Shown here piece after piece: positions 1 to 64,000 of a DNA stretch of 64,000 bases (position 1 is the first letter of the stretch; every line of letters starts with the position of its first letter). The notes beneath the pieces are model-generated. The model made no database searches. It saw nothing but the letters and a program-made list of their open reading frames with translations, and was not told where the DNA came from. The stretch lies in NCBI GenBank assembly GCA_019752575.1, contig JAIELW010000013.1, positions 146,573 to 210,572 of the forward strand. The letters are read 5' to 3'. The position numbers and the translations under genes were made by a program. This stretch comes from Xanthobacteraceae bacterium. Lineage in GTDB: Bacteria > Pseudomonadota > Alphaproteobacteria > Rhizobiales > Xanthobacteraceae.

Positions 1-1353
1 GACATGGCGAAAGTGCAGCGTACCGGTTTGGGTGTCGGCGTTCCGGGCAGCGTCTCGGGTCTTGCCACCGCGCTCGAAAAATACAGCTCGGGAAAGTTCA
101 CGCTCGCGGAATTGATCGCGCCCGCGATCAAGCTCGCGCGCGAAGGAGTCCCGGTCGAGAGCGATCTCGCCGCTTCGCTGAACCGTTTTCAGGGCACGCT
201 CTTGCGCTGGCCGTCCTCGGCGAAGATTTTCGCAAAAGACGGCAAGATTTTGCAAAGCGGTCTGCTCGTGCAGGGCGATCTTGCGAATACGCTGGAAACG
301 ATCGCAAAGAACGGGCCGCATGCGTTCTATCGCGGCGAGATCGCTTCGATGATCGCACGCGCGGTGCGTGAAGCCGGCGGCGTGATGACCGTTGAAGATT
401 TAGCGAAATATAAAACAGAAATTCTCGAAGTAGTTCGCGGCAGTTATCGCGGCTACGACGTGCTCTCGATGCCGCCGCCTTCTTCCGGCGGCGCGCTGCT
501 TGTGCAGCTCTTGAACATCCTCGAGGGCTACGAGCTTAAAGACGGACCGAATGCGCCGCGAACGCTTCATCTCATGGTCGAAGCGATGAAGCGTGCTTAT
601 GCCGACCGCGCGGAATTTTTCGGCGATCCGGCTTTCGTAAACGTCCCGCTCGACCGCCTCACCTCGAAGGAATACGCCGCGCGCATCCGCGACAGCATCA
701 AGCAGGGTTACGCGACGCCGTCATCGCAGATCCGCGCGGGCGTCACGCCGAAGAAAGAAGGCGAGAACACCACGCATTTCTCGATTCTCGACAAAGACGG
801 CAACGCGGTCGCCGCCACCGTCACGCTCAATCTGAACTTCGGCCTCGGCCTCGTCGCGGAAGGCACCGGCGTCCTCTTGAACAACGAGCTTGACGACTTC
901 GCGCTCGCGCCCGGCGTGCCCAATGCTTTCGGCCTGATCGGGGGCGCTGCGAACGCGCCCGGCCCTGGCAAGAAGCCGCTCTCCTCGATGTCGCCGACGA
1001 TCCTCCTGAAAGACGGCAAGGTTTTTCTCGTCACCGGTACTCCCGGCGGCTCGACCATCATCACGACCGTGTTGCGCGTGGTCTCCGGCGTCATCGATCA
1101 CAAGCTCGACATTGCCCAGGCCGTGCTGCTACCGCGCATTCACCATCAGTGGATGCCCGACGAAGTGCGCGCCGAGCGCGTGATCGAGCGCGTGATGCCG
1201 CCCGAACAATGGATCGCGTTCGAGACTTACGGCCACAAGGTCAACTTCTTCAATTTCAACATCGGCGCCGCGAATTCGATTCTGGTGACGCCCGAAGGCA
1301 TTACCGGCGTGTCCGATCCGCGCTATCTCGGTACGTTGGCCGCCGGCCATTGA
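1..1353 (+). CDS. ggt: gamma-glutamyltransferase, 5'-truncated by window
   Basis: C-terminal part (about 450 residues) of a gamma-glutamyltransferase, a secreted, self-cleaving Ntn hydrolase that moves or hydrolyses the gamma-glutamyl group of glutathione. The reading frame is open at base 1, so the in-frame ATG at 4 is probably internal; family members are about 550-580 residues. The autoprocessing motif TTHFS begins at codon 769-771, and the first Thr should become the N-terminal nucleophile of the small subunit. Also visible are NNELDDF, the PLSSMSPTI substrate loop and the GTPGGS glycine loop, as in the E. coli enzyme. Family assignment is secure; the N-terminus and signal peptide cannot be seen. 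Confidence 0.93.
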   Translation, partial: DMAKVQRTGLGVGVPGSVSGLATALEKYSSGKFTLAELIAPAIKLAREGVPVESDLAASLNRFQGTLLRWPSSAKIFAKDGKILQSGLLVQGDLANTLETIAKNGPHAFYRGEIASMIARAVREAGGVMTVEDLAKYKTEILEVVRGSYRGYDVLSMPPPSSGGALLVQLLNILEGYELKDGPNAPRTLHLMVEAMKRAYADRAEFFGDPAFVNVPLDRLTSKEYAARIRDSIKQGYATPSSQIRAGVTPKKEGENTTHFSILDKDGNAVAATVTLNLNFGLGLVAEGTGVLLNNELDDFALAPGVPNAFGLIGGAANAPGPGKKPLSSMSPTILLKDGKVFLVTGTPGGSTIITTVLRVVSGVIDHKLDIAQAVLLPRIHHQWMPDEVRAERVIERVMPPEQWIAFETYGHKVNFFNFNIGAANSILVTPEGITGVSDPRYLGTLAAGH

Positions 1354-1367
1354 CGCAAGAAGAAGGT

Positions 1368-1790
1368 ATGGAAATGCGCCAGTCTGTGCACAAACTCGCA
1401 GTCCAGACCAAAGGCCGCGCGCTCTACGAGTTCACCGACAAGGTGTTGCGCTGGCTGGCTGCCGAAAATTTTTCAGTCGGCATGCTCACGGTCTACTGCC
1501 GTCACACCTCGGCTTCTCTCTTGATACAGGAGAACGCCGATCCCGACGTGCAGACCGATCTGCAAAATTATTTCGAGGAGATCGCGCCCGAATCGGATCG
1601 CTACATCCATTCGGCCGAAGGGCCCGACGACATGCCCGCGCATCTGCGCGCGGCGCTAACCCAAACCAGTCTTTCGATTCCGATTGTCGATGGCCGGCCG
1701 GTGCTCGGTACCTGGCAGGGCATCTATCTGTTCGAACACCGCACACGCCCGCATACGCGCGAGATCGTACTGCACGTGATCGGCGAATGA
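1368..1790 (+). CDS. YjbQ/UPF0047 family protein
   Basis: A 140-residue protein of the YjbQ (UPF0047) family, also annotated as secondary thiamine-phosphate synthase because of weak ThiE-like activity; its main role is unsettled. Family signatures are HTSASLLIQENADPDV near residue 45, the HSAEGPDDMPAH segment near 83 and GTWQGIYLFEHR near 116. Length matches the family. The ATG at 1368 follows AAGAAGG at a normal distance and lies 14 bases after the ggt stop, so co-transcription with ggt is possible. A second ATG two codons later is an alternative start. Confidence 0.88.
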   Translation: MEMRQSVHKLAVQTKGRALYEFTDKVLRWLAAENFSVGMLTVYCRHTSASLLIQENADPDVQTDLQNYFEEIAPESDRYIHSAEGPDDMPAHLRAALTQTSLSIPIVDGRPVLGTWQGIYLFEHRTRPHTREIVLHVIGE

Positions 1791-1803
1791 TTTTTTAGAA
1801 AAT

Positions 1804-1878
<75 letters not shown>

Positions 1879-2052
1879 ATCCGGTTTGGCGGGGCTAGCC
1901 CGCCGGGTAAGCGGGGGTTCTAGGCAAAAGCCTCGGCCCGCGCAACACCTGAAAAAGCCAAGGCTTAATGCCGGTTTCCGGTATGCCGAGCGGCCGCCGA
2001 TTTGCTTTCGGTGGCTCCGGACCCCATTTATGGTCCGGAACTCAAGGCGCGA

Positions 2053-2114
2053 GCAAAGTCGGGTCTACCCGACTTTGCCATTAAGAATGAGCGATCTCTC
2101 GGGTAAACCCGAGA
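2053..2114. repeat. pair of REP-like palindromes
   Basis: Two compact palindromes lie in the 260-base gap between the tRNA and cnoX. The first (2053-2078) has perfect 12-base arms, GCAAAGTCGGGT and ACCCGACTTTGC, around CT. The second (2097-2114) has 8-base arms TCTCGGGT and ACCCGAGA around AA. Both share the CGGGT/ACCCG core with palindromes near 31.6 kb, so this is a dispersed repeat family and not a gene-specific terminator; neither is followed by a T run. The rest of the gap (1879-2052) shows nothing I can name. Confidence 0.75.
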
Positions 2115-2139
2115 TCGATGCGCCAATCTGGAGCGGAAT

Positions 2140-3060
2140 ATGGAGTTGAATACGGGAAACGGCGCGGCAGCGGCAAGCGCGGGCGACGTGATCGCCGACA
2201 CCACCACGCAGACCTTCATGAAGGACGTGATCGAGGAATCGAAGAAGCGTCCGGTGCTGGTCGATTTCTGGGCCGAGTGGTGCGGCCCGTGCAAGACACT
2301 CACCCCAATTCTGGAAAAAGCGGTGCGCGCGGCAGGCGGCGCCGTGAAACTCGTGAAAATGGACATCGACAAGCATCCGCAAATTCCGGGTCAGCTTGGC
2401 ATCCAGTCGATCCCGGCGGTGTTCGCATTCGATAAAGGCCAGCCAGTGGACGGTTTTGTCGGCGCGCTGCCTGAAGGTCAGGTGACTGCTTTCATCGAGC
2501 GCCTCACCGGCAAGGCGAATCCTTCGACAGAGCTCTTAAACGAAGCCGAAGCGAAACTCGCGGCCAGCGAATTCGACGAAGCGACTTCGCTGTTCGCCGA
2601 GGTCCTGACCGGCGATCCGGCGAATGCGCGCGCGCTCGCGGGTCTAGTGCGCTGTCATATCGCATCAGGCGATCTCGATCAGGCGAAAGAAACTTTCGCG
2701 ATGATTCCGGCGGAGGCCTCGAAGGACAAGACCGTGGCGCCTGCGATCACGGCCGCGAAAGCCGCGCTCGATCTGGCCGAGCAAGCCGGAAAAGTGAGTG
2801 GCGAAGCCGGCGAACTCGAAGCAAAAGTGAACGTAAATCCAGCCGACCATCAGGCGCGTTTCGATCTCGCGGTTTCCTTGAGCGCGAAAGGCGAGAAGGC
2901 GAAAGCCGCGGATCATCTGCTCGCGATCATCAGGAAAGATCGCAAGTGGAACGAGGAAGCCGCGCGCAAGCAGTTGCTGCAGTTCTTCGACGCCTGGGGT
3001 CCGATGGACGAAGCCACCGTCGATGCGCGCAAGAAACTCTCGACGATTCTCTTTTCGTAG
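2140..3060 (+). CDS. cnoX: thioredoxin-TPR chaperedoxin (CnoX/YbbN-like)
   Basis: A 306-residue cytosolic protein with an N-terminal thioredoxin fold (about residues 18-128) and a C-terminal TPR-like helical region (about 130-306). This is the layout of CnoX/YbbN, a holdase that cooperates with GroEL and protects proteins from oxidation. The active site is WCGPC (residues 47-51), a full thioredoxin motif. E. coli CnoX has lost the redox-active pair, so this protein may act in thiol exchange as well. GGAG at 2130-2133 lies 6 bases before the ATG. The Lon N-domain gene starts 12 bases after its stop and is probably co-transcribed. Confidence 0.88.
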   Translation: MELNTGNGAAAASAGDVIADTTTQTFMKDVIEESKKRPVLVDFWAEWCGPCKTLTPILEKAVRAAGGAVKLVKMDIDKHPQIPGQLGIQSIPAVFAFDKGQPVDGFVGALPEGQVTAFIERLTGKANPSTELLNEAEAKLAASEFDEATSLFAEVLTGDPANARALAGLVRCHIASGDLDQAKETFAMIPAEASKDKTVAPAITAAKAALDLAEQAGKVSGEAGELEAKVNVNPADHQARFDLAVSLSAKGEKAKAADHLLAIIRKDRKWNEEAARKQLLQFFDAWGPMDEATVDARKKLSTILFS

Positions 3061-3072
3061 CGAAACAGAAGC

Positions 3073-3744
3073 ATGGCGATCAACATTGCCTATCGTTCGC
3101 CGAAGGAAATTCCGGAAGTTATTCCGGTATTTCCGCTACCGCGCGCGTTGCTGCTGCCGCGCGCCGAGCTGCCGCTCAACATCTTTGAGCCGCGTTACTT
3201 GCAGATGATCGAGGACGTGATCCGCGGCGAGCGCGTGATCGGCATGATCCAGCCGAACGAGCCGGAGGAAGGCGCTTCGCAAGTCCCGCCGCTTTATCCG
3301 GTCGGGTGCGCGGGCAGGCTCACGAATTTCGCGGAGAGCGGCGACGGCCGGTATCAGGTCGTGCTCACGGGGATCACGCGCTTCCGCGTGCTCGAAGAAG
3401 TCACCGTCACGACGCCCTACCGCCAGTGCAAGGTCGACTACACGATCTTCGGCGAAGATCTGGTCCAGGGTCTCGGCGAGGACGAAGTGGACCGCGAAGC
3501 ACTTTTGAAAACGCTCGCCAACTATCTCGCCGCGAACTCGATCGAAGCTGACTGGTCGGGAATTACGCAGGCGCCGACCGAGGCGCTTGTGAATGGCCTT
3601 TCTTTGATGTCGCCGTTCGGCGTGCGTGAAAAGCAGGCGCTCCTCGAAGCCCCCGATCTCAAGACCCGCGCGGAGCTTCTTGTCGCAGCCACTGAAATCA
3701 CGCTCGCCGCCGGCGAAGGCGACGACCATGGAACCTTGCAATAA
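3073..3744 (+). CDS. Lon N-terminal (substrate-binding) domain protein
   Basis: A 223-residue protein made of only the LON substrate-binding (N) domain, without the AAA+ and Ser-Lys protease parts. The typical opening is seen at about residues 16-45 ([20 protein letters not shown] followed by [10 protein letters not shown]), as are the GCAGRLTNF and ITRFRVLEE strands. Stand-alone Lon N-domain proteins are common in alphaproteobacteria and their role is not established. It sits between the chaperedoxin gene and a Trm112-like gene, which suggests a link to protein quality control, but this is inference. Confidence 0.87.
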
Positions 3745-3791
3745 GATGTGCGTTTTCGCGCTGCCCTTGCCCTAGCGATCCGGAGAGACCG

Positions 3792-3980
3792 ATGAACACC
3801 GACCGTCACACCGTCGATCCCAAGCTCCTGGAAATTCTGGTTTGCCCGGTGACAAAAGGACCGCTGGAATACGACGCCGAGAAGCAGGTGCTGGTCTCGC
3901 GCGCGGCGAGGCTGATCTATCCGATCCGCGACGGCATCCCGATCATGCTGCCGGAAGAAGCGCGGCCGTTGACCGATTAA
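3792..3980 (+). CDS. Trm112-like UPF0434 protein
   Basis: A 62-residue protein of the Trm112/UPF0434 family. In eukaryotes and archaea Trm112 activates several methyltransferases; the bacterial role is mostly unknown. The signature [16 protein letters not shown] (about residues 12-27) and the end of the fold, [16 protein letters not shown], are present. Only one cysteine remains, so the zinc site of eukaryotic Trm112 cannot form; this loss is usual in the alphaproteobacterial members. The start follows GGAGAGACCG closely. Confidence 0.88.
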
Positions 3981-4050
3981 AGCATGATCCCGAAAAGCAT
4001 GTCCCGGACTTGATCCGGGGATGGTACCGGTTTTCGGAAAAGATCGTGCT
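3981..4050. repeat. dispersed inverted-repeat element (AGCATGATC type)
   Basis: Immediately after the Trm112-like stop codon lies an element bounded by AGCATGATC (3981-3989) and GATCGTGCT (4042-4050), with inner CCGAAAA / TTTTCGG and CCCGGACTTGATCCGGGG segments that can also pair. A half copy, ACATGATTCCGAAAAG, occurs at 15826-15841 after xth. Elements of this kind are frequent at gene ends in Bradyrhizobium relatives. It fills the gap between two convergent genes and may help end transcription. Confidence 0.7.
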
Positions 4051-4055
4051 TCGAT

Positions 4056-5282
4056 TTAAATATATTCGCCCCGAAGCAGTTTCGGTACATCGCCCGTGAG
4101 GCCCGCCGCCTCGCGGGCGAAAAACTTCTTGAGAGCCGGCGCACGATCCACCAGGCCGAGGCCCAGATCGCGCAGATATTTGAGAGCGATGGATTCGTTC
4201 GAGAACAGCCGGTTCAGTCCGTCGGTCGCCAGCCCCATCGCCATGGTATCGGCGCGGCGCCAGCGCTGATAGCGCGTGAGCGCCTCCGGCGCGCCGGGAT
4301 CGAGACCGAGCCGCGCGTTGTCTGCGATGCATTCGGCGAGTGCGGCGACATCCCGAAGCCCCATGTTCAACCCCTGCCCTGCGAGCGGATGAATGACGTG
4401 CGCCGCGTCACCGACGAGCGCGAGGCGTTCGGCGATAAACGATCGCGCAATCGAAATCTGCAAGGGGTACGCGCGCGCGGGCGACAACACTTCGAGTTCG
4501 CCAAGCTGTAGGCCGAAACGTAGTTCCAGCTCTGCGAGAAATTCCGCGGGCGGAAGCGCAACGATGCGCTTCGCTTCCGCGCTTTGTTCCGTCCAGACAA
4601 TCGACGAACGCTTTCCCGTGAGCGGCAGGATCGCGAACGACCCGCTCGGCAGAAAATGTTGCACCGCTTTGCCGTTATGATCGCGCGCATGGCCTAGCGT
4701 GGCAACGATACCGGACTGGTCGTAGCCGCGCGAGATCGTCTGAATTTTTGCGAGCGTTCGCAATTTCGATTGCGCGCCGTCGGCGGCGGCAAGCAGACGT
4801 GTGCGATACTTTTTTCCGTCCGCCTCGAACTGCGCGAAGCTTTCGTCCGCCGAATAAGCGCCGATACCGGACGAAACGAGTTCGATCTCCGCTTCCTCTA
4901 GCGCCTCGCGCAGTGCCGCCATCAGCGCGCGGTTCTCCACCATATGCGCGAAGGGCTCGTCCTCGTCGTGTTCCGAAAATTCGAGAAAGGTCTGGCGCAC
5001 GGCGTCATGGAGTTTCGAATCCGTAATCTCCATGGCGCGGATCGGCTGCACATCGGTGAGCCGCTCCCACACGCCGATTGCCTCGAACAGCCGCCGCGCA
5101 CCGCCTGCGATCGCGACCGTGCGGTCGTCGCGTGCGGGCTCTTTCGTAAGCGACGGATCGAAGACCGCAACGGCAAAGCCGTTGCCGAGCGTCTGCTTGA
5201 GCGCGACACCGAGTGCCGCTCCCACGATCCCCGCGCCCGCAATCGCTACATCCAGCGGCTTATCCGGCGTTTGCTTGTTCAT
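4056..5282 (-). CDS. UbiH/UbiF/COQ6-family FAD monooxygenase
   Basis: A 408-residue flavoprotein hydroxylase of the UbiH/UbiF/VisC/COQ6 family, expected to hydroxylate the aromatic ring during ubiquinone synthesis. The FAD Rossmann motif IAGAGIVG is at residues 14-21, and the second FAD motif GDAAH at 291-295 is followed by PLAGQGLNMGLRD. Length fits. Which ring position it modifies cannot be told from sequence, because alphaproteobacterial members vary in specificity. It is divergent from tesB across a 62-base gap. Confidence 0.9.
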   Translation of the reverse strand: MNKQTPDKPLDVAIAGAGIVGAALGVALKQTLGNGFAVAVFDPSLTKEPARDDRTVAIAGGARRLFEAIGVWERLTDVQPIRAMEITDSKLHDAVRQTFLEFSEHDEDEPFAHMVENRALMAALREALEEAEIELVSSGIGAYSADESFAQFEADGKKYRTRLLAAADGAQSKLRTLAKIQTISRGYDQSGIVATLGHARDHNGKAVQHFLPSGSFAILPLTGKRSSIVWTEQSAEAKRIVALPPAEFLAELELRFGLQLGELEVLSPARAYPLQISIARSFIAERLALVGDAAHVIHPLAGQGLNMGLRDVAALAECIADNARLGLDPGAPEALTRYQRWRRADTMAMGLATDGLNRLFSNESIALKYLRDLGLGLVDRAPALKKFFAREAAGLTGDVPKLLRGEYI

Positions 5283-5344
5283 GGCGGCAAGATATGTAGG
5301 TTAAGCCTCCCGCGGCAACCCGCCGATTATCTCAAGGTTTACCG

Positions 5345-6226
5345 ATGGCCAAAGCGGTCGAAACCCTTCTCGACATTCTCGATCTCGAAACGCTCGAGAT
5401 GAATTTGTTTCGCGGCCATTCGCCGAAAGATTCCTTCATCCGCGTGTTCGGAGGCCAGGTGATCGGACAGGCGCTGGTCGCCGCCTATCGCACTGTTCCC
5501 GAGCGCGCCTGTCATTCGCTGCACTGTTATTTCCTGCTCGGCGGCGACCCGAAGGTACCGATCATCTACGAGGTCGACCGCATCCGCGACGGCGGCAGCT
5601 TCACGACACGATGGGTAAAGGCGATTCAGCACGGCGAAGCGATCTTCTCGATGGGCGTTTCGTTCCAGAAGGAAGAGGAAGGCCACGAGCATCAGGCCGG
5701 GATGCCGAAGGTGCCGATGCCCGAAGAACTCGCGAGCGAAAAAGACATTCGCGAGAAAGTTCTGCCGATGCTCCCCGAGGCCGTACGCAAATATTACGAG
5801 CGCGAACGGCCGATCGAGCTGCGGCCCGTCGAATACATGCGCTACCTCTCGAAGGATTATCGCGAGCCGAAATTCAACGTCTGGATGAAAGCGGTCTCAC
5901 CGCTCCCCGACGACCCGATCATTCATCGCTGCGCACTGGCTTATGCCTCCGACATGGGGCTGTTGGACGCTTCGCTGATTCCGCACGGGCGCTCGGTCTT
6001 TTCCCGCTCGATCCAGGCAGCTTCCCTCGACCATGCATTGTGGTTTCACCGGCCGTTTAGAGCCGACGAGTGGCTGCTCTATTCACAGGATTCGCCAAAC
6101 GCGAACGGCGCCCGCGGTTTTTCGCGCGGCCAGTTTTTCAAAAGAGACGGTACTTTGGTCGCTTCCGTGGCTCAGGAAGGGCTGATCCGGAAGCGCGACC
6201 CGAATTTCGAGAAGAAAAAACCCTGA
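5345..6226 (+). CDS. tesB: acyl-CoA thioesterase II
   Basis: A 293-residue double-hotdog thioesterase that hydrolyses medium- and long-chain acyl-CoA to free fatty acid and CoA. The N-terminal hotdog contains FRGHSPKDSFIRVFGGQVIGQ (given here as residues about 22-42) and HSLHCYFLLGGD; the C-terminal one contains SLDHALWFHRPFRADEW. The catalytic Asp of the Asp-Thr-Gln set is D203 in YASDMGLLD. Length matches E. coli TesB (286). It lies just upstream of the glnK-amtB block but is separated by 188 bases, so it is probably an independent transcript. Confidence 0.94.
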   Translation: MAKAVETLLDILDLETLEMNLFRGHSPKDSFIRVFGGQVIGQALVAAYRTVPERACHSLHCYFLLGGDPKVPIIYEVDRIRDGGSFTTRWVKAIQHGEAIFSMGVSFQKEEEGHEHQAGMPKVPMPEELASEKDIREKVLPMLPEAVRKYYERERPIELRPVEYMRYLSKDYREPKFNVWMKAVSPLPDDPIIHRCALAYASDMGLLDASLIPHGRSVFSRSIQAASLDHALWFHRPFRADEWLLYSQDSPNANGARGFSRGQFFKRDGTLVASVAQEGLIRKRDPNFEKKKP

Positions 6227-6339
6227 AATAGGGTCGAAAACCGGAAAATCGCAGCGCACGGATCGCTGCTTAAAAAGCGGCGCGTACTCCTCCTGCCCGC
6301 TTAAAATTCCGGCTGAACGCCGATATTCTATGCAGATTG

Positions 6340-6362
6340 GGCCGCCTTACTTTTAGGCGGCC
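6340..6362. other. perfect stem-loop upstream of first glnK
   Basis: GGCCGCCT (6340-6347) pairs perfectly with AGGCGGCC (6355-6362) around a TACTTTT loop, 52 bases before the glnK start. No T run follows on the plus strand, so it is a poor intrinsic terminator for tesB. It could be a leader structure of the glnK-amtB mRNA; its function is unknown. Confidence 0.45.
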
Positions 6363-6414
6363 GCACTGCCGGATCGCAATCTCTGAAAACAAGCCGGCAG
6401 CAGGGGAATCGCTC

Positions 6415-6753
6415 ATGAAGCTCATTATTGCTGTCATCAAGCCGTTCAAGCTCGAAGAGGTCCGCGACGCGCTTGCCGCCGTCGGCGTGCAGGGCATCAC
6501 CGTCTCCGAAGTGAAAGGCTATGGCCGTCAGAAAGGCCACACCGAAATCTATCGCGGCGCCGAATACGCGATTCATTTCCTGCCGAAGGTTCGGCTCGAA
6601 ATCGCAGTCGCAAGCGAGAACGCCGACCGCGCGATCGACGCGATCGTCAAGGCTGCGAAAACCGGACAGATCGGCGACGGAAAGATTTTCGTTGCTTCGA
6701 TCGAACGCGCGATCCGCATCCGCACCGGCGAAACCGACAACAACGCGCTCTAA
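6415..6753 (+). CDS. glnK: PII nitrogen regulator (first copy, GlnK-type)
   Basis: A 112-residue PII signal protein. The trimer senses 2-oxoglutarate and ATP/ADP and, when not uridylylated, blocks the ammonium channel AmtB. The T-loop [17 protein letters not shown] carries the uridylylation target Y51, and the C-terminal signature [11 protein letters not shown] is present. The chosen ATG gives the canonical [17 protein letters not shown] start; the frame opens further upstream but without family similarity. The amtB start lies 34 bases downstream, the classical glnK-amtB pair. PII genes beside amtB are called glnK by convention. Confidence 0.95.
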   Translation: MKLIIAVIKPFKLEEVRDALAAVGVQGITVSEVKGYGRQKGHTEIYRGAEYAIHFLPKVRLEIAVASENADRAIDAIVKAAKTGQIGDGKIFVASIERAIRIRTGETDNNAL

Positions 6754-6787
6754 ATCAAGAGCAGCGAAAACTTTCTGGGGGACTTCG

Positions 6788-8098
6788 ATGAAACGCTTTT
6801 GGATTCTCAACGCCACAGTATGCGCGAGCTTCGCAACGACACCCGCATTCGCACAGGCGAGCACAATCAATGCCGCCGACACCGCATGGATGATCGCGGC
6901 CACCGCGCTCGTGCTGCTGATGACGATACCGGGTCTCGCGCTCTTTTATGCGGGCTTAGTGCGTAAGAAGAACCTGCTCGCCACCATGGCGCAGAGCTTC
7001 GCCGCGGTGATGTTCATCTCGCTGCTTTGGTTCGTCGCCGCCTACTCGTTGACCTTCTCCGGCGATGGGCCATATCTCGGTAATCTCGACAAGCTTTTCT
7101 TCGCTGGAATGAATCTCGACTCGGTCAATTCGCTCGCACCGAAGCTGCCAGAGTCGCTGTTTGCGATCTATCAGATGACGTTCGCCGTTATTACCTGCGC
7201 GCTGATTGCGGGCTCGGTCGCCGATCGCATGCGCTTCTCCGCGTTCATTCTTTTTATCGTCGCTTGGCTCTTCATCGTCTACGTGCCGAGCGCACACTGG
7301 ATCTGGGGCGGCGGTTTCCTCTCCGGTATGGGTGTGATGGATTTCGCGGGCGGCATCGTCGTTCACCTGAACGCGGGCGTCGCCGGTCTGGTCGCGGCAT
7401 ACGTCCTCGGCGCGCGCCGCGGCTACGGCAGCGAAAATCTTGCACCTTACGATCTCACGATGGCCGCGATCGGTACCGCGCTGCTATGGGTTGGCTGGTT
7501 CGGCTTCAACGGCGGCTCCGCGCTCGAAGCGGGATCCCGCGCGACCATGGCGATCGTTGCTACGCATCTCGCCGCCTGCTCGGGCGCGATCGCGTGGATG
7601 ATGATGGAGTGGCTCACGCGCAAGAAACCGTCCGTACTCGGAATCATTTCAGGCGCGATTGCAGGCTTGGGCACCATCACGCCGGCCTCGGGTTACATTC
7701 TGCCGTGGCATGGCGTCGTGATCGGGCTTACCGCCGGCATCATCTGCTTCTGGGCCTGTACGTGGCTCAAAGAACGCCTGAAATACGACGACTCGCTCGA
7801 CGTGTTCGGAATTCACGGCATCGGTGGCGCTCTCGGCACGATCTTGACCGGCGTCTTCGCAGTCGGTGCCTTCACCGTGACGAAAGAACTGCCGCAAGGA
7901 CAGCAGGGATTGCTCGAAGGTAATGCGGGTCAGGTGGTGACGCAGGCGATCGGCGTCGGCATCTCCTTGGTGTGGTGCGCAGTCGCGACCTACGTGATCC
8001 TGAAAGTCGTCGATGTGCTTGTCGGCCTTCGCGTCTCGCTCGATCACGAGCGCATGGGCCTCGACGTCACGCAGCATGGCGAGTCGGTTCACACCTGA
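6788..8098 (+). CDS. amtB: ammonium transporter (first copy)
   Basis: A 436-residue Amt/Rh-family ammonium channel with an apparent cleavable signal peptide ending near TPAFAQA (residue 24), followed by the usual 11 transmembrane helices. Conserved pore elements are visible: DTAWM near the start, the twin histidines in GGIVVHLNAG and DVFGIHGIGG, and WFGFNGGSAL. GGGGGACTTCG precedes the ATG. It follows glnK closely and is ended by an intrinsic terminator. A second glnK-amtB pair follows 340 bases downstream. Confidence 0.94.
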   Translation: MKRFWILNATVCASFATTPAFAQASTINAADTAWMIAATALVLLMTIPGLALFYAGLVRKKNLLATMAQSFAAVMFISLLWFVAAYSLTFSGDGPYLGNLDKLFFAGMNLDSVNSLAPKLPESLFAIYQMTFAVITCALIAGSVADRMRFSAFILFIVAWLFIVYVPSAHWIWGGGFLSGMGVMDFAGGIVVHLNAGVAGLVAAYVLGARRGYGSENLAPYDLTMAAIGTALLWVGWFGFNGGSALEAGSRATMAIVATHLAACSGAIAWMMMEWLTRKKPSVLGIISGAIAGLGTITPASGYILPWHGVVIGLTAGIICFWACTWLKERLKYDDSLDVFGIHGIGGALGTILTGVFAVGAFTVTKELPQGQQGLLEGNAGQVVTQAIGVGISLVWCAVATYVILKVVDVLVGLRVSLDHERMGLDVTQHGESVHT

Positions 8099-8128
8099 TT
8101 CACGCCATTGCCTATCCAAAATTACGAA

Positions 8129-8158
8129 CGCGCGGCAGCTTTGCCGCGCGTTTTCTTT
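8129..8158 (+). terminator. intrinsic terminator after first amtB
   Basis: CGCGCGGCA (8129-8137) pairs perfectly with TGCCGCGCG (8142-8150) around a GCTT loop and is followed at once by TTTTCTTT. It lies 31 bases after the amtB stop, so the first glnK-amtB pair probably ends here and the second has its own promoter. Confidence 0.85.
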
Positions 8159-8315
8159 CGTCTGAGTGTGATTCGGGCAGCTCTGCTGCATCTGCCTAAC
8201 TTCTAGGCGAAACCACCGAAAATTGCGGCTTTCCGTAGACCTCTCCTGTTGCCTGCTCATTTCTGAGTCAGCCAAGCCCTTGCGACTCAAGTGATTCCGG
8301 CACGGCGCCCGAGTC

Positions 8316-8330
8316 TGGCACGCCCTTTGA
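8316..8330 (+). promoter_or_regulatory. candidate sigma-54 promoter for second glnK
   Basis: TGGCACG (8316-8322), four bases, then TTGA (8327-8330) reproduces the -24/-12 layout of RpoN promoters (TGGCACG-N4-TTGC) except that the C of the -12 GC is A. It lies about 100 bases upstream of the second glnK, whose family is typically under NtrC/RpoN control. I see no clear NtrC site. The rest of the 341-base gap (8099-8439) holds only the terminator at 8129-8158. The mismatch falls on a critical base, so this is weak. Confidence 0.3.
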
Positions 8331-8406
8331 TTAGTGAGGCCCCGACTCGTCTGCGGGAGCAATTTCCCATGGGCGGAGTCCGATCAGATCGTCCGGTGGC
8401 AGCTAG

Positions 8407-8778
<372 letters not shown>

Positions 8779-8818
8779 TCCCCGAAACTCTCATAGCTAT
8801 GTGATGGAGAATTCTCCC

Positions 8819-10273
8819 ATGACGTTTAAGAACATCTTGTGGGCGGCCTTCGCCGCGCTGGTGGTGGCGGTAATCGCCATCGACCCTGCGCTCGCGCAGG
8901 ACGCAAAAATCGACAAGGGCGACACCGCCTGGATGATGACCGCTGCGATCCTCGTTCTCGTGATGACGGTCCCCGGTCTCGCACTGTTCTACGGCGGTCT
9001 CGTCCGCTCGAAGAACATGCTCTCGATGCTGATGCAGGTCGGCTACACCGTCTGTATCGTCATCCTCATCTGGGTGATCTACGGCTACTCGGTCACCTTC
9101 ACCGGCGGCAGCGACTTCTTCGGTGGCTTCGACAAAGCCTTCCTGAAGGGCCTCGCCAACGACACCAAGGCCGTCACTTTCTCCGATCGCGTCGCGTTGC
9201 AAGAACTCGTTTTCGTGATGTTCCAGGCGACCTTCGCTGCGATCACCGCGTGCCTTCTGCTCGGCTCGGTCGCCGAGCGCATGAAGTTTTCGGCGGTTGC
9301 GATCTTCATCCCGCTCTGGGTCACGTTCGTCTATTTCCCGATCGCACACATGGTCTGGTACTGGGCGGGTCCGGACGCCATCATCGACGCTGCGAAAGCA
9401 CTTGCAGCGGCAACGGGTGACGCGAAGGCGAAGGCTGAAGCCGCGTTCGACGCTGTTGGCGCCGATGCCGGTTATATCTTCAAGCTTGGCGCGCTCGACT
9501 TCGCCGGTGGCACGGTCGTGCACATCAACTCCGGTTTCGCCGGTCTGGTTGGCTGCTTGATCGTCGGAAAGCGCATCGGCTTCGGCAAGGAGCTGATGCC
9601 TCCGCACTCGCTGGTGATGACCTACATCGGCGCCATGTTGCTCTGGTTCGGCTGGTTTGGCTTCAATGCCGGCTCCAACCTTGAAGCGACCGGCTCGGCC
9701 GTCACCGCCCTCGTCAACACCTTCGTTGCGACGGCGGCCGCGGCGATCGGCTGGATACTGATCGAGTGGCTCACCAAGGGTAAGCCGAGCCTGCTCGGTC
9801 TCGTCTCGGGCATTGTCGCGGGTCTCGTCGCGATCACGCCCGCGTCCGGCTTCGCCGGTCCGATGGGTGGTCTCGTACTCGGCCTGGTCGCCGGTGTGGT
9901 GTGCTTCTTCTTCTGCACCGTCGTGAAGAACATGTTCAAGTACGACGACGCGCTTGACGTGTTCGGTATTCACGCGATCGGCGGTATCATCGGCGCGATC
10001 GGCACCGGCATCGTTGCCGCGCCGTCGCTCGGTGGCACCGGCATCACCGACTACGTCGGTCCGATCATCAAGGATAAGGCCCTCGGCGCTTACGACATCG
10101 CCGGTCAGGTCCTGATCCAGGCGCAGGCGGTGGGCATCACCATCCTGTGGTCGGGCATCATCTCCGCGATCCTGTTCTACATCGTGAAGATGATCATCGG
10201 TCTCCGTCCGACTCCGGATCAGGAGCGCGAAGGCCTCGACATCACCGATCACGGCGAACGCGCCTACAACTAA
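8819..10273 (+). CDS. amtB: ammonium transporter (second copy, long periplasmic loop)
   Basis: A 484-residue Amt-family ammonium channel, 48 residues longer than the first copy. A signal peptide ends near DPALAQD (residue 23). Twin histidines lie in GGTVVHINSG and DVFGIHAIGG. After AHMVWYWAG there is an Ala/Lys-rich insertion of about 35 residues (around GDAKAKAEAAFDAVGADA) that the first copy lacks; such insertions are known in alphaproteobacterial AmtB. The ATG at 8819 is preferred because GGAGA ends 8 bases before it; the in-frame ATG at 8804 is the alternative. Confidence 0.93.
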   Translation: MTFKNILWAAFAALVVAVIAIDPALAQDAKIDKGDTAWMMTAAILVLVMTVPGLALFYGGLVRSKNMLSMLMQVGYTVCIVILIWVIYGYSVTFTGGSDFFGGFDKAFLKGLANDTKAVTFSDRVALQELVFVMFQATFAAITACLLLGSVAERMKFSAVAIFIPLWVTFVYFPIAHMVWYWAGPDAIIDAAKALAAATGDAKAKAEAAFDAVGADAGYIFKLGALDFAGGTVVHINSGFAGLVGCLIVGKRIGFGKELMPPHSLVMTYIGAMLLWFGWFGFNAGSNLEATGSAVTALVNTFVATAAAAIGWILIEWLTKGKPSLLGLVSGIVAGLVAITPASGFAGPMGGLVLGLVAGVVCFFFCTVVKNMFKYDDALDVFGIHAIGGIIGAIGTGIVAAPSLGGTGITDYVGPIIKDKALGAYDIAGQVLIQAQAVGITILWSGIISAILFYIVKMIIGLRPTPDQEREGLDITDHGERAYN

Positions 10274-10281
10274 GTCTGGTC

Positions 10282-10352
10282 GGCCGGGACGAACTCCCGG
10301 CCTTCCTTACAAAAGTAAGGAAACCCCGGCCTCGCGGCCGGGGTTTTCGTTT
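10282..10352 (+). terminator. double hairpin terminator after second amtB
   Basis: Three stem-loops follow the second amtB: GGCCGGGA/TCCCGGCC (10282-10302), TTCCTTAC/GTAAGGAA around AAAA (10303-10322), and CCCCGGCC/GGCCGGGG around TCGC (10324-10343). The last is followed by TTTTCGTTT and is the intrinsic terminator proper. The first two may be accessory or processing structures. Confidence 0.88.
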
Positions 10353-10441
10353 GCCCGCCGCGGCCTGTGCCCGATGGTTAAACGGGCCTTAACCGGCCAT
10401 TTTTAATGTCTGTACCTGCAATTCTTGGGTTTGAGGCGAGC

Positions 10442-11647
10442 ATGGCAGCAAGCGGACTGGCCGGGCGAAATCAGCATGCGAACGTGCGCTCGCCGTTTGT
10501 GCGGCTGACCGAATTGCTCGCCGGCATCGAGCCGAACAAGCCGCTGATCAATCTTTCGGTCGGCGAGCCGCGCCATCCGATGCCGAGTTTCGTTTCCCCG
10601 GTGCTCGGCACGCATATCGCGGGCTTCGGCAAATATCCGATGCTGCGCGGCACGGATCGTTTCCGCGGAGCCGTCGCAGCATGGCTCGGGCGGCGCTACA
10701 AACTTCCCCGCGCAATCGATCCGAATAAAGAAGTGCTGGTGCTGAACGGCAGCCGCGAGGGTCTCTTTCTCGCGAGCATCGCCGCGAAGCGAATCCTCGG
10801 CGAGCGCGGCGGCAAGCCTGCGATCATCGTGCCCAATCCGTTCTACCCGGCTTATGGCGCGGGCGCGGAAGTGACAGGCTGCGAACTCGTAGCACTGCCA
10901 GCGTACCGCGAAAATAATTTCATTCCGGATTACGATTCCATGTCCGACGAGCTGATGGCGCGCACGCTTGCGATCTATCTCTGCTCGCCCGCCAATCCGC
11001 AAGGCGCTGTGCTGTCGCGCGAGACGCTGGAGCAGGTGATCGCGCGCGCGCGCAAGCACGGCGCGTTTGTGTTTGCCGACGAGTGCTATTCGGAGATCTG
11101 GCTTGGCGACAAGAAGCCCGTCGGTGCGCTCGAAGCCTGCGGCGCGAATTTCGACAATGTCGTCGCCTTCAACTCGCTCTCGAAGCGCTCGAACCTGCCG
11201 GGACTGCGCTGCGGCTTCGCGGCGGGCGACGAGAAATTCATCTCCGCTTACGCCGAACTGCGCAACGTGTCCGCGCCGCAGGTCCCGGAGCCTTTGCAAG
11301 AGGTCGCCATCGCCGCCTACTCCGACGAGTATCATGTCGAGGATACGCGCAAGCTCTACCGTGAGAAATTCGATCTCGCGGACAAGCTCTTAAGCAAGCG
11401 CTTCAATCATAAGCGCCCTGAAGGCGGGTTCTTTCTCTGGCTCGACGTTACCGAGTTCGGCGACGACGAGTCTGCCGCGAAAATGCTTTTCAGGGACGCG
11501 GGCCTGCGCGTCGTACCGGGAAGTTATCTCGCGCGTACAGGTAGTGACGGTAAAAATCCGGGCGCCGGCTATATCCGCGTCGCCCTCGTCGACGACATCA
11601 AGATCACGGAACAGGCGCTCCAGCGCCTTGCTTCCTTCCGCAAGTAG
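10442..11647 (+). CDS. class I/II aminotransferase, DapC-like
   Basis: A PLP-dependent aminotransferase of about 401 residues. The Schiff-base lysine is K248 in NSLSKRSNLPGLR, a form typical of N-succinyldiaminopimelate aminotransferases (DapC), and CSPANPQG and FADECYSEIW are also present. DapC would act in lysine and peptidoglycan precursor synthesis, but substrate cannot be fixed from sequence, so no symbol is given. The ATG at 10442 follows GAGG by 5 bases; an upstream ATG at 10406 would add 12 residues. ftsK begins right after its stop. Confidence 0.88.
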   Translation: MAASGLAGRNQHANVRSPFVRLTELLAGIEPNKPLINLSVGEPRHPMPSFVSPVLGTHIAGFGKYPMLRGTDRFRGAVAAWLGRRYKLPRAIDPNKEVLVLNGSREGLFLASIAAKRILGERGGKPAIIVPNPFYPAYGAGAEVTGCELVALPAYRENNFIPDYDSMSDELMARTLAIYLCSPANPQGAVLSRETLEQVIARARKHGAFVFADECYSEIWLGDKKPVGALEACGANFDNVVAFNSLSKRSNLPGLRCGFAAGDEKFISAYAELRNVSAPQVPEPLQEVAIAAYSDEYHVEDTRKLYREKFDLADKLLSKRFNHKRPEGGFFLWLDVTEFGDDESAAKMLFRDAGLRVVPGSYLARTGSDGKNPGAGYIRVALVDDIKITEQALQRLASFRK

Positions 11648-11659
11648 TTGGACCGCACC

Positions 11660-14095
11660 ATGCGCCAATCCTCCGCCAGACATGCCAGCCTGTTTCCCGA
11701 AGAAGTGGTGAGCGCGTTTCACCGCCGGGTCGCCGAGTTGCGCGGCTTCGGATTGATCGTACTCGCTGCGCTCTGCCTCGTCGCGCTCGGTACCTGGGCC
11801 GCGACCGATCCGAATTTCAGCTACGCCACCGACGGCACCGTGAAAAACCTGATGGGCCGCGCGGGCGCCGCGTTCTCCGATTTCCTGATGCAAGTGTTCG
11901 GTCTCGGCGCGCTCGCGCTGGTCCTGCCGCTCGGCATTTGGGGCTGGCTCGTGATGACGCACCGCGCGCCGTCGCGCTGGAAAATCAGAATTCTGTTCTG
12001 GCTGGGCGGCGTATTGTTCGCGTGCGGCTTTGCCGCCTGCTTCCGCGCGCCCGCGAATTGGCCGTTGCCGACTGGCCTCGGTGGCGCCATCGGCGACTCC
12101 TTGATCTTCGTTCCTTCGCTGCTTCTCGGCTCTACCGCGAATGCGAGCCGCATCCTGATCGGGCTCCTGTTCGGCATGCCGATGCTGTTCATGCTCGGCG
12201 TCGCGCTCGGCGCGGGCTTCCGCGGCGAGCCCGCTTCGCGCGAAGAAGACTTCGACGAAGAAACCGGCGAGGTGCGCGAGCGCCTCGGTTTTTTCTCCCG
12301 CATCTCCGCCTTCTTCGGCAGCGTCTTCCATTTCTTCTACATGGTGCGCACCCGCCTTGCCGGGCGCCGTCCGCCGAAAGTGAAGCGGAGCTTGCGTGAA
12401 CGTCTCGCCGCATTCTTCGCGAGCGAGCCCGAGCTTCCGCATGTGAAGGGCGCGCGCCGCGAGCCGTCGCTGGTGCCGGGCAAGGGCGCCAACGCGGACT
12501 ACGAGGAGGAATACGAAGAAGAGGAAGAGTACGAGCCGCGCAGGAAACCTGCGGCGAGCGCTGCGCGTAAAAAGCCGCGCCGCCGCGGCTCCTATCATCT
12601 GCCGCCGTTCGACATTCTCGCCGCCGCGAGCGGCTCGCGCGCGCCTATGCTTTCCGTGAAAGCACTCGAAGAAAATTCGCGCATGCTGGAAAGCGTGCTC
12701 GACGACTTTGGCGTGAAGGGCCAGGTCGTCAACGCCAGCCCCGGCCCGGTCGTGACCTTGTACGAACTCGAGCCCGCGCCCGGCATCAAGTCCTCGCGCG
12801 TGATCGGCCTTGCCGACGACATCGCGCGCTCCATGAGCGCGGTTTCCGCCCGCGTCGCCGTGATCCCCGGCAAGAATGCGATCGGCATCGAACTACCGAA
12901 CCTGAAGCGTGAGAAGGTCGTGCTGCGCGAGCAGCTCGAATCGAAAGACTTCCGCGATACGCCATCCAGTCTTCCGCTCTGCCTCGGCAAGACCATCGGC
13001 GGCGAGCCGGTGATCGCCGATCTCGCGCGCATGCCGCATTTGCTGATCGCGGGTACCACCGGCTCCGGCAAGTCGGTCGCGATCAACACGATGATCCTGT
13101 CGTTGCTCTATCGCCTCTCGCCCGAGCAGTGCCGCCTGATCCTGATCGACCCGAAGATGCTCGAGCTTTCCGTCTATGACGGCATCCCGCATCTGCTCTC
13201 GCCGGTCGTCACCGATCCGCGCAAGGCCGTGATCGCGCTGAAATGGGCCGTTCGCGAGATGGAAGAGCGCTACAAGAAGATGTCGAAGCTCGGCGTGCGC
13301 AATATCGCGAACTTCAACGAAGCGATCGTTGACGCTGCGGCCAAGGGCAAATCCATCAAGCGCACGGTGCAGACCGGCTTCGACCGCGAGACCGGCGAGG
13401 CGATCTACGAGTCCGAGGAGATGGAGCTTGAGCCGTTGCCGTTCATCGTCGTCGTGGTCGATGAAATGGCGGACCTGATGATGGTCGCGGGCAAGGACAT
13501 CGAAGGCGCGATCCAGCGTCTCGCGCAGATGGCGCGCGCCGCCGGCATCCATCTTCTGATGGCAACGCAGCGTCCGTCGGTTGACGTGATTACTGGCACT
13601 ATCAAGGCGAACTTCCCGACGCGCATTTCCTTCCAGGTATCGTCGAAGATCGATAGCCGCACCATCCTCAACGAACAGGGCGCGGAGCAGCTCTTGGGCC
13701 AGGGCGACATGCTCTATATGGCGGGCGGCTCGCGCATCTCGCGCGTCCATGGACCGTTCGTGTCCGACTCCGAACTCGAACGTGTCGTGCGACATCTCAA
13801 GGAACAAGGCGTTCCTGAATATCTCGAAGAGATCACCGCGGAGCCGGAAGGCGAAGACGGTTCGGTTTTCGACAAGAGCGCGATGGGCGAGGAGGGCGGC
13901 GGCGATCTCTACGAACAGGCCGTCGCGATCGTCTTGCGCGACAGGCGCGTCTCGACCTCCTACGTCCAGCGCCGCCTGCAGATCGGCTACAACCGCGCCG
14001 CGTCGATCATCGAGCGGATGGAGATGGAAGGCGTCATCTCCGCCCCGAACCACCAGGGAAAACGCGAGATTCTTGCGGGCGGCGGCGCGGATTGA
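11660..14095 (+). CDS. ftsK: DNA translocase FtsK
   Basis: An 811-residue FtsK/SpoIIIE translocase that anchors at the division septum and pumps chromosome termini for dimer resolution by XerCD. The N-terminus has four hydrophobic segments (roughly residues 28-48, 73-97, 108-127, 160-188), then an acidic/basic linker ([14 protein letters not shown]), the motor with Walker A GTTGSGKS (465-472) and Walker [13 protein letters not shown], and a C-terminal winged-helix gamma domain ([20 protein letters not shown]) that reads KOPS. A TTG at 11648 is in frame, but the ATG at 11660 gives the usual short basic start. Confidence 0.95.
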
Positions 14096-14252
14096 CCCGG
14101 AATCGTCGCCAAATCGCCATAGCTTCTTCCTAGGGAAACACCCGGTACGGCGCTTCATGCAGCGCCGGGAACCGCTACATTCTTTCCGCTCCCGGGTACT
14201 ATGTATCCATGCGGAGCGGGCTCCCGTGATTCGGAAATCCCGAGGACGAGCG

Positions 14253-14963
14253 ATGGATCGGCTGACCAGGCTTTCGGCAATTCTTCTTTTGAGCGCGAGC
14301 ACGCTCGGCGCGAGCGCCATGGCGCAGAACGCCCCCAAGAAAGACCAACCGAAAGCGCAAACGCAGCAGCAGCAACCGAAACAGGGTCCTACGGTCGCGA
14401 CCACGAAGTCGGGCGTCGAACTCGATCAGCGTCAGGTCAACTCGCTCGAGCGCGTGACGAAATTTTTCAACTCGACAGCGACGCTCGTCGGAAAATTCCA
14501 TCAGATCGGCCCTGACGGCTCGAAGACCGAGGGCGTCTTCTATATGCAGCGTCCCGGCCGCGTGCGCTTCCAGTATGAAGAGCCGAGCCCAATCGAGCTG
14601 ATCTCGGACGGCTCTTCGATCGCCGTGCGTAACCGGACGCTCGCGACACAGGACATCTATCCGCTTTCGCAGACGCCGCTTCGCTTTTTGCTCGCGGACA
14701 AGATCGATCTTCTGCGCGACAGCAACATCACCAATGTCTTTCAGGACGATCTCTTCGTAACCCTCGTGATCGAGGAGAAATCCCAGATCGCGGGTACCCA
14801 CCGCCTGCGCATGCTGTTCGGCGCCAAAGACAACCAGTTGAAGCAGTGGACCATCACCGATCCGCAGGGCTTCGACACCACCGTCTCGGTCTACGATCTC
14901 GATGCCAAGACGCGGCCCGACCCCGGCCTGTTCCGCATCGACTTCACGCGCTATCAGCAATAG
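14253..14963 (+). CDS. lolA: outer-membrane lipoprotein carrier protein LolA
   Basis: A 236-residue periplasmic protein with a signal peptide (ending near GASAMAQ, residue 25) followed by a Gln/Lys/Pro-rich stretch (about 28-45) and the LolA fold. LolA accepts lipoproteins from LolCDE and carries them to the outer membrane. Recognisable parts are FFNSTATLVGKFHQIGPDG, the GVFYMQRPGRVRFQYEEPSP strand pair and the late YDLDAKTRPDPGLFRID. The Q/K/P stretch is an alphaproteobacterial extra. The ftsK-lolA-xth order supports the call; the 157-base gap after ftsK shows no clear terminator. Confidence 0.9.
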   Translation: MDRLTRLSAILLLSASTLGASAMAQNAPKKDQPKAQTQQQQPKQGPTVATTKSGVELDQRQVNSLERVTKFFNSTATLVGKFHQIGPDGSKTEGVFYMQRPGRVRFQYEEPSPIELISDGSSIAVRNRTLATQDIYPLSQTPLRFLLADKIDLLRDSNITNVFQDDLFVTLVIEEKSQIAGTHRLRMLFGAKDNQLKQWTITDPQGFDTTVSVYDLDAKTRPDPGLFRIDFTRYQQ

Positions 14964-15001
14964 GCGCGGCGCATGCGTTAGACCACGCGCCAAACTGCAC
15001 A

Positions 15002-15823
15002 ATGACGTTTTCCGTCGCGACCTGGAATATCAATTCGGTTCGTCTCCGCTTTCCGCAGGTGAAACGCTTTCTCGCGCGCTTCTCCCCCGATGTGCTTTGC
15101 CTGCAGGAAACGAAATGCCCCGACGATAAGTTTCCGCTCAACGATTTCGCGAAGCTCGGCTACGAACACATCGCCCTGCACGGCCAGAAGGGCTATCACG
15201 GCGTCGCCGTGATCTCGCGTCATCCGTTTCAGGATCAGAGCAAGAATTTCTTCTGCGGCAAGAACGACGCGCGCCACATCTCGGCGACTTTCGAGCGCAA
15301 GGCGAAGCTCGCAAAACCCGTCACGGTTCATAATTTCTATGTACCCGCCGGCGGCGACATTCCCGATCCTGCAATCAACGTGAAGTTCGAACACAAGCTC
15401 CAGTTTCTCGACGAGCTTGCGACCTGTTCGGTGACGCAGGACGCGAAGACCGGCTCGCGCTCCATTCTCGTCGGCGATCTCAACGTCGCGCCGCGCGAGA
15501 ACGACGTCTGGAGCCACAAGCAGATGCTCAAAGTTGTGAGCCATACGCCCGTCGAAGTCGAGAAGTTCGAGCGAGCGCGCGCGTCGGGAAGCTGGATCGA
15601 CGTGATGCGCGGCTTCGTGCCGGACGACCAGAAGCTCTACACGTGGTGGAGTTATCGCGCTGCCGACAACTGGAGGGCGGCCGACCGCGGCCGCAGGCTC
15701 GATCACGTCTGGGCAAGTTCCGCGCTCAAGGGCGCGGCACAAAGCATGAAGGTGTTCAAGCCTTCGCGCGGCTGGCAGCAGCCCTCCGATCATGTCCCGG
15801 TGATCGTGGAATTCGCACTTTAA
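15002..15823 (+). CDS. xth: exodeoxyribonuclease III
   Basis: A 273-residue ExoIII-family AP endonuclease and 3'-5' exonuclease for base-excision repair. Catalytic motifs of the EEP fold are in order: TWNINSVRLR at the start, CLQETKC (metal-binding Glu), VGDLNVAPRE, and RLDHVWAS ... SDHVPV at the end with the catalytic Asp-His. Length fits the family. It follows lolA after a 38-base gap and is probably co-transcribed. Confidence 0.94.
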   Translation: MTFSVATWNINSVRLRFPQVKRFLARFSPDVLCLQETKCPDDKFPLNDFAKLGYEHIALHGQKGYHGVAVISRHPFQDQSKNFFCGKNDARHISATFERKAKLAKPVTVHNFYVPAGGDIPDPAINVKFEHKLQFLDELATCSVTQDAKTGSRSILVGDLNVAPRENDVWSHKQMLKVVSHTPVEVEKFERARASGSWIDVMRGFVPDDQKLYTWWSYRAADNWRAADRGRRLDHVWASSALKGAAQSMKVFKPSRGWQQPSDHVPVIVEFAL

Positions 15824-15825
15824 AA

Positions 15826-15841
15826 CATGATTCCGAAAAGT
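15826..15841. repeat. half copy of AGCATGATC-type repeat
   Basis: ACATGATTCCGAAAAG directly after the xth stop matches the left half of the element at 3981-3996 (GCATGATCCCGAAAAG) with two differences. The right half is missing. It lies in the 34-base gap between convergent xth and the cyclic-nucleotide-binding protein gene. Confidence 0.5.
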
Positions 15842-15857
15842 CAGTCCGCTTAAGCGA

Positions 15858-16319
15858 TCAAGCTTTCTGCTCGAAGCGTGGCAGCACCGTATCGAGATCG
15901 TCGAGGGCGGCGTCGATCCGGCGCGCGATCAACTCGCGCAGGCCGATCGCGGCCTCGACGTCGCTCTCGAGCATCCGCATGAACATGCCACGTGGCATCT
16001 TCAGCAAAGTAGAAGGCTCCATCGCGATGGCGGTGGCGGGCCGGTCGGTCTCGACCATCAGCGCGCTCTCGCCAATCAAGGCGCCAGTTTTGATGAGCGT
16101 CGGCTCGTCGAGCGCCTTGTCTTTTGCGCGGCGCAGCCGGATCACGCCTGCGGAGACCGCGTAGGCGCCGTCGGCCGGTTCGCCTTCCTCAAACAGAATA
16201 TCGCCCGCGCGCAGGTGAACCCTTTCGACGCTGATCGCGAGCACGCGTAAGGCGTCCGGCCCGAGCACGCGGAAGGTCGCGATCTTGCGCAGGAAGAGCA
16301 TGTCGTCTTCGAGCGCCAT
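15858..16319 (-). CDS. stand-alone cyclic-nucleotide-binding domain protein
   Basis: A 153-residue protein that is almost entirely one cNMP-binding (Crp/Fnr N-terminal type) domain, without the C-terminal helix-turn-helix. The beta-roll motif GDILFEEGEPADGAYAVSAG and the phosphate-binding-cassette-like IGESALMVETDRPAT (Glu and Arg both present) suggest it can bind a cyclic nucleotide. It cannot act as a normal Crp-type regulator. It starts 7 bases after the stop of the response regulator gene, so the two are very likely one transcript and may share a pathway. Confidence 0.85.
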   Translation of the reverse strand: MALEDDMLFLRKIATFRVLGPDALRVLAISVERVHLRAGDILFEEGEPADGAYAVSAGVIRLRRAKDKALDEPTLIKTGALIGESALMVETDRPATAIAMEPSTLLKMPRGMFMRMLESDVEAAIGLRELIARRIDAALDDLDTVLPRFEQKA

Positions 16320-16326
16320 CTACTTC

Positions 16327-17013
16327 TTACGGGACGAGTTTGTAGCCGCCGCCCTCGGTGACGAGGAGCGCCGCGTTCGACGGATCTTTTTCGATCTTCT
16401 GCCGGAGACGATAAATATGCGTCTCCAGCGTGTGTGTGGTCACGCCGGAATTGTAGCCCCAGACTTCCGTGAGAAGCTGGTCGCGGGGCACCGGCGTTTT
16501 TCCCGCACGATAGAGATAGCGCAGGATCGCGGTTTCTTTTTCCGTGAGGCGCGTCTTCTTGCCCTTCTCATCGACGAGCAACTTCGCGCCGGGCCGGAAC
16601 GAGTAGTGCCCGACAGGAAAAATCGCGTCTTCGCTGGCTTCGTGGCTGCGAAGCTGTGCGCGTATGCGCGCGAGCAGCACCGCGAACTTGAAGGGCTTCG
16701 TTACATAGTCGTTGGCACCGGCCTCCAGGCCGAGCACGGTGTCGGAATCCGTATCGTGGCCCGTGAGCATAATCACCGGCGACTTGAATCCGTTCTTGCG
16801 CATGACGCGCACGGCCTCGCGGCCGTCCATGTCCGGCAAGCCGACGTCCATGATCAGAAGATCGATGTGGCCCTGCTTCGCGCGCTCGATCGCGGCTTGC
16901 GCGTTATCGGCCGATTCGGTCGCAAATTCCTGATGCAGCGCGAGCTGCTCGAGCAGCGTTTCGCGCAATTCTGCGTCGTCGTCGACGACGACAATCGTGC
17001 GGGCATTGGCCAT
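16327..17013 (-). CDS. OmpR-type response regulator (CenR-like?)
   Basis: A 228-residue response regulator: receiver domain (about 1-120) with acid cluster DDD at 11-13, phosphoacceptor D56 in IMDVGLPDMDG and K in YVTKPF, then a winged-helix DNA-binding domain (about 130-225). The frame runs 57 codons further upstream, but the ATG at 17013 gives the normal receiver start. The receiver resembles alphaproteobacterial CenR, an essential cell-envelope regulator; I infer this from memory of the family and it needs alignment. No histidine kinase lies beside it. A divergent L,D-transpeptidase gene fits an envelope role. Confidence 0.88.
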   Translation of the reverse strand: MANARTIVVVDDDAELRETLLEQLALHQEFATESADNAQAAIERAKQGHIDLLIMDVGLPDMDGREAVRVMRKNGFKSPVIMLTGHDTDSDTVLGLEAGANDYVTKPFKFAVLLARIRAQLRSHEASEDAIFPVGHYSFRPGAKLLVDEKGKKTRLTEKETAILRYLYRAGKTPVPRDQLLTEVWGYNSGVTTHTLETHIYRLRQKIEKDPSNAALLVTEGGGYKLVP

Positions 17014-17129
17014 GGGCAGTTGAAACCCTGTTGTTTTCGTGGCCGGGGGAGTAGCCAAACCGCCCTTGCCAAGCAAGGGTTTGACATTACACGCTTTTGT
17101 GTACGGGCGGAACGAGACGGGAAAACGTG

Positions 17130-17660
17130 GTGAAAGGCAGCGGCTTACGCTTAATCCGGGTCGCAAGGGCAGCCGGTTGCCCAACGCGCGGGCATTTGAC
17201 CGCCGGGAGCCATGTTTTTCCGGTGACCCTGGGCCGCGGCGGTATTCGCGCCGACAAGCGCGAAGGCGATGGCGGCACGCCGCGCGGCCGCTTCAGGCTG
17301 TTGCGGCTTTGGTATCGTGCCGACCGGATGCCTCGTCCGCGTTCGTTGTTTCCCATACGGAAAATTCGGAAAGACGACGGCTGGTGCGAAGACCCGCGCG
17401 ACAGAAACTACAATCGCCCGGTGAAGTTGATCCCCGCAAGCGGCGCCGACCGCTTGTGGCGGGACGACCATCTTTACGAACTGATTATCGAACTCGACCA
17501 CAACACGTGCCCGCGCATTCCTTATCGCGGCAGCGCTGTCTTTATTCATTTCGCGCGAAAGGACTTCACGCCGACGGCGGGATGCGTTGCGTTGAAACGC
17601 GGCGATTTGCAGAAATTACTGTTGCTGCTTGGGCGAAATTGCTGGATTGAAATTCGTTAG
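17130..17660 (+). CDS. L,D-transpeptidase (YkuD) family protein
   Basis: A protein of about 176 residues with the YkuD catalytic signature: H140 in IHFARKDF and nucleophile C152 in TPTAGCVALK. L,D-transpeptidases make 3-3 peptidoglycan cross-links or attach proteins to peptidoglycan. DGGTPRGRFRL matches the early strand of this short subfamily. No clear signal peptide is visible. The start is uncertain: GTG at 17130 or 17127, or TTG at 17097. It is divergent from the response regulator gene across about 115 bases, so the two may share control sites. Confidence 0.8.
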   Translation: MKGSGLRLIRVARAAGCPTRGHLTAGSHVFPVTLGRGGIRADKREGDGGTPRGRFRLLRLWYRADRMPRPRSLFPIRKIRKDDGWCEDPRDRNYNRPVKLIPASGADRLWRDDHLYELIIELDHNTCPRIPYRGSAVFIHFARKDFTPTAGCVALKRGDLQKLLLLLGRNCWIEIR

Positions 17661-17667
17661 TTCAATC

Positions 17668-17779
17668 TGTCATTCCGGACGCGCGCAGCGCGATCCGGAA
17701 TCCAGGGCTGCATTTCAAAGCTTTGCCATATCGCTCTGGATTCCGGGTTCGCTCGCTACGCTCGCGCCCCGGAATGACA
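17668..17779. repeat. nested inverted-repeat element (CATTCCGG type)
   Basis: Outer arms TGTCATTCCGG (17668-17678) and CCGGAATGACA (17769-17779) enclose a second pair, CCGGAATCCAG (17695-17705) and CTGGATTCCGG (17736-17746), plus GCGCGCAGCGCG and GCTCGCTACGCTCGC mini-palindromes. It lies exactly between the convergent L,D-transpeptidase and YggS genes. It is non-coding and looks like a dispersed palindromic element of the type common in Bradyrhizobium relatives. Confidence 0.75.
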
Positions 17780-17780
17780 T

Positions 17781-18455
17781 TTATAGCTTCGGCCTCTCTC
17801 CGAAAATCGCACTCCCCACACGCACATGCGTAGCGCCGAAATTGATCGCGCTTTCGAAATCCGCGCTCATGCCCATCGAAAGTAATTTGAGACCATTCCG
17901 CTCGGCGATTTTTTTCGTCAGCGCAAAATGCGGCGCCGGCGCTTCTTCAAGCGGCGGAATGCACATCAGACCTGCGATCTCCAGAAAATAAGTCTCGCGG
18001 CACTCCTTGATGAACGCGTCCGTATCTTCGGGAAGCACGCCAGCCTTCTGCGGCTCGGCCCCGGTATTCACTTGTACAAAAAGCTGCGGCGTGCGCGCCG
18101 CTTTCTGAATTTCTTTCGCAAGCTCGGCCGCGAGCTTCGGCCGGTCAACGGAATGAATTGCATCGAACAGCGCAAGCGCCTCTTTCGCTTTGTTGGTTTG
18201 CAGTGGCCCGACCAGATGCAGTTCGATTTCCGGATGGCGCTCGCGCAAAGCCGGCCACTTGGCCTTCGCTTCCTGCACGCGATTCTCGCCGAAAAGCCGC
18301 TGCCCGGCTTCGATGGCCGGCACGATCTCTGCTTCACCAAAGGTCTTCGAGATCGCGATCAATCGTACCGACGACACGTCGCGGCCAGCGGCTTTGACAG
18401 CCTTTTCGATCTGATTCCGCACTTCGCGGAGGTTTTCGGCGGCAAGATTGCTCAT
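17781..18455 (-). CDS. YggS/PLPBP family PLP-homeostasis protein
   Basis: A 224-residue single-domain PLP-binding protein of the YggS (PLPBP) family, which buffers pyridoxal phosphate and has no known enzyme activity. The PLP lysine is K37 in RLIAISKTF; GENRVQEAKAK, LHLVGPLQTNKAKEAL, and LSMGMSADFESAINFGATHVRVGSAIFG (residues about 192-219) are family hallmarks. The ATG at 18455 gives the standard start; the frame upstream of it lacks similarity. It is divergent from leuS across about 100 bases. Confidence 0.92.
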   Translation of the reverse strand: MSNLAAENLREVRNQIEKAVKAAGRDVSSVRLIAISKTFGEAEIVPAIEAGQRLFGENRVQEAKAKWPALRERHPEIELHLVGPLQTNKAKEALALFDAIHSVDRPKLAAELAKEIQKAARTPQLFVQVNTGAEPQKAGVLPEDTDAFIKECRETYFLEIAGLMCIPPLEEAPAPHFALTKKIAERNGLKLLSMGMSADFESAINFGATHVRVGSAIFGERPKL

Positions 18456-18559
18456 TTCGCCTGTCTCGCGCGTCCGGCCATCCCTGACAAGCCTTAAACC
18501 ATTGCCTGGTGTGGCGATTCGTGGTCCATACCGCCCGTTTTCAAAGCCAAGCAAGACCC

Positions 18560-21175
18560 ATGAAAAACGAGCGTTACAACGCCCGCGAGGCCGAGCCCCG
18601 CTGGCAGAAAATCTGGGACCAGCGCGAAATCTTCAAGACGAAGAACGACGACCCGCGCCCCAAATATTATGTGCTCGAGATGTTTCCCTATCCGTCGGGA
18701 CGCATCCACATGGGTCACGTCCGCAACTACACCATGGGCGACGTGGTCGCGCGTTACATGCGCGCCAAGGGCAAAAACGTGCTGCATCCGATGGGCTGGG
18801 ACGCCTTCGGCATGCCCGCCGAAAACGCGGCGATGCAGAACAAGGTCCATCCGAAAAAATGGACCTACGAAAACATCGGCACCATGAAGAAGCAGCTCAA
18901 GTCGATGGGCCTCTCCCTCGACTGGAGCCGCGAGTTAGCTACCTGCGATCCGAGTTATTACCGCCACCAGCAGAAAATGTTTCTCGATTTCTGGAAGGCC
19001 GGGCTCGTCGAGCGCAAGATATCAAAAGTGAACTGGGACCCGGTCGATATGACCGTGCTCGCGAACGAGCAGGTCATCGACGGCAAGGGCTGGCGCTCCG
19101 GCGCGGAAGTCGAGCAGCGCGAGCTGACCCAATGGTTTTTCAAGATCACGGATTATTCGCAGGAATTGCTCGACGCACTCGATACGCTCGACCGCTGGCC
19201 GGAAAAAGTCCGGCTGATGCAGAAGAACTGGATCGGCCGCTCCGAAGGTTTGCTCTGCCGCTTCATGCTCGCGAAGCCCGAAGGCGAGTTTGGCGAAGTG
19301 GAAGTCTTCACCACGCGCCACGACACGCTGTTTGGCGCGAGCTTTGTCGCGATCTCGCCGGATCATCCGCTCGCAAAAGCGGCCGCCGCGAATAACGCGA
19401 AGGCCGCGGACTTCATCGAAGAGTGCAAGAAAATCGGCACCGCGCAGGAAGCGATCGACAAAGCCGAGAAGCTCGGCTTTGACACGGGTCTCCGCGCGAA
19501 GCACCCGTTTGATGAGTCGTGGGAGCTTCCGGTTTACATCGCAAACTTCGTGCTGATGGAATACGGCACCGGCGCGATCTTCGGCTGTCCCGCGCATGAC
19601 CAGCGCGACCTGGACTTCGCGCATAAATACAAATTGCCCGTTCTTCCCGTCGTCGTGCCAGAGGGCGCCGACCCGAAAACTTTCGATGTCGGCAACGAGG
19701 CCTATCTCGAAGACGGCAAACTCGCGAATTCGCGCTTCCTGGACGGCATGACCGTCGAGCAGGCCAAGCAAGAAGTCGCAAAACGACTTGAAAAACAAAG
19801 CATCGGCAATCGCCCCGTGGCGCAGCGGCAAGTGCAATTCCGCCTGCGGGACTGGGGTATTTCGCGCCAACGCTATTGGGGCTGCCCGATCCCGGTGATC
19901 CATTGCGACAAGTGCGGCGTGGCGCCGGAGAAGGACGAAAACCTTCCGGTCGAATTGCCCGAGGACATTGAGTTCGATCGTCCCGGCAATCCGCTCGATC
20001 GTCATCCGACGTGGACCAGGGTGTCGTGCCCGAAGTGCGGCGCCGCTGCGCGGCGCGAGACGGATACCATGGACACCTTCGTCGACTCGTCCTGGTATTT
20101 CCTGCGCTTCACCGCGCCGGATGCGGAAACGCCGACCGACAGGAAGGCCGCGCAATATTGGATGCCCGTCGATCAATATATCGGCGGCGTCGAGCACGCG
20201 ATCTTGCACCTGCTCTACTCGCGCTTCTTCACGCGCGCGATGAGGAAAACCGGTCACGCCAATATCGACGAGCCGTTCAAAGGCCTCTTCACACAAGGCA
20301 TGGTCGTCCACGAGACCTACCAGAAGAAAGACGGCACATTCGCCTCGCCCGCGGAAGTAAAAATCGAACTCGACGGCGACAAGCGCAAAGCTTTGCTGCT
20401 CTCGAATAACGAGCCGGTCGTGATCGGTCCGATCGAGAAGATGTCGAAGTCGAAGCGCAATACCGTCGATCCCGACGACATCATGGAAACCTACGGCGCG
20501 GACGTTGCGCGGTGGTTCATGCTTTCCGACAGTCCGCCGGAACGCGATGTCGAATGGACCGAAGACCGCGTGCAAGGCGCTTCGCGTTTCGTGCAACGGC
20601 TCTATCGTCTCGCCAACGAACTTGCCGAAATCGGCGCCAAGTCTGGCATCGCGAAGCCCGTGCAGTTTTCGGATGCCGCAACCGCTGTGCGCAAGGCCGC
20701 GCACACCGCGCTCGCGCGCGTCGGCGAAGACATCGAGAAGCTGCGCTTCAATCGCTGCGTCGCGCACATCTATGAAGCGGCGAACGCAATCGGCGCCGCG
20801 CTCGATGCGAACAAGAACCCTTCGCCCGATCTCGCTTTCGCCTTCCGTGAGGCCGCGGAAATTATCGTCCGCATCGCAGCGCCGATGATGCCGCACCTCG
20901 CCGAGGAGTGCTGGGCCACACTCGGCCATAAAAGGTTAATCGCCGAGGAGGCCTGGCCCGAGGTGGAAGCCGCCCTCCTTGTGGAAGACACAATTACCCT
21001 GCCTGTTCAGATTAACGGGAAGAAGCGGGCGGATGTCACGGTCTCGCGCGAGGCTCCGGCTTCGGAGGTCGAAAAGGCCGTGTTAGCATTGGATGCGGTA
21101 CAACAGGCCCTGGGCGGAAAGGCCCCGAAGCGGATCGTGGTGGTCCCGCAGAGAATCGTGAATGTGGTCGCGTAA
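18560..21175 (+). CDS. leuS: leucyl-tRNA synthetase
   Basis: An 871-residue class I synthetase that charges tRNA-Leu, with an editing (CP1) domain. The HIGH-type signature is HMGH at residues 50-53 and the KMSKS signature is at 627-631. [10 protein letters not shown]-type and [15 protein letters not shown] motifs are present. The ATG at 18560 gives the canonical [15 protein letters not shown] start; the frame is open 17 codons upstream without similarity. The stop overlaps the start of lptE by 14 bases. Confidence 0.97.
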
Positions 21176-21701
21176 TTCAACGATTTCAAAGGCTTGGAAC
21201 GGGCTCGCAGTGCTCTTGCTCGCGGGGGCGCTTGGCGGCTGCTTCCAGCCAATGTACGGCCAATCCACTTTGTTCGGCGCCGGCGCGAAGCTTCGCGACG
21301 AATTACGCCAGGTCGAGATTCTAGAAATCCAGGGCCGCCTCGGTCAAGAAATCCGCAACGACCTGATTTTCGAACTGACCGGCGGTCAGGGCAATCCGGT
21401 CGGCGCGCCTTACAAACTTGCGATGACCATCACGTCCGGCTCGCAGACGCCCCTTGTTGACGTGCAGACCGGCCGCGCGACTTCGGAGACTGTCACACTC
21501 GACGTCACCTACCGCGTGCTCGATGTCGCGAACGACAAGGTCGTGCTTTCCGAGAAGGCGATCGCCCGCATCTCCATTGACCGCTCGCAGCAGCGCTACT
21601 CCGGCATGCGTGCGGTACGCGACGCACAGAACCGCGCCGCCAAACTCGTCGCCGAACAGATCCGCTCGCGTCTCGCGTCTTATTTCCTGACCCGCACCTG
21701 A
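21162..21701 (+). CDS. lptE: LPS-assembly lipoprotein LptE
   Basis: A 179-residue outer-membrane lipoprotein that plugs the LptD barrel in lipopolysaccharide export. A signal peptide with lipobox LGGC puts the lipidated cysteine at C27, followed by FQPMYGQ, typical for alphaproteobacterial LptE. Its start lies inside the 3' end of leuS (14-base overlap) and holA follows 10 bases after its stop. The leuS-lptE-holA order is conserved across proteobacteria and strengthens the call. Confidence 0.9.
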
Positions 21702-21711
21702 CGCCGGCGAA

Positions 21712-22737
21712 ATGGTCGCCCTCCCCCGCAGCGACTACGACTCTTTCTGCGAAGATCCCGATCCGCGCTATTCCGTCGTCCTGATTTACGGGCCGAACCG
21801 CGGGTTGGTCTCCGAGCGCATCGAGACATTATTAAAGAACGTGCGCGGAAAATCGTCGGACGATTTCACCGTGGTCATGCTCGACGGCGATATTCTCGCA
21901 TCCGATCCCGGCAAGCTCTCGGACGAGGCCCGCACCATCGGGCTCTTCGGCGACAAGCGCATCCTGCATGTGCGCGCAGGCAATCGTTCGTTCGTCGATA
22001 GCCTGAAGCCGTTGCTCGAAGATCCCTCGCGCGAAACGCTGATCGCGATCGAAGCCGGCGATCTCGCAAAGAATTCTCCGCTGCGTACCGCTTGCGAGGC
22101 CGCGAAACCGGCGGCCGTCATTCCCTGCTACGACGACGATGCGCGTACCATCGGCGCGCTGATCGACAGCTCCGTCTTGCGCGCCGGTCTCTCGATGGAT
22201 CGGGATGCGAAGGAAGCGCTTGTGAGCCTCGTCGGCTCTGACCGCCTCTCCACCCGCGCCGAGATCGAAAAACTCATCTTCTATGTCGGTGACACGAAAA
22301 AGATCACGCTCCCCGACGTGCGCGCAGTCGTTGCCGACGCATCGGGTCTCGCCATCGACGACATACTCGATGCCGCCTCTGCGGGAGACTCGAAATCCGC
22401 GCTGCGTGCGCTCGCCGCCGCTCGCGCGGAAGGCACCTCGCCCGCGAGTATTCTGAACGCCGCGATCCGCCATCTGTCGTCGCTGCATAAAATGAGTCTT
22501 CAGGTCGAAGCGGGCGAAGACGCGGAAAGCGTCTTGAAGCGCAACCGTGTGTTCTGGCGGCGGATAGACGATCACAAGCGCGCCTTGCGCCGGCTCGGTT
22601 CGCGCACCATCGAGAACGTGCTGATTTCGCTTGGCGAAGCCGAACTCGAATCCCGGCGCTCGTCTTCGCTCGCGGATGTCATCGCAGAGCGGGCGATCCT
22701 TTCGCTCGCCGAACGCGGCAAGCGAAAAAGCCCTTGA
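21712..22737 (+). CDS. holA: DNA polymerase III subunit delta
   Basis: A 341-residue clamp-loader delta subunit that opens the beta sliding clamp. The early YGPNRGLVSERIETLL segment (about residues 25-40), the central RTIGALIDSSVLRAGLSMD region and the C-terminal collar helices (HLSSLHKMSL ... NRVFWRRIDDHKRAL) match the family. It is the last gene of the leuS-lptE-holA operon and converges on parB with a 17-base gap. Confidence 0.93.
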   Translation: MVALPRSDYDSFCEDPDPRYSVVLIYGPNRGLVSERIETLLKNVRGKSSDDFTVVMLDGDILASDPGKLSDEARTIGLFGDKRILHVRAGNRSFVDSLKPLLEDPSRETLIAIEAGDLAKNSPLRTACEAAKPAAVIPCYDDDARTIGALIDSSVLRAGLSMDRDAKEALVSLVGSDRLSTRAEIEKLIFYVGDTKKITLPDVRAVVADASGLAIDDILDAASAGDSKSALRALAAARAEGTSPASILNAAIRHLSSLHKMSLQVEAGEDAESVLKRNRVFWRRIDDHKRALRRLGSRTIENVLISLGEAELESRRSSSLADVIAERAILSLAERGKRKSP

Positions 22738-22754
22738 AATAAGGATTTCTTGAA

Positions 22755-23636
22755 TTAGTAGCGGACGCCGAGCTTGCGGCAGAGCGCGTCGAGCTGTTCG
22801 AGCGTCTTGTACTTGATCTTCATCTCGCCCTTCGCGCCGCGATTGTTGATCGCAACCGCCATGCCGAGCTGATCGACAAGTTTCTTCTCGAGCGCGCGCA
22901 CGTCCGAAGATTTCGCGGGCTTCGCCTTGCCGCCGCTCTTTGTTTTTGAAGTCTTGCGATCCGCCGGGGAGAGCGCCTCGACATCGCGGACATTCATGCC
23001 GCCGTCGACAATGGCTTTCGCAAGCTTCTCCGGATCGTCGTGCGCGAGCAACGCGCGCGCGTGACCCGCCGTGAGCTTTCCTTCCGAGAGAAATTTCTTG
23101 ACCGAGTTCGGCAGCTTGAGCAACCGGAGCGTGTTCGCGATGTGACTGCGGCTTTTTCCCACGACCTTCGCGAGATCGTTCTGGCTGTAGCTGAACTGCT
23201 CGATCAGGTTCTCGTAACCCGCCGCTTCTTCCAGCGGATTGAGATCGGCGCGCTGGACGTTCTCGACGATCGCGATCTCGAGCGCTTCCTTGTCGTTGAT
23301 CTCCAGAAGCGTGACCGGAACGTCATGCACGCCGGCACGCTGTGCCGCCCGCCAGCGTCGCTCGCCGGCGACGATTTCGTACTGATCTTTCTTGCCGCTG
23401 ACCGGCCGCACCAGGATCGGCTGCAGGATTCCCTTTTCGCGGATTGACGCGGAAAGATTGTCGAGCTCCTCGGAGTCGAATTGCTTGCGCGGATTTTTCG
23501 GATTGGCCTTGATGTATTCGATCGGTACACGCCTCTGTCCGCGCGCGCGATCGACCGCAGCCGTCTCTTCGCCGACGTCGCCGATCAGCGCCGCCAGTCC
23601 CCGTCCCAATCGTGAGCGCTCTTCCGCCATCGCCAT
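22755..23636 (-). CDS. parB: chromosome-partitioning protein ParB
   Basis: A 293-residue ParB/Spo0J: a CTP-dependent DNA clamp that loads at parS and spreads. The N-terminal CTPase motif [12 protein letters not shown], the [18 protein letters not shown] segment, a helix-turn-helix ([23 protein letters not shown]), a basic linker and the C-terminal dimer domain are all visible. Three matching parS sites lie 1.4-4.6 kb upstream in the same gene block. It follows parA by 24 bases. Confidence 0.97.
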
Positions 23637-23660
23637 TATCGCTTTTTCCGCGTCACTGAA

Positions 23661-24503
23661 TTACGCGGCCGCAAGCGCGCGTTCGCGCTGCACGATTTCG
23701 GACGCGAGTTTGAGATAAGCTTGGCTGCCGACGCATTTGAGATCGTAGAGCAGCACCGGCTTGCCGTAGGACGGCGCTTCCGACACGCGCACGTTACGCG
23801 GGATCACGGTGTCGAAAACCTTCTTGCCCATGAACTGGCGGACATCGGCGACGACCTGATCCGACAGGTTGTTGCGCGCGTCGTACATCGTGAGCACGAT
23901 GCCATGGATCGAGAGTTCCGGGTTCAGGCTCACCTTCACCTGCTCGACCGTCTTCAAAAGTTGCGACAGACCTTCGAGTGCGAAGAATTCGCACTGCAGC
24001 GGCACCAGCACCGCGTCGGAAGCCGCCATCGCATTGACGGTGAGCAGGTTCAAGGACGGCGGACAATCGACCAATACATATGAGTAGCCATCCGCCGCGA
24101 GCTGGCCGTCGGCGCCGCGCGTCGGGCGGGAAAGTTTCCCTATGGCGTCGCGCAGGCGGTAGGCGCGGTCCTTCTGGGTCGCGAGCGAAAGTTCGAGGCC
24201 GGAGAGGTCGAGCGTCGAGGGCGCGATGTGAAGACCGGGGACGGCGGTTTCGCGAATCGTCGCCTGGATGTCTGAGTCGCCCACCAGCACGTCGAAGGTC
24301 GAGCGGTCCCGATCTTTGCGATCGATGCCGAGGCCGGTCGAGGCGTTGCCCTGCGGATCGAGGTCCACGATCAGCACCCGCTCGCCGATGGCGGCGAGCG
24401 CCGTGCCGAGGTTGATGGCTGTCGTGGTCTTGCCGACCCCGCCCTTCTGGTTGGCGAGGGAAAGCGTCCGGGGGCGAAGGGTGTTGGTCATGGCCGCATC
24501 CAT
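23661..24503 (-). CDS. parA: chromosome-partitioning ATPase ParA
   Basis: A 280-residue deviant-Walker ATPase that forms the gradient for moving ParB-bound origins. The Walker A KGGVGKTT is at residues 20-27 (first Lys is the signature lysine), followed by VLIVDLDPQGNAS and YVLVDCPPSLN. The start at 24503 is taken; ATG at 24491, four codons in, is an equally good alternative. It begins 6 bases after the rsmG stop. Confidence 0.96.
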   Translation of the reverse strand: MDAAMTNTLRPRTLSLANQKGGVGKTTTAINLGTALAAIGERVLIVDLDPQGNASTGLGIDRKDRDRSTFDVLVGDSDIQATIRETAVPGLHIAPSTLDLSGLELSLATQKDRAYRLRDAIGKLSRPTRGADGQLAADGYSYVLVDCPPSLNLLTVNAMAASDAVLVPLQCEFFALEGLSQLLKTVEQVKVSLNPELSIHGIVLTMYDARNNLSDQVVADVRQFMGKKVFDTVIPRNVRVSEAPSYGKPVLLYDLKCVGSQAYLKLASEIVQRERALAAA

Positions 24504-24509
24504 TGGCGA

Positions 24510-25148
24510 TTAACGCCGCTCAGCTTTGTCGATAAGGAGGATTCTACCACGCGGATCGGTAAGGCTATTCCTTAGTTGATAGTTAACGTTCCAAGATTTA
24601 GCGGCTGTAGTCAATTCGTCATCTACATCTTGTGACTTAAGAAATACGCCCTTCGCACCAACAACAAAGAGCGGCTCTGCAAGTTCTAGCAGTTTCGGCA
24701 ATGGCGCGAAGGCGCGCGCAGTTACCGTGTGAATTCCTGTGCTGATACGTTTCGCTGCCGACTCGACCCTTTCTGCATAAACCTCCGCAGTTGAGTTTGA
24801 GACACGCGCAGCCTCGCGAAGGAACGACGCCTTGCGCGTGTCGCTCTCGATCAGATGAAATTTTTTGTCCGGCGCAGCGATCGAAAGTACCATCCCCGGA
24901 AAACCGCCGCCGCTCCCGACATCCACAACTTCTTTCGCGTCCTCAAGGTCCGGAAGCAGCTGCAGGCTGTCTGCGATGTGTCGCGTCCAGAGCGCGTTCA
25001 GCGTGGACGGCGCTACGAGCTGCACGACACGCTGCCATTTCAGAAAATGTTCGACGAAGCGATCGAGCCGTTCCGATGTTTCACGTGAAACGGGCGTGAT
25101 TCGAAGCGCAGCTTCGCGATCTTTGCTGAGAATTTTTTCGTCGATCAT
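24510..25148 (-). CDS. rsmG: 16S rRNA (guanine527-N7)-methyltransferase
   Basis: A 212-residue SAM-dependent methyltransferase that makes m7G527 in 16S rRNA. The SAM motif [16 protein letters not shown] (about residues 76-91) and early [20 protein letters not shown] are typical. Its ATG overlaps the mnmG stop by four bases (ATGA). The codons for PVSRET carry a parS site, an arrangement that constrains this stretch at both DNA and protein level. GC content appears lower than the neighbours in its 3' part. Confidence 0.95.
25077..25092. promoter_or_regulatory. parS site inside rsmG
   Basis: TGTTTCACGTGAAACG matches the parS consensus TGTTTCACGTGAAACA at 15 of 16 positions. It lies within rsmG, encoding VSRET. 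ParB from this window should bind it. Confidence 0.9.
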
Positions 25149-26998
25149 CCGGCCTTGCGCCGCGCATGAAGCGCGAGCAGGCCGAGGGCCGCCGGCGTCA
25201 TACCCTCGATGCGATTGGCGTGTCCCAGCGTGCGCGGCCGCACCGTCGTGAGCTTCGCGCGAAGCTCGTTCGAAAGACCCGGAATGGTCTCGAAGTCCAT
25301 CGATTCCGGAAGGCTCATCGCTTCGTCGCGGCGGAAGCGTTCGGCGTCCTCGCGCTGGCGGTCGAGATAGACCGAATACTTCGCGTCGATCTCAAGCTGC
25401 TCGGCGATCGCAGGTTCAAGCGCCGAAAGCGCCGGCCAGACTCTCGTGACCTGTTCGGTCGAGACGTGCGAATAGGACAAAAGATCGAACGCCGTGCGGC
25501 GTTGTCCGTCGCGGTTCAGAACGATACCGAATCGATCAGCCTCGTTCGGGGTGACTGAAATCGACTTCGCTTCTGCCCGTGCCGCATCGAGTGCTGCGCG
25601 CTTCATCTCAAAGGCTTTCGCCCGCGCCGAGCCAACGCAGCCAAGCGAAATACCCTTGGCCGTTAGCCGTTGGTCCGCGTTGTCCGCACGCAGCGCAAGC
25701 CGATACTCCGCGCGCGACGTGAACATTCGATACGGCTCCGTGACTCCCCGCGTAATCAGATCGTCGATCATCACGCCGAGATAGGCCTCGGTGCGATCGA
25801 AGGTGATCGCTTCGCCGCTGCCAGCTCGGCGCGCGGCATTGAGGCCTGCGACGAGTCCCTGGGCTGCTGCTTCTTCGTAGCCCGTGGTGCCATTGATCTG
25901 GCCCGCGAGAAAGAGCCCGGGAATTTTCTTCGTTTCCAGCGATGCCAGAAGCTCGCGCGGATCGACATGGTCGTATTCGATCGCGTAGCCGCAGCGCTTC
26001 ACCACGACCTTCTCGAGCCCGGGGATCGTCGTCAGCAGCGCCTGCTGCACATCCTCGGGAAGTGAAGTCGAAATGCCGTTCGGATAGACGGTGTCGTCAT
26101 CGAGCCCTTCGGGCTCGAGAAAAATCTGGTGCCCGTCGCGTTCGCCGAAGCGCACGATCTTGTCCTCGATCGAGGGGCAGTAGCGCGGGCCCCGGCTTTC
26201 GATGCGGCCCGAATACATCGCCGAGCGATGGATGTTGTCGCGGATGACCTGGTGCGTCGCTTCCGTCGTGCGCGTGATTCCGCATTCGACCTGCGGGTTT
26301 TCGATCGTCGCCGTCAGCATCGAAAACGGCTCTGGCGGATTGTCGCCGGGCTGCATTTCGAGCGACTTCCAGTCGATGGTCTTGCCGTCGAGACGCGGCG
26401 GCGTGCCGGTCTTGAGCCGCGCCAGCGTGATGTCGAACGCAGCGAGCGTCTTCGAAAGACCCATCGCAGGCGCTTCGCCAACGCGGCCCGCGGGAATCTG
26501 CTGTTCGCCGATATGGATCAGGCCGCGAAGGAACGTGCCGGTTGTGAGAACCACGGCGCCGCAAGTGATTTCGCGGCCGTCGCCGAGGCGCACGCCTGCG
26601 ATCTTCCCATTCGAAAGCACGAGATCATCGACCTCGCCTTCGATGATCGTCAGATTTTCCTGGCTCGAAAGCTCGCGTTGCATCGCCGCCGCGTAGAGCT
26701 TGCGGTCCGCTTGCGCGCGAGGGCCGCGCACGGCCGGGCCTTTGCGCTTATTCAGCACGCGAAACTGGATGCCCGCGGCATCCGCCACGCGCCCCATCAA
26801 TCCGTCGAGCGCATCGACTTCGCGAACGAGATGGCCTTTTCCCAAGCCACCGATCGCGGGATTGCAGGACATCGCGCCGATGGTCGCGAACTTGTGCGTG
26901 ATGAGTGCCGTGTTTGCGCCCATGCGCGCGCTCGCGCTCGCGGCCTCTGAACCCGCGTGCCCGCCCCCGACAACGATCACATCGAAACTGCTCTGCAT
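25145..26998 (-). CDS. mnmG: tRNA uridine-5-carboxymethylaminomethyl synthase MnmG
   Basis: A 617-residue FAD/NADH enzyme that, with MnmE, modifies wobble U34. FAD motif [14 protein letters not shown] is at residues 7-20, followed by [23 protein letters not shown] (about 52-74) and later [12 protein letters not shown], all family hallmarks. The ATG at 26998 follows GAGGA by 6 bases on the minus strand; longer in-frame starts would run through the parS site. It overlaps rsmG by four bases. Confidence 0.97.
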
Positions 26999-27000
26999 GC

Positions 27001-27029
27001 CGAGTCCTCTAGCGCGGTTCGCGGACTCG
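27001..27029 (-). promoter_or_regulatory. hairpin over mnmG ribosome-binding site
   Basis: In the mnmG leader CGAGTCC and GGACTCG (27001-27007 and 27023-27029) form a 7-base-pair stem with an inner GCG/CGC pairing, two bases before the start codon. On the minus strand the Shine-Dalgarno GAGGA overlaps the 3' arm. The fold could limit translation initiation; this is a prediction only. Confidence 0.35.
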
Positions 27030-27038
27030 TCAAAGGCG

Positions 27039-27054
27039 TGTTTCACGTGAAACA
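27039..27054. promoter_or_regulatory. perfect parS site upstream of mnmG
   Basis: TGTTTCACGTGAAACA is an exact match to the bacterial parS consensus. It sits in the 79-base gap between mnmE and mnmG, about 40 bases before the mnmG start, so ParB binding could also influence mnmG expression. Confidence 0.96.
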
Positions 27055-27077
27055 CGCGGCATCCGTGCGTTAACCTT

Positions 27078-28409
27078 TCATTTACCAATGCAGAACGAGC
27101 TGAAGATCTTGTCGAGCACGTCTTCGACATCGACGCGCCCGGTGATGCGCCCGAGCGCACGCGCGGCAAGGCGCAGATTTTCCGCGAAAATTTCCTCGCC
27201 CACGCCTGTCTTCGCAGTTTCGAGAGCTGCTGCGAGCAGCTTTGCGGACTCTGCGAGAGCTGCTTTTTGCCGTTCGCGCGTAACCAGCGCGGGTTCGCCC
27301 GCGAAGCGTTCGGCTTCCTTCGAAAGGCGCTTCAACAACTCGTCAATTCCTGCACCAGTCTTCGCGGAGATCGAAAGAGAACCTTTCTGACTCAAGGATT
27401 GTTTCGAGTCTGAATCGGTCAGGTCTGCCTTCGTCTTAATGCGCCAGAGCGTTTGATCTTCGCGAATTGGCAGGCAGATCGAAGCGTCGCTCGCGGGTTC
27501 GAGCAGCAATATGAGATCGGCACTCTCTGCCCGCGCCATCGCGCGCCGCACGCCTTCCATCTCGATCGGATCGGAAGTTTCACGGATACCCGCCGTATCA
27601 ATCAGCACCACCGGTACGCCGTTAAGATCGAGCGCGACCTCGATCACATCGCGCGTGGTGCCAGGAATGTCGGAGACAATCGCCACATCACGCTGGGCGA
27701 GCGCATTCAGGAGCGTGGACTTTCCGGCGTTCGGGGCGCCGGCAATCGCAACGGAGAAGCCTTCCCGGAGCCGCTCGCCCCGCCGCGCATCGGCCAATGC
27801 GGCCTCGATCTCGCTCAACATTCCGGATGCGACTCGAGCCGCAGGAGCCAATAGATTTTTGGGCACGTCGGCTTCATCGGAGAAATCGAGATTCGCCTCG
27901 ATCAGCGCCATCGCATCGATCAGTTGTTCGCGCCAGGCTTCAACCTTCTTCGAAAGCGCGCCCTGATATTGGTGCATCGCCTGCCGGCGTTGCGCTTCGG
28001 TTTCCGCAAAAACCAGATCACCAAGACCTTCGGCGCGGGAAAGATCGATTTTGCCATTCAGCACTGCGCGTTTCGTGAACTCGCCGGCCTCCGCTGGGCG
28101 GAAGCCGGGCAGGATGCCGAGTACCGAGAAGACTTTTGCCAGCACCGCGCGGCCGCCATGAAGGTGCAGCTCGACAACATCCTCGCCGGTCTCGCTCCGG
28201 GGTGCCGGAAACCAGAGCGCCAAAGCATCGTCGAGTGTTTCACGTGAATCAGGGTCGATGAGCTGCGCACGGGAGGCACGTCGCGGATCCGGCAAGTGGA
28301 CGCCGAACGTTTCGAGTCCGACTCGAGCCTTGGGTCCGCTGATCCGGACAACCGCGATGGCAGCCGGTAACCGCCCGCTGGAGAGCGCGAAGATCGTATC
28401 TTCGCTCAC
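27078..28409 (-). CDS. mnmE: tRNA modification GTPase MnmE
   Basis: A 443-residue GTPase that partners MnmG in U34 modification. It has an N-terminal tetrahydrofolate-binding domain (about 1-120), a helical domain, a Ras-like G domain with G1 [10 protein letters not shown]2 PGTTRD and G3 DTAGIRE, and the C-terminal FCIGK with the conserved cysteine. A near-consensus parS site lies in the codons for DSRET (about residues 53-57). mnmE-mnmG-rsmG-parA-parB is a conserved origin-proximal block. Confidence 0.97.
28236..28251. promoter_or_regulatory. parS site inside mnmE
   Basis: TGTTTCACGTGAATCA matches parS at 15 of 16 positions (T for A at position 14). It lies within mnmE. It is the third site in 3.2 kb and the nearest to the proposed origin, about 6.4 kb away. 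Confidence 0.82.
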
Positions 28410-28445
28410 GCGAACGCCCCGGGATGTGCCGTGTTAGAAAAACGC

Positions 28446-30506
28446 ATGTCCGAAAACCGTTTAGCCTTTGAAACCAGTCCCTACCTGATCCAGCACAAGG
28501 ATAACCCGGTTCACTGGTGGCCGTGGTCGCCGGAAGCCTTTGCAGAGGCAAGGGCGGCAAACAAGCCCGTGCTGCTCTCCATCGGTTACGCCGCCTGTCA
28601 CTGGTGCCACGTCATGGCGCACGAGAGCTTCGAGGACGAAGCGACCGCGGCGGTGATGAACGATCTCTTCGTGAACATCAAAGTCGACCGCGAGGAGCGG
28701 CCCGAGGTCGACGAGATTTACATGACCGCGCTCCAGCATCTCGGCGAGCAGGGCGGCTGGCCGCTCACGATGTTCCTCGACGCCGACGGCAAGCCGTTCT
28801 GGGGCGGCACTTATTTTCCGAAGACCGCGCAATACGGCCGGCCCGCCTTCAAGGATGTGCTTCGCGAGCTCTCGCGCATCTATCGGGAGGAGCCCGACAA
28901 GGTCGGCAAGAACCGCGACGCGCTTGTTAGCGCTCTCCGCGAGAAAGCGCGGCCGGCGGGGAAAGTCACGATCGGCGCCGAAGAGCTCAATAAGCTTGCG
29001 GGGCAATTTCTGAATCTTTTCGACATGGAGAAGGGCGGCATTCGCGGCGCGCCGAAATTTCCGCAAAGCGCGATTCTCGAAATGCTCTGGCGCGCAGGAG
29101 AAAGAACGAGCGAACGAACCGGCTCCGAATCGTTCTTCAATGCCGTGATCGTCGCGCTCCGGAATATGTGCGAAGGCGGCATCTACGATCATCTCGGCGG
29201 CGGCTTCGCGCGCTACTCGGTCGACGACCGCTGGCTCGTCCCGCACTTCGAGAAAATGCTCTACGACAACGCGCAGTTGCTCGAGCTGCTCGCGCTCGTA
29301 TGGAAGAAGACCAAAGACGATCCGTTCCGCCGCCGCGCCCGCGAGACGGTCGCGTGGCTCCAGCGCGAGATGATCGTCGAAGGCGGCGGGTTCGCGTCGA
29401 GCTTGGACGCCGACTCCGAAGGCGAGGAGGGCAAGTTCTACGTCTGGTCGCTTTCGGAGATTGAGTCCGTGCTCGGCGCGAATGACGCGGCCTTCTTCGC
29501 GAAAGCTTACGACATCACGCGCGACGGCAATTTCGAGGGCCACAACATTCCGAACCGGCTTCTGTCCGGAAGCGCAAGCATGGAGGAAGAAGCTCAGCTC
29601 GCTCCGCTCCGCGCGAAACTTCTCAACGCTCGCGCCAGACGAGTCCGGCCCGGTCTCGACGACAAGGTGCTCGCCGACTGGAACGGTCTCATGATCGCCG
29701 CGCTCGCCAACGCCGGCGCAATGTTCGGGGAGCCTTCATGGATTGAACTCGGCGCGAAGGCTTTTCACTTCATCGCTAATTCGATGACGCGCGGCGGCCG
29801 GCTCGGACACTCCTGGCGCTCGGGTCGTCTGCTCTTTCCCGGCCTGTCTTCCGACTACGGCTCGATGATCCGCGCAGCACTCGCGCTGCATCGTGCGGCG
29901 GGCGAGCGGGTTTATCTCGATCGCGCCATCGAATGGGAAACGCTGCTCGAGAAGCATCATGCCGACCCCGAGACTGGCGGATATTTTCTAACCGCCGACG
30001 ACGGCGGCGAATTGATCCTGCGGCCGAACTCGACCCGCGACGACGCGATCCCGAACCCGCATGCCTGGATCGCGCAGAACCTCGTCCGGCTCGCCGCGCT
30101 CACAGGACAATATTCCTATCGCGAAAAAGCCGACCGGCTGTTCGAAGGGATCTTGCCACTGGCTACCGCCAATCTCTTTGGACACGCCGCATTGCTCGCC
30201 GCGCTCGATACCCGGCTGCGGCTGACCGAGATCGTCGTGACCGGAAGCCGCGCGGAAGAATTTGCCAGGGCCGCATTCGCACAATCCTTCCTCGCATCGA
30301 CGCTCTTGCGCGCACCTGACGAGTCTTTGCTTCCCGGCAATCATCCGGCCCGCGAAAAGATCACCGCCGCGAAAGGCGAGGGCGCGGCATTCGTCTGCCG
30401 CGGCGAGGTCTGCTCCTTACCCATCACTAACCCCGGCGGCCTCGTTCAAGCGTTGCAGCCCCCTCCCTATCCCTCCCCCGCAAGCGGGGGAGGGAAGCGC
30501 GCGTAG
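28446..30506 (+). CDS. SPATA20/YyaL-like thioredoxin-domain protein (DUF255)
   Basis: A 686-residue protein of the YyaL/SPATA20 family: an N-terminal thioredoxin-like domain with the invariant start NRLAFETSPYLIQHKDNPVHW and the CHWCHVM motif (near residue 50), then a six-hairpin-glycosidase-like alpha/alpha toroid (GGFARYSVDDRWLVPHFEKM, DADSEGEEGKFY). The biochemical role is unknown. The last 15 or so residues (PPPYPSPASGGGKRA) are encoded by a palindromic repeat, so the native C-terminus has been replaced or extended. The ATG at 28446 gives the family start; a GTG 5 codons upstream is possible. Confidence 0.88.
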   Translation: MSENRLAFETSPYLIQHKDNPVHWWPWSPEAFAEARAANKPVLLSIGYAACHWCHVMAHESFEDEATAAVMNDLFVNIKVDREERPEVDEIYMTALQHLGEQGGWPLTMFLDADGKPFWGGTYFPKTAQYGRPAFKDVLRELSRIYREEPDKVGKNRDALVSALREKARPAGKVTIGAEELNKLAGQFLNLFDMEKGGIRGAPKFPQSAILEMLWRAGERTSERTGSESFFNAVIVALRNMCEGGIYDHLGGGFARYSVDDRWLVPHFEKMLYDNAQLLELLALVWKKTKDDPFRRRARETVAWLQREMIVEGGGFASSLDADSEGEEGKFYVWSLSEIESVLGANDAAFFAKAYDITRDGNFEGHNIPNRLLSGSASMEEEAQLAPLRAKLLNARARRVRPGLDDKVLADWNGLMIAALANAGAMFGEPSWIELGAKAFHFIANSMTRGGRLGHSWRSGRLLFPGLSSDYGSMIRAALALHRAAGERVYLDRAIEWETLLEKHHADPETGGYFLTADDGGELILRPNSTRDDAIPNPHAWIAQNLVRLAALTGQYSYREKADRLFEGILPLATANLFGHAALLAALDTRLRLTEIVVTGSRAEEFARAAFAQSFLASTLLRAPDESLLPGNHPAREKITAAKGEGAAFVCRGEVCSLPITNPGGLVQALQPPPYPSPASGGGKRA
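30471..30494. repeat. REP-type palindrome at gene end
   Basis: CCCTCCCCCGC (30471-30481) and GCGGGGGAGGG (30484-30494) are perfect 11-base arms around AA, followed by GCGCGCGTAGCGCG and TGGGTGGGGG. This is a common palindromic repeat type in Hyphomicrobiales. It overlaps the 3' coding end of the thioredoxin-domain protein gene. The remaining gap to the next gene (30507-30618) shows no other signal apart from GGGGGCG before the ATG. Confidence 0.75.
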
Positions 30507-30618
30507 CGCGTGGGTGGGGGCAACCGAAAATTTACGGAAGCGCCGCACCGCGCATTGCGCATCGCCGCTGCTCGTTTAACTTGCATCCCAACAAACAAAT
30601 TCGCGGGGGCGAACGACC

Positions 30619-31485
30619 ATGCAAGCATCCATCCTGACCGATCTCCTGTTGCCGCTCTCGATCGGCATCATCATGTTCGGCCTCGGCCTCAGCCTGACCT
30701 GGGACGACTTCAAGCGGGTCGCGCGCTATCCCTTCGCGGTCGGCTTCGGACTGTTCCTGCAGGTGATCCTGCTACCCTTCGCTGCAGCGCTGATCGCGAT
30801 CATGCTCAAGCTCCGGCCTGAACTCGCGCTGGGATTGATGCTGGTTGCTGCCGCTCCCGGCGGCGCTACCGCGAACATCTACAGCCACCTCGCCAAAGGC
30901 GACGTTGCCCTCAACATCACGTTGACGGCAGTCAACAGCGTACTGGCGCTCATCACGCTTCCCATCGTGATCAACCTCTCGCTCGAATACTTCTACGGCA
31001 CCGGCCAGTACGTGCCGCCGCCGCACCGCAAGATCGTCGAGGTAGCTGCGATCATTCTGATCCCTGTCCTGATCGGCATGCTCGTGCGTGCGCGCTCGGA
31101 GGCGTTCGCGAAGCGCATGGAGAAGCCGGTCAAGATTTTCTCGATTGTCGTGCTCGCGATCCTGATCCTTGCGGCGATCTATATCGAGCGCGCGAACTTG
31201 CTATCCAGCATCGTCGCCGTCGGCCTCGCCTGCCTCCTGTTCAATGTCGTGAGCATGCTGACCGGCTATCTCGCGCCGCTGGCGCTGAAGCTGCCCGAGC
31301 GGCAGGCGATCGCGATCACGATGGAGATCGGGATTCACAACACCGCGCTTGCGATCTATATCGCGCTGAACGTGCTGAACAATCCGTCGGCATCGCTGGT
31401 GCCTGGTATCTATACGCTCGCGATGTATCTGACCGCGACGCTGTTTGCGTTCTATGTTTCGCGAAGAAACGTGGCTCCGGCGTGA
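30619..31485 (+). CDS. bile acid:sodium symporter family transporter
   Basis: A 288-residue inner-membrane protein with about nine or ten hydrophobic helices, of the BASS (SBF) family. Motifs include MFGLGLSLTWDDFKRV (about residues 15-30), VAAAPGGATANIYSHLAKGD (about 75-94, the substrate/sodium region) and EIGIHNTALAIYIAL near 240. Bacterial members move various organic anions with sodium; the substrate here is unknown. It is flanked by repeats on both sides and seems to be a single-gene unit. Confidence 0.88.
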   Translation: MQASILTDLLLPLSIGIIMFGLGLSLTWDDFKRVARYPFAVGFGLFLQVILLPFAAALIAIMLKLRPELALGLMLVAAAPGGATANIYSHLAKGDVALNITLTAVNSVLALITLPIVINLSLEYFYGTGQYVPPPHRKIVEVAAIILIPVLIGMLVRARSEAFAKRMEKPVKIFSIVVLAILILAAIYIERANLLSSIVAVGLACLLFNVVSMLTGYLAPLALKLPERQAIAITMEIGIHNTALAIYIALNVLNNPSASLVPGIYTLAMYLTATLFAFYVSRRNVAPA

Positions 31486-31502
31486 AGCCAATTCAAATTG
31501 TC

Positions 31503-31644
31503 ATGGCCGGGCTTGTCCCGGCCATCTCGACTACTAGGGCAATGCGTTCCTAAACGAGATGCCCGGCACTCGATGTCGGGTAAACCCGACATCGACATTG
31601 AACAGAGCCCAAGTCGGCTGAAGCCGACTTGGGATGCCGGGCAT
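31503..31644. repeat. composite palindromic repeat cluster
   Basis: Four palindromic parts fill the gap between the symporter gene and rho: ATGGCCGGG/CCCGGCCAT (31503-31525); an outer pair ATGCCCGGCA (31559-31568) and TGCCGGGCAT (31635-31644); inside it CGATGTCGGGT/ACCCGACATCG around AA (31571-31594); and CCCAAGTCGGCT/AGCCGACTTGGG around GA (31608-31633). The inner units share the GTCGG core with the palindromes at 2053-2114. No reading frame uses it. It could act as a bidirectional terminator for the convergent genes. Confidence 0.8.
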
Positions 31645-31677
31645 GACGAAGTAATTGCTGATCTTCTTTCGCGTTTG

Positions 31678-32943
31678 CTACGTATTCATGCTCTCGAAAA
31701 ACTCGCCGTTGTTCTTGGTCTGCTTGAGCTTGTCGATGAGGAATTCGATCGCATCGACCGTGCCCATCGGATTGAGGATGCGGCGCAACACGTACATCTT
31801 CTTGAGCACATCCGCCGGAACGAGCAGTTCTTCTTTGCGCGTGCCGGAACGAGTGATGTCCATCGACGGGAACACGCGCTTATCCGAGACCTTGCGGTCG
31901 AGGATGATTTCCGAGTTACCGGTGCCCTTGAATTCTTCGAAGATGACTTCGTCCATGCGCGAGCCGGTATCGATCAGCGCGGTCGCAATAATGGTGAGCG
32001 AGCCGCCTTCTTCGATATTGCGCGCGGCACCGAAGAAGCGCTTCGGACGCTGGAGCGCATTCGCGTCAACACCGCCCGTCAGCACCTTGCCTGACGAAGG
32101 AACGACGGTGTTGTAAGCGCGGCCCAGGCGCGTGATCGAGTCCAAGAGGATCACGACATCGCGGCCGTGCTCCACCAGACGCTTCGCTTTCTCGATCACC
32201 ATCTCGGCGACCGCGACGTGGCGCGACGCCGGTTCGTCGAAGGTCGAGGAAACCACCTCGCCCTTCACCGAACGCTGCATGTCGGTGACTTCTTCCGGAC
32301 GCTCGTCGATCAGAAGAACGATCAGATAGCATTCCGGATGATTGGCCGTGATCGAGTGAGCGATGTTCTGCAGCAGAACCGTTTTACCCGTGCGCGGCGG
32401 CGCGACGATCAAGCCGCGCTGGCCTTTGCCGAGCGGCGCCACCACGTCGATGATGCGCGCGGAATTGTCTTTGCGCGTGGGGTCTTCGATTTCCATCTTG
32501 ATCCGCTCGTCGGGATAGAGCGGCGTCAGGTTGTCGAAATGTACCTTGTGCTTGATCTTCTCGGGATCTTCGAAATTGATGGTGTTGACCTTCAAGAGCG
32601 CGAAGTAACGCTCGCCGTCTTTCGGCGAACGGATGTGCCCTTCGACGGTGTCGCCGGTGCGCAGCGAGAAGCGGCGGATCTGCGAAGGCGAGATGTAGAT
32701 GTCGTCCGGCCCCGCGAGATAATTCGCGTCCGGCGAGCGCAGGAAGCCGAAGCCGTCCGGCAACACTTCCACGACGCCCTCGCCGACGATGTCGACTTCT
32801 TTCGCCGCGTATTGCTTGAGAATGGCAAACATCAATTCCTGTTTGCGCATCGTGCTCGCGTTTTCGACCTGAAGCTCCTCCGCCACCGCAAGCAGCTCGA
32901 CGGGGGATTTCTGTTTGAGTTCTGTAAGTTTGATTTCCCGCAT
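31678..32943 (-). CDS. rho: transcription termination factor Rho
   Basis: A 421-residue hexameric RNA helicase. An N-terminal RNA-binding domain (early [13 protein letters not shown]; cold-shock-like [15 protein letters not shown]) is followed by the RecA-type motor with Walker A APPRTGKT, the Q-loop region and [12 protein letters not shown]. The ATG at 32943 gives the standard start; the frame upstream (to 33138) lacks similarity. About 200 bases of leader separate it from hemJ; rho leaders are often autoregulatory, but I see no specific structure to name. Confidence 0.97.
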
Positions 32944-33149
32944 TGGGGGATAGTCCTTGTCTGGCGGAATCCGCCGCCACGGTCTTTGCAGATGGGGGGT
33001 GCAGGTCTTTCGGGCGAGGAAGGAAGGCTTACAGCCCGGCGCCGCTGCCGATACGAAAACGCTTTCGGCGAACCGCGGACGATGCCTGCATTTGGAGGAA
33101 GGCAGCGGGAAAATAGGGAAAACCGGGCGGGGTGGCAACCCCGGCGAGA

Positions 33150-33572
33150 TTAAAACGGCTTAACCACGGCGAGCGTGACGATTCCGATCATCAATACGGT
33201 CGGAATCTCGTTGGCGAGCCGGTAGAAGCGCTCCGGGCGCTGATTTTCGTCGGCCGCGAATTCCCGCACCCATTTCGCCTGCATCCCGTGCGCAGCCGAG
33301 AGTGCGAGCACCAGCACGAACTTCGCTTGCATCCAGCCCGAACGCCACGTGCCAGTCTCGTAGACGAGCCAAAGCCCCGCCAGCCAGGTGACGATCATGG
33401 CGGGGAGGGCGATCGCCTTGAGCAGCCGCCGCTCCATGATCTTGAAGGTTTCGGACTGGATCGAGCCCTTAACGGCTCCGCAGTGATAGACGAGCAGCCG
33501 CGGCAGATAGAGCAGCGCCGCCATCCAGGAGATGACCGCGATGATGTGGAGCGCCTTGATCCAGAGAACCAT
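33150..33572 (-). CDS. hemJ: protoporphyrinogen oxidase HemJ
   Basis: A 140-residue membrane protein with four predicted helices. [23 protein letters not shown] followed by VYH at the N-terminus (residues about 4-29) and the [12 protein letters not shown] segment are HemJ hallmarks, with conserved histidine H9 for haem. HemJ oxidises protoporphyrinogen IX in haem synthesis. It ends a hemE-hemJ pair on the minus strand (3-base gap), both serving haem synthesis. Confidence 0.92.
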
Positions 33573-33575
33573 GGC

Positions 33576-34604
33576 CTAGTTTTTTCTCACTCTGGCGATC
33601 ATCCGCTCGACATGTTCGACCGGCGTTTCCTTGCGGATGCCGTGACCGAGATTGAAAATATGCCGGGCGCCTTTGAAGTCGGCGAGCACTTTATCGACAG
33701 CCTGATCCAGTGCTTTTCCACCGGCAAGCAGCGCCAAAGGGTCAAGATTTCCTTGGATTGCGAGTTTATCCCCGAACCTCACAGCACACTCTTTGCGATC
33801 CGTAATCCAGTCGATGCTTATGGCGTTCGCGCTTGATTGTTTCGCCACCGCTTCGATCCCATCGAGTGACGCACCCTTCGGAAAAACGATGATCCGTGCA
33901 TTCGGAACTACGCTCCGCACTTTTTCGGCAATCTTCGCAACCGGCTTCACGCACCAGCGCTCGAACGAAGCCGGATCGAGTACGCCGGACCAGGTATCGA
34001 AAATCTGCACGGCATCTGCACCGGCCTTGAGTTGCCCGATCAGGTGCTCGGCTGAGCTGTCCACCAAGCGGTCGATGATCTTCCGAAACAGCTCCGGCTC
34101 CTGCATTGCCAAGAGCCGCGCCGGTGCCTGATCTTCGGTACCTCGTCCCGCAACCAGATAGGTCGCCACCGTCCAGGGTGCCCCGCAGAAGCCGATCAAG
34201 CCGGTTTCTTTCGGCAAGGCCGCTTTGGTCTTCGCCAGCGCCTCGTAGACGCGGCTCGTGATTTTCCCGTCAAGTTGATCCGAGAGCTTTCCGAAGTTTG
34301 CCGCATTCGCGACCGGCTCGAGCCGCGGTCCTTCGCTCTCCTCGAACCAGAGCTTCGCGCCGAGCGCGTAAGGCACGATCAGAATGTCGGAGAATATAAT
34401 CGCGGCATCGAAGCCGAAGCGCCGGATCGGCTGCAACGTCACTTCCGAAGCGAGATCGGGATCGAGGCAAAGATCCACAAAACCGCCAGCCTTGGCGCGC
34501 GTCTCGCGGTACTCGGGAAGATAGCGCCCTGCCTGCCGCATCATCCAGACCGGCGGCACATCGAACTTCTCGCCATCGAGGACGCACAGAAACTTTCCAC
34601 TCAC
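33576..34604 (-). CDS. hemE: uroporphyrinogen decarboxylase
   Basis: A 342-residue enzyme that removes four carboxyl groups from uroporphyrinogen III. The signature [16 protein letters not shown] (about residues 17-32), [26 protein letters not shown] and FNLGHGI are present. The start is a GTG at 34602-34604 (minus strand). In Caulobacter and rhizobia hemE borders the chromosomal origin, and here it faces the 315-base origin candidate. Confidence 0.96.
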
Positions 34605-34919
34605 GACGCGCTTATCCTTCCTTACTAACTAGTTTCTAGAATCTTTAGTTAGAGTCTGTGTGATGGGTCGAGTCCGTGGACAAGTTTTGTCCGCACCTCA
34701 CACTCCCCGAATCGCTTCATCCCCAAAGTTCACATCGTCTGGAAAGCCAAGCCTGCCTTCGTTTCGGGACTTCTTCCCACAAGTCACAGACATTCTCCAG
34801 AATCATCGCCCGAGGGATTGAATCGGGACGATTCCGGCCGTTATCCCGGCGCGCTCTTGCGCGCATCGATTCTCCGTGGCCTTCTCCCCAGCAATTCACA
34901 GTTCTATGGATGTTCTTTC
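34605..34919. other. candidate chromosomal replication origin (oriC)
   Basis: A 315-base gap between divergent hemE and ppsR. It begins with an AT-rich stretch (34612-34655) holding CTAACTA (34625-34631) and TAGTTAG (34646-34652) around the palindrome TTCTAGAA. Eight GANTC sites fall at 34639, 34652, 34670, 34709, 34800, 34820, 34830 and 34868. DnaA-box-like 9-mers with two mismatches to TTATCCACA occur at 34675-34683 (reverse), 34687-34695, 34717-34725, 34793-34801 and 34882-34890. No perfect DnaA box is seen. Gene direction switches here. Known hemE-oriC linkage in Caulobacter and Sinorhizobium supports the idea; function is inferred. Confidence 0.62.
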
Positions 34920-35762
34920 GTGACCAAGACGGAAAGCTATTTCCATCTGCATCTCGTGTCGGACGCGACCGGCGAGACGCTCTTGGCGGTTGGCCGGGCG
35001 GCGGCCGCGCAATATTCGACGGTTTCGCCGATCGAGCACGTCTACCCGTTGATCCGGAATGTGAAGCAGTTGGAGCCGGTGCTTGCCGACATCGAGGCCA
35101 ATCCGGGGATCGTACTTTATACATTGGTCGATCCGGTGCTGAACGACCGCCTCGAGCGCCACTGCAAGGAGAAGGGGGTTCCCTGTCTCTCTATATTAGG
35201 ACCGGTGCTCGGCCTGTTTCAGTCCTATCTCGGTACGGAAACGACACCGCGCGTCGGCGGCCAGCATATGCTGAACGCCGAATACTTCCGCCGCATCGAC
35301 GCGCTGAACTACACGCTGATGCACGACGACGGTCAGCACGCGGAAAACCTCGACGAGGCGGACGTGGTGCTGGTCGGCATCTCGCGCACCTCAAAAACGC
35401 CGACCAGCATCTATCTCGCGAACCGCGGCATCAAGACCGCGAATATTCCGCTCGTGCCCGGCATCGAGCCGCCGGCCGAGCTCGAGCAAACCAAGAAACC
35501 GTTAGTCGTCGGGCTCATCGCAAGCCCGGAGCGCATCGTGCAGATCCGGCAGAACCGGCTGTTGGGGCTTAACGCGAACCCGGCCGCCTCGAATTACGTG
35601 GATCGTCATTCGGTGAGCGACGAGATCGCGAACTCGAAAAAACTCTGCGCGCGGCACAACTGGCCGGTGATCGATGTCACGCGCCGCTCGATCGAGGAAA
35701 CCGCGGCCGCGGTGATCGCGCTCCTGCAGGAGCGCCGCCGCGACGCGGCGAATGTGCAATGA
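34920..35762 (+). CDS. ppsR: PEP synthase / pyruvate phosphate dikinase regulatory protein
   Basis: A 280-residue bifunctional ADP-dependent kinase/phosphorylase (DUF299/PSRP) that switches PEP synthase or pyruvate phosphate dikinase off and on. The P-loop-like GISRTSKT is at residues 153-160, and the family start [17 protein letters not shown] lies near residue 6. The GTG at 34920 is chosen because upstream in-frame ATG starts extend into non-conserved origin sequence. Its stop overlaps the maf start (ATGA). Which of the two target enzymes it controls cannot be seen here. Confidence 0.92.
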
Positions 35763-36370
35763 GCTTGTGGCGCGGCGAACCTTTGGTGCTTGCGTCGAAA
35801 AGCGCGCCGCGACGCGCGCTTCTGGAGGCCGCCGGGATTCCGCTCGTGATCGATCCGGCGGACATCGACGAACGCGCGGCGGAATTAGCTTCGCCGAAAG
35901 AAGCCGCAACACCGGAAGGCGCCGCACTTCTACTTGCGCGCGCAAAAGCTCTCGAAACCGCGAAACGCAACGCAGGTAAAATCGTGCTCGGCGCGGACCA
36001 GACGCTTGCGCTCGGCGTTGAGCGTTTCTCGAAACCGAAATCGGTTGACGCCGCGCGCGAGCAACTCAGGAAATTCTCCGGCAAGACCCACGCGCTGCAT
36101 TCCGGTATCGCGGTCGTGCGCGACAACAAGGTACTGTTCGAAACCGTCTCCACCGCGCGTCTGACGATGCACAAACTCACCGGCGCTTTTCTCGACGGCT
36201 ATCTCGATGCCGCGGGCGAGCGCGTCATGCAGAGCGTGGGCGCCTATCAACTCGAAAGCGTCGGCGTGAACCTTTTCGAAAAAATCGAGGGCGATCACTT
36301 TACGATTCTCGGCATGCCGCTGATGCCGCTGCTTAGCTATTTCCGCAAAGCCGGGATGATCGTGTCGTGA
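35759..36370 (+). CDS. maf: Maf-like nucleoside triphosphate pyrophosphatase
   Basis: A 203-residue Maf-family house-cleaning nucleotide pyrophosphatase. The phosphate-binding [16 protein letters not shown] (about residues 11-26), catalytic-Asp region GADQTLAL and [15 protein letters not shown] are present. Such enzymes hydrolyse modified or canonical NTPs and have been linked to septum formation. Overlaps both neighbours by four bases, so it is tightly coupled to ppsR and aroE. Confidence 0.92.
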
Positions 36371-37206
36371 AGCGCACCTGCGTCATCGGCTATCCGGTCG
36401 CGCATTCGCGCTCGCCGCTGATTCACGGTTACTGGCTGCGCGAACATAAGATCGACGGCGACTACGTGCGCCACGAAGTGAAGCCGGAGGAGATTGAGAA
36501 ATTCCTTCAAAATTTTTCGAAGCAAAACTTCGTTGGCTGCAATGTAACACTACCGCATAAAGAAGCCGCCGCGCGAAAGGTCGTGAACGCGACGCCGGTC
36601 GTCCGCGCGCTCGGTGTCGCGAATACGCTCTGGTTCGAAAACGGAACGCTGCATGGCGACAACACCGACGCCGCCGGATTTCTCGCGCATCTCGACGATT
36701 CGATTCCCGGCTGGGACAAAAATACGAACCATGCGGTCGTGCTCGGCGCGGGCGGTGCCGCGCGCTCCATCGTTTATGGATTGAACGAGCGAGGCGTGGA
36801 AAAAATCACCATCCTAAACCGCTCGCGCGAACGCGCCGAGCAGCTGGTCAAAGAAATAAAAATCGAATCGAACCTCGCTAGCTTTGACGAACTGGCAACA
36901 CTGATCTCCTCCGCCGACCTGCTCGTCAACACGACCTCGCTCGGCATGAAGGGCCAGCCGCCGCTCGAAATCGATCTCGGCAATCTGAAGAAAGGGGCGG
37001 CCGTCTGCGACATCGTATATGTGCCGCTGGAGACAGATTTGCTCCGCCAGGCGCGCGAACGCGGGCACCCCGCGGTCGACGGGCTCGGCATGCTGCTGCA
37101 TCAAGCGGTGCCGGGGTTTGAGCGCTGGTTCGGCGTGCGTCCGAAAGTGACGAAAGAACTGCGCGATCTCATCGTCGCCGATCTTGCGAAAGACGCGCGT
37201 AAATGA
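36367..37206 (+). CDS. aroE: shikimate dehydrogenase
   Basis: A 279-residue NADP-dependent enzyme of the shikimate pathway. Substrate motif [15 protein letters not shown] near residue 6, catalytic Lys in [17 protein letters not shown], and the NADP loop [15 protein letters not shown] are present. It starts at GTG, overlapping the maf stop (GTGA), and its stop overlaps coaE (ATGA). Confidence 0.95.
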
Positions 37207-37802
37207 AGATTCTCGGTCTCACCGGCTCCGTCGGCATGGGCAAGAGCACGACCGCGCAGATGTTCGTGGACGAGGGGGTGCCGATGTTCGACGCCGATGC
37301 CGCGGTACATCGGCTATACGCGGGCGAAGCCGCGCCGCTGATCGAACGCGAATTTCCGGGAAGCACGAAAAACGGAACCGTGGATCGGGAGAAGCTCTCC
37401 GCGCAGGTCGTCGGCAAACCCGAAGCGCTTTCGCGTCTCGAAAAGCTCATCCATCCGCTCGTCGGCCAACTGCGGACGAAATTTATGGCAGAGGCCGAAA
37501 AGTCGGGCGCGAAAGCGGTACTGCTCGACATCCCGCTGCTGTTTGAAACCGGCGATCCTTCGAAGTTCCATGCGGTGATCGTTGTGAGCGCGCCCGCAGA
37601 GATTCAGCGGCAGCGCGTGCTTGCCCGCCCCGGCATGACAGCGGAAAAATTCGAGGCCATCCTGAAGCGGCAAACGCCTGATTCGGAAAAGCGGGCGCGG
37701 GCGGATTTTGTGATCGACACGGGCAACGGACTCGAATTCGCCCGAAAGCAGGTTAAAGAAGTGCTGGCGGAAGTCTTGAAGTCCGGCTGGACGAGAAAAT
37801 AA
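37203..37802 (+). CDS. coaE: dephospho-CoA kinase
   Basis: A 199-residue P-loop kinase for the last step of CoA synthesis. Walker [13 protein letters not shown] is at about residues 4-15, followed by [17 protein letters not shown] and [10 protein letters not shown], all typical. It overlaps aroE by four bases and dnaQ by one. A second CoA-pathway gene, coaA, lies at 48.1 kb. Confidence 0.95.
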
Positions 37803-38515
37803 TGCGCGAGATCGTCTTCGATACCGAAACCACCGGCTTCGATCCTGCGACCGGCGATCGCGTCGTAGAAATCGGCTGCGTCGAATTGCTGAACCGGATT
37901 CCGACCGGCGCGACCTTTCATGCCTACATTAACCCCGAGCGCGATATGCCGGCCTCGGCGCAAGCGGTTCATGGTCTAAGCACGCAATTTTTGTCAGACA
38001 AGCCGCTGTTCGCGGAGATCGCGGAAAAGTTTCTCGAATTCATCGGCGAAGATTCGAAGCTGGTCGCGCACAATGCCGGCTTCGATATGACCTTCGTCGA
38101 TTTCGAATTGAAGAAGTGCGGATTAGTCCCGCCGACGCGTGATCGCGTGGTCGATACGCTCACGCTCGCGCGCCGCAAACATCCCGGCGGCGGCAACAAG
38201 CTCGACGATCTCTGCACGCGCTACGGCATCGATAATTCGCACCGCACGAAGCACGGCGCGCTGTTAGATGCCGAACTACTCGCCGAAGTTTACGCGGAAC
38301 TCGCCGGCGGCCGTCAGGCCAATCTCGGCCTCGTGACCGCCGTTCAGGAAGAGATTTCGGTCAGCGCCATCGTCACAGCGTCGCGCAAGATGGAGCAGGC
38401 ATCGTATTTGAGCGACGGCGAACGCGATGCCCACCGCAAGTTCGTCTCCTCGCTCGGCGATAAAGCGATCTGGCTCGAATACCTGCCGGACGCGAAGCGG
38501 ACTGCCGCGGAATAA
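37802..38515 (+). CDS. dnaQ: DNA polymerase III epsilon (proofreading) subunit
   Basis: A 237-residue DEDDh 3'-5' exonuclease. Exo I is VFDTETTGFDP at residues 4-14, Exo II VAHNAGFDMTFVDFEL, and Exo III HGALLDAELLAEVY with the catalytic His and Asp. The C-terminal tail that binds the alpha subunit follows. It is the last gene of the ppsR-maf-aroE-coaE-dnaQ run and meets secB tail to tail with no gap. Confidence 0.95.
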   Translation: MREIVFDTETTGFDPATGDRVVEIGCVELLNRIPTGATFHAYINPERDMPASAQAVHGLSTQFLSDKPLFAEIAEKFLEFIGEDSKLVAHNAGFDMTFVDFELKKCGLVPPTRDRVVDTLTLARRKHPGGGNKLDDLCTRYGIDNSHRTKHGALLDAELLAEVYAELAGGRQANLGLVTAVQEEISVSAIVTASRKMEQASYLSDGERDAHRKFVSSLGDKAIWLEYLPDAKRTAAE

Positions 38516-38992
38516 TTACGACTTGGTCGCGTTCGCGCTTTCCGCGCGTGCGCGGAAAAGTGCGGCGAAATCCACCGGTTGCAGCATGATCGGCGGGAAT
38601 CCGCCCTCGCTGATCGCATCGGCGACAATGCGGCGCACAAAAGGAAACAAAAGCCGCGGGCATTCGATCAGCAGGAGCGGTTGCAGACTTTCCTTCGGCA
38701 CATTGGTGAGGCGGAAGACGCCGGCGTAGGAGAGCTCTAGATTGAACAGCACGCGCTTCGCTTTTTTATCTTCCGCACGAACCTCGGCCTTGAGCTCGAC
38801 TTCGTAATCCTCCCCGGACATCGGCTTCGCGTTCACGTTGATTTGAACGTCCACCGCGGGCGGCTGCTCCGGTTGTGTAATTAACGACTGCGGCGCGTGC
38901 GGGTTCTCGAACGAAAGGTCTTTTACGTACTGACCGAGAATACCGAGACCCGGTGCTTTTGCGTCGGTAGCGCCGCCGTTCTGCGTGGTCAT
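38516..38992 (-). CDS. secB: protein-export chaperone SecB
   Basis: A 158-residue tetrameric chaperone that keeps precursors unfolded and hands them to SecA. GQYVKDLSFENPHAP (about 20-34), VDVQINVNAKP, LSYAGVFRL and CPRLLFPFVRRIVAD are family hallmarks. The ATG at 38992 follows GGAG by 6 bases; an upstream ATG at 39025 would add 11 residues. It is divergent from the Tim44-like gene across about 280 bases, in which I see no distinct element. Confidence 0.94.
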   Translation of the reverse strand: MTTQNGGATDAKAPGLGILGQYVKDLSFENPHAPQSLITQPEQPPAVDVQINVNAKPMSGEDYEVELKAEVRAEDKKAKRVLFNLELSYAGVFRLTNVPKESLQPLLLIECPRLLFPFVRRIVADAISEGGFPPIMLQPVDFAALFRARAESANATKS

Positions 38993-39272
38993 ATTCTGCT
39001 CCGGGATACTCTGATTGCGCGGCATTTTCGCAGGGCCAGCCGCAGGATTGCGGGGTCGCTACCATGCGACCCTGAGGGGCACAAGAAAGCCTCCTTTAGG
39101 CGGCTATTTGCGCCATTGGCGTTGCCAAGGGGGATCGTTTAACCTCTAGCTGAGTTAATGCTGTGCCTAAATCCGCGCACGCGGCTTGGAAGAAGTCGCA
39201 AAAGCCCCATATGAGCGGGGTCCGCCCGCTCAGATCCGCTCTTGCTTCCCTTCCGGGCCCGAACGACAGACG

Positions 39273-39989
39273 ATGAACGCCGTGTTCGACATCTACACAA
39301 TAATCTTCCTCGCCCTCGCCGTCTTTATCTTCGCGAGATTGCGCAGCGTGCTCGGAACCCGGACCGGCCGCGAGCGGCCGCCTTTCGATCCTTATTCGGG
39401 CGAGGCGGCGAAGCCGGCGACGCTTCCCGACAAGCCCGCGATCCCGAACCGCCCCGAGGAAACTTCCGTGGCCCGCGAAGCCGAACGCGACGCGCCGGTT
39501 GCCGAACGCTGGGCCGGAATCGCCGCCCCTGGCAGCGACGTGGCTGCGGGTCTGGATGCGATCGCGAACGTGGACCGCGGTTTCGACGCGCGTCATTTCC
39601 TCGAAGGCGCGAAAGGCGCCTACGAGATGATCGTGATGGCCTTCGCCGAAGGCGACCGCAAAACGCTCCGCAACATGCTCGGCAAGGAATTGTTCGAGGA
39701 ATTCGCCGCCGCGATCAACGAACGCGAAGCCAAGGGTTACAGGATGGAATCGCGCTTCGTCTCGCTCGATAAGGCCGAGATCAAGCAAGCCGAAGTCGCC
39801 GGCAGCGAGGCCCGCATTACCATCGACTTCGTATCCCAACTCGTCTCCGCCACGCGCGACAAGGACGGCAACATCATCGAAGGCAGCGCCGAAGCGCTGA
39901 CCGATGTTGAAGATCTCTGGATGTTCGCGCGCGATATAAAGTCGTCCGACCCGAACTGGAAGCTCGTCGAGAACAACGAAGCGGCCTGA
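39273..39989 (+). CDS. Tim44/TimA-like membrane-anchored protein
   Basis: A 238-residue protein with one N-terminal membrane helix (about residues 6-23), a charged Pro/Glu/Arg linker, and a C-terminal Tim44-like domain (about 95-235; FLEGAKGAYEMIVMAFAEGD, TLRNML, YRMESRFVSLDKAEI). Mitochondrial Tim44 tethers Hsp70 to the protein import channel; alphaproteobacterial TimA homologues are of uncertain function. Proximity to secB and mltA suggests an envelope or export role. mltA starts 5 bases after its stop. Confidence 0.85.
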   Translation: MNAVFDIYTIIFLALAVFIFARLRSVLGTRTGRERPPFDPYSGEAAKPATLPDKPAIPNRPEETSVAREAERDAPVAERWAGIAAPGSDVAAGLDAIANVDRGFDARHFLEGAKGAYEMIVMAFAEGDRKTLRNMLGKELFEEFAAAINEREAKGYRMESRFVSLDKAEIKQAEVAGSEARITIDFVSQLVSATRDKDGNIIEGSAEALTDVEDLWMFARDIKSSDPNWKLVENNEAA

Positions 39990-39994
39990 CGCCG

Positions 39995-41317
39995 ATGCAG
40001 CGTCTTCGCCACGCACGACTAGGCGCCGTGTGTTGCTGGTTGCTGCTGCCGGGCGTGCCCGCAACCGCAAACGTCGGCTCGCTGAATTTCCCCGACGCGC
40101 AATATGAATTTGTCACCTTCGGGCAACTGGACGGCTGGAGCGCCGATAAACACGCGCAGGTCTTCGCGGGATTTCGTAAAAGCTGCGAAGTGCTGATGAA
40201 GCGCAAGGATGCCGCCGACGTCCGGCCGATGGAAAAGGCATTGCGCGAAGTCTGCCCGCGCGCGCTCAAGCTTCCCGAGAATAGCGACGACGGGGCGGCA
40301 AAAAAATTCTTCGAGGAAAACTTCCGCCCGGTTCGCGTATCGAAGCTCGGCGAAACCGCTGGGTTTCTCACCGGCTATTATGAGCCGGAAGTGGAAGGAA
40401 GCCTCACGCTGACCAAAGGCTTCACTGTTCCGCTTTATCGCCGCCCTCCCGAACTGATCTCGAAAGCGCGGCTCGGCAAGCGGTTCATGCGCGCGGGATT
40501 CCCGAGCACGGGCGGCGCCGGGCATCGCGTGAACGGGAAGTTCGTCGAATATCACGACCGCGCCGCGATCGAAGACGGCGCACTCGCGAACCGCGGCCTG
40601 GAAATCGTCTGGCTGCGCGATGCGGCCGATGCCTTCTTCATCCAGATTCAGGGCTCGGCGCGAATCCGGCTACCCGACGGCAAGCTCGTGCGCGTGAACT
40701 ATTCCGCGCACAACGGCCACATCTTCACGCCGATCGGCCGGAACCTGATCGAAACCGGCATCGTGCCGCGCGAAGAAATGTCGATGGAAAACATCCGCAT
40801 GTTCATCGCGGAGATGCCCGACGAAGGCCGCGAGCTGATGCGCAAGAACCGCGCTTTCACTTTCTTCCGCGTGATCGACAATCTGCCGCCCGACGCCGAA
40901 GCGGTCGGCGCGCAGGGCTTGTCGCTCGTCAAAGACCGCTCGATCGCGGTCGATAACAAACTCCATGTTTACGGTTCGCTGTTCTGGATCGAGGCGAAGC
41001 TGCAATTGCAGAACACGCGCGAAGGGCAGGTCTTCAATCGCTTGATGATCGCGCAGGATACCGGCTCGGCCATCATCGGGATTGCGCGCGCGGATATCTA
41101 CTTCGGCGCCGGCGTGGAGGCGGGCTCGATCGCGGGCCGCATCCGAAATCCCGGCGCTTTCTTTATGCTGGTGCCTAACGAGATCGATCCGGTACGGGTC
41201 GCCGCCGAACAGAACGTACCTAATCCCGACTACCGTCCGGAGCCGGAAAAGAAAGAGCCGCCGAAACCCGACGCGAAGAAAGACGACGCGCCGAAAAAAG
41301 AAGAACCGAAAAAATGA
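39995..41317 (+). CDS. mltA: membrane-bound lytic murein transglycosylase A
   Basis: A 440-residue MltA-family transglycosylase that cleaves peptidoglycan to 1,6-anhydro products. It has a signal peptide (to about residue 25), the MltA barrel domain (GFLTGYYEPEVEGS, VWLRDAADAFFIQIQGSARI) and a 3D domain with the catalytic Asp region DTGSAIIGIARADIYFG. No lipobox cysteine is obvious. The last 25 residues or so are low-complexity Lys/Pro/Glu/Asp (KKEPPKPDAKKDDAPKKEE). The stop overlaps the smr start (ATGA). Confidence 0.92.
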   Translation: MQRLRHARLGAVCCWLLLPGVPATANVGSLNFPDAQYEFVTFGQLDGWSADKHAQVFAGFRKSCEVLMKRKDAADVRPMEKALREVCPRALKLPENSDDGAAKKFFEENFRPVRVSKLGETAGFLTGYYEPEVEGSLTLTKGFTVPLYRRPPELISKARLGKRFMRAGFPSTGGAGHRVNGKFVEYHDRAAIEDGALANRGLEIVWLRDAADAFFIQIQGSARIRLPDGKLVRVNYSAHNGHIFTPIGRNLIETGIVPREEMSMENIRMFIAEMPDEGRELMRKNRAFTFFRVIDNLPPDAEAVGAQGLSLVKDRSIAVDNKLHVYGSLFWIEAKLQLQNTREGQVFNRLMIAQDTGSAIIGIARADIYFGAGVEAGSIAGRIRNPGAFFMLVPNEIDPVRVAAEQNVPNPDYRPEPEKKEPPKPDAKKDDAPKKEEPKK

Positions 41318-41883
41318 CCGGAGGCGGCGGGGGCAAAAAGCGCGGGCTGACCGGCGAGGATCGCTCGCTCTGGGACCAAGTCGCGAAATCGATCAAGCCG
41401 CTTCCCGGCCGCCGTACCAAGAGCGGCCGCGAGCCCGAGGCGCTTTCGGTCGAGGACCAGATCTCCAAGGGCGCGGAAAAAAGAAATCGCCCGCTCGCCG
41501 TGCCGCCGGTCAAGCATCGCGATCCGCCCGCGCCGCCGCTCGCCCCCATCGATCGGCGCCTAAAACTAAAGCTTTCCCGCGGGAGCGCGGAGATCGATGC
41601 GAAGCTCGATCTGCACGGGCACACGCAAGCCGAAGCCAAATCGCGACTGCTGCGCTTTCTCGAAACCGCGCAGTCGCGCGAGCACTCGCTCGTGCTCGTG
41701 ATCACCGGCAAGGGCAAGAGCCGCGACGACAACTGGCCGAACGAGGGCGGCGTGCTGAAACGCCAGGTGCCGCTGTGGCTTTCGCAGCCCGAATTCCGGG
41801 CGCTCGTGATCGGCTTCGAGGAGGCCGGAACCCGCCACGGCGGCGCCGGCGCGCTTTATATTCGCGTGCGCCGGCGGCGCTAA
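41314..41883 (+). CDS. Smr-domain protein
   Basis: A 189-residue protein with a basic N-terminus and a C-terminal Smr (small MutS-related) domain (about residues 95-188): LDLHGHTQAEAKSRLLRFL, VLVITGKGKS and HGGAGALYIRVR. Smr domains are endonuclease-like nucleic-acid-binding modules; the role of the stand-alone alphaproteobacterial protein is not established. Co-transcribed with mltA by overlap. It converges on hslU with a 3-base gap. Confidence 0.9.
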   Translation: MTGGGGGKKRGLTGEDRSLWDQVAKSIKPLPGRRTKSGREPEALSVEDQISKGAEKRNRPLAVPPVKHRDPPAPPLAPIDRRLKLKLSRGSAEIDAKLDLHGHTQAEAKSRLLRFLETAQSREHSLVLVITGKGKSRDDNWPNEGGVLKRQVPLWLSQPEFRALVIGFEEAGTRHGGAGALYIRVRRRR

Positions 41884-41886
41884 CCT

Positions 41887-43197
41887 TTACAAGATGTAGC
41901 GCGAGAGATCCGCGTCCTTGGCGAGATCGGCGACGCGCTTCTTCACGTAATCGCCGTCGATGGTGATTTTCTCGCCGGACTTGTCGGGTGCGGTGAAGCT
42001 GATTTCGTCGAGCACGCGCTCGATCACGGTCTGCAGCCGCCGCGCGCCGATATTCTCGAGCCGCGTGTTCACTTCGACGGCGACATCGGCGATCGCTTCG
42101 ATGGCATCGTCCGTGAAGACGAGCTCGACTTCTTCCGTCTTCATCAGCGCGACCGACTGCTTGATCAGCGAAGCCTCGGTCTCCGTCAGAATCCGGTGAA
42201 AGTCGTTGCGCGAGAGCGGATTGAGTTCGACGCGGATCGGCAGGCGGCCCTGCAATTCGGGCAGCAGGTCCGAGGGTTTCGCAACATGGAACGCGCCCGA
42301 CGCGATGAAGAGAATGTGGTCCGACTTCACCGGTCCGTATTTGGTCGCGACCGTGGTGCCTTCGATCAGCGGAAGCAGGTCGCGTTGCACGCCTTCGCGC
42401 GAAACGTCGCCGCCGCGTAACCCTTCGCGCGCGCAGATCTTGTCGATTTCGTCGAGGAACACGATGCCGTTGTTCTCGACCGCGCGGATCGCTTCCTGCG
42501 TCACCGATTCCTGATCGAGCAGCTTGTCGGATTCCTCCGCAAGCAGAAGCGGATGCGCTTCCTTCACGTTGACCTTCCGCGTCTTCGGCTTGCCGCCGAA
42601 GGCCTTGCCGAAAATGTCGCCGATATTGATCGCGCCCATCTGTGCGCCGGGCATACCCGGAATATCGATCATCGGTAGCTGCGGGTTGCCGCCGCCGGCA
42701 AGCTCGATTTCGATTTCCTTGTCGTCGAGTTCGCCGGTACGCAATTTCTTCCTGAAGCTCTCGCGGGTCGCCGGGCTCGCCGCCGGGCCGACGAGCGCGT
42801 CCAGTACGCGCTCTTCCGCGCCGACATGCGCGCGGGCCTGTACGTCGCGGCGTTTGCTCTCGCGGGTGAGCGCAATTCCGATCTCGACCAGGTCGCGGAC
42901 GATCTGCTCGACATCGCGGCCGACATAGCCGACCTCGGTGAATTTCGTCGCTTCGACTTTCAGAAACGGCGCGTTCGCGAGCTTCGCGAGACGCCGCGAA
43001 ATCTCGGTCTTGCCGACGCCGGTCGGTCCAATCATCAGGATATTTTTCGGCAGCACTTCCTCGCGCAGCTTGTCGTCGAGTTGCAGGCGCCGCCAGCGAT
43101 TGCGCAGCGCAATCGCGACCGCGCGCTTGGCGTCGTGCTGGCCGACGATAAAGCGGTCGAGTTCGGAAACGATTTCGCGGGGCGAGAAGTCGGACAT
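41887..43197 (-). CDS. hslU: HslUV protease ATPase subunit
   Basis: A 436-residue AAA+ unfoldase that feeds the HslV peptidase. Start [33 protein letters not shown] (about 5-37), Walker [11 protein letters not shown], Walker B FLDEIDKI, a long I-domain (about 130-240) and the C-terminal DLSRYIL tail that docks in HslV are present. It lies 8 bases after the DUF2585 gene, in the hslV-DUF2585-hslU order. Confidence 0.97.
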
Positions 43198-43205
43198 TTA
43201 CGCGG

Positions 43206-43811
43206 CTACTTTCCAAGCGCGGCTTGCCACGCCTTGATGGATTCGAACGGATGGATGAACATGAGAATGTTCAGCGTGAGATTGTCGCGGATTACATAGG
43301 CAGCGACCGCTTCCATCGCCAGTGCCAGCGCGATGGTGACGAGCACCGGTGCGCGCGTTGCTACCAGAAAACCGAGCGACATCCAGATCACATCCATCAC
43401 CGAATTGATGATGCTGTCGCCGACATAACCGAGCGAAACGGTGTTATCGCGATAATAGTTGATGACGTAAGGCGTATTCTCGACGACTTCCCATGCCGCT
43501 TCGAGAAATACCGCGAACGCGAAGCGCCACGCGACGGACGCGCGGCGAAAAACCGCCCATGAGAAGAAATAAAAGATGAAGCCATGAACGATATGCGACG
43601 GCGTGTACCAGTTCGAAAGATGTTGCGAGTTGCCCGGACCGAACGCGTTGCCTTCCCAGAGCTTCACATAGCCGCAGGTGCAGATCGGATGACGGCCGAG
43701 CCAATAGAGAATCAAAGCCTGCGCAACGACAATCGCGAAAGCGAGAATGAGAAAGAGCCGCGTTCTGCGCGCGGCTTCAAATTGATCGGGCGGCGAGACG
43801 AAAGCGCTCAT
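43206..43811 (-). CDS. DUF2585 (UPF0314) membrane protein
   Basis: A 201-residue membrane protein of the DUF2585/UPF0314 family with about four or five hydrophobic helices. Conserved segments are [15 protein letters not shown] (about 42-56), [17 protein letters not shown] and [19 protein letters not shown]. The Cys pair and histidine-rich motif suggest metal or haem binding, but this is speculation. It is placed between hslV and hslU and overlaps the hslV stop by four bases. Function unknown. Confidence 0.85.
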
Positions 43812-44359
43812 CCGATGGTCTCGATAGTGACGTTGCGGTTCGTGTAAATGCAGATGTCGGCGGCGATATCGAGCGCGCGGCGCGCGATCTCTTCCGCATC
43901 ATGCGAGCTGTCCGCGAGTGCACGTGCGGCAGCGAGCGCGAACGAACCGCCCGAGCCGATTCCTGCGATGCCATTTTCGGGCTCCAACACATCGCCGGTG
44001 CCGGCCAAGAGCAGCGTGATGTCCTTGTCTGCGACCAGCATCATGGCTTCGAGACGGCGCAGGTAGCGATCCGTGCGCCAGTCCTTCGCAAGCTCGACAC
44101 AGGCGCGGGCGAGCTGGCCATTGTGCTGTTCGAGCTTCGCTTCGAGCCGGTCGAACAAAGTGAGCGCGTCGGCGGTGGCGCCGGCGAAGCCGCCGATCAC
44201 CTCGCCGCCGCTCAAACGCCGGACCTTCTTCGCGTTCGATTTCATGACGGTGTTGCCGAACGAGACCTGGCCGTCGCCGGCGATCGCGACCTTTCCGGCT
44301 TTGCGGACGGTAACGATGGTCGTTCCGTAAAAAACATCAGGTTTGTGGGGGGTACTCAT
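43808..44359 (-). CDS. hslV: HslUV protease peptidase subunit
   Basis: A 183-residue proteasome-like threonine peptidase. Removal of the first 12 residues would expose T13 in GTTIVTVR as nucleophile; [17 protein letters not shown] and [14 protein letters not shown] are family signatures. It heads the hslV-DUF2585-hslU transcript and is divergent from hisB across 135 bases. I found no RpoH-type promoter in that gap. Confidence 0.96.
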
Positions 44360-44494
44360 GCGTGAAAACAGCCTCCGGCCCCCTTATTTAGGGTGCAAAA
44401 AGCCATCCGCAAACCATCCGGAAAGGTCATCGGGGCAATGTGTGGCGGCGGCCGAACGAGGCTGCTATGACGCGCGCCTTCAGGAGCCTATCCA

Positions 44495-45088
44495 ATGCGT
44501 ACCGGCGAAATCGCCCGCAAAACCAAGGAAACCGAGATTTCGGTGAAGGTTAATCTCGACGGCAAAGGCCAGAGCGAGATTGCGACCGGCATCGGCTTTT
44601 TCGACCACATGCTCGATTTGCTCGCGCGTCATTCGCGGATCGACATGGCGGTCAAGGCCAAGGGCGATCTGCACATCGACCAGCACCACACCACCGAAGA
44701 CGTCGGCATCGTGCTCGGCCAGGCGGTGAAGAAGGCGCTGGGCGACATGCGCGGCATCACGCGCTATGCGAGCCTCTATATGCCGATGGACGAAACGCTG
44801 ACGCGCGTTGCGATCGACGTTTCCGGCCGCCCGGTGCTCGTGTTCAAGGCCGATTTTCCGCGCGACAAGATCGGCGACTTCGATTGCGACCTCGTGCGCG
44901 AGTTCTTCCAGGCCTTCGCGATGAACGCCGGTATCACGCTGCACGTCGAGACGCTCTACGGCGACAACGCGCATCACGTGGCGGAAAGCTGCTTCAAGGG
45001 TCTCGCGCGGGCGCTGCGCATCGCGCTTTCGATCGATCCCGCGGCTGCCACGGAAATTCCATCGACCAAGGGTAGCTTGGGCGCGTAA
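44495..45088 (+). CDS. hisB: imidazoleglycerol-phosphate dehydratase
   Basis: A 197-residue monofunctional HisB (histidine step 6). Two metal-binding histidine motifs are seen: HHTTEDVGI near residue 67 and [18 protein letters not shown] near 155, plus [17 protein letters not shown] lies about 10 bases before the ATG. It is first in a run hisB-DUF2628-hisH-hisA-hisF-hisE. Confidence 0.96.
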
Positions 45089-45104
45089 CGCCCGGAGTGA
45101 AGAA

Positions 45105-45626
45105 GTGGCCACGTTTCTGGTTTTCGAACCCGCGGACGGAATTCGCACGCAGGCCTCTGCCGAGCGTGTCGTTTTCCTGCGCGAAAAATTCTCGCCCTGG
45201 GCCTTTATCCTCACGCCGTTCTGGCTGCTGCGCTACCGGCTGTGGCTCGGATTTCTGATCTGGCTCGTTGCCTTCACGCTGATCACGGTGATCGGGAGCA
45301 AGCTCGGCTTTGGGCCTTATGCGGCGATTGCCGCATCTTTCTTCCCGTCGCTGGCGTTCGGTTTCGAAGCGGTGAGCCTGCGCGCCCGCAAGCTCACGAG
45401 AAACGGCTATCGCGATGCTGCGGTCGTAATTGTCGAAGATCTCGAGACCGCCGAGCGGCGTTATTTCGAGACGTGGAAGACCGCGCCGGCTTCCGGCACG
45501 CCCGTGAAAAGCGATACTCCTTATGCGCCCGATGCGGCGCCGCCCGCTTATCCAGACACAAAGACCGCGGTCGCTTCCGCCGAGCAGAATGTGATCGGCA
45601 TGTTCCCGACGCCGGGGCAACGATGA
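45105..45626 (+). CDS. DUF2628 membrane protein in his operon
   Basis: A 173-residue protein of the DUF2628 type: the N-terminal [24 protein letters not shown] block (about residues 24-47) is typical, followed by two membrane helices (about 45-65 and 70-88) and a soluble, Pro/Ala-rich C-terminal part. Function unknown. It lies 16 bases after hisB, starts at GTG and overlaps hisH by four bases (ATGA), so it is made with histidine enzymes; this placement is common in Hyphomicrobiales. Confidence 0.83.
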
Positions 45627-46273
45627 CGGTTGCGGTGATCGATTACGGCTCGGGCAACCTGCACTCGGCTGCGAAAGCGCTGGAGCGTGCGGCGCGCGAG
45701 GGCGGCACCAACGCGAAGATCGTCGTCACCAACGATCCCGACGACGTGCGCCGCGCCGAGCGCATCGTGCTTCCGGGGGTCGGCGCCTTCGCCGATTGCA
45801 AACGCGGGCTGGATCAGGTGTCGGGCATGGTCGCTGCGCTGAACGAAGCGACGCTGAAAAAAGGCAAGCCGTTTTTCGGAATCTGCGTCGGCATGCAATT
45901 GCTTGCGGAGCGCGGGCTGGAGCATGGCCTCTACAGCGGATTGGGCTGGCTGCGCGGCGAGGTCGACCGCATCGCGCCGGACGATCCTTCGCTCAGAATT
46001 CCGCACATGGGCTGGAACACGCTGCGGGTGAAACGCAAGCACACGCTGCTCGAAGGGATCGATCTAGGGGATCGAGGGCAGCACGCTTATTTTGTGCATT
46101 CGTACCACTTCAAGCCCAAGGATAACGCCGATCTCGTCGCCGAAGCAGACTATGCCGGCTCAATCACGGCGATGGTGGCGCGCGACAACATCGCGGGCTC
46201 GCAGTTTCACCCCGAGAAAAGCCAGAAGCTGGGGCTGGCGTTGCTCGCCAATTTTTTGCGGTGGAAGCCGTGA
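45623..46273 (+). CDS. hisH: imidazole glycerol phosphate synthase, glutaminase subunit
   Basis: A 216-residue class I glutamine amidotransferase. Catalytic C88 lies in [10 protein letters not shown], and the His-Glu pair in [20 protein letters not shown] is the family start. It supplies ammonia to HisF. The frame continues upstream without similarity. It overlaps DUF2628 and, at its stop, hisA (GTGA). Confidence 0.96.
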
Positions 46274-46998
46274 TTCTGTTTCCCGCGATCGACCTGAAGA
46301 ACGGCGAAGCCGTGCGCCTGCAACAAGGCGACATGGCGCGCGCGACCGTGTTCAACGCGAACCCTGCAAAGCAGGCCAAACAGTTCCAGGATCAGGGGTT
46401 CGAGTGGCTGCATCTGGTCGATCTCGACGGCGCGTTCGCGGGCAAGCCCGTGAACGTGCTTGCCGTCGCGCAAATTCTGAAGAGCGTGAAAATTCCGGTG
46501 CAGCTCGGCGGCGGTATCCGCAATATGAAGACGGTCGAAGCCTGGCTCTCGGAAGGCGTCTCGCGCGTCATCATCGGCACCGCCGCGGTGCGCGAGCCGG
46601 AGTTCGTGAAACAGGCCGCGCGGAAATTCCCCGGCAAGATCGCGATCGGCATCGACGCGCGCGGCGGCAAGGTTGCGATCTCCGGCTGGGTCGAAGAAAC
46701 GCAACTCGAAGCGGCCGAAGTCGCGAAATTGTTTGAAGGCGCGGGCGTCGCCGCGCTCATTTACACCGACGTCGAGCGCGACGGCATGTTGCAGGGCTTG
46801 AATCTCGACAGCACGATTGCGCTGGCCGAAGCCGTTTCGATTCCGGTGATCGCCTCGGGCGGCTTCGCCTCGCTCGACGATGTGAAGGCGCTCTTGCAGC
46901 CGCGCGCGAAAAAACTCGAAGGCGCGATTGCGGGACGCGCGCTCTATGACGGCCGCATCGATCCGGCCGAAGCACTTGCGTTGTTGAAGGGCGCGTAA
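46270..46998 (+). CDS. hisA: phosphoribosylformimino-5-aminoimidazole carboxamide ribotide isomerase
   Basis: A 242-residue TIM barrel for histidine step 4. [19 protein letters not shown] at the start, [22 protein letters not shown] and [11 protein letters not shown] are the phosphate-loop and catalytic motifs. The GTG at 46270 gives the standard MILFPAID start and the four-base overlap with hisH; a GTG three codons upstream is less likely. hisF starts at the last base of its stop codon. Confidence 0.95.
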
Positions 46999-47774
46999 TG
47001 TTCAAAGTCCGCGTGATTCCCTGTCTCGACGTCAAAGACGGCCGCGTCGTCAAAGGCGTGAAGTTCGTAAATTTGCGCGACGCCGGCGATCCGGTCGAGG
47101 CGGCGAAGGCTTACGACGCCGCCGGCGCGGACGAACTTTGCTTTCTCGATATCACCGCGAGCCACGAAGAGCGCGGCACGTTGCTCGGCATCGTGCAGCG
47201 CACGGCGGAAGCCTGCTTCATGCCGCTCACGGTGGGCGGCGGCGTGCGCACGGTCGAGGATGTGCGCGTGCTCTTGGCTTCCGGCGCCGACAAGGTTTCG
47301 ATCAATACGGCGGCGGTGAACAATCGCAAATTCGTCGGCGAAGCGGCGGAAAAGTTCGGCGAACAGTGCGTCGTGGTCGCGATCGACGCGAAAAAAGTTT
47401 CAAAGGATGCAGAAGCGCCGCGCTGGGAAATTTTCACCCACGGCGGCCGCAATCCGACCGGGCTGGACGCCGTCGACTACGCGCGCGAGGTGGTTTCGCT
47501 CGGCGCCGGCGAAATTCTGCTGACCTCGATGGACCGCGACGGCACCAAGATCGGCTACGACGTGGCGTTAACCCGCGCGATTGCCGATGCGGTGCCGGTG
47601 CCGGTGATCGCATCCGGCGGCGTCGGCAATCTCGATCATCTCGTGGCAGGCATCCGCGACGGACATGCGACCGCGGCGCTCGCCGCCTCGATCTTTCACT
47701 TCGGAGAATTCACCATCCGCGAAGCAAAAGAGCACATGGCCAAGGCCGGACTTCCCGTGCGGCTGGACGCCTGA
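46998..47774 (+). CDS. hisF: imidazole glycerol phosphate synthase, cyclase subunit
   Basis: A 258-residue TIM barrel that, with HisH, makes imidazole glycerol phosphate and AICAR. Catalytic Asp in [16 protein letters not shown], the second in VVAIDAKKV, plus [13 protein letters not shown] and [11 protein letters not shown], match the family. It follows hisA with a one-base overlap. Confidence 0.97.
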
Positions 47775-47786
47775 TAAAGCCGCGCC

Positions 47787-48107
47787 ATGACCCAATTCAC
47801 GCTTGAGGATCTTGCGAAAACCATCGCGTCACGCGCGCAGGAAAGCGCGGATAAGTCCTATACGCGCAAGCTCCTCGATGCCGGCATCGAGAAATGCGCA
47901 AAAAAGCTGGGCGAGGAAGCGACCGAAACCGTGATTGCCGCGACCGCCGGCACAAAAGAACAGACCGTCGCGGAGAGCGCGGATTTGCTTTATCATCTTC
48001 TCGTGGTGCTCAAGGCGCGCGGCGTCGATCTTTCCGAGGTTTACGCCGAGCTCGAGCGCCGCACCGCGCAGTCGGGTCTCGAAGAAAAAGCGTCACGTAA
48101 CAAGTAA
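47787..48107 (+). CDS. hisE: phosphoribosyl-ATP pyrophosphatase
   Basis: A 106-residue MazG-like enzyme for histidine step 2. [28 protein letters not shown] (about residues 23-50) with the EEATE metal motif, and [17 protein letters not shown], are typical. hisG, hisD and hisI are not in this window. coaA follows 19 bases after the stop. Confidence 0.95.
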
Positions 48108-48126
48108 GCGTAAGAGCTGAGCCGTC

Positions 48127-49080
48127 ATGGAACAGCGCGTCGAAAACGACATCTCTCCCTATCGCGTGTTCTCGCGCGAGGAATGGGCCGCGCGGCGTGA
48201 AAATACGCCGATGACGCTGACGCAGAGCGAAATCGTCCATCTGCAGGCGCTGAACGACAAGCTCTCGATGAGGGAAGTCGAGGAGATTTATCTCCCGATC
48301 TCGCGCCTGCTCGCGTTCTATGTCGAGGCGGCGCAGAAGTTGTTCGACGGCGTGCAACAATTTCTGAGCGCGAGCGACGGCAAGATGCCCTACATCATCG
48401 GCGTCGCGGGCTCGGTCGCGGTCGGCAAATCGACCACCGCGCGCGTCTTGCAGGCGCTCTTGGCGCGCTGGCCGAACACGCCGAAGGTCGAACTCGTCAC
48501 CACCGACGGCTTTCTGTTTCCGAACGCGGTGCTGGAAAAAGAAAAGCTGATGGAGAAGAAGGGGTTCCCCGAAAGCTACGATCTGCCTGCGCTCTTGCGC
48601 TTTCTCAACGACGTGAAAGCCGGCCAGCGCAAGGTCAAGGCGCCGGTCTATAGCCACGTCTCTTACGACGTGATCTCCGGAGAAATGATCGAAGTCGATC
48701 GCCCGGACATCCTGATCGTCGAAGGCCTCAACGTGCTGCAGACCGGGCGCCCGCCCAAGGACGGCAAGGCGATTCCCTATGTTTCCGACTTCTTCGACTT
48801 CTCGGTCTATATCGACGCCGAGGAGGGCGTGCTCGAGAAGTGGTATGTCGATCGCTTTCGGGCGCTGCGCTCGACGGCGTTCCGCGACCCGCTCTCTTAC
48901 TTCCACCGCTATTCGCAGGTCACCGACGAAGAGGCGCAGAAGATCGCGCTCGGCATCTGGTCGCGGATCAATCTCATGAACCTGCGCGAGAACATCCTGC
49001 CGTCGCGGCAGCGCGCGAGCCTGATCCTGCGCAAAGGCGAAGACCACCGCATCGAGTCGGTGGCGCTGCGCAAGCTCTAA
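48127..49080 (+). CDS. coaA: pantothenate kinase (type I)
   Basis: A 317-residue prokaryotic type I pantothenate kinase, first step of CoA synthesis. Walker [18 protein letters not shown] is near residue 98, followed by [29 protein letters not shown] and [10 protein letters not shown]. It follows hisE closely and converges with olsB (9-base gap). Together with coaE at 37.2 kb it covers two CoA steps. Confidence 0.96.
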
Positions 49081-49089
49081 GAAAAAATA

Positions 49090-50049
49090 TTAAGCTGCGA
49101 TCTTCTGCTCTTCGACGCCGCCGACGAAGCGGTCGCGATAGCGCGCGGTGATGTTCTGCATCGGCATCACGATCAAAACGTCGGTGGTGCCGAACTGGTG
49201 ATCGACCACCGCGCCGTCGCCGATATAAGCGCCGAGCCGCAGATATCCTTTCACGAGCGGCGGCAGTTCGCGTAGCGCCGTCTTCGCGTCGAGCGCTTCC
49301 TTCGCGATGCGGTTCATCTCGACGTAGCGGGAGGGCAGCGCCGAGGCGCGCCACTGCTCCGGCGCGCGGGCGAAATGATGCAGGAAGGAAAGCTGGGTCG
49401 CGAGCTTGCCGGGATTGGTGCCCTCGAGGCTCGCACAGCCGATCAAGACATCGAGACGATGCTGCGCGACATAATTCGAAATGCCGTGCCACAGAAGTTC
49501 GACCGTGCGTTTGTTGCGGTAAGGCGGCAGCACGCAGGAGCGGCCAAGCTCGAGAAAACGCAGCTTCGAATGCCGCGCCATCAGCGCGCCGACATCGAAT
49601 TCGGATTGCGTATAGAAACCGCCGTGACGCTCGGCGATCTCCTGGCGCAGCAGGCGATAGGTGCCGACCACACGCGGGCGCGTGAGCCCGAACACGAGCC
49701 GCGGCCAATCGTGATCGACGACGTTCAGGTGATCGCAGATGGTGTCGAAGGCATCGACATCGCGGCGCGCGAGCAGGGTCGCGGCGGCGGGGATCGCCGA
49801 CATTTCTTTGTAGAAGACGTTGTAGCGCAGGCGCTGCGCGCTGCGGACCTCATGCGCCTTCTTCGCGAGTTTCACTTCGAGCGAGCCCATGCGCCCCAGC
49901 GTCTGGGCGAAATCGCTTTTCGCGGCCGGCAGACGCAGGCCGCTATAGGCGCGCAGCTTCGGCAGAAGGTTCGCGACCTTTCCGCGAGAGACGAGGTGGT
50001 TCATGGCGTGGCGGTTCCCGAGGGATGCGGACTTCGACGATGCAGTCAT
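49090..50049 (-). CDS. olsB: L-ornithine N-acyltransferase (OlsB-like)
   Basis: A 319-residue acyltransferase of the hemolysin/OlsB GNAT-like family. Conserved segments are VRSAQRLRYNVFYKEM (about 67-82), FDTICDHLNVVD, VVGTYRLL, ELGRSCVLPPYRNKRTVELLW and IGCASLEGTNP. OlsB puts a 3-hydroxyacyl chain from ACP onto ornithine, the first step to phosphate-free ornithine lipids. Its partner olsA is not in the window. The 115 bases upstream hold its likely promoter but nothing I can define. Confidence 0.78.
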   Translation of the reverse strand: MTASSKSASLGNRHAMNHLVSRGKVANLLPKLRAYSGLRLPAAKSDFAQTLGRMGSLEVKLAKKAHEVRSAQRLRYNVFYKEMSAIPAAATLLARRDVDAFDTICDHLNVVDHDWPRLVFGLTRPRVVGTYRLLRQEIAERHGGFYTQSEFDVGALMARHSKLRFLELGRSCVLPPYRNKRTVELLWHGISNYVAQHRLDVLIGCASLEGTNPGKLATQLSFLHHFARAPEQWRASALPSRYVEMNRIAKEALDAKTALRELPPLVKGYLRLGAYIGDGAVVDHQFGTTDVLIVMPMQNITARYRDRFVGGVEEQKIAA

Positions 50050-50164
50050 GCGACTGATTCGCCGGTCCGTCTGGCTCTATGGAACATAGGTATTGAACGC
50101 GTTTATGACAACGATGCGGCAGTCATATATCCGCGCAAGCCGTTGATTTTTTTAGATAAAACCT

Positions 50165-52342
50165 TCAGGCTGCCGTTTCAGCCAGCTTTTTCAGGTTGTC
50201 GCCCCGGGCTTCGGCGAGCGCCAGCTCTAGCCTGCGCCGGTCCACCGGCTTCACCACGAAGCCGTTCATCCCGGCGGCAAGACAGTTCGCGCGGTCCTCG
50301 GCGAAGGCGTTTGCGGTGAGCGCGATCACCGGAATTTTTCCGGAAGCGCCGCCGAACGCGCGGATGCGGCGCGTGGCTTCCAGTCCATCCATGCCCGGCA
50401 AATGCAGGTCCATGAGGACAACGTCATAAGGCGCGCCCATCGTATGCGCGCTCGCGACCGCGTTCACGGCAACCGCGCCGTCGGCGACGACCGTTACGCG
50501 ATGTCCCATACGCGCGAGCAGCGCCTGCACCAGGAGCGCGTTGATGTCGTTGTCTTCCGCGACCAGAACCGAAAGACCGTCCTTACCGGAGGCGATTTCG
50601 AATTTCTCGGGCGAAACATCGATTGCGGCGGAATCCGCCGCGGGATCGAGCAGGCGCACGGCGAGCGACTGCGCGCGCACCGGCTTGATCAGATAGCTCG
50701 AAAGCCCTTTTGCGTTGAGCGACGGCAGCTCGCGGCGCTCCGCCGGCGTGAGCAGGATATGACAATGCGCCGCGTTTGCTTTCGCGATCTCGAAAAGCGC
50801 GAGCGACTCCTCATGGCCGAAAGCACGATCGATGATGCAATGGTTCCAATGCCGCTCGGGCGAGAGCGCTTCCGCGAGCGCGCGCGAATCGGCGATTGCC
50901 ACGCGCGCGTTCCATTGCTCGAGTTGCTTCATCAGGAGCGGCCCGACCACGGGTGAAGGCGAGAGGATGAGGATATCGGTGTTCGAAAAATCGGGCGCTG
51001 CGGCGTCGCCGCCTTCGACCGTGGGCAGCTCGATCGCGAAGCGGAACTCGGCGCCGCCGTCGTTCGCGCTCGAGAGCGCGATCTCGCCGCTCATGCGCTC
51101 GACGATGCGCGACGCGATGGCGAGACCTAACCCCGTGCCGCCATGTTTGCGCGCGAGCGTGCCGTCGCCTTGCTCGAACTCCTCGAAGATGCGCGATTGC
51201 GCATCGGCGTCGATGCCCGGACCGGTGTCGCGCACGGAGAATTTGATCTTTTCTCCGGTTTTCTCAACGACAACAGCAACGCCACCCTGATCGGTGAATT
51301 TGACCGCGTTGCCGGCAAGATTGAGTAGCACCTGCCGAAGCCGCGAAGCATCGCCCGAAACCGTGCGGGGGAGGTCCGCCGAAAACTGCGCGGCAATCTC
51401 GATGCTCTTCGCCTGGGCGCGCGGGCTCAAGAGTTCGACCACATCGGTGATCAGTTCGGCAAGATCGAACGGCGCTTCTTCGAGTTCGATGCGGCCCGCC
51501 TCGATCTTCGAGAAGTCGAGAATTTCCTCGATCAATCCCAAGAGCGCTTCGCCGGAGGATTTGACGGCGCGCGTATAGGTCTGCTGCTCCTGGCTGAGCG
51601 GCGTCTCGATCAGCAGATGCGTCATGCCCAAGATTCCGTTCAAGGGCGTGCGCACTTCGTGACTGACGACTGCGAGGAAGCGCGACTTCGCGCGGCTCGC
51701 GGCCTCGGCCTGCTCGCGGGCGTCTTCGAGCGCAAATTCGGTGGCGACGCGCGCCGTGATGTCGCGCCCGGTGCGCTGCACTTCGATGATCGTGCCATCG
51801 CTGCCGCGCACGGACGCTTCCTTCCAGGAAATCCAGCGCGGGCCGGAAGACGTCGCGATCTCCTGATCGCAAATGCGGGTGCCATCCTGCATCTGCGTGC
51901 GCGCACCGGCGTGCAGCACGGAAAGCTTCAGCGGCTTGCCGAGAATATCTTTCAGTTCTTTACCGGCAAGAGCGCAGACAGCGGCACTTGCGTGTGTGAT
52001 GCGGCCGTACTCGTCCTCGCGAAGCACCAGATCGTCCTGGCCATCGACGAGCGCGGTGAGATGCGCGAGGCGCTCTTCCAGCGCCCAGATTTTGTCGTCG
52101 CGCTCTTCGACTTCGCTCTCGAGCCGGTCGGCTTTCTCGTGAAGCGAAACCGAGCGGCGATTGAGGATGCCGAACACGATGCCGATCGCACAGGCGATCA
52201 TGCCGCCGAGGCCGATCCAGCCGAGATCAGGGCCGTCCGCGATTAATTCCTGCGTGGAAGCAAACGAAGCTGAGAACAGCAACACCATCGCCGCGAATGT
52301 GATGAGGCAGAAAGCATAGCAGCGACGAACGACACTCGTCAT
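50165..52342 (-). CDS. hybrid sensor histidine kinase with pseudo-receiver
   Basis: A 725-residue inner-membrane hybrid kinase. Order: two membrane helices (about 8-27, 42-60), short coiled coil (63-98), PAS (100-197), HisKA with phospho-His H228 in SHEVRTPLNG, HATPase (about 330-445; GTGLGLAIA), a receiver-like domain (about 470-580) and a true receiver (about 597-715) with D645 in LMDLHLPGMDG. The first receiver keeps D505 and the IKP lysine but has SP in place of the acidic pair, so it is probably not phosphorylated normally. Partners and signal are unknown; no response regulator is adjacent. Confidence 0.9.
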   Translation of the reverse strand: MTSVVRRCYAFCLITFAAMVLLFSASFASTQELIADGPDLGWIGLGGMIACAIGIVFGILNRRSVSLHEKADRLESEVEERDDKIWALEERLAHLTALVDGQDDLVLREDEYGRITHASAAVCALAGKELKDILGKPLKLSVLHAGARTQMQDGTRICDQEIATSSGPRWISWKEASVRGSDGTIIEVQRTGRDITARVATEFALEDAREQAEAASRAKSRFLAVVSHEVRTPLNGILGMTHLLIETPLSQEQQTYTRAVKSSGEALLGLIEEILDFSKIEAGRIELEEAPFDLAELITDVVELLSPRAQAKSIEIAAQFSADLPRTVSGDASRLRQVLLNLAGNAVKFTDQGGVAVVVEKTGEKIKFSVRDTGPGIDADAQSRIFEEFEQGDGTLARKHGGTGLGLAIASRIVERMSGEIALSSANDGGAEFRFAIELPTVEGGDAAAPDFSNTDILILSPSPVVGPLLMKQLEQWNARVAIADSRALAEALSPERHWNHCIIDRAFGHEESLALFEIAKANAAHCHILLTPAERRELPSLNAKGLSSYLIKPVRAQSLAVRLLDPAADSAAIDVSPEKFEIASGKDGLSVLVAEDNDINALLVQALLARMGHRVTVVADGAVAVNAVASAHTMGAPYDVVLMDLHLPGMDGLEATRRIRAFGGASGKIPVIALTANAFAEDRANCLAAGMNGFVVKPVDRRRLELALAEARGDNLKKLAETAA

Positions 52343-52461
52343 GACGGACCTTCGGAACGCGAGACTTGACCGCCTGAAGATGACACTCCGCCGCTTAACG
52401 CGCGCAAATCGGGCCGCGTGCGCGGCGCGAAAATGCGCCGGTGGTTAAGAGAAGGTTAAGA

Positions 52462-54000
52462 TCAGGCCGCGAGCGCCACGCGATCCTGTGCCGTGCGGTA
52501 GGCAAGCGCCTCTGCGAGATGCGGACGGCCGACCGAAGAGGCTCCGTCGAGATCGGCAATCGTGCGGGCGACCTTGAGCACGCGATGATAGCCGCGCGCG
52601 GAAAGCCGCATCGCCTCGGCGGCATCGCGAAGGAGCGCGAGGCCCGCGCTGTCGGGCGCGGCGAGCTCTTCGATCAGCTTGGCATCGGCTTCGGCATTCG
52701 TGCGCAAATCTTCCCGGCCGAGCGCCTTGAAACGGTCGGCTGCGATTTCGCGAGCGCTCGCGACGCGTGCCGCCACCTCGCGGCTGCCTTCGGCGGGCGC
52801 GGGCAAGACGAGGTCGGCAGCGGAAACGGCGGGCACTTCGATGTGCAGATCGATGCGGTCCATCAGCGGGCCGGAAACGCGCGACTGGTAATCCGCCGCG
52901 CAACGCGCGTTCGGCGCGCGCTTGCAGGTAAAGCCGAGTTCGGTCGCACGTCCGCAACGGCACGGGTTCATCGCGGCAACCATCTGAAAGCGCGCCGGAT
53001 AAGTCACGCGATGGTTCGCACGCGCGATCACCGCTTCGCCGCTCTCCAGAGGCTGACGGAGTGAGTCGAGAACCTGCGGCGAGAATTCCGGAAACTCGTC
53101 GAGAAACAAGACGCCGAGATGTGCGAGCGAAACTTCGCCGGGTCGCGCGCGAAGACCGCCGCCGACCATCGCGGCCATGCTTGCGGAGTGATGCGGATTT
53201 CTAAACGGACGTTTGTTCGTGAGCGCTCCGCCTTCGATCGCGCCGGCGACCGACTGGATCATCGAGACTTCGAGCAATTCCGATGGCGAGAGCGGTGGAA
53301 GAATCGTCGGCAATCTGGCTGCCAGCATCGACTTTCCCGAACCCGGTGGCCCGGCCATCAAGAGGTTATGCCCGCCAGCGGCGGCGATTTCCAAAGCGCG
53401 CTTCGCGCTCTCCTGCCCCTTGATGTCCTTGAGATCGAGCGGACTCTCGGTGAATTCGCGGATCTTCGGCGAGGGCCGCAACAACACCTGCGTGCCGCGC
53501 AGGTGATTGACGAGCTGCAGGAGCGAACGCGGCGCCACGATATTCATGTCGGGCGAAGCCCATGCCGCTTCGGCGCCGCAAGCAGCGGGACAGATCAAGC
53601 CTTGGGCGCGTTCGTTCGCGGCGACGGCGGCGGGCAATACGCCGGAGACCGGCGCCAGCGAGCCATCTAACCCGAGCTCGCCGACCACCATGAAACCTTC
53701 CGAGGCATCCGACGGGATCGCGCCGATTGCGCCCATAAGCCCCAGCGCAATCGGCAGATCGTAATGGCTGCCTTCCTTCGGCAGATCGGCGGGCGCCAGA
53801 TTGATGGTGATGCGCTTTGCCGGAAGCGCGAGGCCCGATGCGATGAGCGCCGCGCGCACACGCTCGCGCGCTTCGGAAACCGCCTTGTCGGGAAGGCCGA
53901 CGATGTTGAAAGCGGGAAGTCCCGGCGCGACCTGCACCTGCACGTCAATGGGACGGGCTTCCACGCCTTCGAATGCGACGGTCAAAACGTGCTGCACCAT
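52462..54000 (-). CDS. YifB/ComM-like Mg-chelatase-family AAA+ ATPase
   Basis: A 512-residue protein: Lon-protease-like N-domain (about 20-160), AAA+ Mg-chelatase domain with Walker A GPPGSGKS (K223) and Walker B FLDEFPEF, and C-terminal domain with the four-cysteine-like segment CRCGRATELGFTCKRAPNARC. ComM of this family is a branch-migration helicase for natural transformation; the same protein occurs in bacteria not known to be competent. It lies 119 bases upstream of the hybrid kinase gene on the same strand. Confidence 0.92.
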   Translation of the reverse strand: MVQHVLTVAFEGVEARPIDVQVQVAPGLPAFNIVGLPDKAVSEARERVRAALIASGLALPAKRITINLAPADLPKEGSHYDLPIALGLMGAIGAIPSDASEGFMVVGELGLDGSLAPVSGVLPAAVAANERAQGLICPAACGAEAAWASPDMNIVAPRSLLQLVNHLRGTQVLLRPSPKIREFTESPLDLKDIKGQESAKRALEIAAAGGHNLLMAGPPGSGKSMLAARLPTILPPLSPSELLEVSMIQSVAGAIEGGALTNKRPFRNPHHSASMAAMVGGGLRARPGEVSLAHLGVLFLDEFPEFSPQVLDSLRQPLESGEAVIARANHRVTYPARFQMVAAMNPCRCGRATELGFTCKRAPNARCAADYQSRVSGPLMDRIDLHIEVPAVSAADLVLPAPAEGSREVAARVASAREIAADRFKALGREDLRTNAEADAKLIEELAAPDSAGLALLRDAAEAMRLSARGYHRVLKVARTIADLDGASSVGRPHLAEALAYRTAQDRVALAA

Positions 54001-54083
54001 GAGGGTGCGCCTCCCCAGATTCCGAGAAGGCTACGGAACTACGTTCACACGGTCAAGAACAATACGTGAACAAATTAGCTACG

Positions 54084-54557
54084 CTATTTCAACAGTGTAC
54101 GAAGATTCGGGAGGCCTTTGACCACGCCCGGCGCGCCGCCCGATTTCATGATCCCGCTCGCCCGCACAGCTGGCGCGCCGTTCGACGAGACGATGCACTG
54201 GCAGAACAGAAAGTTGCGGGTGACGCGCAAAAGATCCGTGCGGCCTTCGACCCAGGCGCCGAGCGGCGCGGGCGCGAGAAAATCCGCGGTCATGGAGACC
54301 GTCGGCATGAAGCCGAAGTCCTCTTCCGAATCGAACCGCGCGCCCAAGCCGAGCTGCATGTCGGCGAATGTCATCAGCATGCCGCCGTGGCAGATGCCGC
54401 CCACGTTGCAGTGGCGCTTCTCCACGCGAAAACCGAGCACGAGCTTGTTTTTCTCGCGCTTGCCCCAGAGCGGGCCGGTAAGCGACAAAAAATGTTCGCC
54501 GCCGGAAAACGGCAACTCGATAAAACCCGCGGGCACGGCGTCGGTCTGTACGTTCAT
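54084..54557 (-). CDS. PaaI-family hotdog thioesterase
   Basis: A 157-residue single-hotdog protein of the PaaI/YdiI thioesterase family. [18 protein letters not shown] (about residues 55-72) holds the helix and catalytic region; [19 protein letters not shown] is the following strand pair. The acyl-CoA substrate is unknown. Its ATG overlaps the gshB stop by four bases. Confidence 0.87.
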
Positions 54558-55492
54558 TTTCTTTTCTTCTCGATTGCGTCCCAGATCATCGCGGCCACGT
54601 CAGGCCCGCCGAGATTTTTGATCGCGCGGATGCCGGTGGGCGAGGTGACGTTGATCTCGGTAAGCCAGCCCGCGATCACGTCGATACCGGTGAACAGAAG
54701 ACCTCGCTTTTTCAACTCGGGCCCGAGCCGCTCGCAGATTTCGCGCTCGCGCACAGAAAGATCGGTTTTCTTCGGCGAGCCGCCGCGGACCATGTTGGAG
54801 CGCAGATCGCCCTCGGCCGGCACGCGGTTCACCGCGCCCGCGAACTCTCCGTCCACGAGAATGATGCGCTTGTCGCCGTCCTTCACTTCGGGAAGAAATT
54901 TCTGCACGACCCAGGCTTCGCGGAAGGTGACCGAGAACAGATCGTAGAGCGAGCCGAAGTTGAGATCGTCCGGCGCGATACGAAAGACGGATTCGCCGCC
55001 TTTGCCGTACAACGGCTTCATCACGATGTCCTTGTGAACAGCGCGGAACGCCTTGATCTCTTCGAGGTCGCGCGCGATCAAGGTCGGCGGCATCAGGCCC
55101 GCGTATTCCATCACGAACATTTTTTCCGGGGCGTTACGCACCGAGCGCGGATTGTTCACGACCAGCGTGCCCGTAAGCTTTTCGAGCAAATGTGTCGTCG
55201 TAATGTAGTGCATGTCGAACGGCGGGTCCTGCCGGAGCAGGATCACGTCGAACGTCGAGAGATCGGTGCGTTTGGCGTCACCCAGCGTGAAATGATCGCC
55301 GGCCTTATCGCGCACCGAGAGCAACTGCGTACTTGCGAAAAGCTTTCCTTCCGAAAGCGAAAGCTTGTCCGGCGTATAATAAGAGAGGGCGTGGCCGCGG
55401 GTTTGGGCTTCGAGCAAGAGCGCGAAGGTGGAATCGCCCGCGATCTTGATCCGCTCGATCGGATCCATCTGGACGGCGACTTTCAGTGCCAA
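54554..55492 (-). CDS. gshB: glutathione synthetase
   Basis: A 312-residue ATP-grasp ligase that adds glycine to gamma-glutamylcysteine. [25 protein letters not shown] at the start (about 4-28), [25 protein letters not shown] (ATP-binding) and [12 protein letters not shown] are family signatures. gshA is not in the window. The glutathione link to ggt at the left edge is only thematic. It starts 14 bases after the yraN stop. Confidence 0.95.
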
Positions 55493-55506
55493 GCGGGGCT
55501 CCTACC

Positions 55507-55902
55507 TCAATATTCGGCGTCGAACGCCGCCTCGATATGACGCGGAAGCCGCTTCGGCGCAATCAGCACCGCATCGAAACGCAGGTCATGGCTCGTATGC
55601 TCGGGGTGCGTTGCGAGCCAGGCTTCGGCGGCAGCGGTGATGCGCTTCTTCTGCCGGGGCAGGATGGATTCCGCCGCGCCATCTAGATTGCCTCGCGCCT
55701 TCACCTCGACGAATACGATCAGTCTGCCGCGCTTCACGACAAGATCGATTTCGCCGGCCGGACTTTTCCAGCGCTTGGCGAGCGTGCGGTAGCCTTTGGC
55801 CGCGAGATAAAGCGACGCGCGGCCTTCCGCCGAGACGCCGCGCAGGAACGCGTCCTTGCGTTTGGGGTCGGCGTTCCGTTCCACGGTTTTCTTGGCGGTC
55901 AC
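55507..55902 (-). CDS. yraN: YraN (UPF0102) nuclease-like protein
   Basis: A 131-residue protein of the UPF0102/YraN family with a Holliday-junction-resolvase-like fold. [21 protein letters not shown] and [21 protein letters not shown] (about residues 51-71) contain the putative active-site Glu/Asp-Lys set. Function in bacteria is not established. The ATG overlaps the rsmI stop by four bases. Confidence 0.92.
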
Positions 55903-56816
55903 TTTTTCTTCTCCGCCAGCGCCAGCGCGCGCGCATAGATTTCCTTTCGCGGCAATCCGGTTTCGGCGGCGATCGCAGCGGACGCGTCTTTCAGCGAAAG
56001 CTTTTTCAGTGCCGCGCGGATTTTCCGGTCGATGTCTGCGTCGTCGAGCGGCGCTTCTTCGCCGGGCGGAGACACGACAACCACGATCTCGCCTTTCGGT
56101 GGGCCGGCTTTCTCATAATGTCCGGCAAGTTCCGCAAGCGATCCGCGCCGCACTTCTTCAAAGGCTTTGGTTAGTTCGCGGCACGCAGCAGCGTTGCGCG
56201 CGCCGAGCGTGGCAAACATATCGGCGAGCGACTCTGCAAGCCGCGGCCCGCTCTCGTAAAAAATGAGCGTCGCCGGAATTACGCGCAGTTCGGCGAGCCT
56301 TGTTCTGCGCGCGCCGCTTTTCGGCGGCAGAAAACCTTCGAAGAAAAACCGATCCGACGGAAGGCCTGCGCTCACGAGTGCCGCAAGCGCGGCGGACGCG
56401 CCCGGAATCGGAAACACAAGATGCCCGGCCTCGATCGCGGCCTCGACCAGTTTGAAGCCCGGATCGGAGATTAGCGGAGTTCCGGCGTCGGAAACGAGCG
56501 CGACGGCGGAACCTTTGGCGAGTTCCTCCAGCACGCGCGGCCGCACGCTTGCGGCATTGTGGTCGTGATAGGCGGCGAGCTTCGGCGAGAGATTGTGCCG
56601 CTCCAGAAGTTTCAGCGTGACGCGCGTGTCCTCGCACAGCACGAGATCGGCATCGCGCAAGACATCGAGCGCGCGGAGCGTGATGTCGCGCAGATTTCCG
56701 ATCGGGGTTGCGACGACATAGAGCCCCGGCGCGAGCCGCGCGGATTGCGCCGCACCTCCGCGTCTCACTTCCGCCGCTTTAGAACTGCGTCTGTCGTCCA
56801 TCTCGCTATGGTGCAT
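55899..56816 (-). CDS. rsmI: 16S rRNA (cytidine1402-2'-O)-methyltransferase
   Basis: A 305-residue tetrapyrrole-methylase-fold enzyme that methylates the ribose of C1402. [20 protein letters not shown] (about 27-46), [27 protein letters not shown] and GEIVVVVSP are diagnostic. An in-frame ATG at 56801 is an alternative start. It heads the rsmI-yraN-gshB-thioesterase overlap chain and is divergent from the LpoA-like lipoprotein gene. Confidence 0.95.
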
Positions 56817-56961
56817 GATTTCTTAAGCGCCTTCGCGGAGAATCCCGGAAGGGCCGCCCAGCAAAGGCGAAAAGCACAATCTTTTCAAGGCGAAAGCGGT
56901 TTTTGACAGCGGCGCGACAGCCGCCCAGAGTCGAGCCGCGGGCTAACAGGCAAGTAAAAGC

Positions 56962-58212
56962 GTGCGGAAACGAACCACCCGAAGCGGCAAAGACGGCGAG
57001 GCGGTCCTCTGGACGCGCCGCAGCGCGCTGACGCTTCCCCTCGGGTTCATGCTCGCAGGCTGTTCGTCGACCATGTCGAGCCTTACCGGTGGCAACGACG
57101 ATGCCCCGCCGCAGAGCCCCAACGCGAACAACCAGATCGAGACGCAGCCTTTGCAGAACCTCGGCGCGGGAAATGTCCGCGTCGGACTCATTCTATCCAT
57201 GAGCGGCGCGGGCAATGCCGGCATCGCCGCACAGTCGATGCGCAACGCTGCCGAACTCGCGCTCGCCGAATTCAACAGTCCGAACATCCAGCTCATCATC
57301 AAGGACGACGGCGGCACCGCGCAGGGAGCGCAGGCCGCGTCACAACAGGCGATCGGTGAGGGTGCCGAGATCATTCTCGGACCGCTATTCAGCCATGCGG
57401 TCGCAGCGGCCGGACAAGTCACACGCACGCGCTCGGTGCCGATGATTGCGTTTTCGACCGACTCGAACGTCGCTGCGCGCGGGATTTATCTTTTGAGCTT
57501 CCAGCCCGAGAACGACATCGACCGCGTGATTTCGTATGCGGCATCGCGCGGCAAGAAGTCGATCACCGGCTTCGTTCCGGACAATGCCTACGGCAATGTC
57601 GTCGAAGCGGCGATCAAGCAGTTCGCCTCCGCGCGCGGCGCAAAAGTGAATGCGGTCGAGCGCTATGGGCAAGGACAAGCCGACGCATTATCCGCCGTGC
57701 GCCGTGCGCAGGCCGCGTATCGCGTCACCGATCTCATTATTGTCGCGGACGGCGCCGACGCCACGCCGCGCATGTTGCAGGCGCTGAACTCGGTGGGCGT
57801 CACGCCGAAGCGCGTGCAGTTCGCGGGCGCCGGCCTCTGGGACGACCAGAACGTGTTCGCGATCCGCGATCTCGACGGCGCGTGGTTCGCGGCGCCCGAC
57901 AACAGCGGGTTCGCAGGCTTCTCGCAGCGTTACCAGGCGCGCTACCGCGCGCAGCCCGCGCGCACCGCTTCGCTCGCCTACGATGCCGTCTCGCTCGTGG
58001 CGCAGTTAGTCAAGACGCAAGGCGCAAGCCGGTTCACGGAAGAAGTGCTCACCAACCGCGCGGGCTTCGCCGGCGTCGATGGCGTCTTCCGCTTCAGAAA
58101 CGATGGCACCTGCGAACGCTCGCTTTCGATCATGGAAATCCGCGGCGGCACTTCCCGCGTGGTGCAGCAGGCGCCGAACAACTTCAACGTGCCGCCGGCC
58201 GCGAGCAATTAA
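56962..58212 (+). CDS. penicillin-binding protein activator (LpoA-like lipoprotein)
   Basis: A 416-residue lipoprotein: signal sequence with RR at 19-20 and lipobox LAGC giving C34, a low-complexity linker (about 45-62), then a type I periplasmic-binding fold (about 70-405; VRVGLILSMSGAGNAGIAAQ). It corresponds to the C-terminal half of E. coli LpoA, which activates PBP1a from the outer membrane, and lacks the N-terminal TPR half. The start is a GTG at 56962. Position beside rsmI and yraN mirrors the E. coli lpoA locus. It overlaps hemW tail to tail by four bases. Confidence 0.84.
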   Translation: MRKRTTRSGKDGEAVLWTRRSALTLPLGFMLAGCSSTMSSLTGGNDDAPPQSPNANNQIETQPLQNLGAGNVRVGLILSMSGAGNAGIAAQSMRNAAELALAEFNSPNIQLIIKDDGGTAQGAQAASQQAIGEGAEIILGPLFSHAVAAAGQVTRTRSVPMIAFSTDSNVAARGIYLLSFQPENDIDRVISYAASRGKKSITGFVPDNAYGNVVEAAIKQFASARGAKVNAVERYGQGQADALSAVRRAQAAYRVTDLIIVADGADATPRMLQALNSVGVTPKRVQFAGAGLWDDQNVFAIRDLDGAWFAAPDNSGFAGFSQRYQARYRAQPARTASLAYDAVSLVAQLVKTQGASRFTEEVLTNRAGFAGVDGVFRFRNDGTCERSLSIMEIRGGTSRVVQQAPNNFNVPPAASN

Positions 58213-59354
58213 GCTGCAAGATCGGCAACGATCGCATCGAGCAGAGGAAAACCCGAAGGCGTCACGCGCAGCCGCGCGTTCTCTCCGCGCTCGACCAGCC
58301 CCTCGCTTTCCAGAAACGACACGCGCTCGGGATTGAGCGAAACCCCGGTGAGTTTCTCGAAGCGCGCGACATCGATGCCTTCGGCAAGACGCAGGCCCAT
58401 GACGAGCATCTCGTCGGCCTGCTCAATCTGCGAGAGTTTTTCTTCTTCGATAAAGCCGTGACCCTTGGCTTCGACCGAAGCGAGCCAGCGTTCCGGATGC
58501 TTTTCGGTGGCGGTTGCGACGCGCTCGCCGTCCGCGCCGATTCTTCCATGCGCGCCGGGGCCGACACCCGCATATTCCTGATAGCGCCAGTAAACGAGAT
58601 TGTGCCAGGATTCCGCACCGGCCTTGGCGTGATTGGAAACTTCGTAGGCGGGCATCGCCCTCGCTTCGCAAAGCTCTTGTGTGGCGTCCCACAACGCGCG
58701 CGAGGTATCGGTATCGGGCGTAATCAGTTTTCCCGCACGATGCAGCATTTCGAATGTCGTGCCGGGTTCGATCGTGAGCTGATAGAGCGAAAGATGTTCG
58801 GGCGCGAAGGCGAGCGCTTTCGCAAGTTCCCCGCGCCAGGCCCGCGGCGATTGACCGGGCCGCGCATAGATAAGGTCGAAAGAAATGCGCGGAAAATTCT
58901 CGCGTGCGACTTCGACCGCCGCGAGCGCTTCGTCGGCCGTGTGCATCCGGCCCAAGGCTTTTAGCGAAGCATCGTCGAGCGCCTGCACGCCGAGCGAAAC
59001 GCGGTTCACGCCCGCCGCGCGATAGCCGCGGAAGCGCTCGGCTTCGACGCTCGTGGGGTTCGCTTCGAGGTTGATCTCCGCGTCTTTGGAAACCGGCCAA
59101 TGCCGCGCGATTTCGTCGATCACGCGCTGCACGGTCGAGGGTTGCATCAAAGACGGCGTGCCGCCACCGAAGAAAATGCTCGTGACTTCGCGAGCCGCCG
59201 TGCGCGGCTTTACATACGCGAGCTCGGCCGCGATCGCGCGCGCGTAACGCGCCTCGTCCGGCTTTTCGTGGCGGACATGCGAATTGAAATCGCAGTAAGG
59301 GCACTTGGCCAGACAAAACGGCCAATGCACGTAAACGCCGAAAGCGTCACGCAA
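58209..59354 (-). CDS. hemW: radical SAM haem chaperone HemW
   Basis: A 381-residue radical SAM protein of the HemW family, which inserts haem into respiratory proteins. The [4Fe-4S] cysteines are C14, C18 and C21 in FCLAKCPYCDFNSH; the fourth cysteine seen in HemN is absent, and HNLVYW is the HemW motif. FFGGGTPSLM is the SAM-binding strand. Its start overlaps the rdgB stop by eight bases. Confidence 0.92.
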   Translation of the reverse strand: MRDAFGVYVHWPFCLAKCPYCDFNSHVRHEKPDEARYARAIAAELAYVKPRTAAREVTSIFFGGGTPSLMQPSTVQRVIDEIARHWPVSKDAEINLEANPTSVEAERFRGYRAAGVNRVSLGVQALDDASLKALGRMHTADEALAAVEVARENFPRISFDLIYARPGQSPRAWRGELAKALAFAPEHLSLYQLTIEPGTTFEMLHRAGKLITPDTDTSRALWDATQELCEARAMPAYEVSNHAKAGAESWHNLVYWRYQEYAGVGPGAHGRIGADGERVATATEKHPERWLASVEAKGHGFIEEEKLSQIEQADEMLVMGLRLAEGIDVARFEKLTGVSLNPERVSFLESEGLVERGENARLRVTPSGFPLLDAIVADLAA

Positions 59355-59976
59355 GGCACGCCTCCGCGAGCTTCAGAAACGCGCGCGCGCGATGCGACAG
59401 GCCCTCGCCATGCGGCGGCAGGCCGTGCTTTTCCTCAGGCGTCATCTCGCCGAAAGTCTTCGTCTTTCCGTCAGGTAGAAACATCGGATCGTAACCGAAG
59501 CCGGCAGTACCCCGCGGCGGCCACACCAGCGTGCCGTCCACGCGCCCTTCGAACGAAACCGTCTCGCCGTCGGGCCAGGCGACACAGAGCGCGGAAATAA
59601 AGGCGGCTTTGCGTTGCGCGGGAGTCTTGGCGTTAGCCTCGTGCAGCTTCTCTTCCACGATGCGCATGGCCCGCGAAAAATTCTTCGAGCTTCCCGCCCA
59701 GCGCGCGGAGTAGATGCCCGGCGCGCCGTTCAGCGCTTCGACGGCCAAGCCGGAATCGTCGGCAAAGGCCGGAAGGTTCGCGGCCTTCGCGGCGGCTTCC
59801 GCTTTGATCTTCGCGTTGGCTTCGAAGGTGGCGCCGTTCTCTTCCGGCTCGGGCAGGCCGAGTTCGCCCGCGGAGATCACATCGACGCCGTGCGGCGCCA
59901 TGAGTTCGCGCATCTCTTTCAGCTTCCCGGAATTGTGGGTTGCAAGCACGACTTTGCCGGAAAGCTTGCGCGCCAT
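59347..59976 (-). CDS. rdgB: dITP/XTP pyrophosphatase
   Basis: A 209-residue Ham1/RdgB enzyme that removes dITP, ITP and XTP. LATHNSGKLKEM (residues about 10-21), FADDSGLAVEAL, GFGYDPMFLP and SHRARAF are the catalytic motifs. The frame is open far upstream over rph, but the ATG at 59976 gives the standard length and lies 5 bases after the rph stop. Confidence 0.95.
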   Translation of the reverse strand: MARKLSGKVVLATHNSGKLKEMRELMAPHGVDVISAGELGLPEPEENGATFEANAKIKAEAAAKAANLPAFADDSGLAVEALNGAPGIYSARWAGSSKNFSRAMRIVEEKLHEANAKTPAQRKAAFISALCVAWPDGETVSFEGRVDGTLVWPPRGTAGFGYDPMFLPDGKTKTFGEMTPEEKHGLPPHGEGLSHRARAFLKLAEACLA

Positions 59977-59981
59977 TCTTC

Positions 59982-60698
59982 TTACGCGACCGTCAGCTTC
60001 TGCATTTCCACGAGCTTGGTAATTCCGTTGCGCGAAAGCTCGATCAGCGCCGTCATTTCGTCGGCGTTGAAAGGCTTCTTCTCGGCGGTGCCCTGGATTT
60101 CGATAATGCCGCCGGAACCGGTCATCACCAGATTCATGTCGGTGTCGGCGGTGGAATCTTCTTCGTAGTTGAGGTCGATCACCGGCTCGCCGTTGACGAT
60201 GCCGCAGGAAATCGCGGCGACGTGGTCGGTCAGCACAGGCTTCGAAATCATAGCGCGCTTCTTCATCCAGGCGAGACAATCGTAAAGCGCGATCCACGCT
60301 CCGGTAATCGACGCGGTGCGCGTGCCCCCGTCCGCTTGGATCACATCGCAATCGAGCGTGATCTGCCGCTCGCCGAGCGCAACGAGATCGACGACGGTGC
60401 GAAGCGAACGTCCGATGAGGCGCTGAATCTCGAGCGTGCGCCCCGATTGCTTGCCGCCCGCCGCTTCGCGGCGCGTGCGGTCGTGCGTCGAGCGCGGCAG
60501 CATGCCGTATTCGGCCGTGACCCAGCCGCGGCCTTGACCCTTGAGCCACGGCGGCAGCCGTTCCTCGAGCGAGGCGGTGACGAGCACATGCGTGTCGCCG
60601 AAACGCACGAGGCAGGAACCCTCGGCGTGACGCGAATAGCCGCGCTCAAAAGAAACCGCCCGCATCTGGTCGTTCGCTCGTCCGCTCGGCCGCGCCAT
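59982..60698 (-). CDS. rph: ribonuclease PH
   Basis: A 238-residue phosphorolytic 3'-exoribonuclease that trims tRNA 3' ends. [19 protein letters not shown] (about 3-21), the [31 protein letters not shown] stretch (about 73-103) and [14 protein letters not shown] are diagnostic. First gene of rph-rdgB-hemW. It is divergent from hrcA across 134 bases. Confidence 0.96.
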
Positions 60699-60760
60699 CG
60701 TCGCTCCTTATCCTCTTCGCGGTCCTTGTAAGGGCAGGGGCTATCGCGCCGCAACCCGCC

Positions 60761-60789
60761 CTTGCTCGCTGAGCGCGAAAACGCCAGAT
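60761..60789 (+). promoter_or_regulatory. candidate RpoH (sigma-32) promoter for hrcA-grpE
   Basis: CTTGCT (60761-60766), 17 bases, CCAGAT (60784-60789) agrees well with the alphaproteobacterial RpoH pattern CTTGAA-N17-CCANAT. It lies 43 bases before the hrcA start. I see no CIRCE element (TTAGCACTC-N9-GAGTGCTAA) in this gap, so heat control of the pair may come from RpoH. Confidence 0.5.
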
Positions 60790-60832
60790 ATGATCGGCAA
60801 TTCGAACTTCAGGACAGACAGGAGTTGCAGTT

Positions 60833-61915
60833 TTGTCCGCCGAAATTCCGCTGAGACCGCCGGGCCAGGCATTGCGCGAACTCGACGAGCGCTCGCGCGA
60901 GATTTTCCGGCAGATCGTGGAATCCTATCTCGCCACCGGCGAGCCGGTGGGCTCGCGCAATCTCTCGCGCATCATCCCGATGACGCTTTCCCCCGCTTCG
61001 GTGCGAAACGTCATGGCCGATCTGGAAAGCGCCGGACTTATTTACTCGCCGCATACCAGCGCCGGTCGCCTGCCGACACAACAGGGTCTGCGCTTCTTCG
61101 TCGACGCGCTGATGGAAATCGGCGATCTGCCGGAGAGCGAGCGGCGCAATATCGACGCCCAGGTGAATGCCACGCGCGGCGGCAATATCGAATCGCTCTT
61201 GGGCGAAGCCTCGGCACTTCTCTCCGGCCTATCGCGTGGCGCCGGTGTCGTGACCGCGGTGAAAACCAACCCGCGCCTGAAACAGATCGAGTTCGTGCGG
61301 CTTGATCCGGCCCGAGCGCTCGCGGTGCTCGTGTCCGAAGACGGCCAGGTCGAAAATCGTCTGCTCAACATTCCGAAAGACGTGCCGAATTCTTCACTCG
61401 TGGAAGCGACGAATTTTCTGAACGCACGGATTCGCGGCCGCACGCTGGGCGAAGCGCGCAACGATCTCGAAAAATCTCTTAGCGTAGCGCGTGCAGAGCT
61501 TGATGAACTGACACAGCGCATCGTCGCCGATGGTCTTGCGAGCTGGTCCGGCGGTGACGCCGCTTCGCGGCGTCTGATCGTGCGCGGCCACGCGAAGTTG
61601 CTCGAAGACGTGAACGCTGCAGAGGATCTCGAGCGCGTGCGTCTCCTGTTCGACGACCTCGAACAGAAGGGCGAAGTCGCGGAACTGCTCGGCAAGGCCG
61701 AGGAAGCCGAGGGTCTTCGCATCTTCATCGGCTCGGAGAACAAGCTGTTTTCGCTTTCCGGCTCCTCCACCATCGTCGCGCCCTATCGCGATGGCGAGGG
61801 CCGCGTGGTCGGCGTGCTCGGCGTGATCGGGCCGACCCGCCTCAACTATGCCCGCGTGATCCCGATGGTGGATTACACCGCGCTCGTGGTGAGCAAGATC
61901 CTGAGCGGCAAATAG
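60833..61915 (+). CDS. hrcA: heat-inducible transcription repressor HrcA
   Basis: A 360-residue HrcA: N-terminal winged helix (about 15-90; [45 protein letters not shown]), a GAF-like middle and a C-terminal region ending [17 protein letters not shown]. HrcA binds CIRCE and represses groESL. The start is TTG at 60833 with GGAG 8 bases ahead; no ATG or GTG gives the full domain. grpE follows 67 bases downstream. Confidence 0.94.
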
Positions 61916-61982
61916 GACCGAAACCAAACTTGATTTTTCTGCGTTCCGCCCTGATATGCGGGGTGAATGGAACCGATCGCCA

Positions 61983-62612
61983 ATGACTGCTGACGAAAAC
62001 GCCAAACATCCTGTCGATCCCGCACAGGCCGCGAATGAGAACGCGCCGGAGACCCGTCAGGGCGGCGCCTATGTCGACGAGCGGATCGGTCTTGAGACGC
62101 AGATCGGCGAACTCGAAGGCCAGGTCGCCTCGCTAAAGGACAAATACCTCCGCGCCCACGCGGAGATGGAGAACACACGGCGCCGCGCGGAGAAGGATGT
62201 CGCCGACGCCCGCAATTTCTCGATCGCCGGATTTGCCCGCGACATGCTGGCGGTCGCCGACAATCTCGGCCGCGCGCTGGACGCAGTCGATCCGGCTGTC
62301 CGTGAGGCCGCCGACAATACGCTCAAAACGCTGCTCGAAGGCGTCGAACTCACGAGCCGCGAACTTGCGAAGACCCTGGAGAAGCACGGCGTCCGGCTGC
62401 TCGATCCGATCGGCCAGAAGTTCGACCCGAATTTCCATCAGGCCATGTTCGAAATTCCGGACGAGACGGTTCCGGCCGGAACCGTGAAGCAGGTGGTCCA
62501 GCTGGGCTATGCCATCGGCGAGCGCGTGCTGCGCCCTGCCCTCGTCGGCATCGCCAAGGGCGGGCCCAAGCCCGCACCCGCCAACGGCGGCGAGGTCGAC
62601 AAGAGCGCTTAA
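61983..62612 (+). CDS. grpE: nucleotide exchange factor GrpE
   Basis: A 209-residue DnaK cochaperone: a variable acidic N-terminus, a long coiled coil (about 45-95; [21 protein letters not shown]), then the beta-wing domain with [45 protein letters not shown] at 61983 is preferred over one nine codons upstream because it gives the common MTADEN-type start. It forms the hrcA-grpE heat-shock pair. Confidence 0.95.
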
Positions 62613-62684
62613 CCTATTTCCGAAAGGCGATATTAACGGCGCTTTACTAGGGTTCCGCGGGCTTATCGCCCCGGACCTCTAGCC

Positions 62685-63680
62685 ATGATTTCGCGCCCGC
62701 AGGCAGGCATCCGCTACAGCCTCGTCCTCCCGGTCTTCAACGAAGAAGCCGTGCTGCCGCTGCTTTTGCACCGGCTGGACAAGCTCGTTGCCTCGCTGGA
62801 TGCGCCGGCGGAAATCGTCTTCGTCGACGACGGCTCGCGCGACACGTCTGCGATTATTCTCGAAGCGATGGCGAAAGAAAAACTGCACATCCGTTTCCTC
62901 AAGCTCTCGCGCAACTTCGGCCAGCAATATGCGGCGACCGCGGGCATGGATGCCGCGTCGGGCGATGCCGTGATCCTGATGGATGCCGATCTCCAGGACC
63001 CGCCGGAAATCGTGCAGGAAATGATCGCACGCTGGAAGGAGGGCTACGAGATCGTCTATGCGCGCCGCCGCACCCGCGACGGCGAGAGCTTCTTCAAGAA
63101 ATTCACCTCGAAGCTTTTCTATCGCCTGCTCGGCAAGCTTTCCGACGTCGATATTCCGCGCGACGTCAGCGACTTCCGCCTGATGGACCGTGGCGTGGTC
63201 GAAGCGTTCCGCGAAATGCCGGAGCGCGATCGCTATGTGCGCGGCATGATCCACTGGCTCGGCTTCAAGCAGACGAGCGTTGAATTCGATCGTCCTGCGC
63301 GCGCCGCCGGCGAAACCAAATATAATTTCTGGAAGCTGTTGCGCCTTGCGGTTAGCGCGCTGATCAGCTTCTCCGACGCACCGTTGAAACTCGCGGTCTG
63401 GGTCGGGGCCTGCGTCTCTGCGTTCGCGGCCGGCTACGGCGCTTACGCGATCTATCGCGGCCTGTTCGCCGACGACATCGCGAGCGGCTGGGCCTCGACC
63501 ATCGTGATCGTTTCCTTCCTCTGCGGCATCAACATGCTCTTGACCGGGATGGTCGGCATCTATGTCGGCCGCATTCACTCGGAAGTGAAACGCCGCCCGC
63601 TTTATGTCGTCTCCAAGCGCGTGGGCTTCGAAGCCGCCGCCGAAGAAACCGGCGGCGATAAAGTGCGGCGCTCGGCATGA
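62685..63680 (+). CDS. family 2 glycosyltransferase (DPM1/GtrB-like)
   Basis: A 331-residue GT2 enzyme: N-terminal GT-A domain with FVDDGSRDTS (about 46-55), MDADLQDPPE (about 97-106) and SDFRLMDRGVVEAF, and two C-terminal membrane helices (about 240-262, 272-295). Such proteins move a sugar from a nucleotide to undecaprenyl phosphate for later transfer in the periplasm. The next gene overlaps by four bases and looks like a partner membrane transferase. Confidence 0.9.
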   Translation: MISRPQAGIRYSLVLPVFNEEAVLPLLLHRLDKLVASLDAPAEIVFVDDGSRDTSAIILEAMAKEKLHIRFLKLSRNFGQQYAATAGMDAASGDAVILMDADLQDPPEIVQEMIARWKEGYEIVYARRRTRDGESFFKKFTSKLFYRLLGKLSDVDIPRDVSDFRLMDRGVVEAFREMPERDRYVRGMIHWLGFKQTSVEFDRPARAAGETKYNFWKLLRLAVSALISFSDAPLKLAVWVGACVSAFAAGYGAYAIYRGLFADDIASGWASTIVIVSFLCGINMLLTGMVGIYVGRIHSEVKRRPLYVVSKRVGFEAAAEETGGDKVRRSA

Positions 63681-64000
63681 GCATGGACGTTCTGCGCGCG
63701 AATACGCGCGAGGAGCAGGGTACAATCCGAACCTCTGCCTGGCTGCCGCTGCTTGCGATTTTCGCTTTCGGCATTTTGCTTCGGAACATCGTCGTCGCGA
63801 ATACCGACGTGAGCTGGTTGATCACGCTCTGCGAGAAGCTACTCGCGGGCGAGCGGCCTTACATCGATTTCCTCGAAACCAATCCGCCCGCAGCGTTTCT
63901 TCTTTATATGCTGCCGGTGGCGCTTGCGCGCGCCGTCTCGCTTCGGCCCGAAATCATGGTCGATGTTTTCGTATTCGCGGGCGCGGTAATTTCGCTTTGG
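63677..64000 (+). CDS. membrane glycosyltransferase-like protein, 3'-truncated by window
   Basis: The first 108 codons of a membrane protein that runs off the window. One helix (about residues 22-38) is followed by a periplasmic-type loop DVSWLITLCEKLLAGERPYID and ETNPPAAF, then hydrophobic segments; this resembles GT-C fold (GT39/ArnT or GT87-like) polyprenyl-sugar transferases. The ATG overlaps the GT2 stop (ATGA), fitting a donor-synthase plus transferase pair. The family is tentative because most of the gene is missing. Confidence 0.7.
   Translation, partial: MSMDVLRANTREEQGTIRTSAWLPLLAIFAFGILLRNIVVANTDVSWLITLCEKLLAGERPYIDFLETNPPAAFLLYMLPVALARAVSLRPEIMVDVFVFAGAVISLW

Follow-up and report, generated by a model that had tools for sequence, protein, structure and literature searches.

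A predicted hemE/COG1806-type chromosome origin with a GANTC-bearing AT-rich element in a Xanthobacteraceae bacterium

Introduction

The chromosome origins of Caulobacter, where the site has been mapped, and of Rickettsia are described as bounded by hemE and a COG1806 gene (PMC1914354). The Caulobacter crescentus origin, Cori, combines these boundary genes with an AT-rich region, weak DnaA boxes (described in PMC4468827), several GANTC sites and five reported CtrA boxes, according to PMC1914354, PMC3973325, PMC4468827 and PMC8959179. GANTC, the motif of the methylase CcrM, is reported to be over-represented in alphaproteobacterial intergenic regions; CcrM over-production gives Caulobacter cells with extra chromosomes, DNA content profiles of cells without ccrM resemble those of the wild type, and CcrM was judged dispensable for the control of initiation (all PMC3973325). 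In Agrobacterium, CcrM is described as affecting the repABC origin ori2 (PMC11514494), and in Escherichia coli the motif of Dam is over-represented in oriC, where SeqA sequesters it, a mechanism stated to be limited to a few Dam-bearing proteobacteria (PMC4285127).

Here we analyse the spacer between hemE and the COG1806 gene ppsR in a Xanthobacteraceae bacterium. It lies in a window (the whole stretch analysed, 64,000 nucleotides) that covers positions 146573-210572 of contig C3 in a draft genome (G000) of 3.0 Mb and 34 contigs. A preliminary description had read this spacer as a methylation-sensitive oriC because of its many GANTC sites, an AT-rich end, degenerate DnaA-box-like 9-mers and the linkage to hemE.

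Materials and Methods

The closest set started from 80 loci found as best PpsR matches, the copy from the genome itself (L001) being removed; eight loci (L005, L006, L012, L022, L027, L053, L056 and L070) were dropped for want of a hemE match in the locus, and the remaining 72 together with the window gave 73 spacers. L005 and L006 re-enter only in the close-group alignment. The 73 are rich in Methylobacterium; a thinned set of 35 was also used. The class sample comprised 153 genomes, 106 of them with a PpsR match, of which 100 were used (G080, G082, G083, G084, G121 and the genome itself, G000, were left out); 14 of the 100 had no usable spacer, leaving 86, 75 from genomes with CcrM and 11 from genomes without. 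The order sample, drawn near-evenly, comprised 63 genomes, 56 with PpsR. Of these, 54 and L188 (from G089) were used, the genome itself again being excluded, and L178 (from G179, a class draw of the same order) was added, so that L178 and L188 count in the class as well as the order comparison. Four of the resulting 56 lacked hemE, leaving 52 spacers.

Genomes were called CcrM-less when absent from the matches at E = 1e-60 or better, among genomes of at least 95% completeness. Shuffled sequences were first-order Markov samples rather than exact shuffles. GANTC density was scanned over 458,011 bases (the window and 20 further stretches), 15% of the genome. Density was also compared within related loci, using the 70 of the 72 that span at least 5 kb and a thinned set of 36 (L003, L004 and 34 representatives, the window not among them).

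Results

The hemE-ppsR spacer has the features of a chromosome origin

The spacer measures 315 bp and is flanked by divergent hemE and ppsR genes, as in origins of the hemE-COG1806 kind. Its AT content is raised to 48%, against about 39% in the whole window, as befits an origin, and the AT-rich end that the preliminary description had pointed out lies on the hemE side.

33576..34604, minus strand: hemE, uroporphyrinogen decarboxylase (TIGR01464, over its cut-off)
34605..34919, no strand: hemE-ppsR intergenic spacer, predicted chromosomal oriC (boundary genes, noncoding blocks conserved in five close relatives, DnaA-like boxes, skew turn)
34612..34651, no strand: AT-richest 40 nt, 72.5% AT against 48% spacer-wide, presumed from its composition to be the DNA unwinding element; holds TAGAATCT
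34920..35762, plus strand: ppsR/COG1806, PPDK/PEP synthase regulator (NF003742, over its cut-off)

The degenerate DnaA-box-like 9-mers were likewise confirmed: five lie within two mismatches of TTATCCACA, against 0.7 expected and fewer than five in each of 300 shuffles, and none in the spacer lies within one mismatch.

34675..34683, minus strand: predicted DnaA-like box TTGTCCACG, two mismatches (9-mer scan)
34687..34695, plus strand: predicted DnaA-like box TTGTCCGCA, two mismatches (9-mer scan)
34717..34725, plus strand: weak DnaA-like box TCATCCCCA, containing TCCCCA (9-mer scan)
34793..34801, plus strand: weak DnaA-like box TTCTCCAGA, overlapping the GANTC at 34800 (9-mer scan)
34882..34890, plus strand: weak DnaA-like box TTCTCCCCA, within a strongly conserved block (alignment and 9-mer scan)

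Among the 7-mers most enriched in the 73 closest spacers are GTCCACA, present in 60 (2.7 expected), and AGAATCT/AGATTCT, present in 54 (3.1 expected); the 8-mer GTGGACAA occurs in 34 of the 73 (1.0 expected). The DnaA words most enriched in these relatives, GTCCACA and TATCCACA, are absent from the window's own spacer, which has AGAATCT and GTGGACAA, a word related to GTCCACA. Three of five GTGGAC boxes have a GANTC close upstream, too few to use.

Cumulative G minus C along the 330.7-kb contig C3 falls to the candidate (181.2-181.5 kb), flattens and then rises. Fitted with two slopes (-11.3 and +4.4 per kb), the curve breaks at 195 kb (191-199 kb within 5% of the best fit), 14 kb from the candidate, and the absolute minimum of the contig lies at 213.5 kb, 32 kb away; within the window the minimum is at 43062. 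By the skew check proposed in the preliminary description, the minimum is not clearly elsewhere; the signal is weak and the agreement coarse, and both concern one contig of 34, the others having been sampled. Between parB and hemE the minus strand carries most of the genes; past ppsR the first genes run on the plus strand. A parB and a parA-like gene lie 10-12 kb from the spacer, and between them and hemE there are three parS-like sites, where 0.12 are expected (search allowing up to three mismatches, with what we take to be the parS consensus). The same contig also carries dnaA, at a distance of about 101 kb.

22755..23636, minus strand: parB (TIGR00180, over its cut-off)
23661..24503, minus strand: parA-like gene adjoining parB (ParA-family matches, none of the 25 listed over a curated cut-off)
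25077..25092 and 28236..28251: parS-like sites, one mismatch each (motif search)
27039..27054, plus strand: parS-like site, perfect (motif search)

With the boundary genes, the weak DnaA-like boxes, the AT-rich element, the skew turn, parAB with parS-like sites and the conserved spacer all in place, the origin call holds, and we are highly confident that the spacer is the chromosome replication origin, of the hemE/COG1806 kind already known in Alphaproteobacteria. A known RNA was rejected as an alternative identity, since positions 34400-35100 gave no Rfam match up to E = 1.

One feature of Cori is missing: the window's spacer has no full CtrA box (TTAA-N7-TTAA), by which Caulobacter-type silencing through CtrA would be recognised, whereas five CtrA boxes are reported in Cori, which we know by description only. 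The box is also absent in L003, L004 and L007, and it occurs in 49 of the 73 closest spacers (0.1 expected) and in 18 of the 52 of the order sample (1.25 expected), so that CtrA sites at the origin vary within the order. Sinorhizobium meliloti belongs to the same order, Hyphomicrobiales, and its chromosomal origin is said to have been linked to hemE by Sibley in 2006. Judged by its description, that origin resembles ours in being reported as free of CtrA-binding motifs and of CtrA binding (PMC4433202).

GANTC is clustered in the spacer and at two other places

Eight GANTC sites do occur in the spacer as first described, spanning 234 bases from first to last. About one was said to be expected by chance, and this too is borne out, with 0.71 from the sampled genomic rate of 2.28/kb and 1.21 from the composition of the spacer; the Poisson probability of at least eight in 315 bp is 9e-7 and 4e-5, respectively. 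The seven isomeric palindromes occur in the spacer 0, 0, 0, 0, 1, 1 and 2 times. With GANTC so far above expectation and its isomers at 0 to 2, the cluster is not due to chance. Across the window the motif is depleted (167 observed against 397 expected from shuffling).

34638..34644, no strand: AGAATCT element with the GANTC at 34639 (AGAWTCT/AGANTCT over-represented in related spacers)
34652..34656, no strand: GAGTC, in the form AGAGTCT in five of six; invariant in 6/6 of the close group
34670..34674, no strand: GAGTC, one base from the hemE-proximal DnaA-like 8-mer GTGGACAA; invariant in 6/6
34709..34713, no strand: GANTC, kept in 2/6
34800..34804, no strand: GANTC, kept in 2/6
34820..34824, no strand: GANTC, kept as GANTC in 6/6
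34830..34834, no strand: GANTC, kept in 4/6
34868..34872, no strand: GANTC, kept in 3/6

By alignment column, the GANTC at 34639 is present in four of the six close-group sequences, the other two carrying TAGAATCT shifted by one. Over this alignment (n = 6), 16 of 32 columns holding GANTC letters are invariant against 104 of 283 others, a mild difference. In the AT-rich part of the window's own spacer, the GANTC spacings are 13 and 18.

At least eight GANTC per 315 bp were found at three places in the 458 kb scanned: the spacer (8), the amtB-glnK region from 8081 (9) and L088:17277 (9); the next-densest places have five. The motif is thus dense in the origin, but two of the three densest places lie elsewhere. 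The preliminary description had asked whether the spacer is the genomic maximum and held that the same density in many ordinary intergenic regions would speak against it; in these 458 kb, two places exceed the spacer with nine sites each, and equal density was seen at these two rather than at many. GANTC density was accordingly rejected as diagnostic of an origin. In 50 of the 70 related loci of at least 5 kb, no other stretch of equal length is as rich in GANTC as the hemE-ppsR spacer, and in five it shares first place; the corresponding counts in the thinned set (n = 36) are 20 and four.

The other two clusters, whose genes were named by eye, recur in relatives. Within the window, the 300 bases at 8081-8380, which lie upstream of glnK, hold nine GANTC; the amtB-glnK spacer proper (8099-8439) has seven, and five to seven at similar positions in all four relatives compared (a fifth, L211, was left out). 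Among these sites is what we take to be a sigma-54-like TGGCACG, and a link of CcrM/GcrA to nitrogen control is possible. The third cluster, L088:17277-17590 (from position 57277 of contig C3), follows a GNAT-like gene and comprises nine GANTC within 315 bp; the matching 461-base stretch has ten in L088 and six to eight in four relatives.

In related spacers GANTC is concentrated in the AT-rich element

Within their 60 nt of highest AT content, the 73 closest spacers carry GANTC at 30.3/kb against 5.7/kb for the best isomer, and 66 of the 73 have at least one there. The same holds in the order sample (19.3 against 5.8/kb; 36 of 52 with one), in class spacers from genomes with CcrM (8.8 against 2.9/kb; 34 of 75) and in those from genomes without it (9.2 against 3.1/kb; 5 of 11). 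AGAWTCT is found in 54 of the 73 closest spacers (2.8 expected), its first copy at a median of 47 nt from hemE, and AGANTCT in 27 of the 52 spacers of the order sample (4.2 expected), 24 of 75 class spacers with CcrM (4.2) and 3 of 11 without (0.8). Close pairs of GANTC, separated by no more than 13 bp, were counted in 56 of the 73 closest spacers against 9.6 expected, and in 24 of the 35 of the thinned set; the order sample has them in 17 of 52 spacers (4.9 expected), the class spacers with CcrM in 13 of 75 (4.3) and those without in 2 of 11 (0.95). A spacing of 8 bp characterises the closest set (34 pairs against 0.7 expected); it is weak in the order sample, with four spacers against 0.7, and was found in none of the class spacers with CcrM.

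Counted over whole spacers, GANTC exceeds Markov shuffles by only 1.5 to 2.1 fold (403 against 195 in the closest 73, 154 against 106 in the order sample, 201 against 133 in class spacers with CcrM and 31 against 20 in those without), which places the signal in the AT-rich element. As GANTC there stands far above its isomers, a GANTC element seems to be part of the presumed unwinding region and, as far as sequence comparison can tell, the GANTC-bearing AT-rich element is a real part of these origins. In class spacers such as L148, L154 and L109, AGAATCT/AGATTCT is often followed, by eye, by GTAG/TTGTAGTAG repeats, which we take to resemble DnaA-trio motifs. In a literature that was mostly open-access, we found no description of these origins as having an AT-rich element enriched in GANTC, which is no proof of novelty.

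No association of GANTC in the spacer with CcrM was detected

The genome encodes GcrA and CcrM, the latter matching PDB 6pbd over residues 30-378 (E = 6e-158) and the NCBIfam model with E = 2.5e-182 and 605.5 bits against a cut-off of 830. In the class sample, GANTC density in the spacer is 6.0/kb with CcrM (75 spacers) and 6.1/kb without (11 spacers; p = 0.60), a comparison that might overlook a modest effect of CcrM, the set without CcrM being small (n = 11) and of mixed base composition, and in which old sites would still be present after a recent loss of CcrM. On this absence of association, dense GANTC was rejected as a trait that goes with CcrM across the class. Spacers with CcrM have a median of two GANTC; three of the 75 have eight or more and 12 have none, so the window's spacer carries more than most members of the class.

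Nor does a spacer free of GANTC mark a genome free of CcrM. Among 38 genomes drawn from the 80 loci, L025 has no GANTC in the spacer and no CcrM match (2.0-Mb genome), but L032 and L028, also without GANTC, matched CcrM, in L028 as two pieces on two contigs; L072 has no CcrM match, yet four GANTC in its spacer.

The element is equally evident in the genomes without CcrM (n = 11), so its sequence probably matters in itself, or else old sites outlast the methylase; the GANTC element in the presumed unwinding region is possibly independent of methylation. The step from dense GANTC to methylation sensitivity, taken in the preliminary description, is not well supported, in view of the two equally dense places, the absence of association with CcrM, the GANTC-free spacers of genomes with CcrM and the reported dispensability of CcrM for initiation control in Caulobacter; its reading of the spacer as an origin is well supported.

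The spacer persists in genomes where hemE was not found beside it

Two Xanthobacteraceae MAGs, L005 and L006, have spacer blocks that align with the window's, among them both GAGTC sites (34652 and 34670), the box next to the second of these and the GANTC at 34820. No whole-genome match to HemE was found in either at E = 1e-30, and in L005 rho adjoins the spacer where hemE would be; drafts can miss genes, but the place beside the spacer is present, without hemE. As the block is retained where no hemE was detected, it is not merely a hemE promoter, an explanation rejected on these grounds as a full account of it. The arrangement suggests that a haem-synthesis gene was lost beside the origin in L005 and L006.

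In L053 (contig C1 of G026), an AT-rich GANTC element lies upstream of ppsR, with hemE about 1.2 Mb away, evidently on the same contig; here the origin apparently remained beside ppsR.

Discussion

The comparisons place the spacer at the hemE/COG1806 boundary, reveal its conservation and the enrichment of GANTC in its AT-rich element, and detect no association with CcrM. We think it likely that this is an origin of the hemE/COG1806 kind whose unwinding element bears GANTC and is kept for its sequence, the cluster not being a switch needed for once-per-cycle initiation. DnaA would assemble on the weak boxes between 34675 and 34890 and melt the AT-rich stretch next to hemE (34612-34651). That stretch would include at least one element with GANTC (AGANTCT), retained for its sequence, and CcrM presumably methylates all eight sites, most likely without the cluster acting as a switch required for initiating once per cycle. 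Against this reading stand the weakness of all DnaA boxes, the absence of the DnaA words GTCCACA and TATCCACA that are most enriched in relatives, the weak skew with its minimum 32 kb off, the mild difference in invariance between GANTC and other letters in the close group, and the small number (11) of spacers without CcrM, in which old sites may outlast a recent loss.

An origin sensitive to methylation, in which hemimethylated GANTC left by the passing fork would block or delay re-initiation until CcrM acts late, like Dam/SeqA, seems to us unlikely. It could draw on the presence of CcrM, on the eight sites and their concentration in the AT-rich element, on the close pairs of the nearer relatives (56 of 73 spacers, 24 of 35 after thinning) and on reports of extra chromosomes in Caulobacter upon CcrM over-production (PMC3973325) and of a role of CcrM at Agrobacterium ori2 (PMC11514494). 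The latter is also a GANTC-bearing alphaproteobacterial replication module affected by methylation, but it sits within a repABC operon and is not a hemE/DnaA chromosomal origin. What speaks against such a switch is that spacers with and without CcrM are alike, 12 of 75 with CcrM having no GANTC at all, that the same density recurs at two further places in 458 kb, and that Caulobacter without CcrM is reported to control initiation normally (PMC3973325). The E. coli oriC shares with our spacer an over-represented methylation motif (PMC4285127), but it uses another motif and methylase, the loss of CcrM from Caulobacter is described as causing no initiation defect, and the motif does not track its methylase here (75 against 11 spacers, p = 0.60).

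The E. coli oriC also carries GATC within the 13-mers of its unwinding element. A GANTC-bearing unwinding element widespread in Hyphomicrobiales, in which CcrM methylation would tune melting, might be an independently evolved counterpart of these 13-mers, layered on an older, methylation-independent element, with GANTC pairs often 7-13 bp apart in the nearer relatives of the window; we offer this as a speculation and consider it unlikely.

We find it decidedly improbable that the cluster serves hemE and ppsR as a divergent promoter region, responsive to CcrM and GcrA and adjoining or overlapping the origin by chance. Both regulators are encoded, a similar conserved cluster precedes glnK and GANTC over-representation between genes is on record for alphaproteobacteria (PMC3973325), but L005 and L006 retain the hemE-proximal GANTC block with no HemE found, rho adjoining it in L005, and the enrichment peaks in the element of maximal AT instead of being even across the spacer; no sigma-70-like promoter was detected in 34400-35100, a pattern that promoters of this group need not match. 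A neutral build-up of a motif avoided in genes and accumulating in an AT-richer noncoding spacer is very improbable: class spacers with CcrM have 3.6 times the GANTC of their flanks but 1.7 times that expected from composition (2.6 and 1.9 times without CcrM), the excess over Markov shuffles is moderate in all four sets and clusters occur elsewhere too, yet the seven isomers are not raised alike, the 7-mers AGANTCT are over-represented and three GANTC sites are retained in all six of the close group.

The preferred reading, an origin with a GANTC-bearing unwinding element kept for its sequence, places the origin for an unstudied lineage. GANTC in this origin is strongly non-random, but no dependence on the methylase emerged from these comparisons. 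It thereby becomes testable whether methylation, or a plain role as melting sequence, accounts for the CcrM sites of alphaproteobacterial origins.
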